Assembly: GCA_947628665.1 (NCBI GenBank)
Contig: CANRAU010000016.1
Location: 1 to 41,215, forward strand
Origin: an uncultured Clostridia bacterium
Lineage (GTDB): Bacteria > Bacillota > Clostridia > Oscillospirales > Acutalibacteraceae
DNA: 41,215 nucleotides
Direction of reading: 5' to 3'
In this document: positions 1-41,215 of the stretch, in pieces
Position numbering within the stretch: position 1 is the stretch's first letter
Layout of the letters: every line of letters begins with the position of its first letter
Program-made: the position numbers and the translations under genes
The notes under the pieces: model-generated
What the model was told of the DNA's origin: nothing
Seen by the model: only the letters and a program-made list of their open reading frames with translations
The model's database searches: none

Positions 1-234
1 TTTTGACCACTTGAAGGTGGTCTGCTTTATTGCGCTCTTTTTTACTCTACCGTTTGTGCTTTATTTTTCAGACTTACTTCCTCCAACAAACTTTATTTCA
101 TTTCGTTAAAAGGACAAATCGGAACGCCACCGTCGCAACGCCCCTTCCATCCACGAAATTGTAAATCAATCTACCGCCACTGCCCAGTACACAGCGTATG
201 CCCCAAGCGGTATCTTAACCGCAAAACGTACCTT
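1..234. other. Left edge, no gene recognised
   Basis: No convincing coding frame is visible on either strand. A 6-bp hairpin (GACCAC at 5-10 pairing with GTGGTC at 17-22) sits at the very edge. On the plus strand it is followed only by a weak T-rich tract, so it could be the end of a terminator for a gene outside the window. A short GCGGT/ACCGC stem near 207-222 lies just downstream of the HD gene on the minus strand but lacks a proper T tract. Confidence 0.4.
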
Positions 235-810
235 TCAATTTTTCATCGGTGTTGTATCCAACTCCGCAAGATGATCTTTCAGTTCCGCGTACAGCGCGAG
301 ATATTCCGCTTCGGTTTGGGCGGGCGTTTTGTCGGACTCGATGGAAATATGCAGTTCGGGCGGTTCCGGGAACAGCGCTTCGCCGTGGAATTGCCGAAAC
401 TCGTGGTATAGGAGACTGTCGTCTATCGCCTTGACCGCCTCTATTTCCGCAGGGGTGACGTCGGTCGTCGCAAATTTCTCGAAGATCAGCGTCTGCAAAC
501 GCCGCTCGATTTGGGAAAACGCGGGGATATGCCGCCGCAGCGGGCGCGTCAGATCGCCTATGTAGCTTTCCGCGCTGTCGTGCAAAAGCGCAAACAACTG
601 CACCCTTTCGCCGTACCCGCGCGCTTTGGCTTCATACGCGCAGTTCAGCGAATGGCGCGCCACCGAATAAAATTCGCGAAAATGCCCGTTTGCGCGCGTC
701 AGCATCGAAAGCGCATGGGCAATGTCCTCCATGCACAAATCATCCGCCGAAGCTTTCGTCGGATCAAAGGTGTGCCTGTAAAAGGTCGAAATACAGTTTT
801 TATCGATCAT
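235..810 (-). CDS. HD-domain phosphohydrolase, YfdR/YfbR-like (probable 5'-nucleotidase)
   Basis: A 191-residue HD-superfamily metal phosphohydrolase. The metal ligands appear in the usual order: H53 (SVARHSLN), H77-D78 (LLHDSAES) and D130 (KAIDDSLL). Overall layout resembles the YfdR/YfbR 5'-deoxynucleotidase-like proteins, which dephosphorylate (deoxy)nucleoside monophosphates in the cytosol; the actual substrate cannot be read from the sequence. The ATG follows an AGCAGGAAG ribosome site. The gene lies 51 nt behind uvrA on the same strand. The only stem in that gap (about 816-850) has no T tract, so it may be the third gene of the SOS-controlled uvrBA transcript. A nucleotide-pool role would fit there, but that is inference. 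Confidence 0.8.
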   Translation of the reverse strand: MIDKNCISTFYRHTFDPTKASADDLCMEDIAHALSMLTRANGHFREFYSVARHSLNCAYEAKARGYGERVQLFALLHDSAESYIGDLTRPLRRHIPAFSQIERRLQTLIFEKFATTDVTPAEIEAVKAIDDSLLYHEFRQFHGEALFPEPPELHISIESDKTPAQTEAEYLALYAELKDHLAELDTTPMKN

Positions 811-861
811 GCTTCCTGCTCCCGTTTCCTGCGGCCGCGCTTTACGCTTAGCAGCGCGGGT

Positions 862-3693
862 TCATTTCTTTTCCAAAAGCGGCTTTAAATATCGTCCCGT
901 ATAGGACGCCTCGCACGCGGCGACCTGTTCGGGCGTACCCTCGGCGACCACCGTACCGCCCCTGTCTCCCCCTTCGGGGCCTAAGTCGATGATATGGTCG
1001 GCGACCTTGATCACGTCGAGGTTGTGTTCGATCACCACCACCGTGTTGCCGCCGTCCACCAGCTGCTGCAGCACGTCTATGAGACGGTGGACATCCGCCG
1101 TGTGCAGCCCCGTGGTAGGTTCGTCCAAAATATAGATCGTTCTGCCCGTGGGACGGCGCGAAAGCTCGGTCGCCAGCTTGACGCGCTGTGCCTCGCCGCC
1201 CGAAAGGGTGGTGGCGGGCTGTCCCAATTTCACATACCCGAGTCCGACGTCGTAGATCGTTTTGATCCGCCGATAAATTTTGGGAATATTCGAGAAAAAG
1301 TCCATCGCCTCTTCGACGGTCATTTCCAGTACGTCGTAAATGGATTTGCCCTTGTATTTCACCTCAAGGGTCTCGCGGTTAAAGCGCGCGCCCTTGCACA
1401 CGTCGCAGGGCACATAGATGTCCGCCAAAAAGTGCATTTCGATTTTCACAATGCCGTCGCCCTGACACGCTTCGCAGCGTCCGCCCTTGACGTTAAAGGA
1501 AAAACGGCTCGCGGAAAAGCCGCGCATTTTGGCTTCCTGCGTCTGCGCGAACAGATTGCGAATATCGGTAAACACGCCCGTATACGTCGCGGGATTGGAA
1601 CGCGGCGTCCTGCCGATGGGCGACTGGTCGATGTCCACGACCTTATCCAAATGCTCCAAGCCAAGAATTTTCTTGTGCTTGCCGACGGGCTTTTTCGCGC
1701 CGTTCAGCTCGTTGGCGAGACGCTTATAGAGTATGTCGTTGACGAGCGAGGATTTGCCCGAGCCGGAAACGCCCGTGACCGCGATAAATTTGCCGAGCGG
1801 AAAGGTGACGTCGATGTTTTGCAGGTTGTTCTGCGCCGCGCCGACCACCTTGATCGCCTTTTTGTTGCCCTTGCGGCGCGTTTCGGGGATCAGAATTTTC
1901 CGTTTGCCGCTCAAATACTGCCCCGTGATCGATTCGGGACAGTTTTTGATGTCCTCCACCGTACCCGCACAGACCACATGCCCGCCGTGTACGCCCGCCC
2001 CCGGGCCGATGTCAATGATATGATCCGCCGCGTACATGGTCTCCTCGTCATGCTCGACCACAATGAGCGTATTGCCGAGATCCCGCAGGTGCTTGAGCGT
2101 GTCGATCAGCTTGGCATTGTCCCGTTGGTGCAGGCCGATGCTCGGTTCGTCGAGAATATACAGCACGCCCATCAAAGACGAGCCGATCTGCGTAGCCAAG
2201 CGGATGCGCTGCGCTTCGCCGCCCGAAAGCGTCCCCGACGCGCGCGAAAGGGTCAGATATTCCAGTCCCACGCTGACCAAAAACTGCAAGCGGCTGCGAA
2301 TTTCCTTTAAAATCTGCTCGGCGATCTGACGGTCGCGCGGGGAAAGCACCAGATGATCGATAAAATCCAGCTCGCGGACGATGGACATTTTGGTAAACTC
2401 GTAAATGTTGATGCCGCCGACGGTGACCGAAAGCGTGATCGGCTTCAAGCGCGCGCCGTGGCAATCGGGACAGTCGCAGGCCGTCATGACCTGCTCGATC
2501 TCCCAACGCGACCACTCGCTGGTGGATTCCTGATAGCGACGCTGCAAATTGCAGATGATGCCCTCGAACGGCGCGTTGTAGCTGCCCGTACCGTACACAT
2601 TGGTGCGCTGCATTTTGAGCTTTTCGTCCCCCGTGCCGTACAGCAGCGCATGGAGCGCCTCTTTGGAAAACTCTGCAATCGGCGTGTCGAGCGTAAAGCC
2701 GTATTTCCTGCCCAACGCCGTATAATACATTTGCGCGATCGTGCCGCCCTCGGCATTCGTCCAACCGCTTGCGCGGATCGCGCCGTCGCGGATCGACAGC
2801 TTTTTATTCGGGATCACCAAATCGGGATCGACCTTCAAAAAAATACCCAAGCCCGTGCAGGTATCGCACGCACCGAAGGGATTGTTGAACGAAAACATAC
2901 GCGGGGTCAGCTCGTCCACGGAAATGCCGTGTTCGGGGCAGGCGTAATTCTGCGAGAACAGCATATCCTCGCCGTCCAAAAGGTTGATGACCACCGTGCC
3001 GCCCGTCAACGCCGTTGCGGTTTCAATGGAATCCGCCAAACGGCTGCGAATATCGTCGTGAATGACCAAACGGTCGACCACAACGTCGATGTTGTGCTTG
3101 TTGTTTTTTTGCAGCTTGATCTCCTCGGACAGATCGTACAGATTGCCGTCGATGCGCACGCGCACAAAGCCCGAACGGCGCGCCGCGTCCAGCTCTTTAA
3201 CGTGTTCACCCTTGCGCCCGCGCACAATGGGCGCCATGATTTGGATTTTCGTGCCGTCCGCAAGCGCCAAAACGCGATCCACAATGCTGTCTACGGACTG
3301 CCGGACGATCTCCCGCCCGCAAACGGGACAGTGCGGAATGCCCACGCGCGCATACAAAAGCCGCAGGTAATCGTAAATCTCGGTCACCGTGCCGACGGTG
3401 GAACGCGGATTCTTGGACGTGGTCTTCTGGTCTATGGAAATGGCGGGCGACAGGCCGTCTATGGAATCGACGGCTGGCTTTTCCATTTGGCCTAAAAACT
3501 GCCGCGCATAGGACGACAGCGACTCGACATAACGGCGCTGCCCCTCGGCATAGATCGTATCGAATGCCAAAGAGGATTTGCCCGATCCCGAAAGCCCCGT
3601 CAGCACCACGAGCTTATCGCGCGGAATTTCCACATCAATATTTTGCAGATTGTGCTCGCGCGCACCTTGAATAACGATATTTTTGCTTGCCAT
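862..3693 (-). CDS. uvrA: Excinuclease ABC subunit UvrA
   Basis: A 943-residue DNA-damage recognition ATPase of nucleotide excision repair; it loads UvrB at lesions. Length matches the family (about 940). It has two ABC ATPase modules. Module I has Walker [14 protein letters not shown] (about 33-45), zinc-binding CPVC (about 121) and CDTC (about 276), and signature [14 protein letters not shown] (about 490). Module II has Walker [14 protein letters not shown] (about 640), a zinc finger with CEAC and CDVC pairs (about 735-765), and signature [15 protein letters not shown] (about 825). The start ATG shares its A with the uvrB stop (TGATG), so translation is probably coupled and the two proteins made from one SOS-controlled message. 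No frameshift or missing motif is seen. Confidence 0.98.
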
Positions 3694-5660
3694 CAGCGTT
3701 TTCCTTCTTTTAATTCCTTGATTTTATCGCGCAGCATGGCCGCGTGCTCAAATTCCAGCAGCTTTGCGGCGGCGCGCATCTCCGCCGTCAGCTTCGCGAT
3801 CTGCTCCTGCCGTTCGCGTTCGCTCAGGCGTTTGCGCGGCTTTTTGTCGTCGGCGTGCGTCGAGATCTCCAAAATCTCGCGCACATCCTTTTGAATGGTG
3901 CGCGGCGTGATGCCGTGCGCCTCGTTGTATTGCATTTGCTTTTCGCGGCGGCGGACAGTCTCTTCAATCGCGCGTTCCATGGAGGGCGTGACGCTGTCGG
4001 CGTACATAATGACCTCGCCGTGCGCGTTGCGCGCCGCGCGTCCGACCGTCTGCACCAAAGACGTCTCGGAGCGCAAAAAGCCTTCTTTGTCGGCGTCGAG
4101 GATCGCGACAAGGGACACCTCGGGAATATCCAAACCCTCGCGCAAAAGGTTGATGCCGACCAGTACGTCGAATTCGCCCAAACGCAGATCGCGAATGATC
4201 TCCATGCGTTCGATGGTATCGACGTCATAGTGCATATAGCGCACCTTGACGCCGTGTTCGTCTAAGAAATCGGTCAGATTTTCCGCCATTTTTTTGGTCA
4301 GCGTCGTGACCAAAACGCGCTCGCCGTGCTCAATGCGCAAATGAATTTCTGAGATCAAATCTTCGATCTGCCCCTCGGTGGGACGCACAAAAATTTCGGG
4401 GTCTAACAACCCCGTCGGGCGGATGACCTGCTCGACGATCTGCGCGCTTTTCTGCCGTTCCAAATCGCCCGGGGTCGCGCTGACAAAAATCTTTTGTCCC
4501 ACGCGCGCGTAAAATTCGTCAAAGGTCAGCGGACGGTTATCAAACGCCGAGGGCAGGCGGAAACCGAATTCCACCAACGCCTCCTTGCGCGAGCGGTCAC
4601 CGCCATACATACCGCGCACCTGCGGCAGCGTCACATGGGATTCGTCCACAAACAAAAGGAAATCCTTTGGGAAATAATTGAGCAGCGTAAACGGCGCAGA
4701 GCCGGGCGCGCGCCCGGACATCACGCGCGAATAGTTTTCAATGCCCTTGCAGAAACCCGTTTCACGCAGCATTTCCATATCGTACTCGGTGCGCTGGCGA
4801 ATGCGCTGCGCCTCCAGCAGCTTCCCCGCTTTGGTAAATTCCTCCACGCGCTGCTCCATTTCGGCGAGAATCTCCTCGATCGCCTTTTCGAGCCGCTCGG
4901 GCGCGACGACATAGTGCGACGCGGGGTAGATCGCAACGTGCGAGATCACGTTTTTGACCTGCCCCGTCAGGGCGTTGATTTCGGAAATGCGGTCGATCTC
5001 GTCGCCGAAAAATTCCACGCGGATGGCGGTGTCGTTGGAATACACGGGGAAAATCTCGACCACGTCGCCGCGCACACGGAATTTGTTGCGGATAAAGTTG
5101 ACATCGTTGCGCTCATACTGAATTTCCACAAGCTTTTTCAGAAGCTCGTCCCGACTTTTGGTCATACCCTGCCGCAGAGAGATCACCATATTGCGGTAAT
5201 CGATGGGGTCGCCCAGGGTGTAAATGCACGAGACGCTCGCCACGATAATCACATCGCGGCGCTCGGACAGCGCGGAGGTCGCGGAGTGCCGCAGCTTATC
5301 GATCTCGTCATTGATGGCGGAATCCTTTTCGATATACGTATCGGTCGTGGGGATATAGGCTTCCGGCTGGTAGTAATCGTAATACGACACAAAATATTCT
5401 ACGGCGTTTTCGGGGAAGAATTCCTTGAATTCCGAGCAAAGCTGCGCGGCAAGGGTCTTGTTGTGCGCCAGCACCAGTGTCGGCCGCTGCACCCGCTCGA
5501 TGATATTCGCCATGGTAAAGGTCTTGCCCGAACCCGTAACGCCGAGCAGGGTCTGCTCCATATCGCCGCGCAGCACCCCTTCGCTCAAGGCCGCAATGGC
5601 CTCGGGCTGATCGCCCGTGGGCTTGAAAGGCGCATGCAATTTAAATCTTTGCTCTGCCAT
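3693..5660 (-). CDS. uvrB: Excinuclease ABC subunit UvrB
   Basis: A 655-residue helicase-like core of nucleotide excision repair: receives DNA from UvrA, verifies damage and recruits UvrC. Walker [14 protein letters not shown] (about 40-52), the aromatic beta-hairpin that inserts into DNA ([12 protein letters not shown], about 92-105), the DESH box (about 338), helicase motifs V-VI ([20 protein letters not shown]) and the C-terminal UVR domain that contacts UvrC are all present. The start chosen ([14 protein letters not shown]) has AAAGGA spaced correctly upstream and matches the family N-terminus. A longer frame to 5735 exists but adds an untypical basic leader that would begin inside the 5' UTR. 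First gene of uvrB-uvrA; regulated by LexA through the SOS box upstream. Confidence 0.98.
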
Positions 5661-5747
5661 ACATCGATTTCCTTTGTCTTTCCGAAGCTTTCCGAAATCA
5701 GCCGCTTGACGCGGGAAGCATCCCCGCCGCCGCAAACCGTTGCGTTA

Positions 5748-5759
5748 GAACATTTGTTC
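5748..5759 (-). promoter_or_regulatory. LexA/DinR SOS box of uvrBA
   Basis: GAACATTTGTTC, a perfect inverted repeat fitting the Gram-positive LexA operator GAAC-N4-GTTC. It lies just downstream of the -10 box, over the expected transcription start, so bound LexA would block initiation. This places uvrB, uvrA and perhaps the HD gene in the SOS regulon. Confidence 0.93.
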
Positions 5760-5772
5760 TTTATTCTTTCCT

Positions 5773-5800
5773 ATTATACCGCATTTTCACAAAAAGTCAA
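5773..5800 (-). promoter_or_regulatory. Sigma-A promoter of uvrBA
   Basis: Read on the minus strand: TTGACT (5800-5795), 16-nt spacer, TATAAT (5778-5773). The start would fall near 5766, overlapping the SOS box region and leaving a leader of about 105 nt before the uvrB ATG. Confidence 0.9.
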
Positions 5801-5820
5801 CCCGCCGATCAAAAGCCCCA

Positions 5821-5856
5821 AAAACGGAAAAGAATCCGCACAAACGGCGAATTCTT
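5821..5856 (-). terminator. Intrinsic terminator of the metF-radC operon
   Basis: On the minus strand a 10-bp stem (5847-5856 with 5830-5839, one G-U) closes a 7-nt loop and is followed by a T-rich run (TTTCCGTTTT). It lies 7 nt after the radC stop and upstream of the uvrB promoter, separating the two units. Confidence 0.85.
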
Positions 5857-5862
5857 CTTCGT

Positions 5863-6576
5863 TTAATTCCGAAACAGCATGGCAAATTTTTTGTTTGTGG
5901 CCATGGAAAACCAATCGTCGCCCGCCACGATAAAATGGTCGTTGACGCGGATGCCGAGATTGGAAAGGGAATGGATCAAATACCGCGTCGCGTCTATATC
6001 CGCCGCAGAGGGTGCGGCCGCGCCCTCGGGATGGTTGTGCGCCAGCAGAATATTGGACGCGTTCGCGTGGATCGCCGCTTCGGTGATTTTCCGAAGCCGA
6101 ATGGCGGTACTGTCCGCCGTCCCCTCGGAGATTACCACGGTGTTGATGACCTTGCATTTGTGATTCATCAAAACAGCCAGAAATTGCTCTGTGGAGCGTC
6201 CCGAAAACTGTGAAACGAAATATTCGCCCGCACGCTCTGCCGTTTTCAACACCAGGGCGTCCGAGCGTGTCTTATCCTGCACATATTTCGCATACATCGC
6301 AGGGATCAGCTTGATCAGTACCGCCGTATTTTCGCCCACGCCCGCAACGTGCATCAGGGATTCCAGCGGCGCGTCAAACACGGCGGAAAACGAGCCGAAT
6401 TCCTCGATCAGCTGATGGGCAAGCTCGTTGGTGTCCCGCTGCGGAATGGCGTAAAAGAGCAGCAATTCCAGCGCGTTATGATTTTCAAAGGCGTCTAAGC
6501 CCTCCCGTTCAAAGCGCGCCCGCAGTCTCTGTCGGTGTCCGCCGTGCGCGTGCGGCTGTTTTTCTTCCCCTGCCAT
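5863..6576 (-). CDS. radC: RadC/YsxA-family JAB-domain protein
   Basis: 237 residues from the chosen ATG (MAGEEKQPHAHGG). An N-terminal helix-hairpin-helix region (HVAGVGENTAVLIKL, about 76-90) precedes a JAB/MPN domain with the full JAMM metal site H180-x-H182 ... S190-x-x-D193 (HNHPEG motif). Once called a DNA-repair protein, the RadC family has no settled biochemical role; the motif predicts a zinc metallo-isopeptidase-like fold. The ATG lies 5 nt after the pyrE stop, so it is translated from the same message. An in-frame extension to 6636 would overlap pyrE and is unlikely. Last gene before the terminator. Confidence 0.92.
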   Translation of the reverse strand: MAGEEKQPHAHGGHRQRLRARFEREGLDAFENHNALELLLFYAIPQRDTNELAHQLIEEFGSFSAVFDAPLESLMHVAGVGENTAVLIKLIPAMYAKYVQDKTRSDALVLKTAERAGEYFVSQFSGRSTEQFLAVLMNHKCKVINTVVISEGTADSTAIRLRKITEAAIHANASNILLAHNHPEGAAAPSAADIDATRYLIHSLSNLGIRVNDHFIVAGDDWFSMATNKKFAMLFRN

Positions 6577-6581
6577 TCCGC

Positions 6582-7166
6582 TCACTTGATCTTGCGGCTG
6601 CCGGGCTTCACGAGCGGCAGTTCGCCCGTTTTGCAAAGCGGGCAGTCATCGGCTTCCCAGGAGGTCACGTCCGCCGAATAAACCGCCTTAAACGGTACGC
6701 CGAAATCGATCTTGCCGCCGGTACGATCCACGATCGACCCGACGCCAACCACTTCGCCGCCTGCCGCTTTGACCAAATCAATGACTTCCTTCACAGAGCC
6801 GCCTGTGGTCACGACGTCCTCCACGATCAGCACCTTTTGCCCGGGTTCGACAACGAAGCCGCGCCGCAGCGTCATTTTGCCGTCCTCGCCGCGTTCGGTA
6901 AAGAAATTCTCGCATTGCAGCGAACGGGAGACCTCGTAAGCCATCTGCACCGCGCCCATGGCGGGACCGATGACGACCTGCACGCCCGCATCGGCATATT
7001 TTTCACCGAGCGCCGCGCAAAGCTCCTCGCTGTATCTGGTGTTGCGAAAAATCTTTGCGCACTGCAAATAACGGTTGGAATGTCTGCCGGAGGTCAGCAG
7101 AAAATGCCCCTCCAACAATACGCCCGCCTCTTTGAGGATCTCTACGACACGTTCTTCACTCAACAT
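6582..7166 (-). CDS. pyrE: Orotate phosphoribosyltransferase
   Basis: A 194-residue enzyme that joins orotate to PRPP to give OMP in pyrimidine synthesis. The PRPP-binding motif VLIVEDVVTTGGS (about 112-124) is intact with both acidic residues. The N-terminal LTSGRHSNRYLQ substrate loop is typical. The C-terminus carries a CPLC pair, common in the clostridial form. ATG with GGAGTG upstream. It is fifth in a six-gene minus-strand unit and is followed after 5 nt by radC. No other pyr genes are present in the window. Compare the PRTase-like gene at 38628-39269, which has lost the acidic pair. Confidence 0.95.
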   Translation of the reverse strand: MLSEERVVEILKEAGVLLEGHFLLTSGRHSNRYLQCAKIFRNTRYSEELCAALGEKYADAGVQVVIGPAMGAVQMAYEVSRSLQCENFFTERGEDGKMTLRRGFVVEPGQKVLIVEDVVTTGGSVKEVIDLVKAAGGEVVGVGSIVDRTGGKIDFGVPFKAVYSADVTSWEADDCPLCKTGELPLVKPGSRKIK

Positions 7167-7216
7167 ACTTTACACACTCCGTTTTGGATTTTTTAGCTTG
7201 TTTTTATCGTTCGCCG

Positions 7217-7768
7217 TCAGAATCTCAACAGCTTGCGAAACGCTTTTCGCCATTTCAGCATATATACGGTGACGAGCCGCGAGAGCGCAATGTCATAGAC
7301 GACAAACACCACATTGCCGAGCGCCAAAAGCCCCCACACGGCAAAACGCCCGTATTCTTCCATTTCTTCAAAGGGAATTTGGAACACATACAAAATGACC
7401 AAATACGCCGCGACGACCGACACGTTGAACAGCAGGAGTTTGAATACCCACAGCAAAACGCCCCTGCATTTTTCCTCCAAGATCGCTTTCAGGATCGGAT
7501 AATGCCCGAAAAAGAATACATACATAACGGCGGCTTCCTTATCGGGCAGCAGGAGAAGCGCCAATATGCTCACCGCCGCATACACGCCGAACGCCCATTT
7601 TTTGCCCACGTCGATGACCATCACAATGAGCAGCACGCCCGCCGCCGCAGGCAGTGCATAGGTAAGTGTCGGGATCACCGCCGTCAGAAACATCAGCGTT
7701 ACGGAAAGCGCGGCGACAATGCCGCCGAGCGCGGTTTTAGAAGTGTTGCGAAAGCTTTGATTGCGCAT
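7217..7768 (-). CDS. Conserved integral membrane protein, unknown function
   Basis: 183 residues, almost entirely hydrophobic. About five membrane spans can be drawn (roughly 12-32, 38-55, 58-75, 108-128 and 145-165). The N-terminal half (TALGGIVAALSVTLMFL, then PDKEAAVMYVFFFGHYPILK) resembles small clostridial membrane proteins related in shape to ECF-transporter S components, but I cannot assign a substrate. No enzymatic motif is seen, and the C-terminus is basic. It starts 4 nt after the J-domain gene stop and sits 50 nt before pyrE, so it is clearly co-transcribed. Neighbours alone do not define its job. Confidence 0.75.
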   Translation of the reverse strand: MRNQSFRNTSKTALGGIVAALSVTLMFLTAVIPTLTYALPAAAGVLLIVMVIDVGKKWAFGVYAAVSILALLLLPDKEAAVMYVFFFGHYPILKAILEEKCRGVLLWVFKLLLFNVSVVAAYLVILYVFQIPFEEMEEYGRFAVWGLLALGNVVFVVYDIALSRLVTVYMLKWRKAFRKLLRF

Positions 7769-7772
7769 AACA

Positions 7773-8411
7773 TCAGCATCCCGGGATCAGATCGCCGCCC
7801 ATACATTCACAGCAGCAATCCGCACACAAAAGCGACGAACAAACGTCACAGACGGAACAGGAGCTGTCGCCGCGCGTCTGCCGATACCCGCCGCGCGCGT
7901 TGTTGTTGAGCGCGTTGAACGCCGCCGTATATTCCCCATTGCCGGGGTCCATTTGGCAGGCTGTCGAATAATTTTTATAGGCTTCGTCGAACCAGCCGCG
8001 GCGCTGCTGGATCTGCCCTTTCAAAAAGAACCACTCCGCCGTCCGTTGCTCGCGGGGGACGCCGTCAAGCAGGGTCTCCGCATCATCTATGCGTCCCGCG
8101 CGAATTTTGGCGCGAACGTCCCCGAGCGGCGAACCGCCGTAAGCCCCGTAGCCACCGTTTGCATAACCGCCGCCCGCGCCGTAATATTGCCCCGAATACG
8201 CGGCGTCGCCGGACGCTTGCCCGCGGCGCGCGGCCACGACCGCATCGTAGGCACGATCCAGTTCTTCCATCTTCTGCCGCGCAACGTCGGCAAGCGGACC
8301 GTTCGTTAAGCTGTCTTCCTGATACTTCCGTGCAAGCCTGCGGTATGCGTCCTTGATCTGTTCTTCGGTCGCGTCTGCGGATACGCCCAAAACGGAATAC
8401 GGATCAGCCAT
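7773..8411 (-). CDS. J-domain protein with degenerate HPD and Cys-rich tail
   Basis: 212 residues. An N-terminal J-domain (about 1-65: DPYSVLGVSADATEEQI, DAYRRLARKY) is followed by a Gly/Tyr-rich linker (about 70-95), a TPR-like helical part (about 98-165: FFLKGQIQQRRGWFDEAY) and a Cys-rich tail with about ten cysteines in the last 35 residues (CSVCDVC, CADCCCEC). The HPD triad that activates Hsp70 ATPase reads QED at 31-33, so classical DnaK stimulation is doubtful. The tail could bind metal or an iron-sulfur centre. The start overlaps the DUF5685 stop by 8 nt; the same partner pairing is known from other Clostridia. Function unknown. Confidence 0.85.
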   Translation of the reverse strand: MADPYSVLGVSADATEEQIKDAYRRLARKYQEDSLTNGPLADVARQKMEELDRAYDAVVAARRGQASGDAAYSGQYYGAGGGYANGGYGAYGGSPLGDVRAKIRAGRIDDAETLLDGVPREQRTAEWFFLKGQIQQRRGWFDEAYKNYSTACQMDPGNGEYTAAFNALNNNARGGYRQTRGDSSCSVCDVCSSLLCADCCCECMGGDLIPGC

Positions 8412-9288
8412 CCTGTTTCACCTCGTCATATTTTCTGCGGACGGTTTCGGCAGTCATTTCCAGCCCGTCCTGTAAAATATTCTCCAGTATCGCGCGATGC
8501 ACGCCGCCCGTAAGCAGCTCGAAGCTCACGGCGGCCTCGTTCGCGGTCATGTGCAAAGAACGCAAAATGCCCTCTTGTGTTTGGGCAGCCGAAAGATCGA
8601 CGCTCTCGGCGACCCCATATTGCAACAAAAACGGATTGTATGCGCCATTTTTCAGGTCGTCGCGCATATCGTCGTAAGCGTCGATCAAATACACCCAACG
8701 CCCCAGACAATAGGCCACACGCTCGACAACGCGTTTCTGCGCGCCGTCCGCCATCGTTTCGGTACACAGCGCGGCGAGAGCGGAGGCGGCAGGGTGTGCC
8801 GCTTCGTCTGCGCAAGCGCAGTTTGCCTGTTCGAGCGCCGCCTGATCCTCCATTGTGCGCGCGACGATCTCGGCAAAGCGCGGATACCGTTTTTGCGCTT
8901 TTTTATAATACGCCGAAATCAGAGGATATATCAGCGCGGCAGCCGCTTTTTTAAGCGATTTTTCATCGTGCAGATTGTCACGCACCTTGTGATACGTCAA
9001 AATGACGGTAAGTGCGGCGGCGGCGCGGTAGCTTTCCCCGCAGTTCGTCTGATACGCGCAGCGCTTGGCGGGATTAAACGGGCATCGGCCGCGTTCATAG
9101 GCGGCTTCGGCGTTCTCGGCGCAGTCGTGCAGCAGAATGTAAATGACCGCGTCGTAATTCAAGAATGCCCGCGCGCCCAAGCCGTATTCCCGCCCGAGAA
9201 CCTTGCAAAGCGAACAATACACCGCCCGATATTCTTCATATTCGCGCACCTTCAGCTCCGCCTTGCAGACCCTGACATAGCCAAACAC
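8404..9288 (-). CDS. DUF5685 family protein
   Basis: 294 residues, mostly helical, starting from GTG with a strong GGAGG 8 nt upstream. Cysteine pairs near the N-terminus (CSLCKVLG about 26-33; CPFNPAKRC and C at YQTNC about 69-82) and acidic residues in helices (DAYDDMRDDLKNGAYNPF, about 223-240) recall a metal-binding helical bundle. The arrangement matches the DUF5685 family that accompanies the J-domain/Cys-rich protein in Clostridia. No function is established. It lies between metF (16 nt upstream) and the J-domain gene (8-nt overlap), so it is translationally coupled to the latter, and the two probably act together. Confidence 0.8.
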   Translation of the reverse strand: MFGYVRVCKAELKVREYEEYRAVYCSLCKVLGREYGLGARAFLNYDAVIYILLHDCAENAEAAYERGRCPFNPAKRCAYQTNCGESYRAAAALTVILTYHKVRDNLHDEKSLKKAAAALIYPLISAYYKKAQKRYPRFAEIVARTMEDQAALEQANCACADEAAHPAASALAALCTETMADGAQKRVVERVAYCLGRWVYLIDAYDDMRDDLKNGAYNPFLLQYGVAESVDLSAAQTQEGILRSLHMTANEAAVSFELLTGGVHRAILENILQDGLEMTAETVRRKYDEVKQDG

Positions 9289-9304
9289 GCACGACGCCTC
9301 CTTC

Positions 9305-10165
9305 TTACAGGATGGACGAAAGATTCGACAGGATCGCGCCCGCGACCTCGGGGCGGTTCATGGTATACACATGGATGCCGTTTACACCGTTTGCGATCAA
9401 ATCGATGATCTGTTCGGTGGCGTAGGCGATACCCGCCTGCCGCAACGCGTCGGGATCGTCCGAAAAGCGATCGACCATCTGCCGAAAACGCGAAGGCAGC
9501 GTCGTTCCCGAAAGCGCGCAGGAGCGCTTGATCTGTTTGGAATTGATAACGGGCATTATGCCCGCAAGCACAGGCACGTCGATGCCCTTTTTCAAAGCGC
9601 GGTACAAAAAGCTGTACAGCGCGCTGTTGTCAAAAAACATTTGGGTGATCAAAAAATCCGCGCCGCAATCGACCTTGGCTTTTAAGTTCTCCAAGTCCCT
9701 TTCGGGGCTTGCGGCCTCCACATGACCCTCCGGATAGCACGCCGCGCCCACGCAAAAGCCGCCGATTTCACGGATGGCGGCAATCAATTCGCCGGCATAG
9801 CGGTAATGCGTTTCGTCCGCCTCGTACCCTTCCGGCAGATCGCCGCGAAGCGCAAGGATATTTTCAATCCCCCGCGCCTTTAAGTCGCAAATGATGCTTT
9901 GCAGCTGCATTTTGGTTCCCGACACGCAGGTCAGGTGCGACAGCGCGGGAATATGCAGGTCGTTTTCAATATGCGCGGCAATTTTCGGCGTATTCACCGA
10001 AGTGCCGCCGCCCGCGCCGTAGGTCACGCTGATAAAATCGGGGGAAAATGCGGAGATGCGGTCGATCGCCGCCTCCACGGGCGCGTAAATGGCGTCGTTT
10101 TTCGGCGGGAACACCTCAAAAGAGATCGTCGTCCGACCCGTATGTAAAATTTCGGAAATGCGCAT
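9305..10165 (-). CDS. metF: 5,10-methylenetetrahydrofolate reductase
   Basis: A 286-residue TIM-barrel flavoprotein reducing methylene-THF to methyl-THF for methionine synthesis or one-carbon metabolism. Family landmarks: SFEVFPPKN near the N-terminus (catalytic Glu), the VTYGAGGG turn (about 48-55), LALRGDLP (about 103-110), the DFLITQMFFD folate/FAD loop (about 169-178) and VLAGIMPV (about 196-203). Full length for a MetF-only enzyme with no MetV partner alongside. It is the first gene of a six-gene unit running to radC; its own promoter is at 10231-10259. No SAM riboswitch (S-box-like fold) is visible in the 65-nt leader. Confidence 0.95.
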   Translation of the reverse strand: MRISEILHTGRTTISFEVFPPKNDAIYAPVEAAIDRISAFSPDFISVTYGAGGGTSVNTPKIAAHIENDLHIPALSHLTCVSGTKMQLQSIICDLKARGIENILALRGDLPEGYEADETHYRYAGELIAAIREIGGFCVGAACYPEGHVEAASPERDLENLKAKVDCGADFLITQMFFDNSALYSFLYRALKKGIDVPVLAGIMPVINSKQIKRSCALSGTTLPSRFRQMVDRFSDDPDALRQAGIAYATEQIIDLIANGVNGIHVYTMNRPEVAGAILSNLSSIL

Positions 10166-10189
10166 AGGAATTCTCCGTCTTGCCTGTCC

Positions 10190-10218
10190 GCATACAAAAA
10201 TATGATATATCTGTATGC
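10190..10218 (-). other. Inverted repeat in the metF leader
   Basis: GCATACA (10190-10196) and TGTATGC (10212-10218) form a 7-bp stem around an AT-only 15-nt loop, 13 nt downstream of the metF -10 box. It could be an operator or leader hairpin; no known binding motif is matched. Confidence 0.35.
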
Positions 10219-10230
10219 TGTATTTGTAAT

Positions 10231-10259
10231 ATCATACCATAAACCGAAACCGAGGACAA
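10231..10259 (-). promoter_or_regulatory. Promoter of the metF operon
   Basis: Minus strand TTGTCC (10259-10254), 17-nt spacer, TATGAT (10236-10231). It is the only good sigma-A match between metF and the terminator of the upstream redox operon. Confidence 0.7.
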
Positions 10260-10354
10260 GCGGCAAGATTTGATTTTCCGCCGTTTTCTCGCGGAATTTA
10301 CATTTTGTTAATAAACCCGATGGCGGCAGCCGATGCAAGCCCGCCCTATGCCGC

Positions 10355-10391
10355 TAAAAATCAAAAAGCGAAGCCCCGAAAGGAGCTTCGC
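10355..10391 (-). terminator. Intrinsic terminator of the redox operon
   Basis: On the minus strand a 10-bp stem (GCGAAGC at 10391-10385 with GCTTCGC at 10374-10368, extended by TCC/GGG) closes a 4-nt loop and runs into TTTTTGATTTTT. It lies 60 nt after the last gene of the NuoEF-like operon. Confidence 0.93.
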
Positions 10392-10450
10392 CAAAATGAC
10401 GCATAAGGAATACAAAATTATGGCTTTACACCGCGCACGAAAGGAAGAGA

Positions 10451-13279
10451 TCAGCAGAGATCGCCGCAGAAGCCGTCGATCAGGGGACTTGCGGTATTGC
10501 CGAAATACCGACCGCCCGTGCGGATGATCTCCCGGTCGCTTGCCGTGTCCTGCGTGCAGTTTGCCAATGCGCCGTGTTTGAGCAGTTCCGCAATTTGCGC
10601 GGCTGTTTGCGGTTCTGCGCCCGAGAGCGCGGCGAGCGCCGCAAGCGCGGTCGGAAGCGGCGAAGCCACTGCGGCGCGCTGCACGGCAAAGGTCGTTTCG
10701 GTTTTGAGATACGTGCCGTCGTTCGCGGTAAAGGGCGCGACAAACACCTGCGCGTCCACGCCCTCGGCGGGTGCATTGGACAGCGCCACGGTAAACTGCG
10801 CCGTAATGGACGCATTCTTTTTGCAGTCGAGCAGCAAAACCGCCTTTTCGCCGCGATAAGCGGTCACGGACGGGATGCCGAGCTTGCGCGCGCCGACAAA
10901 ACCGGCGGCTGTATTTTGCATATCGGCATAGACGTTCGGGAAGTGCATAAGCGCAAAGGCTGCTTCCTCAAGCGTCGTGGTCGGGCCGAGCACCACCGCC
11001 ACGTCCGAGCCATACGCCGCGATTTGTTCGCGCAGTGCGGACAGCTCGGCTTCGGAAGCGCCTTTTGCCTCCCCGTTCACCGTGAAAAGGCCAAAGCGTC
11101 CGCCCTTGCAGAGCAGTCCCTGTTCACCGTAAGGCAAACAGCGCAGCACCGTATTGCCGACATAGCGTACATCGGTCTTGCAAAGCGCCGCACACAGGTT
11201 GCACACGGACTCCACGCGCCGTTCTTTTACGGGGACGCGCTTCTTTACAGGCTCTTTTTCCAAGAGCGCGCCCGTCGGGCAGACGGCGGCGCACTGGCCG
11301 CAGAACATACACGCGCTCTGTTCGAGTGGCAAGCCGTATGCGGGGCTTATGAGCGTATGGAAGCCCCTGCCGACGAAGCCCAAATTGGTTTTGCCCATGA
11401 CCTCGTCGCAAATGCGCACGCAAAGGCCGCAAAGAATGCACTTATCGGCGTTGCGGATGATCAGGGAATCGAGGTTTTCCGCGTTACGGTGGTGTTTTTC
11501 ACCTGTAAAGCGTTCAGGCTTTACATCGAATTCGTTTGCATAGGCGATCAGCTTGCAGTCGTAATAATCCTGACAGCCGCAGGAAAGACAGCGCATCGCC
11601 TCTTTTTTTGCCGTTTCTTCCGTAAATCCGAGCGTAACTTCCCCAAAATCCGCTTTTCGCGCGGCAGGCGCACGCGTCGGCATTTCGGCGCGCGGCGCTT
11701 TCTGGAATTGCTCGAAATAGGCTTCGTCAAGCTCGCGTTCCACATAATAGGGCTTTTTATAGCCGACCGTCTCGCCGTTTAGGAAACGGTCGATGACCGT
11801 CGCCGCCTTTTGCGCTTCGCCAATGGCTTCAATTGCAATGGATGCGCCCTTGTTGGTCATATCGCCCACGGCAAATACGCCGGGGAGCGACGTGGCAAAG
11901 GTACTCTCATCCGCCGCGACCGTGCCGCGCTTGGTCGCCTGCGCTTCTTCAAAGCCCGTCAAATCAGGATACTGCCCGATGGCCATAATGGCCGTATCAA
12001 GCGCGATCGTTTGCGTTGCGCCCTCAATAGGTTCGGGACGGCGTCTGCCGCTCGCATCGGGTTCGCCGAGCCGCATTTCCTGCAAAACAGCGCCCGCCAA
12101 GCGGCCGTTTGCCTCGGTAAACGCAATGGGCGCGGTCAAAAACTTATACTGTACGCCCTCTTCCTCGGATTCCCTGATTTCCAGATCCTCCGCAGGCATT
12201 TCGTCGCGCGTGCGGCGGTAAATGACATATACCTGCCGTGCGCCCAAACGCACCGCCGTGCGGCAAGCGTCCATGGCGGTATTGCCGCCACCGATCACCG
12301 CTACGGTTTCGCCGACGTCCGGCGCTTCCCCAAGGGCTACGGCGCGCAGGAAGTCGATGCCGCCCAGCACACCGGGCAGATCCTCGCCCGGCACGCGCAT
12401 TTTGCTGCTGTTCCATGCGCCTGCGGCAAGCACCACCGCGTCATATTTCGCTCTGAGCGTTTGCAGATCGACATCCCTGCCGATTTTGACATGGTTTTGC
12501 ATTTGCACGCCGAGCGCTTCGATGCTTGCGATCTCGCGATCCAAAATCCGCTTGGGCAGACGGTATTCGGGGATGCCGTAGCGAAGCATACCGCCCATTT
12601 TCGGCATCGCGTCCAGCACGGTCACGCTGTGACCGAACCGACGCAGGAAGTAAGCCGCCGTCAGTCCCGCAGGGCCGCCGCCGACGACCGCCACCGTTTT
12701 GCCCGTATCCGGTTCGACCGACGGCACATACGGATGGTCGCTCGCCATATCCATATCGGAGGCAAAGCTCTTTAAATGGGCGATTGAGATCGGTTCGTCC
12801 ACACGCGCACGGCGGCACTGCTTTTCGCAGGGGTGCGGGCAGATGCGGCCGATGGAGGACGGCATCGGAATTTTTTCTTTGATGCGCTCGACAGCCTCGG
12901 TGTATTCGCCGTTCGCGATCAGCCCGATATAGCCCTGGCAATCGGTATTGGCAGGACACGCTTTCGTGCAGGGCGCTTTGCAGTCGCCGTCATGGTCGGA
13001 GAGCAAAAGCTCCAACGCCACCTTGCGTGCACGTACCACGCGAGGCGTGTCGGTATGTACCACCATGCCGTCCGTCGCCTTGGCGGAACACGCGCGCAGG
13101 AGCTTGCCGACACCCTCGGCTTCGACCACGCAAAGTCCGCACGCACCGTACAGCTCCACGCGCCCGTCATAGCAAAGGTTGGGGATCTTCAATCCGTTTT
13201 GTGTCGCCGCCGCAAGCAGGGTCGTCCCCTCCTCCACGGTCAGCTTATGCTCGTCTATCGTAATGGTAATCAAACCCAT
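10451..13279 (-). CDS. Fused 2Fe-2S / NfnB(GltD)-like / ferredoxin oxidoreductase, StnC-like
   Basis: 942 residues, at least five parts. (1) A 2Fe-2S ferredoxin domain with C36, C47, C50, C64. (2) A Cys-rich GltD/NfnB-type N-terminal cluster region (C100, C104, C108, C114, then C147, C151, C155). (3) A two-dinucleotide-fold flavoprotein, FAD site VAVVGGGPAG (about 196-205), NAD(P) site VAVIGGGNTA followed by YRRTRDEMP (about 326-362). (4) A two-cluster ferredoxin domain (CILCGLCVRIC, CMFCGQCAAVC, about 645-700). (5) A short Mo-oxidoreductase-like remnant opening with CNLCAALC. There is no H-cluster motif and no room for a Mo catalytic domain. Together with the NuoE/NuoF neighbours this is the layout of the Stn-family bifurcating transhydrogenase (NADH, NADPH, ferredoxin). 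The ATG shares its A with the upstream stop (TGATG); a longer frame to 13429 only overlaps the neighbour. Confidence 0.85.
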   Translation of the reverse strand: MGLITITIDEHKLTVEEGTTLLAAATQNGLKIPNLCYDGRVELYGACGLCVVEAEGVGKLLRACSAKATDGMVVHTDTPRVVRARKVALELLLSDHDGDCKAPCTKACPANTDCQGYIGLIANGEYTEAVERIKEKIPMPSSIGRICPHPCEKQCRRARVDEPISIAHLKSFASDMDMASDHPYVPSVEPDTGKTVAVVGGGPAGLTAAYFLRRFGHSVTVLDAMPKMGGMLRYGIPEYRLPKRILDREIASIEALGVQMQNHVKIGRDVDLQTLRAKYDAVVLAAGAWNSSKMRVPGEDLPGVLGGIDFLRAVALGEAPDVGETVAVIGGGNTAMDACRTAVRLGARQVYVIYRRTRDEMPAEDLEIRESEEEGVQYKFLTAPIAFTEANGRLAGAVLQEMRLGEPDASGRRRPEPIEGATQTIALDTAIMAIGQYPDLTGFEEAQATKRGTVAADESTFATSLPGVFAVGDMTNKGASIAIEAIGEAQKAATVIDRFLNGETVGYKKPYYVERELDEAYFEQFQKAPRAEMPTRAPAARKADFGEVTLGFTEETAKKEAMRCLSCGCQDYYDCKLIAYANEFDVKPERFTGEKHHRNAENLDSLIIRNADKCILCGLCVRICDEVMGKTNLGFVGRGFHTLISPAYGLPLEQSACMFCGQCAAVCPTGALLEKEPVKKRVPVKERRVESVCNLCAALCKTDVRYVGNTVLRCLPYGEQGLLCKGGRFGLFTVNGEAKGASEAELSALREQIAAYGSDVAVVLGPTTTLEEAAFALMHFPNVYADMQNTAAGFVGARKLGIPSVTAYRGEKAVLLLDCKKNASITAQFTVALSNAPAEGVDAQVFVAPFTANDGTYLKTETTFAVQRAAVASPLPTALAALAALSGAEPQTAAQIAELLKHGALANCTQDTASDREIIRTGGRYFGNTASPLIDGFCGDLC

Positions 13280-15033
13280 CAGCGCACCTCCACCGCGCCG
13301 AAACGGCAGTTTTCGGCACATTTTCCACACTTGATACAAATATCCGCCCGAATGGTATGCGGCTGTTTGACCGCGCCGTCGATTGCGTGTACGGGACAGC
13401 CGCGCGCGCATTTGGTACAGCCGATGCACTTCTCAGGGTCGATCGCATAGGAAACGAGCGCGGTGCATTCTTTTGCGGGGCAGGTCTTATCCTTGATATG
13501 CGCCTCGAATTCGTCGCGGAAATAGCGAATTGCGGTCAGTACCGGGTTGGGCGCGGTCTGCCCCAGTCCGCACAGCGCGCCGTCCTTAATGGATGCGCAA
13601 AGCTCCTCGAGCAGTTCAATGTCCCCGTCTTTGCCGTTGCCGTCCGCAATGCGGGTCAGCACTTCCAGCATCCGCTTCGTCCCCAAACGGCAATGCACGC
13701 ATTTGCCGCAGGATTCCTTGGCGGTGAAATCCAAAAAGAATTTCGCCATACCGACCATGCAGGTGTCCTCGTCCATGACGACCATGCCGCCCGAACCCAT
13801 GATCGCGCCCGTCGCGCCCAGCGCCTTATAATCGATTACCGTATCGAGCAGTGACGCGGGGATACAGCCGCCCGAAGGGCCGCCCATTTGCACCGCCTTG
13901 AACGTCTTGCCGTCGCGTATGCCGCCGCCGATGTCGAAAATCACATCGCGCAGCGTTTTGCCCATGGGAATTTCCACAAGACCGCCGCGACGGATTTTGC
14001 CCGTAAGGGCAAAAACCTTTGTGCCCTTGCTGCCTTCTGTACCCATGGCGGCAAAGGCCTCGCCGCCGTGCAGAAGGATCCACGCCACATTGGCAAAGGT
14101 CTCCACATTGTTGATGTTGGAGGGCTTGTGCCAATAGCCCGCCTGCGCGGGGAAGGGCGGTTTTAAGCGCGGCATCCCGCGGCTGCCCTCCAGCGATTCG
14201 ATGAGCGCGGTCTCCTCGCCGCAGACGAACGCGCCCGCGCCCGCCTTAATGCGCATTTTGCAGGAAAAGTCGCTTTCGAAAATATGCTCGCCGAGATAGC
14301 CCTTTTCCTCCGCCTGCCGAATGGCCTTTTCCAAACGGCGAATGGCCAGAGGGTATTCCGCGCGCACGTACACGATGGCTTCCTTTGCGCCGATGGCATA
14401 CGCGCCGATGAGCATACCCTCAATGAGACCGTGCGGGTCGCCCTCGATCACGGCTCTGTCCATAAACGCGCCGGGGTCGCCCTCATCCGCGTTGCAGATC
14501 AGATATTTCTCGTCGCCTGCCGACTCCCGCGCCGCGTTCCACTTGAACCAGGTCGGGAATCCCGCGCCGCCGCGTCCGGCAAGCCCCGAAATTTTGATTT
14601 GTTCAATGACCTCCTCGGGCGTCATGGAGGAAAGCACCTTGCGGATGGCTTGATAGCCGTCCGTGCGCTCGTAGTCCTCCACGTCCTCGGGGTCGATCAC
14701 GCCGCAATGGCGAAGCGCAATGCGGGTCTGTTTTTCCAAAAAAAGCGCGTCCTCGGGGTCGATCACCAAATCGGCAAGCGCGGAAACATCCTCCCGCTTC
14801 ACGGCCTCGGCAATACGCGCGGCGTCGTTTTCCGACACACGCACCAGACGCGTCAAAGCGCCCGCGCCGTCATACAGATCGACGATCGGCTCTAAAAAGC
14901 ACATCCCGTTGCAGCCCGTGATTTTAAGCTCCGCCGACGATACGTCCCGAAGCGCAGCGTGCAGCGCGTCATACACCTTTTGCGCGCCCGCCGCGATCCC
15001 GCAGCTTCCCGCGCCGACAACCACTTTGGTCAT
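13279..15033 (-). CDS. NuoF/HydB-like NADH-binding flavoprotein subunit
   Basis: 584 residues. An N-terminal thioredoxin-like region (1-90) with a CNGMC motif precedes the NuoF core. The core has the FMN/NADH loops GLAGRGGAGFPTWFKW (about 150-165) and ICNADEGDPGAFMDR (about 179-193) and the 4Fe-4S site ESCGKCVHCRLG (about 440-451) with a fourth Cys in LCGLGQ. The C-terminus adds two 4Fe-4S ferredoxin motifs (CIGCTKCARGC, CIKCGKCAENC), an addition typical of HydB-type soluble complexes and absent from respiratory complex I NuoF. It would take or give hydride at NADH and relay electrons to the ferredoxin clusters. The ATG overlaps the nuoE-like stop by 4 nt (ATGA). Confidence 0.93.
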   Translation of the reverse strand: MTKVVVGAGSCGIAAGAQKVYDALHAALRDVSSAELKITGCNGMCFLEPIVDLYDGAGALTRLVRVSENDAARIAEAVKREDVSALADLVIDPEDALFLEKQTRIALRHCGVIDPEDVEDYERTDGYQAIRKVLSSMTPEEVIEQIKISGLAGRGGAGFPTWFKWNAARESAGDEKYLICNADEGDPGAFMDRAVIEGDPHGLIEGMLIGAYAIGAKEAIVYVRAEYPLAIRRLEKAIRQAEEKGYLGEHIFESDFSCKMRIKAGAGAFVCGEETALIESLEGSRGMPRLKPPFPAQAGYWHKPSNINNVETFANVAWILLHGGEAFAAMGTEGSKGTKVFALTGKIRRGGLVEIPMGKTLRDVIFDIGGGIRDGKTFKAVQMGGPSGGCIPASLLDTVIDYKALGATGAIMGSGGMVVMDEDTCMVGMAKFFLDFTAKESCGKCVHCRLGTKRMLEVLTRIADGNGKDGDIELLEELCASIKDGALCGLGQTAPNPVLTAIRYFRDEFEAHIKDKTCPAKECTALVSYAIDPEKCIGCTKCARGCPVHAIDGAVKQPHTIRADICIKCGKCAENCRFGAVEVR

Positions 15034-15536
15034 ACCGTCGCCCCCTTTTCCGCATTTTGCGCCAATGTGCGCAAAATCTCCCGCGTTTTATCGGGGGTCA
15101 GCGAACCGTAGGTCTCGGCGTTGATCATCATAACGGGCGACAGGCTGCAGCAGCCCAGGCACGCCACGTTTTTGAGCGTAAACAGGCCGTCCTCGGTCGT
15201 TTCGCCGTCGTGAATGCCCAAGGTCTCCGTAATGGTTTTTTCAATCAAATCCGAATTATTGACATGGCACGCCGTACCTTTACAAAGCTGAATGAGATAT
15301 TTGCCGACCGGCTTCAAACGGAACTGCGTATAGAAGGTGGCGACGCCCAAAATTTTGGCTGCGGGGATCTCCATACGCTGTGCGATGTGCTCCAGCACGT
15401 CCTGCGGTAGATAGCCGTAAATCTCCTGTGCCTTTTGCAAAACCGTGATCAGGCTCCCCTTGACGCCCGCATATGTATCAAGTACGGGTGAAAGCAACGT
15501 CAAATCACTGTGCGCGGCACTGCAACTGCAATCCAT
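15030..15536 (-). CDS. NuoE/HydC-like 2Fe-2S thioredoxin-fold subunit
   Basis: A 168-residue small subunit of NADH-dependent oxidoreductases. The 2Fe-2S ligands are visible as CKGTAC (about 85-90) and CLGCC (about 126-130); the helical N-terminal half (LQKAQEIYGYLPQDVLEHIA) and GVATFYTQF are family hallmarks. An extra CSC plus C-rich start (MDCSCSAAHS) is present. It heads the operon with its own promoter and a strong GGAGG 7 nt upstream. Partner of the NuoF-like subunit. Confidence 0.93.
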   Translation of the reverse strand: MDCSCSAAHSDLTLLSPVLDTYAGVKGSLITVLQKAQEIYGYLPQDVLEHIAQRMEIPAAKILGVATFYTQFRLKPVGKYLIQLCKGTACHVNNSDLIEKTITETLGIHDGETTEDGLFTLKNVACLGCCSLSPVMMINAETYGSLTPDKTREILRTLAQNAEKGATV

Positions 15537-15566
15537 ATCCTATCCTCCATAGACTAAACTTTTATT

Positions 15567-15595
15567 ATCATACTATAAAACGTGCGGAAATGCAA
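15567..15595 (-). promoter_or_regulatory. Promoter of the NuoEF/StnC-like operon
   Basis: Minus strand TTGCAT (15595-15590), 17-nt spacer, TATGAT (15572-15567), giving a leader of about 25 nt that contains the GGAGG site (15548-15544). Confidence 0.8.
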
Positions 15596-15603
15596 TTTGA
15601 AAT

Positions 15604-15930
15604 TTCAACCTGCGGCGATAAGAAAACCCGCCGGAAAACCGACGGGTCAGTCTGTCGATGAACTGTTTTGCGATAGCAAGATAACGAAAAGTTTTCGCCC
15701 GCCTTTTTCAAAAGGCGGCGGGGTTGAGGGGCGGCGCCCTCATCGCAGCCCGCAGGCTGCGAAATTTTTGTCCAAAAGAGCGCAGGAGGGGCGAAAAACA
15801 GTCCAGTGGACTGTTTTTCGGTGGGGAACCCTCGCCGGGGGTTCCCCATAATCTTACTCCTTTTGTGCATATTGCCAAGGGACGCATACTTTTTCTACAC
15901 GCTGACCCGCCGGAAAACCGACGGGTTTTG
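15604..15930. repeat. Multi-hairpin intergenic element bounded by a 22-bp direct repeat
   Basis: A non-coding stretch between the permease stop and the redox promoter. An identical 22-nt hairpin (9-bp arms with one mismatch, AAAA loop) occurs at 15626-15647 and 15905-15926. Between them lie four further stems: 15699-15718 (8 bp), 15745-15760 (6 bp), 15794-15818 (12-bp perfect arms around one base) and 15823-15847 (9 bp). The left boundary copy read on the minus strand and the right copy read on the plus strand end in T-runs, so they could terminate transcription from either side. Short antisense frames here look like by-products of the repeats. It resembles a dispersed palindromic repeat rather than a gene. 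Confidence 0.65.
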
Positions 15931-15954
15931 GAAAATTTATGCGAAGAACATGTT

Positions 15955-18423
15955 TTACCAAATATATACGTCCGCTTTATCTGCGACCTGCTTTTTAAGC
16001 GTCTCCGGCATTTGATCGGCGGAAACATACATACTGGTTCTGCTTTCTTCTGTGAAGAAGGTGACCATATAGTCCTGTGGCTGTGCTATGGCGCGCGGCA
16101 CGGCGGCCGCATAAAGCTGTTTGATTACGGCTGCGTCCGTGCTGGAGACCATACCGTAGGCATCGGTGTTATCATCATATTCGCCGGTCGGAGCTGATTC
16201 CGCCAAAAATTCAAATCCCGCATTGTCCCGATTCCCGTTGATCCATGTAAGATACGGAGGGAAAACGTATGCGACCTTCTGAATTTTTACCTTTTGGATC
16301 TCGGGCTTTGCAGAGAGCGCATCAAAATACCCCGCGTCCTTTAAGAACTGCACAGTGGCGGGCATATCGCTCGTCAGCAGGAATACAGGTATATTGTCCA
16401 TCCAGTACAGCCCGACAAAGTCGTCCATTGGTACTTCCTTGCCGTCCCAAACAACCGTACCGTCGTCGGACACTTCAGCGCCCTCCACGGCCGTAACCGA
16501 CTCGCCGTCCTCATACTCGGCGGCGGCCATATCCGCTCTCGTAAAGGAGATCGCGCCAAGCACATTTTTGCCGGCATAACGGTTCTCTGCAGTAAGTGCG
16601 GAAAGATCCTTGTAAAGACAGTCGAGCAAGGTCTGCTTTTGCGCGTCCGTCAGCTTCGGCATGGTCGAGACGGAGAGCGATTTATTGTAGATACGGATGA
16701 TGTCGCTTTCACGAAGCTGGCGCATATACTTATACTGCATATACGCATTGTAGTCGCCCGAGGTCACTCTGCCGAACTCGTCGCGCTTGGGTTCTTCGAC
16801 AGCCTTCAGCGGTGATTTGAACAGCTTGTCAAGCTCCGATTTGTAATAATCGGTCTCGCAAATCTTGGTAAGCTCCCGGAGCGTCGCCTCGTCCACCCCG
16901 TAATAGGCGCGGCGAATCACCTTGCCGTTTTTGAGCACATACTCCATTTGCACGGCAACTTGACGCGTCCCGTTGTAATCGTCGTTTAAAAGCTGCGGGT
17001 CGGTTCTGCCCGCCTCGACCAGCTTTTGATGCACGGAGCGAATAAATTCGACGTCCCGCGCGCTTTCATATTTGCCGAACGGGATCGAGGTGGGCTGGAT
17101 GAAGCTGCTGGAACCGATATAAGTAAAATCATTCATATATACGGTCTGTTCTTTATAAACAGAATCGGCATAAACGGAGGAAATCCGCGCGTAGGAAATG
17201 TCCCCCGCTTCCGGCACACGGTTTGCCGCGCCAAAATAGCCCGTCGCAAAAAAGGCGAAAATCAGGGCGGTCACAACAAGCTGGATAGGCAGCGCGACCA
17301 AATCTTTGGCAAACTGCTTGAAATTGCGCAGCAGCAACAGGCTCAAAATCGCATAGATCACGCAGAACACCGCCGCGCCGACGGCGATTGCCAACGCCAT
17401 GCCGCGCTCGTTCAAAATATTGTATGCCTCTGTAAAGCCGAAGAAAGCCACGATAAAAATGCCGATAAAGTTCAGCGCTTTGTTCGTGCCGATAAAGCCG
17501 CCGATCTCGGCCTTTCTGCGTTTGTAAAGCAGTACGCCGAGGCCGAACAGCACGACGGTGAAGGCCAGCCACAAAAGCGGGCGCAAAAAGCTCGGCGCGC
17601 TCCACGGGATGAGGTTTCCGGAGTTATAGTCGGTCAGTTCATGCTTTGCCGACGCCGCCGAATAGACGTACAGGCCTTCGGAAAAATACCGAAGCGGATT
17701 AAACGGCTCAAAAGAGCCGGCCAGTTCCATTCTCTCCGAACCGAACACGAACCCATACGGCGCACCGACCACGAGCTTTTGAATGAGAATACCCAGACAG
17801 GTAAAAAGCATTTCGGGGAAGAGCAGCAAAATGGATGAAAACAGCCCGCCCTCAAACACCGTACCGACGGTGGTAAAGACTGCGGCGGTCAAGGTGTAGG
17901 CAAACGCGGTCAAAGAGAACATACCCACGGTTTCATACAAAAACGCCGTCAGCATATATTTGTTTACGCCGAGATAGACGATATTGAGTACCAGCGACCC
18001 GAGCATGGGGATAACCACCGAAGCGCACAGCAGCGTCAAGCCCGAAAGGTACTTGGCGGTAAAGAGCTTTGCGCGCGTAATGCCGAGACTGTAATAGACG
18101 TTAACGGTTTTTTTGCCCGTGATAAACCGAAACGCCTGTATGCCCGTCAGCACGCCGGCGATCAGCAGCACCGCCAAAACAAAATACCGCGTATATTCGA
18201 GACCCGACGAAAACAGGAACGCGTACTGCTTTTTGAGGTCTATGGTCTCAAACTGGCCGCTTTCATTCTCCGTCACGGTTTGCCGAAAGACGCCCAAAAG
18301 CGGCTGTAACACGAAGAAAACCAGCAGGATGCCCGCGTTTATCACAGGAAACAGGACGTTGCTCCGCAAGCCCGTTCGATACGCATAGCCGAAATTATTT
18401 TGAAAAGATTTGCGTGAAGTCAT
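15955..18423 (-). CDS. ABC transporter permease (large, with extracytoplasmic domain)
   Basis: 822 residues from the ATG preceded by GGAGGGA (a frame extension to 18444 has no such site). The N-terminal half is an ABC-2-type membrane domain with about eight spans: one near residue 25-45, then clusters around 95-120, 140-230, 280-300 and 320-385. After a last span (about 385-410) comes a long hydrophilic C-terminal region of about 400 residues with no membrane segments, resembling the DUF6449-type clostridial permeases. The gene overlaps the ATPase gene by 29 nt, so both form one exporter. The substrate is unknown; YtrBC-like exporters act in cell-envelope stress, but this is analogy only. Confidence 0.85.
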   Translation of the reverse strand: MTSRKSFQNNFGYAYRTGLRSNVLFPVINAGILLVFFVLQPLLGVFRQTVTENESGQFETIDLKKQYAFLFSSGLEYTRYFVLAVLLIAGVLTGIQAFRFITGKKTVNVYYSLGITRAKLFTAKYLSGLTLLCASVVIPMLGSLVLNIVYLGVNKYMLTAFLYETVGMFSLTAFAYTLTAAVFTTVGTVFEGGLFSSILLLFPEMLFTCLGILIQKLVVGAPYGFVFGSERMELAGSFEPFNPLRYFSEGLYVYSAASAKHELTDYNSGNLIPWSAPSFLRPLLWLAFTVVLFGLGVLLYKRRKAEIGGFIGTNKALNFIGIFIVAFFGFTEAYNILNERGMALAIAVGAAVFCVIYAILSLLLLRNFKQFAKDLVALPIQLVVTALIFAFFATGYFGAANRVPEAGDISYARISSVYADSVYKEQTVYMNDFTYIGSSSFIQPTSIPFGKYESARDVEFIRSVHQKLVEAGRTDPQLLNDDYNGTRQVAVQMEYVLKNGKVIRRAYYGVDEATLRELTKICETDYYKSELDKLFKSPLKAVEEPKRDEFGRVTSGDYNAYMQYKYMRQLRESDIIRIYNKSLSVSTMPKLTDAQKQTLLDCLYKDLSALTAENRYAGKNVLGAISFTRADMAAAEYEDGESVTAVEGAEVSDDGTVVWDGKEVPMDDFVGLYWMDNIPVFLLTSDMPATVQFLKDAGYFDALSAKPEIQKVKIQKVAYVFPPYLTWINGNRDNAGFEFLAESAPTGEYDDNTDAYGMVSSTDAAVIKQLYAAAVPRAIAQPQDYMVTFFTEESRTSMYVSADQMPETLKKQVADKADVYIW

Positions 18424-19303
18424 AATCTGTTCCCTCCATTTCATCCAAAAATACTTCCTCCAAAGACAACGGCATCTCCTCTATGAGCGCAGGCGACAGC
18501 GCGTTGAGCCTTTCGGTTGCCTCTTTTGCGTCGCCCTTCATGGTGATCACAATGATTTTGCCGTCCTTTTTAAAGGATTTTAAGTCGATGCCCGCCGAGC
18601 GGATCTGCTCCTCGGTCACGTCGTCGTTAAAGACCAAGCGGAATTTGGCGCGGTTCTCGCTCAATTCGGAAATGGAGGAATCCAGCGCCAGCTTTTTGCC
18701 GTTGATCAAGCCAAAGTGGTCGCAAAGCCCCTCCAGCTCGTGCAGATCGTGCGACGAAACGATGATCGAAGCGTGTTTTTCCTGCATATATTCGTTGATA
18801 AGGTTTTTGATCAGCGCACGCTTGGCGGGGTCTAAGCCGTCAAAGGTCTCGTCGAACAGCATGAAGCTGGGCTGTGTGGCAAAGCCGAGTACGACCTCTG
18901 CCTGCCGCTGCATCCCTTTGGAAAAGCCGTTGAGCCGTGCTTTGGTATCCAATCCGAACACCTCGGCGAGCTTGCGGAACGTCTCAAAGCTGAAATCGGG
19001 ATAATAGCCGTTATAGAATTTCGCCATGCTCTCCATGCTGGAATACGGCTGAAAATAGATGTCGTCCGGCACATAGAACATATGCTGTTTCATTCGCTCA
19101 TTGTCGAACGCGTCTTCGCCGTCGAGCAGCACCTTGCCGCCGTCCGCCTTGTATACGCCCGTAATGGTTTTCAAAAGCGTTGTTTTCCCCGCGCCGTTAT
19201 AGCCGATCAATCCGTACAGCGAGCCGTCGCCCACCGTAAAGGAAATCTCGCTGATCGCGGTAAAGGAACCGAATTTTTTGGTCACGCCCTGTACTTCAAT
19301 CAT
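18395..19303 (-). CDS. ABC transporter ATP-binding protein
   Basis: 302 residues. Walker A GYNGAGKTTLL (about 34-44), a Q-loop region (FYVPDDIYFQPYSSM), signature FSKGMQRQ (about 124-131) in place of LSGGQ, as often seen in YtrB-like ABC-2 exporters, Walker B SFMLFDETFDGLD (about 146-158) and an H-loop at SSHDLHELE (about 188). The C-terminal 80 residues are an accessory domain. Strong AAAGGAGG ribosome site. First gene of the two-gene exporter, with a promoter carrying twin ATTTGCAAA boxes. No transcription factor gene is adjacent, although GntR-type YtrA regulators usually accompany such pairs. Confidence 0.93.
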   Translation of the reverse strand: MIEVQGVTKKFGSFTAISEISFTVGDGSLYGLIGYNGAGKTTLLKTITGVYKADGGKVLLDGEDAFDNERMKQHMFYVPDDIYFQPYSSMESMAKFYNGYYPDFSFETFRKLAEVFGLDTKARLNGFSKGMQRQAEVVLGFATQPSFMLFDETFDGLDPAKRALIKNLINEYMQEKHASIIVSSHDLHELEGLCDHFGLINGKKLALDSSISELSENRAKFRLVFNDDVTEEQIRSAGIDLKSFKKDGKIIVITMKGDAKEATERLNALSPALIEEMPLSLEEVFLDEMEGTDYDFTQIFSK

Positions 19304-19325
19304 CCAAAAACCTCCTTTGGTTTTA

Positions 19326-19365
19326 TTTGCAAATTCAACATACCATTTGCAAAACAGATTGTCAA
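19326..19365 (-). promoter_or_regulatory. Promoter with twin TTTGCAAA operators for the ABC exporter
   Basis: Minus strand TTGACA (19365-19360), 17-nt spacer, TATGTT (19342-19337). Two copies of the palindrome TTTGCAAA (19326-19333 and 19346-19353), each in an ATTTGCAAA context, lie 20 bp apart on either side of the -10 box, two helical turns, as expected for a dimeric repressor. Confidence 0.75.
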
Positions 19366-19469
19366 GAAAATACGCCGCATTTTTACTTTTCCGTAAGAAT
19401 ACGACGCAAATAACACAGGGTATTAATTTTTTTGTAAGAATTTAAGCTGAGGGAGTCCAACACAATAAA

Positions 19470-19510
19470 GAGCCAAAAAGAACCGACGTGGAACATATTG
19501 GGTTCGGCTC
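19470..19510 (-). terminator. Probable terminator of mtaB
   Basis: Minus strand: GAGCCGAACC pairs with GGTTC-TTTTT-GGCTC. The inner GAACC/GGTTC stem is followed directly by five T, the outer arm by TTTATT. Loop is long (16 nt), so strength is moderate. Confidence 0.5.
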
Positions 19511-19512
19511 CC

Positions 19513-20802
19513 TTACTCAGCAATCCCCACCGCAAAATCATCCTGCACGTCCGTAATGCGCACGCGCACAAGCGCCGAAGGATGCGAAAGTCCGCCCAAA
19601 ATGCGCACGGGCGTGTAGTTGGCCGTGTAGCCGAGGGCATCCCCGTCCGCCTGCCGCCGTTCGGGCAGCACGAGAACCGTTTTGCCGATCTGCCGATGCA
19701 GAAAATCCTGCCGCAGATGCTGTGCCGTCTCCAAAAGCCGGGCGGCACGGCGCGTTTTGACCGCCTTTTCGATTTGCCCGTCGAAACCGGCCGCCCGCGT
19801 ACCCTCCCGCACGGAATATGGGAACACATGGATTTTTTCAAACGCCATTTCCTCGGCGAATCGCACGCTCTCCAAAAAATCCGCTTCGCTCTCGCCGGGG
19901 AAGCCGACCATCATATCGGTCGTCAAGGTGCAGTCGGGAAATGTCGCGCGCAGTTTTTTTGCAAGCGCGGCATACTGCGCCGCCGTATAATGTCGGTTCA
20001 TCCGCCTAAGGGTATCGTCGCAGCCGCTTTGCAGGGAAATGTGGAACTGCGCGCAGAGCTTCGGCAGAGCCGCAAGGGATTCGATCACCTCGTCGGTGAT
20101 GTGGTCGGGTTCGAGCGATCCCAGACGCACGCGCAAAATGCCCTCGGGCGCGCAGGCGGCCTTTACGGCGTCGGCAAAGCGTTCGCCGCTGTCCTTGCCG
20201 TAGGCGGATAAATTGATGCCCACCAGCACGATCTCCCGAAAGCCCGCAAGCGCCAATGTCTCGGTTTCCCGCCGTATATCGGCAATCGGCTTGGAGCGCA
20301 CTCTGCCGCGCGCGGTCGGGATGATACAGTATGCGCAAAAGCGGTCGCAGCCGTCCTCGATTTTGACATTCGCACGGGTACGCTCGCCGAAATCGGTGAT
20401 CGGGTCGCCGCGAAAAGGATCTCCGCTTTGGTGCGGCGACACACAGAACTGCCGCTCGCGCTTTAAAAAATAGCTCCGTAAAATTTCAGGCAGCTGTGTA
20501 TTGTTCCGATTGCCGAGCACCACATCCGCCGCCGTCAGCGCCTTTGCCGCTTCGGGGAAGGCCTGCGGCATACAGCCCGTAAGCACCACCGTGCGGTTCG
20601 GAAAGGCGCGCTTGAGCCTGTGTACCGTTTGGCGGGTCTTGCGGTCGCTTTCGGCGGTGACAGTGCAGGAATTCACCAGAAAAATATCCGCCTCTTCGTC
20701 GCGAAGCGTGACCGTATATCCGTTTTTCAAAAGCAGTTCGGTCAATTCTTCGGTTTCATACTGATTGACCTTGCATCCGAGGGTGTAGAGCTTTACTTTC
20801 AT
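19513..20802 (-). CDS. mtaB: tRNA t6A37 methylthiotransferase MtaB
   Basis: A 429-residue radical-SAM enzyme converting t6A to ms2t6A at position 37 of ANN-reading tRNAs. The N-terminal MTTase domain has its three cluster cysteines (LGCKVNQYETE near residue 10, VNSCTVTAES about 46, LTGCMPQ about 77). The radical-SAM motif is CDRFCAYC (about 146-153). The C-terminal TRAM domain for RNA binding follows (about 365-425). KVNQYE separates MtaB from MiaB and RimO. ATG with GAGGT upstream. It stands alone between a terminator and a divergent small membrane gene. Confidence 0.95.
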   Translation of the reverse strand: MKVKLYTLGCKVNQYETEELTELLLKNGYTVTLRDEEADIFLVNSCTVTAESDRKTRQTVHRLKRAFPNRTVVLTGCMPQAFPEAAKALTAADVVLGNRNNTQLPEILRSYFLKRERQFCVSPHQSGDPFRGDPITDFGERTRANVKIEDGCDRFCAYCIIPTARGRVRSKPIADIRRETETLALAGFREIVLVGINLSAYGKDSGERFADAVKAACAPEGILRVRLGSLEPDHITDEVIESLAALPKLCAQFHISLQSGCDDTLRRMNRHYTAAQYAALAKKLRATFPDCTLTTDMMVGFPGESEADFLESVRFAEEMAFEKIHVFPYSVREGTRAAGFDGQIEKAVKTRRAARLLETAQHLRQDFLHRQIGKTVLVLPERRQADGDALGYTANYTPVRILGGLSHPSALVRVRITDVQDDFAVGIAE

Positions 20803-20958
20803 GCCAAACCTCTTTTTTTCGTTCTGAAGCCGCGCTTATGTATTCCGAGGATTTTTTATGCGGCGGCCGCCGCAAATTCAGCGAAAACCGTGCGGTTTTG
20901 CCAGTCCTTGGGTATAGCCCGCCGCCTTTTCGGCAAAACTATTCCCCGAGGGGATCGT

Positions 20959-21345
20959 ATGAAACGGATTCAGGAAATTTTTTGCGTCTATTCGTTCGGC
21001 GCGGTGGTATACTGCTTCATTGAAGTGCTGTTCCGCGGCTTTACCCACTGGACAATGGGACTGACGGGCGGCGCGGCGCTCGTGGGCATTTACCGCGTCA
21101 ACGAAAAATACAAGCACGTACCGCTTTACAAGCGATGCTTAATGGGCTGCGGCATCATTACGACGCTCGAACTGCTTGTGGGACTGCTCGTCAACAAGCT
21201 GCTCCATTTGCACGTATGGGATTACAGTGCGCGGCCGCTCAATCTGTTCGGGCAAGTTTGCCCGCTGTTTTCTTTTTTCTGGTTTTTGCTCTCATTCCCG
21301 GCCTGTTTCCTTTGCAAGCTGCTCAAAAAGCAGTTTCACACATAA
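20959..21345 (+). CDS. Small membrane protein, PF06541 (ABC_trans_CmpB) type
   Basis: 128 residues, three or four membrane spans. The C-terminal LHVWDYSARPLNLFGQVCP and the WT...GG...N motif pattern identify the family annotated as putative ABC-transporter type IV / CmpB, whose function is not proven. The ATG at 20959 has GAGGGG upstream. An open frame continues upstream to 20620 but that part is antisense to mtaB and is unlike the family. No obvious strong promoter is seen; a weak TATAGC near 20922 is the best. Convergent with the hydrolase gene. Confidence 0.82.
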   Translation: MKRIQEIFCVYSFGAVVYCFIEVLFRGFTHWTMGLTGGAALVGIYRVNEKYKHVPLYKRCLMGCGIITTLELLVGLLVNKLLHLHVWDYSARPLNLFGQVCPLFSFFWFLLSFPACFLCKLLKKQFHT

Positions 21346-21357
21346 GTCAGGGGCGTT

Positions 21358-22137
21358 TCACGCGTCGAACACGTTCTTTAGGAAAGCAAAGGCCGCGTCG
21401 AACCAGCCCTCGGCTTCCAAACCTTTGGCAAGCCCCACGCCGTGTCCGCCGGTCTCATAAAGCCGCAGCTCGTGCGGCACGCCGTTTTTTTGAAGCGCGT
21501 CACGCATATAGACGCTGTTGCGATAATCGACGGAGGTATCGTCCCGATTGTGCCACAGAAAAGTGGGCGGATAGTCCGCCGTCACAAGCCGTTCGACCGA
21601 GGCGGCGTTTCGTTCGGGCGAACCCGACAAAATCCCCAACAGACGGCGGCGGGATACCTTATGGGTCAGCTCGCCCATGGTGATGACGGGATAGCAAAGC
21701 ACCACGGCGGCGGGCTTCAGTCCATAGATGACGCCTTGATACGGCACGTCAAAGCGTTTATGCGCCGCGGCAAAATATGCCGCCAAATGTCCGCCCGCAG
21801 ACGATCCCATCAGCGCGATTTTTGCGGGGTCAAGTTCCCACTCGATAGCATGGCTTTTCATGTATTGCAGCGCGCGTGCGACGTCCTCCATCGGCGCGGG
21901 AAACCGTGCGGCCGCACCCACGCGATACCACAAAACGAACGCGTTATATTGGCGCGCGAGGAATTCCTCGGCGAAGGGTTTGCCCTCATTGAAATCCGAT
22001 ACCATCGAATACGCGCCGCCGGGCAAAATCAGCACCGAGGGTGCGTGCGCGCCGACCAAATACGCGTCTAAGCGCACCGCCTTTTTCTGCGGGTTTTCTT
22101 TGATCTCCCGCTTGGAATACAGCGCATGGGTTTCCAT
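21358..22137 (-). CDS. Alpha/beta hydrolase (acetyl-esterase-like)
   Basis: 259 residues from the ATG that follows AAGGGGGAT (the frame is open further upstream but there overlaps the MATE gene). Esterase landmarks: PGGAY oxyanion-hole motif (about 38-42), nucleophile elbow GSSAGG (about 104-109), acid D in HNRDD (about 200) and His in TGGHGVGL (about 233). The family hydrolyses short acyl esters, for example on acetylated sugars; no signal peptide, so cytosolic. The gene begins 13 nt after the MATE pump stop and is co-transcribed with it. The real substrate is unknown. Confidence 0.88.
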   Translation of the reverse strand: METHALYSKREIKENPQKKAVRLDAYLVGAHAPSVLILPGGAYSMVSDFNEGKPFAEEFLARQYNAFVLWYRVGAAARFPAPMEDVARALQYMKSHAIEWELDPAKIALMGSSAGGHLAAYFAAAHKRFDVPYQGVIYGLKPAAVVLCYPVITMGELTHKVSRRRLLGILSGSPERNAASVERLVTADYPPTFLWHNRDDTSVDYRNSVYMRDALQKNGVPHELRLYETGGHGVGLAKGLEAEGWFDAAFAFLKNVFDA

Positions 22138-22150
22138 AGATAAATCCCCC

Positions 22151-23548
22151 TTACGGCGTTTCGTTTTGCAGCCGCACCGATTGCAATTCCGTTTGCTCCA
22201 ATCGGCGCATGGCGCGGAATTCCACCAGCACCATGATCCCCGACAGCGCCGCCGCGACGAAGTCCGCCACAGGCCCTGCATACATAACGCCGTCGATCCC
22301 GAAAAAGATCGGCAACACGATCAACAGCGGCAAAAGGAAAATCACCTGCCGCGTCAAAGACAGAAGCACGCCCCGCCCCGCTTTGCCGATGGCGGTAAAG
22401 AAGTTCGACGAGATCGGCTGGATCGCGTCCAAAAACAGGAACAGCAGGAATATGTGGATATAGGCTTCGGAAAAGGCGAAATAGCTGTCGCTCCCCTCGC
22501 CGAAAAGCCCGATGATCTGCCGTGGGAAGGCTTGGAACACCGCATAAAACAGTATGGCGATCCCCGTACCGAAGCCGACAGCCAGCCGCATGGTTTTGCG
22601 CACGCGTGCATATTGCTTTGCGCCGTAGTTAAAGCCTACGATCGGCTGCAAGCCCTGCGAAATGCCGATGACGAACGAAAAGAAAATCATGCTGACTTTG
22701 GCGATGATACCCGAGCAGGCCAGCGGAATTTCCGCACCGTAGTCGGAACGCGCGCCGTAATAGGTCATGGTATTGTTCATCACGATCTGCACGACCATCA
22801 TGGCGATCTGATTAAAGAACTGCGACATGCCTAAAGACATGATTTTCAGCACATCGTACGTATTGGGACGAAAATGCCGTTTTTGCAGACGGACGCTGCG
22901 GAATCGAGACAGGTACAGCACCGTCAGCACGGCGGAAACGATCTGACCGATCACGGTCGCGATCGCTGCGCCCGCCATATCCATATGGAAGCCGAAAATA
23001 AACAGTGGGTCTAAAACGGTGTTGATGATCGCACCCGATAACGTACACACCATGGAATACCGCGGGCTGCCGTCGGCACGGATGAGCGCGCTGCCGCCCG
23101 TGGTCAAAATCAGGAACGGGAAACCGTAGGAGGTTATGCCCGTATAGGTCAGCGCGTACTGAAGCACGTCCGCCGTCGCGCCGAACGCCCGCATTAGGGG
23201 CGACAGAAAAATACGCACGATAACGGCGATCATGACGCCCACTATCCCTAACAGCAGCGTTGCGTTTCCTGCCGCCTTTGCCGCTTCCTCTTCCTTTTTC
23301 GCGCCCAGCCGCAGGCTGAACGCCGAAGCGCCGCCCACACCGAACAGTAGCGCCGCCGCGACGCAAAGCGTACTCAGCGGGAAAGCGACGTTCGTCGCCG
23401 CATTGCCGAGCATACCGACGCTGCGGCCGATAAAAAACTGGTCTACAATATTATAGAGCGCCCCGACGAGCATGGAGATCACGCTCGGGACGGCATACGT
23501 GCGCAGCAGTTTTCCGATTTTTTCCTCACCTAAAGGGTTCTTTTCCAT
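22151..23548 (-). CDS. MATE family efflux transporter
   Basis: A 465-residue, 12-span Na+/H+-coupled multidrug exporter in the DinF/NorM superfamily. The start MEKNPLGEEKIGKLL fits family N-termini and has GAGAGAAG upstream. Motifs seen: YNIVDQFFIGRSVGMLGNAA in the first repeat, GIAQGLQPIVGFNYGAK equivalent (SQGLQPIVGFNYGAKQ) in the second, as in clostridial MepA-like pumps. Transcribed from TTGATT-17-TATACT at 23645-23617, which abuts the tRNA-like repeat that bounds the neighbouring island. Forms an operon with the hydrolase. Confidence 0.95.
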   Translation of the reverse strand: MEKNPLGEEKIGKLLRTYAVPSVISMLVGALYNIVDQFFIGRSVGMLGNAATNVAFPLSTLCVAAALLFGVGGASAFSLRLGAKKEEEAAKAAGNATLLLGIVGVMIAVIVRIFLSPLMRAFGATADVLQYALTYTGITSYGFPFLILTTGGSALIRADGSPRYSMVCTLSGAIINTVLDPLFIFGFHMDMAGAAIATVIGQIVSAVLTVLYLSRFRSVRLQKRHFRPNTYDVLKIMSLGMSQFFNQIAMMVVQIVMNNTMTYYGARSDYGAEIPLACSGIIAKVSMIFFSFVIGISQGLQPIVGFNYGAKQYARVRKTMRLAVGFGTGIAILFYAVFQAFPRQIIGLFGEGSDSYFAFSEAYIHIFLLFLFLDAIQPISSNFFTAIGKAGRGVLLSLTRQVIFLLPLLIVLPIFFGIDGVMYAGPVADFVAAALSGIMVLVEFRAMRRLEQTELQSVRLQNETP

Positions 23549-23616
23549 ATCTTCTCTCGATTCTTTTCCTTTGCCGGATTGTGTTCCAAATGCATGCAAC
23601 AGTTCAATAGTTATAT

Positions 23617-23645
23617 AGTATACGCAAGAATCGACAAAAAATCAA
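23617..23645 (-). promoter_or_regulatory. Promoter of the MATE-hydrolase operon
   Basis: Minus strand TTGATT (23645-23640), 17-nt spacer, TATACT (23622-23617). The -35 box ends 5 bp from the island boundary repeat, so island insertion spared the promoter core but replaced its upstream DNA. Confidence 0.75.
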
Positions 23646-23649
23646 GGGG

Positions 23650-23673
23650 AAGCTGCGGGGAGTCGAACCCGAT
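23650..23673 (-). repeat. att-like direct repeat, left copy (tRNA T-arm-like)
   Basis: 24 bp identical to 26755-26778, same orientation. On the minus strand it contains GGTTCGACTCC, the T-arm consensus of tRNA/tmRNA genes, followed by an acceptor-like CCGCAGCTT. No complete tRNA flanks either copy. It marks the left boundary of a 3.1 kb island in the MATE/ylmH divergent region. Confidence 0.6.
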
Positions 23674-23715
23674 CTTGTAGGTGTTACAATGATGTGTTAC
23701 AAATAAAGAAAAAAG

Positions 23716-24112
23716 TAGCGAATAAGAGAGACCTGTGTTAAGGTAGAGTTGCCAAGACAAAACCGAAAGGCAGGTGTCACCCTTATTCGCTATGGATAAG
23801 ATAACACAAACCCAACTCTACCGTCAATCCCTGATTTTGTATGCACAGAAACACGGCGTCACACAAGCCGCAATTCGATACCGTACAAATCGACAATATA
23901 TCTATCGCTGGATGAAACGCTATGACGGAACACTCCCGTCTCTTGCGGATCGGTCACACCGTCCGCATCATCCCAACCAGCATATGTATTCGTACTCAGT
24001 TGTACCCACACGCCAAAATGGAGCGTTTGGGGAAGAAAAAAGCGCCCAAGTTTTTACACTTGAACGCTTTGATTATGTCCTATGCAGTTGGCGACACACC
24101 GAAAAAATATAA
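23716..24112 (+). pseudogene. Gutted IS481-like transposase remnant
   Basis: The ATG at 23792 (or GTG at 23774) opens a frame whose first ~65 residues are an intact helix-turn-helix of the IS481-like transposase type (TQTQLYRQSLILYAQKHGV, YIYRWMKRYDGTLPSLADRS). After HHPNQH the sequence jumps to what looks like the far C-terminal region (PTRQNG) and then loses frame; the DDE catalytic core is missing. An 11-bp inverted repeat (23716-23726 and 23782-23792) reaches into the ATG and could fold over the start in messages that read in from outside. Non-functional as a transposase. Confidence 0.7.
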
Positions 24113-24116
24113 ATTT

Positions 24117-24623
24117 CTAATTTGCACTTTCTCTGCGTCTTCTTTCTTCATAAAACTTATTAAATGTTTCCGTAACTTCTTTTGGGTCTCGAATAGTATA
24201 TGAGTTGCCGTATTCGTCACAACTGTATATATTCTTAAAAACATCCGGCATGGCATCATATTGTTTTTCTAATTGTTCATTGAAGTCCCTGAAGCATTGA
24301 TAATAATATTTTTCGATTAAGTACGGCATCAAAAATTTCGAACGCATAGGTTCATATTCCTGATAGTCATAGGGGGTCCGCTCTGGTCTTCTTTTCAACA
24401 GTTCCAGCATTTTAGACATGACAATTTCCACTTCTTCTTCGCTTGCATAAAAAGCATAGCCCCTGATTGCAGTGAGTTTCATGTCCAAATAGCGTTCTCT
24501 TTTGAAAGCCCGGTAAAAGAAATCTTTTGCATCCGGCGGATAAATTAAAACCAATTCTCTCAACAGTTTGTTTCTCTTAGGAATATCTTTTGTCTCAAAA
24601 TACTCTTTCATTTTTTCTTCCAT
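24117..24623 (-). CDS. Unknown helical protein (possible orphan immunity protein)
   Basis: 168 residues, charged and helical, AT-rich codons unlike the uvr/metF region. No motif is recognised. Repeated helix pairs (NKLLRELVLIYPPDAKDFFYRAFKRERY, split by proline, then LDMKLTAIRGYAFY) suggest a HEAT-like solenoid. Long acidic/basic helices follow (EEEVEIVMSKMLELLKRR). Single-gene immunity proteins often look like this, and the neighbour two genes upstream is Imm33-like, hence the guess. The ATG has GGGAGA at a long spacing (12 nt). Confidence 0.6.
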   Translation of the reverse strand: MEEKMKEYFETKDIPKRNKLLRELVLIYPPDAKDFFYRAFKRERYLDMKLTAIRGYAFYASEEEVEIVMSKMLELLKRRPERTPYDYQEYEPMRSKFLMPYLIEKYYYQCFRDFNEQLEKQYDAMPDVFKNIYSCDEYGNSYTIRDPKEVTETFNKFYEERRRRESAN

Positions 24624-24658
24624 AGTATAGTATCATCTCCCAAAACACTAATTTGTAA

Positions 24659-24886
24659 TTATTTTTCACCAAGGCTTTCTGTCTTCATCAAGTCTTGCAA
24701 TAACACCATTTCACCCACAGTTAGGGTAACTCCTTTTCCATACTTTGTGTGTTCTTGATTCCAAGTCCGAATATCATAAACCGGTTCCCTGTTATTCCAA
24801 GATATGAAATTAAGTTCTTTTACATATCCATTATTTATATAAGACAAGTTACCTATATGTTGAACGATTTTAAATTTATTTTCCAA
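24659..24886 (-). CDS. YdbC/PC4-like single-stranded nucleic-acid-binding protein, no ATG
   Basis: 75 residues matching the YdbC family (PC4/p15 fold): FKIVQHIGNLS, then KELNFISWNNREPVYDIRTWN, with GKGVTLT near the end, all family landmarks. The fold binds single-stranded DNA or RNA. No ATG is available: the frame continues upstream without interruption to the stop codon of the Imm33-like gene (TAG), so both genes share one reading frame separated by that single stop. TTG at 24886 is the best start but has no ribosome site. It may be a fragment or be made by translational re-initiation. Confidence 0.6.
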   Translation of the reverse strand: MENKFKIVQHIGNLSYINNGYVKELNFISWNNREPVYDIRTWNQEHTKYGKGVTLTVGEMVLLQDLMKTESLGEK

Positions 24887-24901
24887 AGTTATTTTACACG
24901 C

Positions 24902-25555
24902 CTAACGATATTCCGATTTCCCTATCCTGAAGTATCCGTCTCCATGATATGTGTCAGCAAAACAAGTAAAATACTGACCGCAATTTTTGCATTTTATCAC
25001 ATGACGCATCACATCATTTATCCAATGTTCGTTTTCATCCTTCACTTTATCGGTATCGCAATCTTTCAATTCAAATTCAAAATCTCCGCTATCCACCAAA
25101 GCTTGTATGTATCTCAGACAGTCAAAATATGCTTTGGGTGCAGGGTAAAAGTGATCGACCGTCTTTACTTTTTCGCATATTTTGCACACAGACAGTTCCT
25201 TGTTTTCTATAGGTTCATCCGTTTCCCGATAAACAATGACCCAGCTATCATCCGGCGTTTTTCGCTCTACTTGACAACCGCAGGGGATATTCTTCAATGC
25301 ACCGATGGAAGGGTCTAAATCAAAAATCTCTTTTAAGGCTATCAGTTTTCCATCGCCTGCTTCATGAGTTTTCCCACACAGGAATTGCCACATTCCGTCA
25401 TCCAAATCATATGATGCATACAAAATAGGCTCTTTTCTGTTGATTACATGACAGCATACAAGAGCCGCTGTGTTCGGCGGAACATCAAATGGGAAATCCC
25501 TGTTTGCAGTCTCCGGCTTATCTTTACCTTTCTTAAATCTATCAAACAGTCCCAT
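24902..25555 (-). CDS. Imm33/DUF2185-domain protein (probable immunity protein)
   Basis: 217 residues from the ATG placed 7 nt after AAAGGAG (a second ATG lies one codon upstream). Residues about 30-105 match the DUF2185/Imm33 domain (CCHVINRKEPILYASYDLDD, WQFLCG, IALKEIFDLDPSIGAL, PCGCQVER). The C-terminal half is an extension with two Cys pairs (CKICEKV about 136; CKNCGQYF about 194), possibly one zinc ribbon. Imm33-type proteins neutralise effector toxins of polymorphic or contact-dependent systems. No toxin gene remains nearby, so it is an orphan. A promoter module shared with the next upstream gene lies at 25614-25643. Confidence 0.7.
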   Translation of the reverse strand: MGLFDRFKKGKDKPETANRDFPFDVPPNTAALVCCHVINRKEPILYASYDLDDGMWQFLCGKTHEAGDGKLIALKEIFDLDPSIGALKNIPCGCQVERKTPDDSWVIVYRETDEPIENKELSVCKICEKVKTVDHFYPAPKAYFDCLRYIQALVDSGDFEFELKDCDTDKVKDENEHWINDVMRHVIKCKNCGQYFTCFADTYHGDGYFRIGKSEYR

Positions 25556-25613
25556 CATGAGGCTCCTTTCACCCATCAGATTTTGTCAAACAGTCGCCCA
25601 TTCAACATCTAAC

Positions 25614-25643
25614 ATTATACACCCGAATTGTGAAGAAATCTAC
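25614..25643 (-). repeat. 30-bp promoter-module repeat, copy 1
   Basis: Identical to 26049-26078. On the minus strand it ends in TATAAT and lies about 60 nt upstream of the Imm33-like start, so it supplies a -10 box. Same place relative to the gene as copy 2. Confidence 0.7.
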
Positions 25644-25683
25644 TGTGCGGTAAACGAAGATTGCCATCTCTTATTTAACACAA

Positions 25684-26001
25684 CTAATCCAAAATCTTTT
25701 GACAATTAGGACAATATCTTTTTTCCTTTACCTCATAGGTCTTCTTTAAACTTCCATAATCTGCCCCAGGAAGAAGACTAAAGCCTATATAAGTACACTC
25801 TTTAATCCATACAAGTTTTGAGCCGCAAGTGGGACATTCCTTTTGCTTCAATCTACGGATAAAATCTTTTATTCCCGGAACATTTATTGTCCGGTTCCAT
25901 TGCTTACCATCTCCTAACTTATCATATTCTTTTTGCGTATATCCTAATTTTTCATTGATTTCTTGCTCTTGTTCTTCGGTATATACGAAAAACTTTTTCA
26001 T
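25684..26001 (-). CDS. Small zinc-ribbon protein, unknown function
   Basis: 105 residues. The N-terminus is acidic-basic and helical (YTEEQEQEINEKLGYTQKEY). The C-terminal half carries CPTCGSKLVW (about 57-66) and CPNCQ near the end (about 97), the two knuckles of a zinc ribbon. No family name is recognised. Preceded after 47 nt by the second copy of the 30-bp promoter module. AT-rich like its island neighbours. Its companion Imm33-like gene also has Cys pairs, so the two may be related in function, but nothing proves it. Confidence 0.65.
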   Translation of the reverse strand: MKKFFVYTEEQEQEINEKLGYTQKEYDKLGDGKQWNRTINVPGIKDFIRRLKQKECPTCGSKLVWIKECTYIGFSLLPGADYGSLKKTYEVKEKRYCPNCQKILD

Positions 26002-26048
26002 AAGCCCACCTCTTTACCAACTTTCGGATGTCCATCTTTTAAAATATT

Positions 26049-26078
26049 ATTATACACCCGAATTGTGAAGAAATCTAC
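26049..26078 (-). repeat. 30-bp promoter-module repeat, copy 2
   Basis: Identical to 25614-25643, TATAAT on the minus strand, 47 nt upstream of the zinc-ribbon gene ATG. Duplicate promoter modules before successive small genes are typical of cassette growth in immunity-gene arrays. Confidence 0.7.
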
Positions 26079-26203
26079 CGCAAGCAGCGATCCTCGGTGA
26101 GAATATCCCCTCGACTATACTGCCGACTTTATGACTTCTTGAACACCCGCTGAAAAGGAAAAGCCGCCATCGGTTGACAGCCGCAATTCCTGTTAAGCGG
26201 GTA

Positions 26204-26642
26204 TCAGTTGTAAATCAAATCGTTGTAAACGACCTCTGCGGCTCGGTTGCGGATATTGTTCATAACCTGCATCAACGCCATTTGGTCTTGCGCTTTAAGC
26301 TGTTCTGTCACGCCCCCTTTTCGGCAAGTTCCTTTACCAGCCGGAAAAACATTTCCTCTGCCTGTCGGTCGATGTCGGCAAGGTAGCTGTTCAGCTTGCA
26401 GGTGGTCAGAAGGTTGTAGTACAGAATGCGGTGATGCTCCTTCAAATACCGCCTGCACCACTGGTCTCGCCTGCCGGCTCGGTCGGTGCTTCTCCTTCGG
26501 CAGAGGTCGCCACCGGCGATCCGCACCCCCAAATACCTATGGGCTGTTCTTCCTCGGCGGGTAATGCAAGAGCAGGCAGATAGTATGCGCCTTACAGGGT
26601 GTAGCGAACGCCCGTCTTTTCATCGGTGATTTGTCTGTTCAT
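26204..26642 (-). pseudogene. tnpV-like mobile-element gene, broken
   Basis: Homologue of TnpV of clostridial transposons and conjugative elements (role unproven). Pieces in order: MNRQITDEKTGVRYTL, an in-frame TAA, then LPAEEEQPIGIWG, a structured insertion (about 26460-26527) with a frameshift inside, then RRYLKEHHRILYYNLLTTCK and LADIDRQAEEMFFRLVKELAEK, a second frameshift, and VTEQLKAQDQMALM...NNIRNRAAEVVYNDLIYN. So at least one stop and two frameshifts. The insertion between GIWG and RRYLKEH is homologous to that in the second tnpV (39540-39872). Downstream 26079-26203 holds no gene I can recognise. Confidence 0.8.
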
Positions 26643-26754
26643 CGTGTAATCCCCCAAAATAAGTTTTCACTTCAAAACCCACTTCGCTGCCATAAAACAC
26701 GATTGTTTTGTTTTTCGTCCCTATCTGGTATAACTCATCAATTGTAAATCTACA

Positions 26755-26778
26755 AAGCTGCGGGGAGTCGAACCCGAT
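26755..26778 (-). repeat. att-like direct repeat, right copy (tRNA T-arm-like)
   Basis: 24 bp identical to 23650-23673. Right boundary of the island; 38 bp from the ylmH -35 box. The minus-strand frame across it (reading on into FTIDELYQIGTK) stays open for about 50 codons up to tnpV, so this copy may also lie in the tail of a lost gene. Confidence 0.6.
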
Positions 26779-26816
26779 ATTGTGTTGGGCTTCCTCAGCT
26801 TATCGAAAAATTCCCT

Positions 26817-26845
26817 TTGCACAGCGCGCGTTTCTGCGGTACAAT
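26817..26845 (+). promoter_or_regulatory. Promoter of ylmH
   Basis: TTGCAC (26817-26822), 17-nt spacer, TACAAT (26840-26845); start near 26852, leader about 33 nt. Confidence 0.75.
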
Positions 26846-26884
26846 GGGAGCATACAGACCGAATCGGACGAAAGCTGGTGCAGG

Positions 26885-27634
26885 ATGCAGGACAACGACG
26901 CCGCGCTGCGGCACAGAATGGAAGAGCTTGCCGACCGTGCCGAAACGCGCGGCAAGCTTGTCTATTCCAATTTTCTGAATCTTTATGAGCAAAGCGTGGT
27001 GCAGACGCTGCGGCTGCCCGTGCCGCTCCTGCTTTGGGGCGGATTCCCCGGCGCGGAACGCCGTGCGGCGGTATTCGGCGCACAAACTGCGGAAGAAGCG
27101 GCGGAAAACGCGCCGTTTCAGCTTTTGTGCATCGCGCCCGCCGCGCAGAAATTTGCGGATACGCTCTCGCACAGGGATTTCCTCGGCAGTATTTTGGCGC
27201 TTGGGCTGCGGCGCGAAATGCTCGGCGACATCGTGCTTTCGGGCAACTGCGGGTATGTGTTTTGTCTGGACAGCGTTGCGGCGTTTATTACGGACGGGCT
27301 TACGAAGGTGCGCCATACAACGGTGCGCTGTACGCGCGTTCCCGCCTTGCCCGAGAATTTGGCCGCAGAACCCGAACCGCAGTCTCTGGTGGTCGCATCC
27401 GAGCGGCTGGACGCACTGTTGGCGGCGGTATTTCGGCTTTCCCGCGCCGAAGCGCAAAAGCTGATCGCGGGTGAACGCGTATTTTTGGACGGTCGGCTTT
27501 GCACGCGCGCAGAGCAGTCCCCCAAGGCGGGTGTGCTGGTTTCAGCGCGCGGGTTCGGTCGTTTTCGGTACGACGGGCAGGATCGCGAGACCAAAAAAGG
27601 CAGGCTGCGCGTTACCGTGCGGATCTACCGTTGA
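26885..27634 (+). CDS. ylmH: YlmH-family S4-domain RNA-binding protein
   Basis: 249 residues. The N-terminal two-thirds is the YlmH-specific part (HRMEELADRAETRGKLVYSNFLNLYEQ, LLLWGGFPGAERRAAVFG, HRDFLGSILALGLRREMLGDI). The C-terminus holds an S4 RNA-binding domain (SERLDALLAAVFRLSRAEAQKLI, VFLDGR). In Bacillota YlmH binds the ribosome and helps the RqcH-type ribosome quality-control pathway recycle stalled 50S subunits; older work tied it to division because it often sits near ftsZ, but not here. The ATG at 26885 fits the family N-terminus although its ribosome site is weak; the longer frame to 26708 would start before the promoter. Confidence 0.9.
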   Translation: MQDNDAALRHRMEELADRAETRGKLVYSNFLNLYEQSVVQTLRLPVPLLLWGGFPGAERRAAVFGAQTAEEAAENAPFQLLCIAPAAQKFADTLSHRDFLGSILALGLRREMLGDIVLSGNCGYVFCLDSVAAFITDGLTKVRHTTVRCTRVPALPENLAAEPEPQSLVVASERLDALLAAVFRLSRAEAQKLIAGERVFLDGRLCTRAEQSPKAGVLVSARGFGRFRYDGQDRETKKGRLRVTVRIYR

Positions 27635-27680
27635 GTTTGGCATACAGCGCCACTGCTAAGGATATGGAACCGACGACAAG

Positions 27681-27712
27681 CAAGGCGTCCGTGCAAATGC
27701 ACGGACGCCTTG
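27681..27712. terminator. Perfect 14-bp palindromic hairpin between convergent genes
   Basis: A 14-bp perfect stem (27681-27694 with 27699-27712) around an AAAT loop between ylmH (plus) and the zinc-ribbon gene (minus). No T tract on either side, so it may work as a bidirectional 3'-end stabiliser or weak terminator. Confidence 0.6.
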
Positions 27713-27744
27713 GCTGCATAACCATCAATATGTTCAATATGAAA

Positions 27745-28026
27745 TTATGCCTTTTCTTCTTTCATCTTGGCAAAGCATTCGCTGCAATATACCGGACGAT
27801 CGTCGCGGGGCTGGAAAGGCACTCTCGCCTCTTTACCGCAAGCCGCGCAGGTCGCCGTGAACATTTCTCTTTCGCCTCTGACCGCATTTCTTCTGGCATC
27901 ACGGCAGGCCTTGCAGCGCTGGGGCTCATTGACAAAGCCTTTCTCCGCATAGAACTCCTGCTCGCCGGCGGTAAAGACGAATTCCTGACCGCAGTCTTTA
28001 CAGATGATTGTCTTGTCCTCGTACAT
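27745..28026 (-). CDS. Zinc-ribbon protein (CxxC-x17-25-CxxC type)
   Basis: 93 residues with two zinc-ribbon units. Unit 1 has CKDCGQ (about 9-14) and CKACRDARR (about 38-46), the 'probable zinc-ribbon' (zf-trcl-like) pattern. Unit 2 has CAACGKEARVPF (about 60) and CSECFAKM (about 81), the CxxC-x17-25-CxxC pattern. These small proteins are widespread in Clostridia and Chloroflexi with no proven function; nucleic-acid binding is likely. ATG with GCGAGGT upstream. It lies 84 nt downstream of the sigma-factor gene on the same strand. Confidence 0.85.
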   Translation of the reverse strand: MYEDKTIICKDCGQEFVFTAGEQEFYAEKGFVNEPQRCKACRDARRNAVRGEREMFTATCAACGKEARVPFQPRDDRPVYCSECFAKMKEEKA

Positions 28027-28110
28027 GTTGGTACCTCGCTTGAAAATATTTTTACCCCCGAGCGGGTTTGCACCGCCGCATAATGTCCATGCTCTCCTAT
28101 GAGAAAGGGT

Positions 28111-28698
28111 TTATTTCGCATGAAAGACCTTGCTGTTTTTCAGCTTGCGCCGCACTCTTTGCAGCGCGTTGTCCACGGATTTGGGCGTTCCCCCGATCCG
28201 TTCGGCGATCTCGCGATAGGAAAGGCCGCCGAGGAACAGGTGCAGAACGGCTTTCTCGCTTTTGGACAGCTCATTTTGTGCAAAGTGCATAATTCGCTCG
28301 CAGGCGTCACGCAGATCCTGCTGTTCCTCCAAGGGCAGAGAAGCATCCGAAAGCGTATGGGCATCCAAGCTGACGACGTCCCCCGCGCGCACACTCTTTC
28401 CGCCCGCAGCTTTGCGCAGTGCGGAAAGGATCTTGTTGTTTACGCACGTCCGTGCATAGGCCTCAAAAGGAATGCCGCGATCGGCTTTATAGGTGCGGAC
28501 GGCCGAAATCAGGCCGAGCATGCCTTCCTGCATCAAATCGTCGCGGTCAAGCAGCGTGGCAGAATACCGCGCCGCGCTTTGGCGCACAAGCGGCATAAGC
28601 TCCGCCGCCAGACGGGAAAAGGCCTCGCGGTCGCCCTGCTGCGCAGACAAAACCAGTTCTTCCGAAGAAGCGGGAAACTTGTCCGTCTGCCCTGCCAA
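28111..28698 (-). CDS. sigH: RNA polymerase sigma factor, SigH-like
   Basis: 195 residues. Region 2 is seen in DRDDLMQEGMLGLISAVRTYKADRG (core binding and -10 recognition, about 51-75) and FEAYARTCVNNKILSALRK. Region 4 helix-turn-helix is seen in LSYREIAERIGGTPKSVDNALQRVRRK (about 160-186), where SVDNALQRV is very close to the Bacillus SigH ending. SigH directs early stationary-phase and sporulation genes. The start is TTG preceded by GAGGTGACGG. In many Firmicutes sigH lies near rlmB/rpmG; here it follows its own strong promoter. Other SigH/SigI-like assignments cannot be fully excluded. Confidence 0.85.
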   Translation of the reverse strand: MAGQTDKFPASSEELVLSAQQGDREAFSRLAAELMPLVRQSAARYSATLLDRDDLMQEGMLGLISAVRTYKADRGIPFEAYARTCVNNKILSALRKAAGGKSVRAGDVVSLDAHTLSDASLPLEEQQDLRDACERIMHFAQNELSKSEKAVLHLFLGGLSYREIAERIGGTPKSVDNALQRVRRKLKNSKVFHAK

Positions 28699-28753
28699 AT
28701 ACCGTCACCTCGCCGCAATACCAGAAACTACCACACTTAATAATTACAAAAAT

Positions 28754-28782
28754 ATTGTACCCATAATTTCTCTTTTTGTCAA
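28754..28782 (-). promoter_or_regulatory. Promoter of the SigH-like gene
   Basis: Minus strand TTGACA (28782-28777), 17-nt spacer, TACAAT (28759-28754). Start near 28748; 50-nt leader. Confidence 0.85.
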
Positions 28783-28832
28783 TAATTTTTTTGTATAATG
28801 TGTATAAAAAAGGTGATTTTGTCGAAAATAAG

Positions 28833-28871
28833 GAACCGCCCGCCGATTTTTTGCACATCGGCAGGCGGTTC
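28833..28871 (-). terminator. Terminator of pgcA-miniprotein unit
   Basis: Minus strand 15-bp stem (28871-28857 with 28847-28833, one T-G wobble) followed by CTTATTTTCG. On the plus strand the same pair is a C/A mismatch, so the minus strand is the likely working direction. Confidence 0.7.
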
Positions 28872-28909
28872 TGTTGATTTTTGTCGCTGCGGTTTTGCGG
28901 ATTTTGTCT

Positions 28910-29011
28910 TTACAGGTTCGCTATGACATTGGCAAGCACGGTCACCGTTGTGCCGAGCATCAGCACGGCAAGCACGATGGCGATCACGCGGACGGCAAGC
29001 TGACGTTTCAT
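28910..29011 (-). CDS. 33-residue membrane miniprotein
   Basis: MKRQLAVRVIAIVLAVLMLG opens a 33-residue frame with one membrane helix (about 7-30) after a basic start. The ATG has AAGGGGGAAAG upstream, and this ribosome site overlaps the pgcA stop, so it is translated from the pgcA message; a terminator follows. Size and shape recall Prli42, the miniprotein that anchors the stressosome in Listeria, but no residue-level match is claimed. Confidence 0.65.
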   Translation of the reverse strand: MKRQLAVRVIAIVLAVLMLGTTVTVLANVIANL

Positions 29012-29026
29012 CTGCGCTTTCCCCCT

Positions 29027-30745
29027 TCAGACACCGAGACGTTTTTCCATATCGGCGGCGATCTCTTCGGCGCGGGCGGAGGCTTCCGCCTTCGTTTTGC
29101 TCACGGAAGTGATATACACCTTGATTTTGGGCTCTGTACCCGACGGGCGGACGATCACGCAGTCGCCGCTTTCCAGATCATAGCGCAGCACATTGGATTT
29201 CGGCAGGTGGATCTCGGTCTGTGTCCCCGTGTACATATCCTTTGCCACGCTCTCCTGATAGTCGGAGATCGCCGTGACGCGCGCGCCGGCAATCTTTTTC
29301 GGCGCATTTGCCCGCAGAGAGGACATCATATCGTGCATTTTCTGCATACCTGCCGCGCCCTCAAAGCCGAAGTTCAAAAGGGTGCTGAGATACATCCCGT
29401 ATTTTTGATAAATACTCTGCATGAAGTCGTAAAGGCTCATGCCCTTCTGCTTGTAATACGCCGCCATTTCGCAGATGAGCATGGAGGCGACGACCGCATC
29501 CTTATCGCGCGCGTGTGCGCCGCGCAGATAGCCGTAGGACTCCTCGAAGCCGAGAATAAAGCGCTCGGTCTCGCCCTTTTGCTCCAGCTTCGTGACCAGC
29601 TCACCGATGTATTTAAAGCCCGTGAGCAGATCGACGGTCTGCGCGCCGTAGTGCGCGGCGACCTTTGGGATCAGCGGCGAAGACACGATCGTTTTGACGA
29701 CCAGCGGGTCTTTGGGCAACTTCCCCTGTGCCTGCAGGGAGGAAAGCAGGTATTCGGTCAGCATAATGCCGACCTCGTTGCCCGTCATGAGCTTGTATTC
29801 GCCGTCATCGAGTACCGCGATGCCGACGCGGTCGCAGTCGGGGTCGGTCGCCAGCAGCAAATCCGCCTTTTTCGTTTCGCTCAAATGTATGGCGCGCTCA
29901 AAAGCCTGCCGAATTTCGGGATTCGGATACGGGCAGGTCGGGAAATTGCCGTCGGGCAGTTCCTGTTCGGGGACGACGGTCACATCGCGAATACCGATCT
30001 GCCGCAGAATTTCGCGAACGTGCAGATTGCCCGTGCCGTTTAAAGGCGTATAGATCACGGAAAGATCGGACTGCGCGCAAACCTCGGGGTTGACCTGCGC
30101 CTTGCGCACTTCCGCATAAAAGGACGTAAACACGCTGCGGTCAATGTATTCGATGTCCCCCGCCCGCATGGCAGTGTCGAAATCCACCGTTTTGACGTCC
30201 TCAAACATATCCACCTTTTGAATATAGGCATAGGTTTTCGCCGCCGCCTCGTCGGTCATTTGGTAGCCGTTCGGGTCGTAGCATTTGTAGCCGTTGTATT
30301 TGGACGGGTTGTGGCTCGCGGTCAGGATGATCCCCGAGCTGCAATGCAGAACGCGCACCGCGTAAGAAAGCATGGGCGTGGGCACAAGCTCCGGGTACAA
30401 ATAGACCTTGATGCCGTTCGCCGCCAAAACCGACGCCGCCGAACGCGCAAACACATCGGATTTGATGCGGGAATCGTAGGCAATGGCGATGGAAGGGTTC
30501 TCAAACGTCGCGTTCAGATAATCGGAAAGCCCCTGCGTCGCCTGATTGACGGTATATATGTTCATTCGATTCGTGCCCGCGCCGATCACGCCGCGCAGAC
30601 CCGCCGTTCCGAACTCCAGATTTTTATAAAAACGGTCGAGGATCTCCTCCTCATTGCCCTGCACGGATAAAAGCTCCGGCAGTAAATCGGGGTCGTCGGT
30701 CGCTTTTTTACACCAAAGCGCATAAAGCGCATGAATATCATTCAT
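29027..30745 (-). CDS. pgcA: Phosphoglucomutase/phosphomannomutase (phospho-sugar mutase)
   Basis: A 572-residue alpha-D-phosphohexomutase (PgcA-like) interconverting glucose-1-P and glucose-6-P for envelope polysaccharide and glycogen precursors. The active-site serine loop TASHNPSKYNG (about 142-152), the Mg-binding loop DPDCDRVG (about 302-309), the sugar-binding GFEESYGYL (about 397-405) and the phosphate-binding RPSGTEPKIK (about 540-549) are all intact. Strong GGGAGG ribosome site and promoter. The upstream promoter region contains a repeat element (30847-30898) shared with two leaders in the toxin-like island. Confidence 0.95.
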   Translation of the reverse strand: MNDIHALYALWCKKATDDPDLLPELLSVQGNEEEILDRFYKNLEFGTAGLRGVIGAGTNRMNIYTVNQATQGLSDYLNATFENPSIAIAYDSRIKSDVFARSAASVLAANGIKVYLYPELVPTPMLSYAVRVLHCSSGIILTASHNPSKYNGYKCYDPNGYQMTDEAAAKTYAYIQKVDMFEDVKTVDFDTAMRAGDIEYIDRSVFTSFYAEVRKAQVNPEVCAQSDLSVIYTPLNGTGNLHVREILRQIGIRDVTVVPEQELPDGNFPTCPYPNPEIRQAFERAIHLSETKKADLLLATDPDCDRVGIAVLDDGEYKLMTGNEVGIMLTEYLLSSLQAQGKLPKDPLVVKTIVSSPLIPKVAAHYGAQTVDLLTGFKYIGELVTKLEQKGETERFILGFEESYGYLRGAHARDKDAVVASMLICEMAAYYKQKGMSLYDFMQSIYQKYGMYLSTLLNFGFEGAAGMQKMHDMMSSLRANAPKKIAGARVTAISDYQESVAKDMYTGTQTEIHLPKSNVLRYDLESGDCVIVRPSGTEPKIKVYITSVSKTKAEASARAEEIAADMEKRLGV

Positions 30746-30799
30746 TCCTAAAACCTCCCAAAATTCTTATTGATTTGCATTTCCAAATTTTGCAGATAC

Positions 30800-30828
30800 A
30801 GTATACTACAAACCGTTCGGAAAAGCAA
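30800..30828 (-). promoter_or_regulatory. Promoter of pgcA
   Basis: Minus strand TTGCTT (30828-30823), 17-nt spacer, TATACT (30805-30800). Confidence 0.8.
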
Positions 30829-30846
30829 ATCAAAAACGGGCGCTGA

Positions 30847-30898
30847 ATTCCCTAAAAATTGGGTGCGCCCGTTGTGCAGGTTGGCGGAGCAGGCAAAA
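30847..30898 (-). repeat. Promoter-upstream repeat element, copy X (pgcA)
   Basis: Contains CTAAAAATTGG (30852-30862) and a 29-bp block (30870-30898) identical to 33212-33240; 15 bp of it recur at 32142-32156. In all three places it lies just upstream of a minus-strand promoter. Confidence 0.7.
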
Positions 30899-30922
30899 AC
30901 GCTTTCTGCAAATTTAAACTTA

Positions 30923-30957
30923 AGCAACGGTGCGATTTCAAAAATCACACCGCTGCT
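30923..30957 (-). terminator. Terminator of the 30966-31721 gene
   Basis: Minus strand 16-bp stem with two G-T wobbles (30957-30942 with 30938-30923), 3-nt loop, then a T/A-rich tail (TAAGTTTAAATTTGC). Confidence 0.6.
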
Positions 30958-30965
30958 GCTTTTGC

Positions 30966-31721
30966 TTATAAAGCGACAAGGCAGAGATTTTCCTTGCTGT
31001 AACATTGCTCAATTTTTTCTGCAAGCTCATGCGGCAAAGGCTTATATTGATTTTGAGAATCCTTTAAATACAAAGTCCCATCTTCATCCCGCACGAGCCA
31101 ATACTGGGTATCGTGGGTCACTGTCAAACCGTCATAGCAAATCTCGTCCGTACTCTTTAATTGAAAAAGAAAATCCCATAAAATGCGTGCGCCGTTATCG
31201 TAGGCGACATATTTTTCTCCCGGTATTTCCTCGGTCTGCACTGCATCGGATAAAAGAATTCCGGCAAATTGGGTGATTTCCTCTTTTGTGAAATTGGGGA
31301 CAAACTTGATCGGGTCTTTATTCGTCAAAGCCTCCGAGATCGTAACTTCGGAAACCATATCCGCCGTTATATCGGACGTAAAGGGCGCATCCTTGCGTAT
31401 ATATAATTTATCGTATGAACTATAGAGAATATCATAGTTATCCCGATACACCCAAAAATCCGCATCTCTTTTTCTTTCCTTTACCTTTGCGGTCAAGGAA
31501 TCAAAATGCCAGTCACTCAAATAAACGCATTCGTAATCACGGATGTTATACGGCAATTCGATTTCCGTACTCGGCAGAATTTGGTTGTATGCCTTTATAT
31601 CCCCCTGAACCAGAAAATCAGATAAAATTGCCATAACAATATAAAATATTAAAATAATCCCAACGATGCACGCGATCAAAATCCCAATGATTTTAAAGGC
31701 TTTTTTAGATCTACTTTCCAT
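30966..31721 (-). CDS. Unknown membrane-anchored protein
   Basis: 251 residues. Basic N-terminus, then one membrane helix (about 10-34: IIGILIACIVGIILIFYIVM), then an extracytoplasmic domain of about 215 residues. No family motif is recognised. The start overlaps the stop of the RHS-like fragment by 11 nt, the classic toxin-tail-then-immunity arrangement of polymorphic toxin loci, so an immunity role is plausible but unproven. Similar anchored proteins follow at 32200 and 33355. AT-rich compared with pgcA and comM. Confidence 0.65.
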   Translation of the reverse strand: MESRSKKAFKIIGILIACIVGIILIFYIVMAILSDFLVQGDIKAYNQILPSTEIELPYNIRDYECVYLSDWHFDSLTAKVKERKRDADFWVYRDNYDILYSSYDKLYIRKDAPFTSDITADMVSEVTISEALTNKDPIKFVPNFTKEEITQFAGILLSDAVQTEEIPGEKYVAYDNGARILWDFLFQLKSTDEICYDGLTVTHDTQYWLVRDEDGTLYLKDSQNQYKPLPHELAEKIEQCYSKENLCLVAL

Positions 31722-31929
31722 AATACATCAACCAGTTCTCCCATTCAGTATCATATTCATGCGTGATATTGCCGTTAGCATCGTAGCTGTAGGCAAACCC
31801 GTATTCGCCCTTTGTTTCGCCCTGCAAAATGCTCGTGCCGTAGCTTAAGCGCGTGCGCATGGTATCCACACGCCCCTGCGCGACCGTCTCGCCGCCGTCT
31901 TCACCCGTTAAGAAGGTATAATCCGTCAC
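31711..31929 (-). pseudogene. RHS/YD-repeat protein C-terminal fragment
   Basis: A 72-codon open frame from GTG with a diagnostic YD-repeat motif (YSYDANGNITHEYD, about 47-60) preceded by RLSYGT. It ends at WLMYYGK, 11 nt into the next gene. The frame closes upstream at a TGA (about 31942-31944), so the large N-terminal RHS body is gone. Composition is GC-richer than its surroundings. Interpreted as the tail of a lost RHS-family polymorphic toxin or its repeat barrel. Confidence 0.7.
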
Positions 31930-31969
31930 AGCCGCCGCGAAAGGTCAGAAAATGCAGAGAAACCGCACA

Positions 31970-32078
31970 ACAGAGAAATCCGCACTGTGCCGTAATGGTA
32001 CAGTGCGGATTGTTTGTTGCAAAAACTTCCCTTGAATCAGACTTTTCTATGCCGCACACTCCGCAAGTACCCTACAGG
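31970..32078 (-). ncRNA. Candidate leader/small RNA, copy Y
   Basis: Transcribed on the minus strand from the promoter at 32110-32082, about 105 nt, ending in a 14-bp terminator hairpin (31978-31991 with 31997-32010, 5-nt loop) then TTTCTCTGTT. Only three differences from copy Z over about 130 nt. A GUGCGG segment (32052-32057) can pair with CCGCAC in the 5' arm of the terminator, a possible antiterminator. Confidence 0.55.
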
Positions 32079-32081
32079 CTC

Positions 32082-32110
32082 ATTGTAGCAAACAGCAAAT
32101 ATCTTGTCAA
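32082..32110 (-). promoter_or_regulatory. Promoter of leader Y with inverted repeat at -35
   Basis: Minus strand TTGACA (32110-32105), 17-nt spacer, TACAAT (32087-32082). CTTGTC-N5-GACAAG (32103-32119) overlaps the -35 box, an operator-like palindrome; one mismatch in copy Z. Confidence 0.8.
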
Positions 32111-32118
32111 TTCGACAA

Positions 32119-32156
32119 GTTCGCTAAAAATTGGAAATGCACGTTGTGCAGGTTGG
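32119..32156 (-). repeat. Promoter-upstream repeat element, copy Y
   Basis: CTAAAAATTGG (32124-32134) and a 15-bp block (32142-32156) shared with copies X and Z, 14 bp from the -35 box of leader Y. Confidence 0.65.
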
Positions 32157-32199
32157 TCGCACATTTTTCGGAGAGAGGCTCAAACGAAATGTGTATCCA

Positions 32200-32850
32200 T
32201 TATAACAGCGGCTTGCTTTTCTGCCGTATAAGTAAAATTGCAACAATACATACCGCTGTCAAAGCTAATGCAACTATACATGCAAATACTATTCTATAGG
32301 CATTGACAGTATATACGGTTAATACCTCATTGTTTGAAATCTCCAACTTGGTAAAGTCCTTAAACATCCTATTTTTTACTTGGAAATCATTGGATAAATT
32401 CCGTATATTGCCCTGCGCGTCCACAAAAGCTAATTTACATTTTCCCCTTTTGGCAAGATAATCAAGTAAGTCCTGATTCTCTCCGTAATAAACCGAAACG
32501 GTGTCACTATATTCATCGGTATAAACAGATATGGTGCTATCTTTAAAATGAAACAGATAGCTGTAATACGCCTCATCATAATTTGCAATTTCACTTGTGT
32601 TTTCTATTTTTATAACGGAATGATCGGAAATGTCAATCAAGCTTTCACTTTCCTCTTTTTGCGGAACATATGCCTGATCGTCCGCCTGAACAGGCACAAG
32701 CAAATCAATATATGATGTGCCTTGCGGTATTTCACTTCGATTCACATCAACACTCAAAAAAGACGACGGTTTATATGCATATACAGGAATATTTACTATG
32801 CAAAACAGCAGCAGCAAAATGTTGTAAAAGCAAATTATCCGTTTTCGCAT
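32200..32850 (-). CDS. Unknown secreted/membrane protein with signal peptide and C-terminal anchor
   Basis: 216 residues from an ATG with AAGGAGG 9 nt upstream. N-terminal signal peptide (RKRIICFYNILLLLFCIVN, cleavage possibly after VYAYK), an extracytoplasmic domain, and one C-terminal membrane helix (about 185-207: IVFACIVALALTAVCIVAIL) followed by RQKSKPLL, i.e. a type-I membrane protein. No family recognised. It follows an orphan C-terminal fragment (32865-32990) and the Z leader. Probably a member of the toxin/immunity-like array. Confidence 0.68.
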   Translation of the reverse strand: MRKRIICFYNILLLLFCIVNIPVYAYKPSSFLSVDVNRSEIPQGTSYIDLLVPVQADDQAYVPQKEESESLIDISDHSVIKIENTSEIANYDEAYYSYLFHFKDSTISVYTDEYSDTVSVYYGENQDLLDYLAKRGKCKLAFVDAQGNIRNLSNDFQVKNRMFKDFTKLEISNNEVLTVYTVNAYRIVFACIVALALTAVCIVAILLIRQKSKPLL

Positions 32851-32864
32851 GAGCCAGTTCCTCC

Positions 32865-32990
32865 TTACCATATCCAATATCCAACAATCATTTTAAATCC
32901 ATCTTCTTTGACGAGTTGAGATATAGACGATACAATATGTACTGATTGGGAGTTATTGTATCTATTGTTAAATTGGTGTAATTCGATCAC
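32865..32990 (-). pseudogene. Orphan C-terminal protein fragment (41 codons)
   Basis: An open frame ending ...MIVGYWIW-stop, directly followed by GGAGG and the ATG of the next gene. It has no start of its own and joins the Z repeat at its 5' end. It looks like the tail of a lost toxin-like gene retained upstream of its partner, as at 33987-34005. Confidence 0.4.
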
Positions 32991-33039
32991 ACAGCTACCG
33001 CGAAAGACTGGAGATTGCAAAGCGCAGGAGAACTGCACA

Positions 33040-33148
33040 ACAGAGAAATCCGCACTGTGCCGTAATGGTACAGTGCGGATTGTTTGTTGCAGAAACTTCC
33101 CTTAAATCAGACTTTTCTATGCCGCACACTCCGCAAGTACCCTACAGG
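33040..33148 (-). ncRNA. Candidate leader/small RNA, copy Z
   Basis: Counterpart of copy Y: same promoter layout (33180-33152), same ~105-nt transcribed part and the same 14-bp terminator hairpin (33048-33080). The body differs at three positions while the promoter spacer is largely different, pointing to selection on the RNA. It precedes the orphan tail and the gene at 32200-32850. Confidence 0.55.
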
Positions 33149-33151
33149 CTC

Positions 33152-33180
33152 ATTGTAGCAAAAGAAGTATTGCTCGTCAA
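33152..33180 (-). promoter_or_regulatory. Promoter of leader Z
   Basis: Minus strand TTGACG (33180-33175), 17-nt spacer, TACAAT (33157-33152). Confidence 0.75.
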
Positions 33181-33189
33181 TTCGACAAG

Positions 33190-33240
33190 TTTCCTAAATT
33201 TTGGATATGCGCGTTGTGCAGGTTGGCGGAGCAGGCAAAA
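33190..33240 (-). repeat. Promoter-upstream repeat element, copy Z
   Basis: Diverged CTAAATTTTGG (33194-33204) and a 29-bp block (33212-33240) identical to copy X in front of pgcA. Confidence 0.65.
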
Positions 33241-33246
33241 GCGCTT

Positions 33247-33292
33247 GATAAAAAGAATCCTGCCTGCGCGAAATGCGCAGGCAGGATTCTTT
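33247..33292 (-). terminator. Strong terminator of the 33355-33993 gene
   Basis: A 17-bp perfect stem (33253-33269 with 33275-33291), 5-nt loop, followed on the minus strand by TTTATC. Confidence 0.85.
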
Positions 33293-33354
33293 AGCCGAGA
33301 ATGTTCAAGCTTGGGTATTTGCGGCGTATGGGTTTCGACTCTCCTCGCTATGTT

Positions 33355-33993
33355 TTAAGTGCTTTCAAACAAGCCTGTGTTGCATGTGTAAACCGCCTCG
33401 TTGTTTTGATTGTAGCCGACCATGCTTTCCAATCGTAAATTTCCGCGCATTTCGGGTACACAGCAAACAAACGGCGCATTCGGATCGCAGGAAAACCGGT
33501 GGGTCTCCTGTGGCCCTGCAAACGTATTGAAAACGCACACCATTTGGCTGATCTGCAAATCATTTTGGCTGTAAAAATACCAGTCTATCGGCTCTTTTTG
33601 GGAATCACTCGGCGCAAGTGTGGAGAAAAACCCGACTTTTTCCATGACCGAGGCGTTATGCTTCAAGACGATATATCGCTGTACATTTAAACAATGCAAC
33701 CAAGGCCGATTTTGCAGCAAATACATTTCCTGTATGCCGTCTGCATTTTGTGTGGACAGATACGCAACACAATCGTGATCTTCCGCAGTGGTATTGCTTA
33801 TTTTCTCCAGTTTGGACGCTTTTGCGTACGGATATGCCAAACACTGGCTCAAAGTTTGCGTATCCCGAATAAAAACAGCTGTGTATGTGAAAAAGGATAT
33901 AAGAATAATTCCAATGTAGATAAATCCAACAACATACTTCCTATTAAAATGCGGCACTTTCGATAAAATATTTTTAGAAATGAAATGTGACAT
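33355..33993 (-). CDS. Unknown membrane-anchored protein
   Basis: 212 residues from the ATG (MSHFISKNILSK) that has GGGAG 10 nt upstream; the frame extends to 34050 but that overlaps the upstream gene. One N-terminal membrane helix (about 22-44: VVGFIYIGIILISFFTYTAVF), remaining ~165 residues extracytoplasmic. No motif recognised. The start codon lies inside a duplicated copy of the end of the upstream gene. Likely part of the same array as 30966 and 32200. Confidence 0.62.
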   Translation of the reverse strand: MSHFISKNILSKVPHFNRKYVVGFIYIGIILISFFTYTAVFIRDTQTLSQCLAYPYAKASKLEKISNTTAEDHDCVAYLSTQNADGIQEMYLLQNRPWLHCLNVQRYIVLKHNASVMEKVGFFSTLAPSDSQKEPIDWYFYSQNDLQISQMVCVFNTFAGPQETHRFSCDPNAPFVCCVPEMRGNLRLESMVGYNQNNEAVYTCNTGLFEST

Positions 33994-34045
33994 AACTGTA
34001 TAACTCCCTATGCTTAAAAGTTGAACGTGACATAACTGTATAACT
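33987..34045 (-). repeat. 19-bp direct repeat from a duplicated gene end
   Basis: 33987-34005 and 34027-34045 are identical. The right copy encodes YSYVTF at the end of the secreted protein; in the same frame the left copy also reads SYVTFHF-stop. So a paralogue's last codons remain upstream of, and overlap, the next gene's start. Confidence 0.7.
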
Positions 34046-35009
34046 GCCAACTTTTCTCGGAAATACTCGGTGTAATTTCTAATAAAGCCTCTTTATTAGA
34101 GTGTAGCGAAACAGATACACTTATATCCATGTCTTTCCATGTATGTACATAATAGCTGTTAATCGTTCTTAAGCCGCCTGAACTGGAACTCTGTGTTGTA
34201 CTTAGCAGACACATAGCCAACCGACTAAGTCCCAAAGGATCATCTTTCATTTTTACCTTAAGATATGTATTTCCTCCATCCGAAATAGTATATTCTTTTC
34301 CCTCCACTCCAGTATATACACCACTTGTTAAATCGGGATTGTTGCTTGTGTTGTATATACTGGTAAAACTATGTTTCAATCTTGAAAAACTATCAGGTAC
34401 TGATTGTAACAAATAATCATAACCTGAAGCAGGATATTTAGATCCTCCAATCCAAGAACCTTTTTCCCATGTTGCCCATGAAGTAGCAATATATGTACCA
34501 TCCGTTTGCTTGGAAATCATTGTAAAAAATGAAAAGTTCTGTTCTGCTTCATACGCAATATCCCCTTCCTCAGTTTGTACTGCGTTTGCAATTGGGAAAA
34601 ATGCAGATAATACGCGCATCAAAATCGTTGGTTTTGATTTCTTTAATACTCTTTCGGAATGATCCTTGTAAATGCGAATTGGAGCTTCTGTGTAAGCAAT
34701 GGCACAAACTTCCTCTCCCTTTTGCAAGGTTTGAAAAATAACTGATTCAACCTCAGGGTATTTTTCTAAAATAGCGGACAGTTTCTGTTGTTCTCTACCG
34801 CCTAAATACTTACATATAACATTATCATCCTTAACTTGTAAAGACAATTCTTCATTATTTGTATTTAACTCTATATGTTTTATATTGATTTGCTCGTGTG
34901 TTTCTTCATAAATGCTATCATTGTCCGTAGCACTGACATAAAAGTTACACATGGTCAGCATAAGAACAATTATTAATAATAACGCTGCACTTCTTTTTAC
35001 TTTTTTCAT
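34014..35009 (-). CDS. Secreted protein of unknown function
   Basis: 331 residues. A clear signal peptide (KKVKRSAALLLIIVLMLTM, cleavage probably after YVSA at about 28). The mature part is Ser/Thr/Tyr-rich, mostly beta. The C-terminal half (WATWEKGSWIGGSKYPASGYDYLLQ, HTWKDMDISVSVSL) resembles no family I can name with certainty. No lipobox, catalytic motif or sortase signal. GGAGGG ribosome site. It is the first gene of the array and has its own consensus promoter, divergent from comM. Confidence 0.72.
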   Translation of the reverse strand: MKKVKRSAALLLIIVLMLTMCNFYVSATDNDSIYEETHEQINIKHIELNTNNEELSLQVKDDNVICKYLGGREQQKLSAILEKYPEVESVIFQTLQKGEEVCAIAYTEAPIRIYKDHSERVLKKSKPTILMRVLSAFFPIANAVQTEEGDIAYEAEQNFSFFTMISKQTDGTYIATSWATWEKGSWIGGSKYPASGYDYLLQSVPDSFSRLKHSFTSIYNTSNNPDLTSGVYTGVEGKEYTISDGGNTYLKVKMKDDPLGLSRLAMCLLSTTQSSSSGGLRTINSYYVHTWKDMDISVSVSLHSNKEALLEITPSISEKSWQLYSYVTFNF

Positions 35010-35094
35010 TTTTACTTTAACCCTCCAATAAAGCTATAAATCATCTCAATTATAAAAATATGATCGATCAACACCTCCCATACGCCGCCGCTTT

Positions 35095-35123
35095 AGTATA
35101 TATCACTCAAAAAGCGTTGTCAA
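35095..35123 (-). promoter_or_regulatory. Promoter of the secreted-protein gene
   Basis: Minus strand TTGACA (35123-35118), 17-nt spacer, TATACT (35100-35095). Leader of about 80 nt. Confidence 0.85.
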
Positions 35124-35178
35124 TATAATCCATAAAAAATTGCGCTTTCCATTTAAATATTTATACAAATTCACTGAT

Positions 35179-35207
35179 TTGCGCTTTTCACGGATATATG
35201 CTACAAT
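35179..35207 (+). promoter_or_regulatory. Promoter of comM (and possibly proS)
   Basis: TTGCGC (35179-35184), 17-nt spacer, TACAAT (35202-35207). It lies inside the longest open frame, which argues for the TTG start at 35236. Confidence 0.8.
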
Positions 35208-35235
35208 AAACTATCTTTTCGGGGGAGGCGTTTTT

Positions 35236-36765
35236 TTGTTTGCAAGCGTCAACAGCGTGGGGCTGTTCGGTATGGAGGCGTACTCGGTCGAGGTCGAGGC
35301 GGATCTTTCGGGCGGGCTACCGCGTTTTGATATGGTAGGGCTGCCCGACGCGGCGGTTTCGGAAAGCCGCGAACGCGTGCGCGCCGCCATTCACAACAAC
35401 CATTTGGATTTTCCCGTATCGCGCGTGACGATCAATTTAGCGCCTGCGGATATTCGTAAAGAAGGCCCGATCTATGACCTGCCCGTGCTGATCGCCATTT
35501 TGAAAGCGACGGGACAGCTCAAATGCGACACCGAAGGCCGCGCGTTTATTGGGGAATTGTCTTTAAGCGGCGAAGTGCGGCGCGTCAACGGCGCGCTGCC
35601 GATGGTCATTCAGGCGCGCAAGGCGGGCTTTCGGGAGATTTACATTCCGTACGCCAACACGGCGGAGGGTGCGGTGGTCGAGGGCATTGCGGTATACCCC
35701 GTCAAAACCGTAGCCGAGCTGCTCGGGCATTTGCGCGGAGAAGCGCCGCTTTCGCCCGTGACGGCCAAGGATTATGCCGAATACACCCTCCCGCCCGATC
35801 TGCCCGATTTTGCCGACGTCAAGGGGCAGTATGAAGCCAAACGCGCCTTAGAGGTTGCGGCTGCGGGCGGACATAACGTAATGATGATCGGCCCTCCGGG
35901 GTCTGGCAAAAGCATGCTCGCGAAGCGCCTGCCGTCCATTTTGCCGGATATGACCTTTGACGAGGCGCTCGAAACCACGAACATCTATTCCGTATCGGGC
36001 AATCTTCCGCCCGATGTGTCCTTAATCAAGGTGCGTCCCTTCCGTTCGCCGCACCACACGGTCTCCCCTGCGGGGCTTTCGGGCGGCGGCACAGTACCGC
36101 GCCCCGGGGAAATTTCGCTCGCGCACAACGGCGTGCTGTTTTTGGACGAGTTGCCCGAATTTTCACGCGCGGCCATGGAGATCATGCGCCAGCCCATAGA
36201 GGACGGCAAAATTACCATCGCTCGCGCGGCGGCGACCTTTTCATACCCATGCTCGGTCATGCTCATCTGCGCCATGAATCCGTGTCCCTGCGGCTATTTC
36301 GGGCATCCGACCCGCCGCTGTACCTGCCCTGCGGGTGCGTCGCAGCGGTATCTCGCCCGTGTTTCCGGACCGCTTTTGGATCGTTTGGATATTCACATCG
36401 AAGTCCCGCCCGTGGACTTTGACGCACTTTCCAAAACCGACAAAGAGGAATCCTCCGCCGCCATAAAAGCGCGTGTCAACGCCGCGCGCGCCGTGCAGCA
36501 GACGCGTCTTGCGGGTACGGGTATTTCCTGCAATGCGAAAATGGATTCGGCGCTCACCCGCCGTTTCTGTACGCCCACGCCCGAAGCCGCCGCACTTTTG
36601 AAAAACGCCTTTGAGCAGTTGGGACTGTCCGCCCGCGCATATGACAAGGTGCTGCGCGTTGCCCGCACCATCGCGGATTTAGACGGTGCGCAAACAATCG
36701 ACGTGCCGCATATCGCCGAGGCAGTGCAATACCGCAGTTTAGACCGAAAATTCTGGAAAGCGTAA
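35236..36765 (+). CDS. comM: ComM/YifB-family Mg-chelatase-like AAA+ ATPase
   Basis: 509 residues from TTG at 35236, preceded by GGGGGAGG at the right distance. The upstream frame to 35140 would start before the promoter. An N-terminal Lon-protease-like S5 fold (VNSVGLFGMEAYSVEVEAD, MVGLPDAAVSESRERVRAAI) precedes the AAA+ core: Walker A GPPGSGKSM (about 218-226), Walker B VLFLDELPE (about 297-305), RPFRSPHHTVSPAGLSGGG, and a Cys cluster CPCGYFGHPTRRCTC. ComM helicases promote branch migration in natural transformation of Gram-negatives; the role in Clostridia is not settled. proS follows after 22 nt. Confidence 0.93.
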   Translation: MFASVNSVGLFGMEAYSVEVEADLSGGLPRFDMVGLPDAAVSESRERVRAAIHNNHLDFPVSRVTINLAPADIRKEGPIYDLPVLIAILKATGQLKCDTEGRAFIGELSLSGEVRRVNGALPMVIQARKAGFREIYIPYANTAEGAVVEGIAVYPVKTVAELLGHLRGEAPLSPVTAKDYAEYTLPPDLPDFADVKGQYEAKRALEVAAAGGHNVMMIGPPGSGKSMLAKRLPSILPDMTFDEALETTNIYSVSGNLPPDVSLIKVRPFRSPHHTVSPAGLSGGGTVPRPGEISLAHNGVLFLDELPEFSRAAMEIMRQPIEDGKITIARAAATFSYPCSVMLICAMNPCPCGYFGHPTRRCTCPAGASQRYLARVSGPLLDRLDIHIEVPPVDFDALSKTDKEESSAAIKARVNAARAVQQTRLAGTGISCNAKMDSALTRRFCTPTPEAAALLKNAFEQLGLSARAYDKVLRVARTIADLDGAQTIDVPHIAEAVQYRSLDRKFWKA

Positions 36766-36787
36766 ATACGTAAATAGGAGCAAAACG

Positions 36788-38497
36788 ATGAAAATGGAAA
36801 ATATGGTCGGCGACCGTTTCAAAGAACGGCCGTCGGATTGCGTGGTAGACAGCCACGCCTATATGGTGCGCGGCGGGTATATGAAATCCGTTGCGAACGG
36901 TATTTTTTCCTCGTACCCCGTATTAAAACGGATCACCCGCAAAATTGAACAGATTTTGCGGGAGGAAATGGACGCGGCGGACGGGCAGGAAGTGCAGTTT
37001 CCCGTGGTCATGCCGGCTTCCCTGTGGCAGGAATCCGGACGATACGCCTCCATCGGGAAGGAAATGGTGCGTTTTACGGACAGAAATCAAAGTCCGCTCG
37101 TGCTCGGCATGACCCATGAGGAGGCCGCCGTACAGCTTGTGCGCGATTACGGGCAAAGCTATGCGAAATACCCGTTTATGATCTATCAGATCCAAACGAA
37201 GTTCCGCGACGAGGCAAGGCCGCGCGCAGGGCTGATCCGTGTGCGGGAATTTACCATGAAGGACGCATATTCCTTTCACACAAGTCAGGCGGATTTGGAA
37301 AGCTACTATGCGAGAATGCACAAAGCCTACGAGCGCATTTACGAGCGTGTGGGACTGCCCCAGGTCGTTTCCGTCGCCTCGGATTCCGGCATGATGGGCG
37401 GCAGTGTTTCCCACGAGTTCATGCTCCTGACGCCCGTGGGAGAGGATTCTATCGCGGTTTGCCAAAATTGCGATTATCGCGCGAATGTGGAAACGGCGGA
37501 ATGCATCTTGCCGTCAAGAGCGCAACGGGAAGCCGAGGCGCTTACCTCGGTGCATACGCCGAACATCCACACGATAGAGGAAATTTGCGCGTTTCTGCAC
37601 AGCGACCAAAGGGATTCCTGCAAGGCGGTCGTATATCAGAGCAATGCGGACGACCGATATATCGTCCTGTTTTTGCGCGGAGATTTGGAAGTAAACGAAG
37701 CGAAGCTCACCAAGTTCTTGGGTTTTGACGTGCATCCCGCGCTGATCACCGAGGAAAGCGGCCTTACCCCCGGTTATATCGGTCCTGTGGGGCTTCCAAA
37801 AAACTGTACCGTACTGTATGACCGTTCGCTCCAAGGCACAAACAACCTTTCCTGCGGTGCGAACCAAGAAGAATACCATTATACGGGGCTTTGCATGACG
37901 CGCGACGTCGGGAACGTGGAATATCACGATTTTGCCAAGGCACAGGAAGGCTGTCTCTGCCCGCATTGCGGCAAGCCCACGATCCAAGTTTCGCGCGGCA
38001 TCGAGGTCGGCAATATTTTTCAGTTGGGTACAAAATACACGCAGTCCATGGGCATGACCTTCATCGACGCCGAGGGGCATACGCAGTATCCGATCATGGG
38101 ATGCTACGGCATCGGCGTCGGGCGTTTGGCGGCGGCGATCTGCGAGGCGCACCATGACGATTACGGCCCGATCTGGCCGATGTCCGTCGCGCCGTGGCAG
38201 GTGCATTTGTGCGCCGTCCGCGCCGATCATGCCGAAGTAAAAGCCTATGCCGACGCGCTGTATCAAACCTTGCAGGACAACGGCGTGGAAGTGTTGTACG
38301 ACGACAGAGCCGTGCGCGCAGGCGTCATGTTCTCGGACGCCGATCTGCTCGGCGTGCCGCTTCGCGTGATCGTAAGCCCCCGCAATGTCGAACAGAACAT
38401 CGTAGAGGTCGTCTCCCGCGACAAACGCCTGTCCTGCACGCTCGATATGCCCTGTGCCGCAGAGGGAATTCAAAAGCTCCTTGCCGCGTGGGAATAG
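36788..38497 (+). CDS. proS: Prolyl-tRNA synthetase (bacterial type, with editing insertion)
   Basis: A 569-residue class-II synthetase. Motif 2 TKFRDEARPRAGLIRVREF (about 136-154) and motif 3 GIGVGRLAAA (about 439-448) are complete. The insertion (about 220-380), related to the YbaK Ala-tRNAPro deacylase, marks the bacterial form, and a C-terminal anticodon-binding domain follows. Typical N-terminus (SHAYMVRGGYMKSVANGIFSSYP). AGGAG ribosome site; sits 22 nt after comM, so likely co-transcribed. Confidence 0.97.
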   Translation: MKMENMVGDRFKERPSDCVVDSHAYMVRGGYMKSVANGIFSSYPVLKRITRKIEQILREEMDAADGQEVQFPVVMPASLWQESGRYASIGKEMVRFTDRNQSPLVLGMTHEEAAVQLVRDYGQSYAKYPFMIYQIQTKFRDEARPRAGLIRVREFTMKDAYSFHTSQADLESYYARMHKAYERIYERVGLPQVVSVASDSGMMGGSVSHEFMLLTPVGEDSIAVCQNCDYRANVETAECILPSRAQREAEALTSVHTPNIHTIEEICAFLHSDQRDSCKAVVYQSNADDRYIVLFLRGDLEVNEAKLTKFLGFDVHPALITEESGLTPGYIGPVGLPKNCTVLYDRSLQGTNNLSCGANQEEYHYTGLCMTRDVGNVEYHDFAKAQEGCLCPHCGKPTIQVSRGIEVGNIFQLGTKYTQSMGMTFIDAEGHTQYPIMGCYGIGVGRLAAAICEAHHDDYGPIWPMSVAPWQVHLCAVRADHAEVKAYADALYQTLQDNGVEVLYDDRAVRAGVMFSDADLLGVPLRVIVSPRNVEQNIVEVVSRDKRLSCTLDMPCAAEGIQKLLAAWE

Positions 38498-38563
38498 GGA
38501 GCATCCGTCTGCGAAGATTCGGTATGCGAACAGAAAACAGCATCCCGATCGACCGATTCTTTG

Positions 38564-38592
38564 TTGTTTTTCGCGTTGATTCGTGCTACAAT
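38564..38592 (+). promoter_or_regulatory. Promoter of the PRTase-like gene
   Basis: TTGTTT (38564-38569), 17-nt spacer, TGC-TACAAT (38587-38592) with an extended -10. Confidence 0.75.
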
Positions 38593-38627
38593 AATCATAG
38601 TTCATTGAATGAAGGAGATGTTTTTCT

Positions 38628-39269
38628 ATGGCGTTAGGCGAAAAAGTGGAAATATCTACCGGCAATCCCCAATTGAAACTGGAAATTTACAAAGGGCACT
38701 ACGCGACCGCCCACGGCCACTCGAATTATTATATCGACATCGCGAACAACAAGGCGAATCTCGCACAGGCAAAGGCGGTGGCGAAAGCGCTTGCCGCAAA
38801 ATACAAACACCATACCATGATCGACACGATTTTGTGCCTCGACGGTATGGAGGTGATCGCGACCTGCCTTGCAAACGAGCTGACGGCAATGGGGTATGTG
38901 AATATCAATTCCGGCCGAGATATTTTCATCCTTACCCCCGAACACAATGCGGGCAGTCAGCTTTTCTTCCGCGATAATACCGCGCCTATGATCCACGATA
39001 AATTTGTGCTGATCATCGCGGCTTCGGTCGCAACGGGCTTTACGGTGAAGTCGGCGGTTGAGTCGATCAATTATTACGGCGGCAAGCCCGTGGGGATCGC
39101 ATCCATTTTCGCGACTGTTCGGGAGATCGACTCTCTTGAGGTCAATTCGGTGTTCAATCCGCACGATCTGCCCGGCTACAAGACCACCCTGGCGCACGAC
39201 TGCCCCATGTGCAAAAGAGGCGAAAAAATCAACGCGCTTGTGAATTCGTTCGGCTGCTCGCAGCTTTAA
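38628..39269 (+). CDS. Orotate-phosphoribosyltransferase-like protein, degenerate PRPP motif
   Basis: 213 residues. The Rossmann-type PRTase fold is evident (DTILCLDGMEVIATCLANEL, HNAGSQLFF, FVLIIAASVATGFTVKSAVE, VGIASIFATVREI) and it ends with a CPMC pair as in clostridial PyrE. The PRPP motif should carry two acidic residues before the glycine turn (as VEDVVTTGG in this window's pyrE), but reads AASVATGFT. So catalysis is doubtful, and a ligand-sensing or scaffold role is possible. Strong AAGGAG ribosome site, its own promoter, and a following terminator make it a single-gene unit. Confidence 0.82.
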   Translation: MALGEKVEISTGNPQLKLEIYKGHYATAHGHSNYYIDIANNKANLAQAKAVAKALAAKYKHHTMIDTILCLDGMEVIATCLANELTAMGYVNINSGRDIFILTPEHNAGSQLFFRDNTAPMIHDKFVLIIAASVATGFTVKSAVESINYYGGKPVGIASIFATVREIDSLEVNSVFNPHDLPGYKTTLAHDCPMCKRGEKINALVNSFGCSQL

Positions 39270-39379
39270 CGCGGCGCAAGGAAAAATTCCGCCGCACCGC
39301 CCAAGGTACAGCGGCGAAATGCCGCAAAGCGAACAGCAAACAAGGCATTTTGGACGCCGAAAGAGGATAAATAGTATAA

Positions 39380-39419
39380 AAACACAGCCTGTCTCCTCAT
39401 GGGGACAGGCTGTGTTTTG
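39380..39419 (+). terminator. Terminator after the PRTase-like gene
   Basis: A 15-bp perfect stem (39380-39394 with 39405-39419), 10-nt loop; the stem ends in TTTT. Symmetric enough to work in both directions. The following 39420-39539 has only a weak T/A-rich tract and the tnpV ribosome site. Confidence 0.85.
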
Positions 39420-39539
39420 GTGCGGATATTCATAACCAATCTTAAATAAAACCGGTGGCGCACACATTTCCCCGCACATTTGTCGTAATAAGTCCTCTTT
39501 GATACGATTATATCACAAGATTTTAAGGAGGATTTTTCG

Positions 39540-39872
39540 ATGAAAACAATTTTTGAAAAAACAGGTCTGAAATATGAGATGCAAGGCGATTACAGTCTGC
39601 CAAAGCTTAGAGCGGAGAATATCCACGAGCATTACATCGGGATTTGGGGGCGCGGGTGTCCGCTGGACACCTCTGCCGAAGGCAGAAGCGCCGACCGAGC
39701 CGGTAGGCGAGATCAACGATATCGTCGCTATTTGAAAGAACATCATCGCATCATCTACTATAACTATCTGACAGCAGGAACGCTCTATCAGTATCTTGCC
39801 GAAGCAGATAAGCGAGCAAATGAAATGTTTGATCGGCTTGTAAAAGAACAGTCTGCAAAGTATAACTGTTGA
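39540..39872 (+). pseudogene. tnpV-like gene with structured in-frame insertion, truncated
   Basis: 110 codons, ATG with AAGGAGG upstream. Reads KTGLKYEMQGDYSLPKL, HYIGIWG, an insertion (about 39651-39720: CPLDTSAEGRSADRAGRRDQ), RRYLKEHHRIIYYNYLTAGT, LAEADKRANEMFDRLVKEQS, then stops early: the family tail (VTEQLK...NNIRNRAEE...NELIY) is missing. The insertion holds two perfect 6-bp hairpins with 3-nt loops (39656-39670 and 39672-39686). TnpV proteins are carried by clostridial transposons; role unproven. A truncated copy is probably inactive. Confidence 0.8.
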
Positions 39873-40225
39873 ACCAACTGAAAATCGAGAAGAAGCAAAG
39901 GCAGACGAACGGAAAATCGAAGCGGTAAAATCCATCTATGATTACAAATTTGAAGTAGCTGCCATACAGCAAGAATTGATTGCCATCGGCACAGAAATGG
40001 GACTTGAAGTAGATAGCAGTCTCACCCCCATCCGACTCGTCGTGGGGCAATCCGGTAATTGCTTCAAAAGATTTTCAGGACAAAAATCTTGAACGAGCCT
40101 TGAAAGATTATGTTCGCTCAATGCTGGAACTGATATTGGCATACGGTGGCGAACCGATACAGTATTTCAATATCTACGCAGAGCCGATTGGCGACGGCGG
40201 TTATTATTTCTACTTTCTGTACTAA
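39868..40225 (+). pseudogene. Frameshifted mobile-element protein fragment
   Basis: First frame: VEPTENREEAKADERKIEAV then KSIYDYKFEVAAIQQELIAI, to a stop near 40092. The sense continues in another frame: DKNLERALKDYVRSMLELIL then AYGGEPIQYFNIYAEPIGDG, ending YYFYFLY-stop at 40225. The two pieces were one protein until a frameshift around 40060-40080. No start of its own; it begins where tnpV is truncated. Function not recognised. Confidence 0.6.
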
Positions 40226-40249
40226 AAAAGCAAGTGAAAAGATGACGAT

Positions 40250-40278
40250 GGCGGGAGCAAAAACGCTCCCGCCTTTTT
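40250..40278 (+). terminator. Intrinsic terminator
   Basis: 9-bp perfect stem (40250-40258 with 40265-40273), 6-nt loop, TTTTT run. The 150 bases after it hold no recognised gene until the hsdS-like frame. Confidence 0.92.
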
Positions 40279-40423
40279 CATTGCGCAATCTTAGCGAGCA
40301 GACCATTTGTATATTCAAACGGTAAAACTGCCCGCCGAATGGGCATTCTTGGCGAGCAGTGTATTTGTAAGCCGGCATACAAACACCTCGTTAGGGTTGC
40401 ACCCTAAGACCCGTTATAATTTG

Positions 40424-41215
40424 CATTATGAGAAGTTCCAAGACGGCAGCGTGAAATGTATCGAGGACGAGATACCGTTTGAGATTGCGCAGGGGTGGGA
40501 ATGGACAAGGCTGGGCATAATCGGAAATTGGGGGGCGGGCGCAACACCAAATAGAAATAACCCAGATTACTATAACGGAACCATTCCATGGCTGAAAACA
40601 GGTGATTTAAATGACGATTATATCACTGAAATTCCAGAATCAATCAGTGATTTAGCATTAAAAGAAACCTCTGTCAGGCTTAATCCAGCGGGTTCGGTTC
40701 TGATTGCCATGTATGGTGCGACAATAGGTAAATTAGGAATATTGACATTCCCTGCAACGACAAATCAAGCCTGCTGTGCTTGTATTACATTTGATAATAT
40801 AGAAAAAAAGTATCTATTTTTCTTTTTGCTATCACAAAGAGATTCGTTTATTTATCGTGGTGTAGGAGGAGCACAGCCGAATATATCAAAGGAAAAAATT
40901 ATTTCAACTTTATTCCCTTTGCCACCGTATAATGAACAGTGTCGGATAGCATTTATGCTTGATAATATATCTTCACAAGTTAATAATATCTCAATAGGAC
41001 AAGATGAAATTGTCAGTACGATTGTTAGTTTGAAAAAGAAAATTCTTGACCTTGCAATCCGAGGAAAACTCGTTCCGCAAGATCCGAACGATGAGCCTGC
41101 TTCTGTGCTGTTGGAACGCATCCGCGCCGAGAAAGAAGAGCTGATAAAGCAGGGCAAAATCAAGCGCGACAAAAAGGAATCCGTCATCTTCAAAGGCTGT
41201 GATAACTCTTATTAT
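40424..41215 (+). pseudogene. hsdS: Type I restriction-modification specificity subunit (HsdS), 5'-less, runs off the window
   Basis: 264 codons open to the window end. EDEIPFEIAQGWEWTRLG opens a target-recognition domain (ATPNRNNPDYYNGTIPWLK, LIAMYGATIGKLGI, VGGAQPNISKEKI), then the conserved coiled-coil spacer (LKKKILDLAIRGKLVPQDPN, EPASVLLERIRAEKEELI). HsdS reads the DNA target of a type I R-M enzyme. Homology starts abruptly at HYEKF: the usual conserved N-terminal piece is absent, no ATG is available, and the in-frame upstream part (from 40295) is unrelated. The last codons (NSYY) line up with the first (HYEK), showing the repeat of the two half-subunits. Probably a silent cassette or recombined fragment; the rest lies outside. 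Confidence 0.8.

Follow-up and report, generated by a model that had tools for sequence, protein, structure and literature searches.

We identified two nearly identical modules, m1 (32110-31970) and m2 (33180-33040), on the minus strand of the window (41,215 nt, contig C16 of a 2.0-Mb genome), spaced 1070 nt apart and each made up, in this order, of a flank of about 46 nt, a sigma-70-type promoter with an extended -10, a leader, and a strong hairpin. The likeliest reading of these modules, and not a proven one, is that each joins a promoter to a transcription attenuator that controls the immunity-like gene downstream, the antiterminator being the 5′ end of the RNA itself; we would give this an even chance. 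The architecture is evident from the sequence: the two minus-strand promoter-leader-hairpin modules of the initial annotation were found again at their positions, with support from a promoter scan. Their parts are as follows.

32111-32156, minus strand: conserved upstream flank of m1, CCAACCTGCACAAC... TTGTCGAA, identical to the m2 flank at 40 of 46 positions
32082-32110, minus strand: m1 promoter, TTGACA-17-TACAAT with extended -10 (11/12 in the promoter scan)
32060-32075, minus strand: m1 transcript from +1 to +16, putative antiterminator 5′ strand GUAGGGUACUUGCGGA (start predicted from the -10 only)
32012-32059, minus strand: m1 mid-leader, body type A (90-96% identical to two other type-A copies, 41-54% to five non-A copies)
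31977-32011, minus strand: m1 terminator-like hairpin (dG -21.6), whose 5′ arm and loop form the putative antiterminator 3′ strand (by pairing counts)
33181-33226, minus strand: conserved upstream flank of m2 (by comparison with the m1 flank)
33152-33180, minus strand: m2 promoter, TTGACG-17-TACAAT with extended -10 (10/12 in the promoter scan)
33130-33145, minus strand: m2 transcript from +1 to +16, putative antiterminator 5′ strand (start predicted)
33082-33129, minus strand: m2 mid-leader, body type A (by region-wise identity comparison)
33047-33081, minus strand: m2 terminator-like hairpin, identical to that of m1 at 35 of 35 positions

Both promoters carry a TG ahead of the -10, and the predicted transcripts are about 99-100 nt long. 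Since the promoter scan of the region found 18 promoter-like sites versus 13.1 in shuffles, a single hit means little; that the likeness of m1 and m2 is not due to chance follows from the related copies that BLASTN with m1 turned up outside the window, in other species as well as on a second contig of this genome.

The hairpin of m1 and m2 consists of 12 pairs, then an A.C mismatch, then 2 pairs, and we infer that it terminates transcription. The U-run behind it is poor (UUUCUCUGUU), and the copies on the second contig (C24) are almost without one. A simple terminator scan left both hairpins unflagged on the minus strand and flagged them on the plus strand instead; in the region it found 4 terminators versus 4.2 in shuffles. 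Directly upstream of m2 (about 33253-33295, minus strand) we observed by eye a long perfect hairpin with a T-run, also unflagged by the scan, which is perhaps the terminator of the ORF at 33355-34050. Further upstream, a 40-nt tandem duplication (33969-34048, 80%; GTGACATAACTGTATAACT in both copies) lies at the end of the ORF at 34014-35009.

The identity between m1 and m2 is uneven along the repeat, which as a whole (208 nt, 89%) takes in the flank of about 46 nt that the initial annotation had omitted. The -35 hexamers agree at 5 of 6 positions, the -10 hexamers and the stretch from -6 to -1 at 6 of 6 each, the region from +1 to the hairpin at 62 of 64, and the 16 nt behind the hairpin at 15 of 16; from -6 onward there are three differences over 121 nt, in agreement with the three that had been counted over the transcribed part. 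The 17-nt spacers share only 9 positions. They had been called largely different, which is right for their first 12 nt (4 identical, 8 different) and wrong for their last bases, TTTGC, which belong to the extended -10 and are conserved between m1 and m2.

Copies were searched by BLASTN over 98 genomes and by a covariance model, built from eight copies, over the 39 genomes of the genus. This search of relatives, which had been suggested along with the model, yielded eight full copies, all within four of the 39 genomes: m1 and m2; L014a and L014b (contig C24, same genome); L015b and L016 (G038); L017 (G002); and L018 (G001). They score between 99.9 and 151.4 bits, which is high by construction, since these eight copies built the model. 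The flank's 17-nt core recurs with at most one mismatch in six of the seven other full copies (not in L018), and in a promoter-only copy in G038 (38.1 bits, seen by BLASTN too). The likeness in this promoter-only copy (L015 9648-9778) ends at about +5, and the MLSKLMYF gene follows immediately, with neither leader nor module hairpin; judging by its sequence, it is a natural leader-less version. A diverged copy on contig C8 of G000 (L086 4645-4830; 36.7 bits) shows the same order of parts and a 17-nt spacer, the spacer length of all nine copies; the top of its hairpin reads GUACCCC/GGGUAC, and an ORF without a Pfam match lies behind it.

With model R1, run over 398 genomes of the family under stricter filters and with at most eight candidates scored per genome, at least 135 genomes had matches at E up to 0.1; among the matches listed, G038 is absent, and the best one outside the known copies and the window's genome reached 33.1 bits. 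Places in G099 and G435, and a weak second place in G002, were inspected and none is a module; a leader-like match in G040, by eye without such a promoter or hairpin, was treated as chance. In a collection of genome contigs, an exact-pattern scan for the hairpin found nothing, and a promoter-plus-leader pattern matched nine stretches, four of them (L020, L021, L024, L028) on contigs of known relatives; in the other five (L022, L023, L025, L026, L027) the rest of the module was not seen on reading, and they were taken as chance. The promoter-leader pattern had no match in viral contigs, nor had m1 by BLASTN in the phage and plasmid collections. In agreement with the initial annotation, which matched the modules to no known RNA family, the Rfam scan of the whole window at gathering scores had no match for them, and the eight matches of m1 down to E 10 were all far below gathering scores. 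Our searches found this small module family in a single genus of uncultured Clostridia, and both the evidence and its reach are limited accordingly.

Three body types can be told apart among the full copies: A (m1, m2, L016), B (L015b, L017, L018), and C (L014a, L014b). We compared identity by region (first 12 spacer nt, +1 to +16, middle, and hairpin) for all 28 pairs of the eight full copies, C8 being left out, in gapped alignment. Within types, six of the seven pairs have spacers that are 50-67% identical, versus 81-100% for the start, 80-96% for the middle, and 74-100% for the hairpin; the exception is L014a/L014b, with identical spacers and a hairpin at 84%. The type-A middle is shared at 43 of 48 positions between m1 or m2 and L016, which come from different species. 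Between types (21 pairs), spacer and middle fall to 33-58% and 39-54%, and the first 16 nt and the hairpin stand at 69-94% and 55-80%; across types the spacer and middle look unconstrained, and the parts that remain alike are the two putative pairing partners. Because the spacers diverge more than the start and the hairpin, in six of seven within-type pairs and between types, the RNA is very probably under selection. Selection on the RNA beyond recent copying had been proposed from m1 and m2, and the further copies bear it out, with one contrary pair, the C24 copies with their identical spacers; uniform divergence of promoter and body, named there as the contrary outcome, was looked for in these copies and not seen outside L014a/L014b.

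The conserved parts offer two folds. Besides the hairpin, an alternative pairing of the extreme 5′ end of the RNA (GGUACUUGCGG) with the 5′ arm and loop of the terminator is available in all eight full copies. The initial annotation had considered an attenuator possible through pairing of GUGCGG with CCGCAC; an attenuator remains plausible, but the pair that it named occurs in type A only (3/8), and in folding models the pairing that starts at +1, present in 8/8, is much better. Folded from -4, the RNA of m2 has its optimum (-37.7) in a structure that pairs a long stretch at the 5′ end with the terminator 5′ arm and loop; in m1 the optimum is the terminator fold (-36.3), and the 5′-end pairing is the centroid (-35.2). 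We compared the energies of the two folds from +1 for the eight copies, C8 left out: the terminator fold leads by 2.1-3.0 kcal/mol in m1 (-33.6/-31.3), m2 (-35.7/-32.7), L017 (-24.5/-22.4), and L018 (-26.7/-23.7), and by 8.4-10.8 kcal/mol in L014a, L014b, L015b, and L016. If the RNA is folded only up to just before the 3′ arm, the first 24 nt pair with arm and loop in all eight (10-16 pairs; 9 in the diverged copy).

Counted over 15 pairs in eight of the nine copies (C8 left out; L014 and L018 aligned by hand), standard pairs fill 99 of 117 cells, versus 25-57% when the strands are slid, and 18 of 117 are broken. Of the 15 pairs, six are invariant across the copies and two show compensatory change (G-C to A-U; A-U to G-C). 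One invariant A of the arm (column 125) faces a leader U in 8/8 and is unpaired in the predicted hairpin in 7/8, so the terminator alone does not explain this base. Shuffle tests gave mixed support. With shuffled leader starts, four of the nine copies passed for duplex energy at 0.05 (m1, m2, L014a, L018), four for expected pairs (m1, m2, L014a, L014b), and four for fold energy (m1, m2, L014a, L017); with whole leaders shuffled, three passed (m1, m2, L014a). L015b, L016, and C8 pass none of these tests, and m1 and m2 are hardly independent. By composition, a G-rich start and a C-rich arm would pair fairly well anyway. In a leader-by-arm matrix, leaders pair with the arms of other copies as well as with their own, which gives no sign of cis-specific co-evolution.

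In all eight full copies the hairpin sits between the promoter and a same-strand gene, whose ORF begins about 40 to 330 nt past the hairpin. Seven of the products are 181-316 aa long and the eighth has 651 aa; by eye, most begin with a hydrophobic stretch. Behind m2 and m1 we find:

32200-32850, minus strand: ORF behind m2, start codon ATG at 32850, product of 216 aa that by eye resembles a membrane protein; no family match above curated cut-off
30966-31721, minus strand: ORF behind m1, 251 aa, membrane-protein-like by eye; no family match above curated cut-off
31711-31929, minus strand: YD/Rhs-like frame of 72 aa between m1 and its ORF (BLASTP to the C24 Rhs protein, best E 3e-4 in a single comparison)

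The eight genes have no BLASTP match to one another at 1e-4 (31 array proteins compared), and none of the proteins directly behind a module has a Pfam match above cut-off; the matches elsewhere in the arrays (an ABC ATPase, an Rhs protein, and a DUF5071 protein) are all to proteins in other places than directly behind a module. The longest product, of 651 aa behind L015b, weakly resembles a family of bacteriocin-associated integral membrane proteins, with a score below cut-off. Other array genes are found again in further species; the gene behind L016 in G038, for example, has a 55% relative in G001, there without a module directly before it. An 890-aa Rhs protein is encoded past the second C24 module, at a distance of about 3.7 kb; the 72-aa frame, which had no Pfam or NCBIfam match at E 0.01, is by its sequence probably a remnant; and no Rhs gene is among the ORFs listed for L015b, L017, and L018. 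The initial annotation had placed each module upstream of a toxin/immunity-like gene. An Rhs gene or remnant near four of the eight copies adds to this; the immunity part we infer from the setting, in which the arrays would be made up of orphan immunity genes.

Similar gene-end sequences (about TTEKPDK.D..YFV in L014 and L016) lie before modules or elsewhere in the arrays (L014 2504-2560, L015 9536-9609 and 15046-15107, L016 9498-9555), as the end of an ORF in L014 and as apparent remnants at the other sites (frames read by eye); their recurrence is a sign of cassette recombination. In L014 2609-3664 (L014b) and L018 8679-9725, the reading frame of the gene is open upstream as far as the leader, so that part of the leader could be translated. 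Frames also cross the type-A leader (ORF 31901-32059) and both C24 copies. We saw no shared leader peptide across copies by eye; going by the frames, part of the leader may be translated. A third, partial copy of the flank (30848-30904, minus strand; 86% identical to the m2 flank over 57 nt) lacks the module promoter and leader and sits just upstream of the ORF at 29027-30745, whose product we take to be sugar-phosphate mutase-like.

We propose that transcription would start just behind the -10, and that the first 16 or so nt (GUAGGGUACUUGCGGA) are nearly complementary to the terminator 5′ arm and loop, which follow about 65 nt later. The 5′ end would hold arm and loop as an antiterminator before the 3′ arm exists, and the polymerase would then read into the gene; if the 5′ end were taken up or displaced, the terminator would form and only the RNA of about 100 nt would be made. 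The whole cassette would have been copied and swapped among different array genes.

Three other explanations bear on the same evidence. The terminated product of about 100 nt might be a free-standing small RNA that acts in trans, be it on genes of the arrays or on other targets, with the gene behind as a neighbor or as a recipient of leak-through. A strong promoter with a strong hairpin and a type-A middle conserved between species would fit this, and near-identical copies would feed one RNA pool; in addition, a weak promoter-like site (9/12) lies between m2 and its gene, at 32982-32955. However, the downstream-promoter scan, which covered m1, m2, and the C24 copies, listed no promoter-like site on the stretch from the m1 hairpin to its gene (minus strand) or on those from the C24 hairpins to theirs (plus strand); the two pairing partners are all that different body types share, and the promoter-only copy in G038 leads straight into a gene. 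We consider a small RNA rather unlikely. We also regard it as unlikely that the modules are a fixed throttle, in which a strong promoter and a leaky terminator set a low constant protein level and the leader start is conserved for its part in promoter escape or RNA stability. Rfam found no known ligand-binding element, the U-runs are weak, and the terminator fold is favored by 8-11 kcal/mol in half of the copies (4/8), all of which would suit a throttle; yet it leaves unexplained the invariant arm base that matches the RNA start and is unpaired in seven of eight hairpins.

Very unlikely, in our judgment, is a recombination scar, that is, a homologous block through which array cassettes recombine, its likeness due to copying or gene conversion and not to RNA function. 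The gene-end sequences beside several modules, the flank copied without a module at 30848-30904, and the identical spacers of the C24 pair point that way, and in T7SS immunity arrays, according to PMC9484751, homology blocks drive recombination. Copying of this kind does not account for a diverged spacer between conserved blocks in six of seven within-type pairs, nor for the 17-nt spacing in 9/9.

The attenuator that we favor resembles several known systems in part. In T-box leaders, antiterminator and terminator compete, and the modules would share such competing folds but differ in that the leader of m1 and m2 before the hairpin has 64 nt; Rfam T-box models had no match (window at gathering scores; m1 to E 10). 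In pyrG attenuation, G's added to the transcript by reiterative transcription pair with the 5′ strand of the terminator. The likeness would lie in a transcript 5′ end that serves as antiattenuation element, and the difference in that the modules encode the complementary 5′ end. For the Bacillus subtilis gene, PMC4448216 states that the transcript 5′ end prevents attenuation. As for a G-run on which the polymerase could slip, six of the eight copies have a predicted start with 3-4 G from +3 or +4 (GUAGGG, GUGGGG, GAGGGG, ACAGGG), and the predicted start of the other two is GCGGAU; none of the eight genes behind modules has a Pfam match to CTP synthase, the pyrG-type context.

As outlined in PMC12373285, the AbiF-associated RNA RCd22 of Clostridioides difficile has a SigA-type promoter, an RNA of about 100-130 nt, and a Rho-independent terminator, with the gene co-transcribed by read-through. 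Modules and abiF RNA (RF03085) are alike in their promoter, RNA of similar length, terminator (a putative one in the modules), and then gene; but the genes behind the modules are mutually unrelated and not one toxin. The abiF RNA had no match in the window at gathering score, nor was it among the eight matches of m1 to E 10, and an AbiF-type protein was found neither by Pfam for any of the eight genes nor by PADLOC for the seven of eight covered. ToxIN-like type III toxin-antitoxin loci, as presented in the same source (PMC12373285), likewise lead from a promoter through an RNA and a terminator to a protein gene, but the modules have no internal tandem repeat (repeat list) and no shared toxin. 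The T7SS immunity arrays (esaG, tipC) are described in PMC9484751 as strings of immunity paralogues that recombine through homology blocks; here, in contrast, it is a promoter-leader that the loci share, and their genes belong to different families. No description of attenuators ahead of such genes was found in the open-access literature searched (titles and abstract starts).

On this basis, we tentatively suggest, at somewhat less than an even chance, that the modules represent undescribed, genus-restricted attenuators whose antiterminator is formed by the first bases of the transcript, and that they act as an interchangeable cassette that places unrelated orphan immunity genes under one common signal. 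To our knowledge, little is known about how bacteria avoid the full cost of the many immunity genes that they maintain. The module is short and nearly constant, which would make a reporter test easy; and if one conditional stop signal serves many immunity genes, one cue could switch on a whole repertoire.
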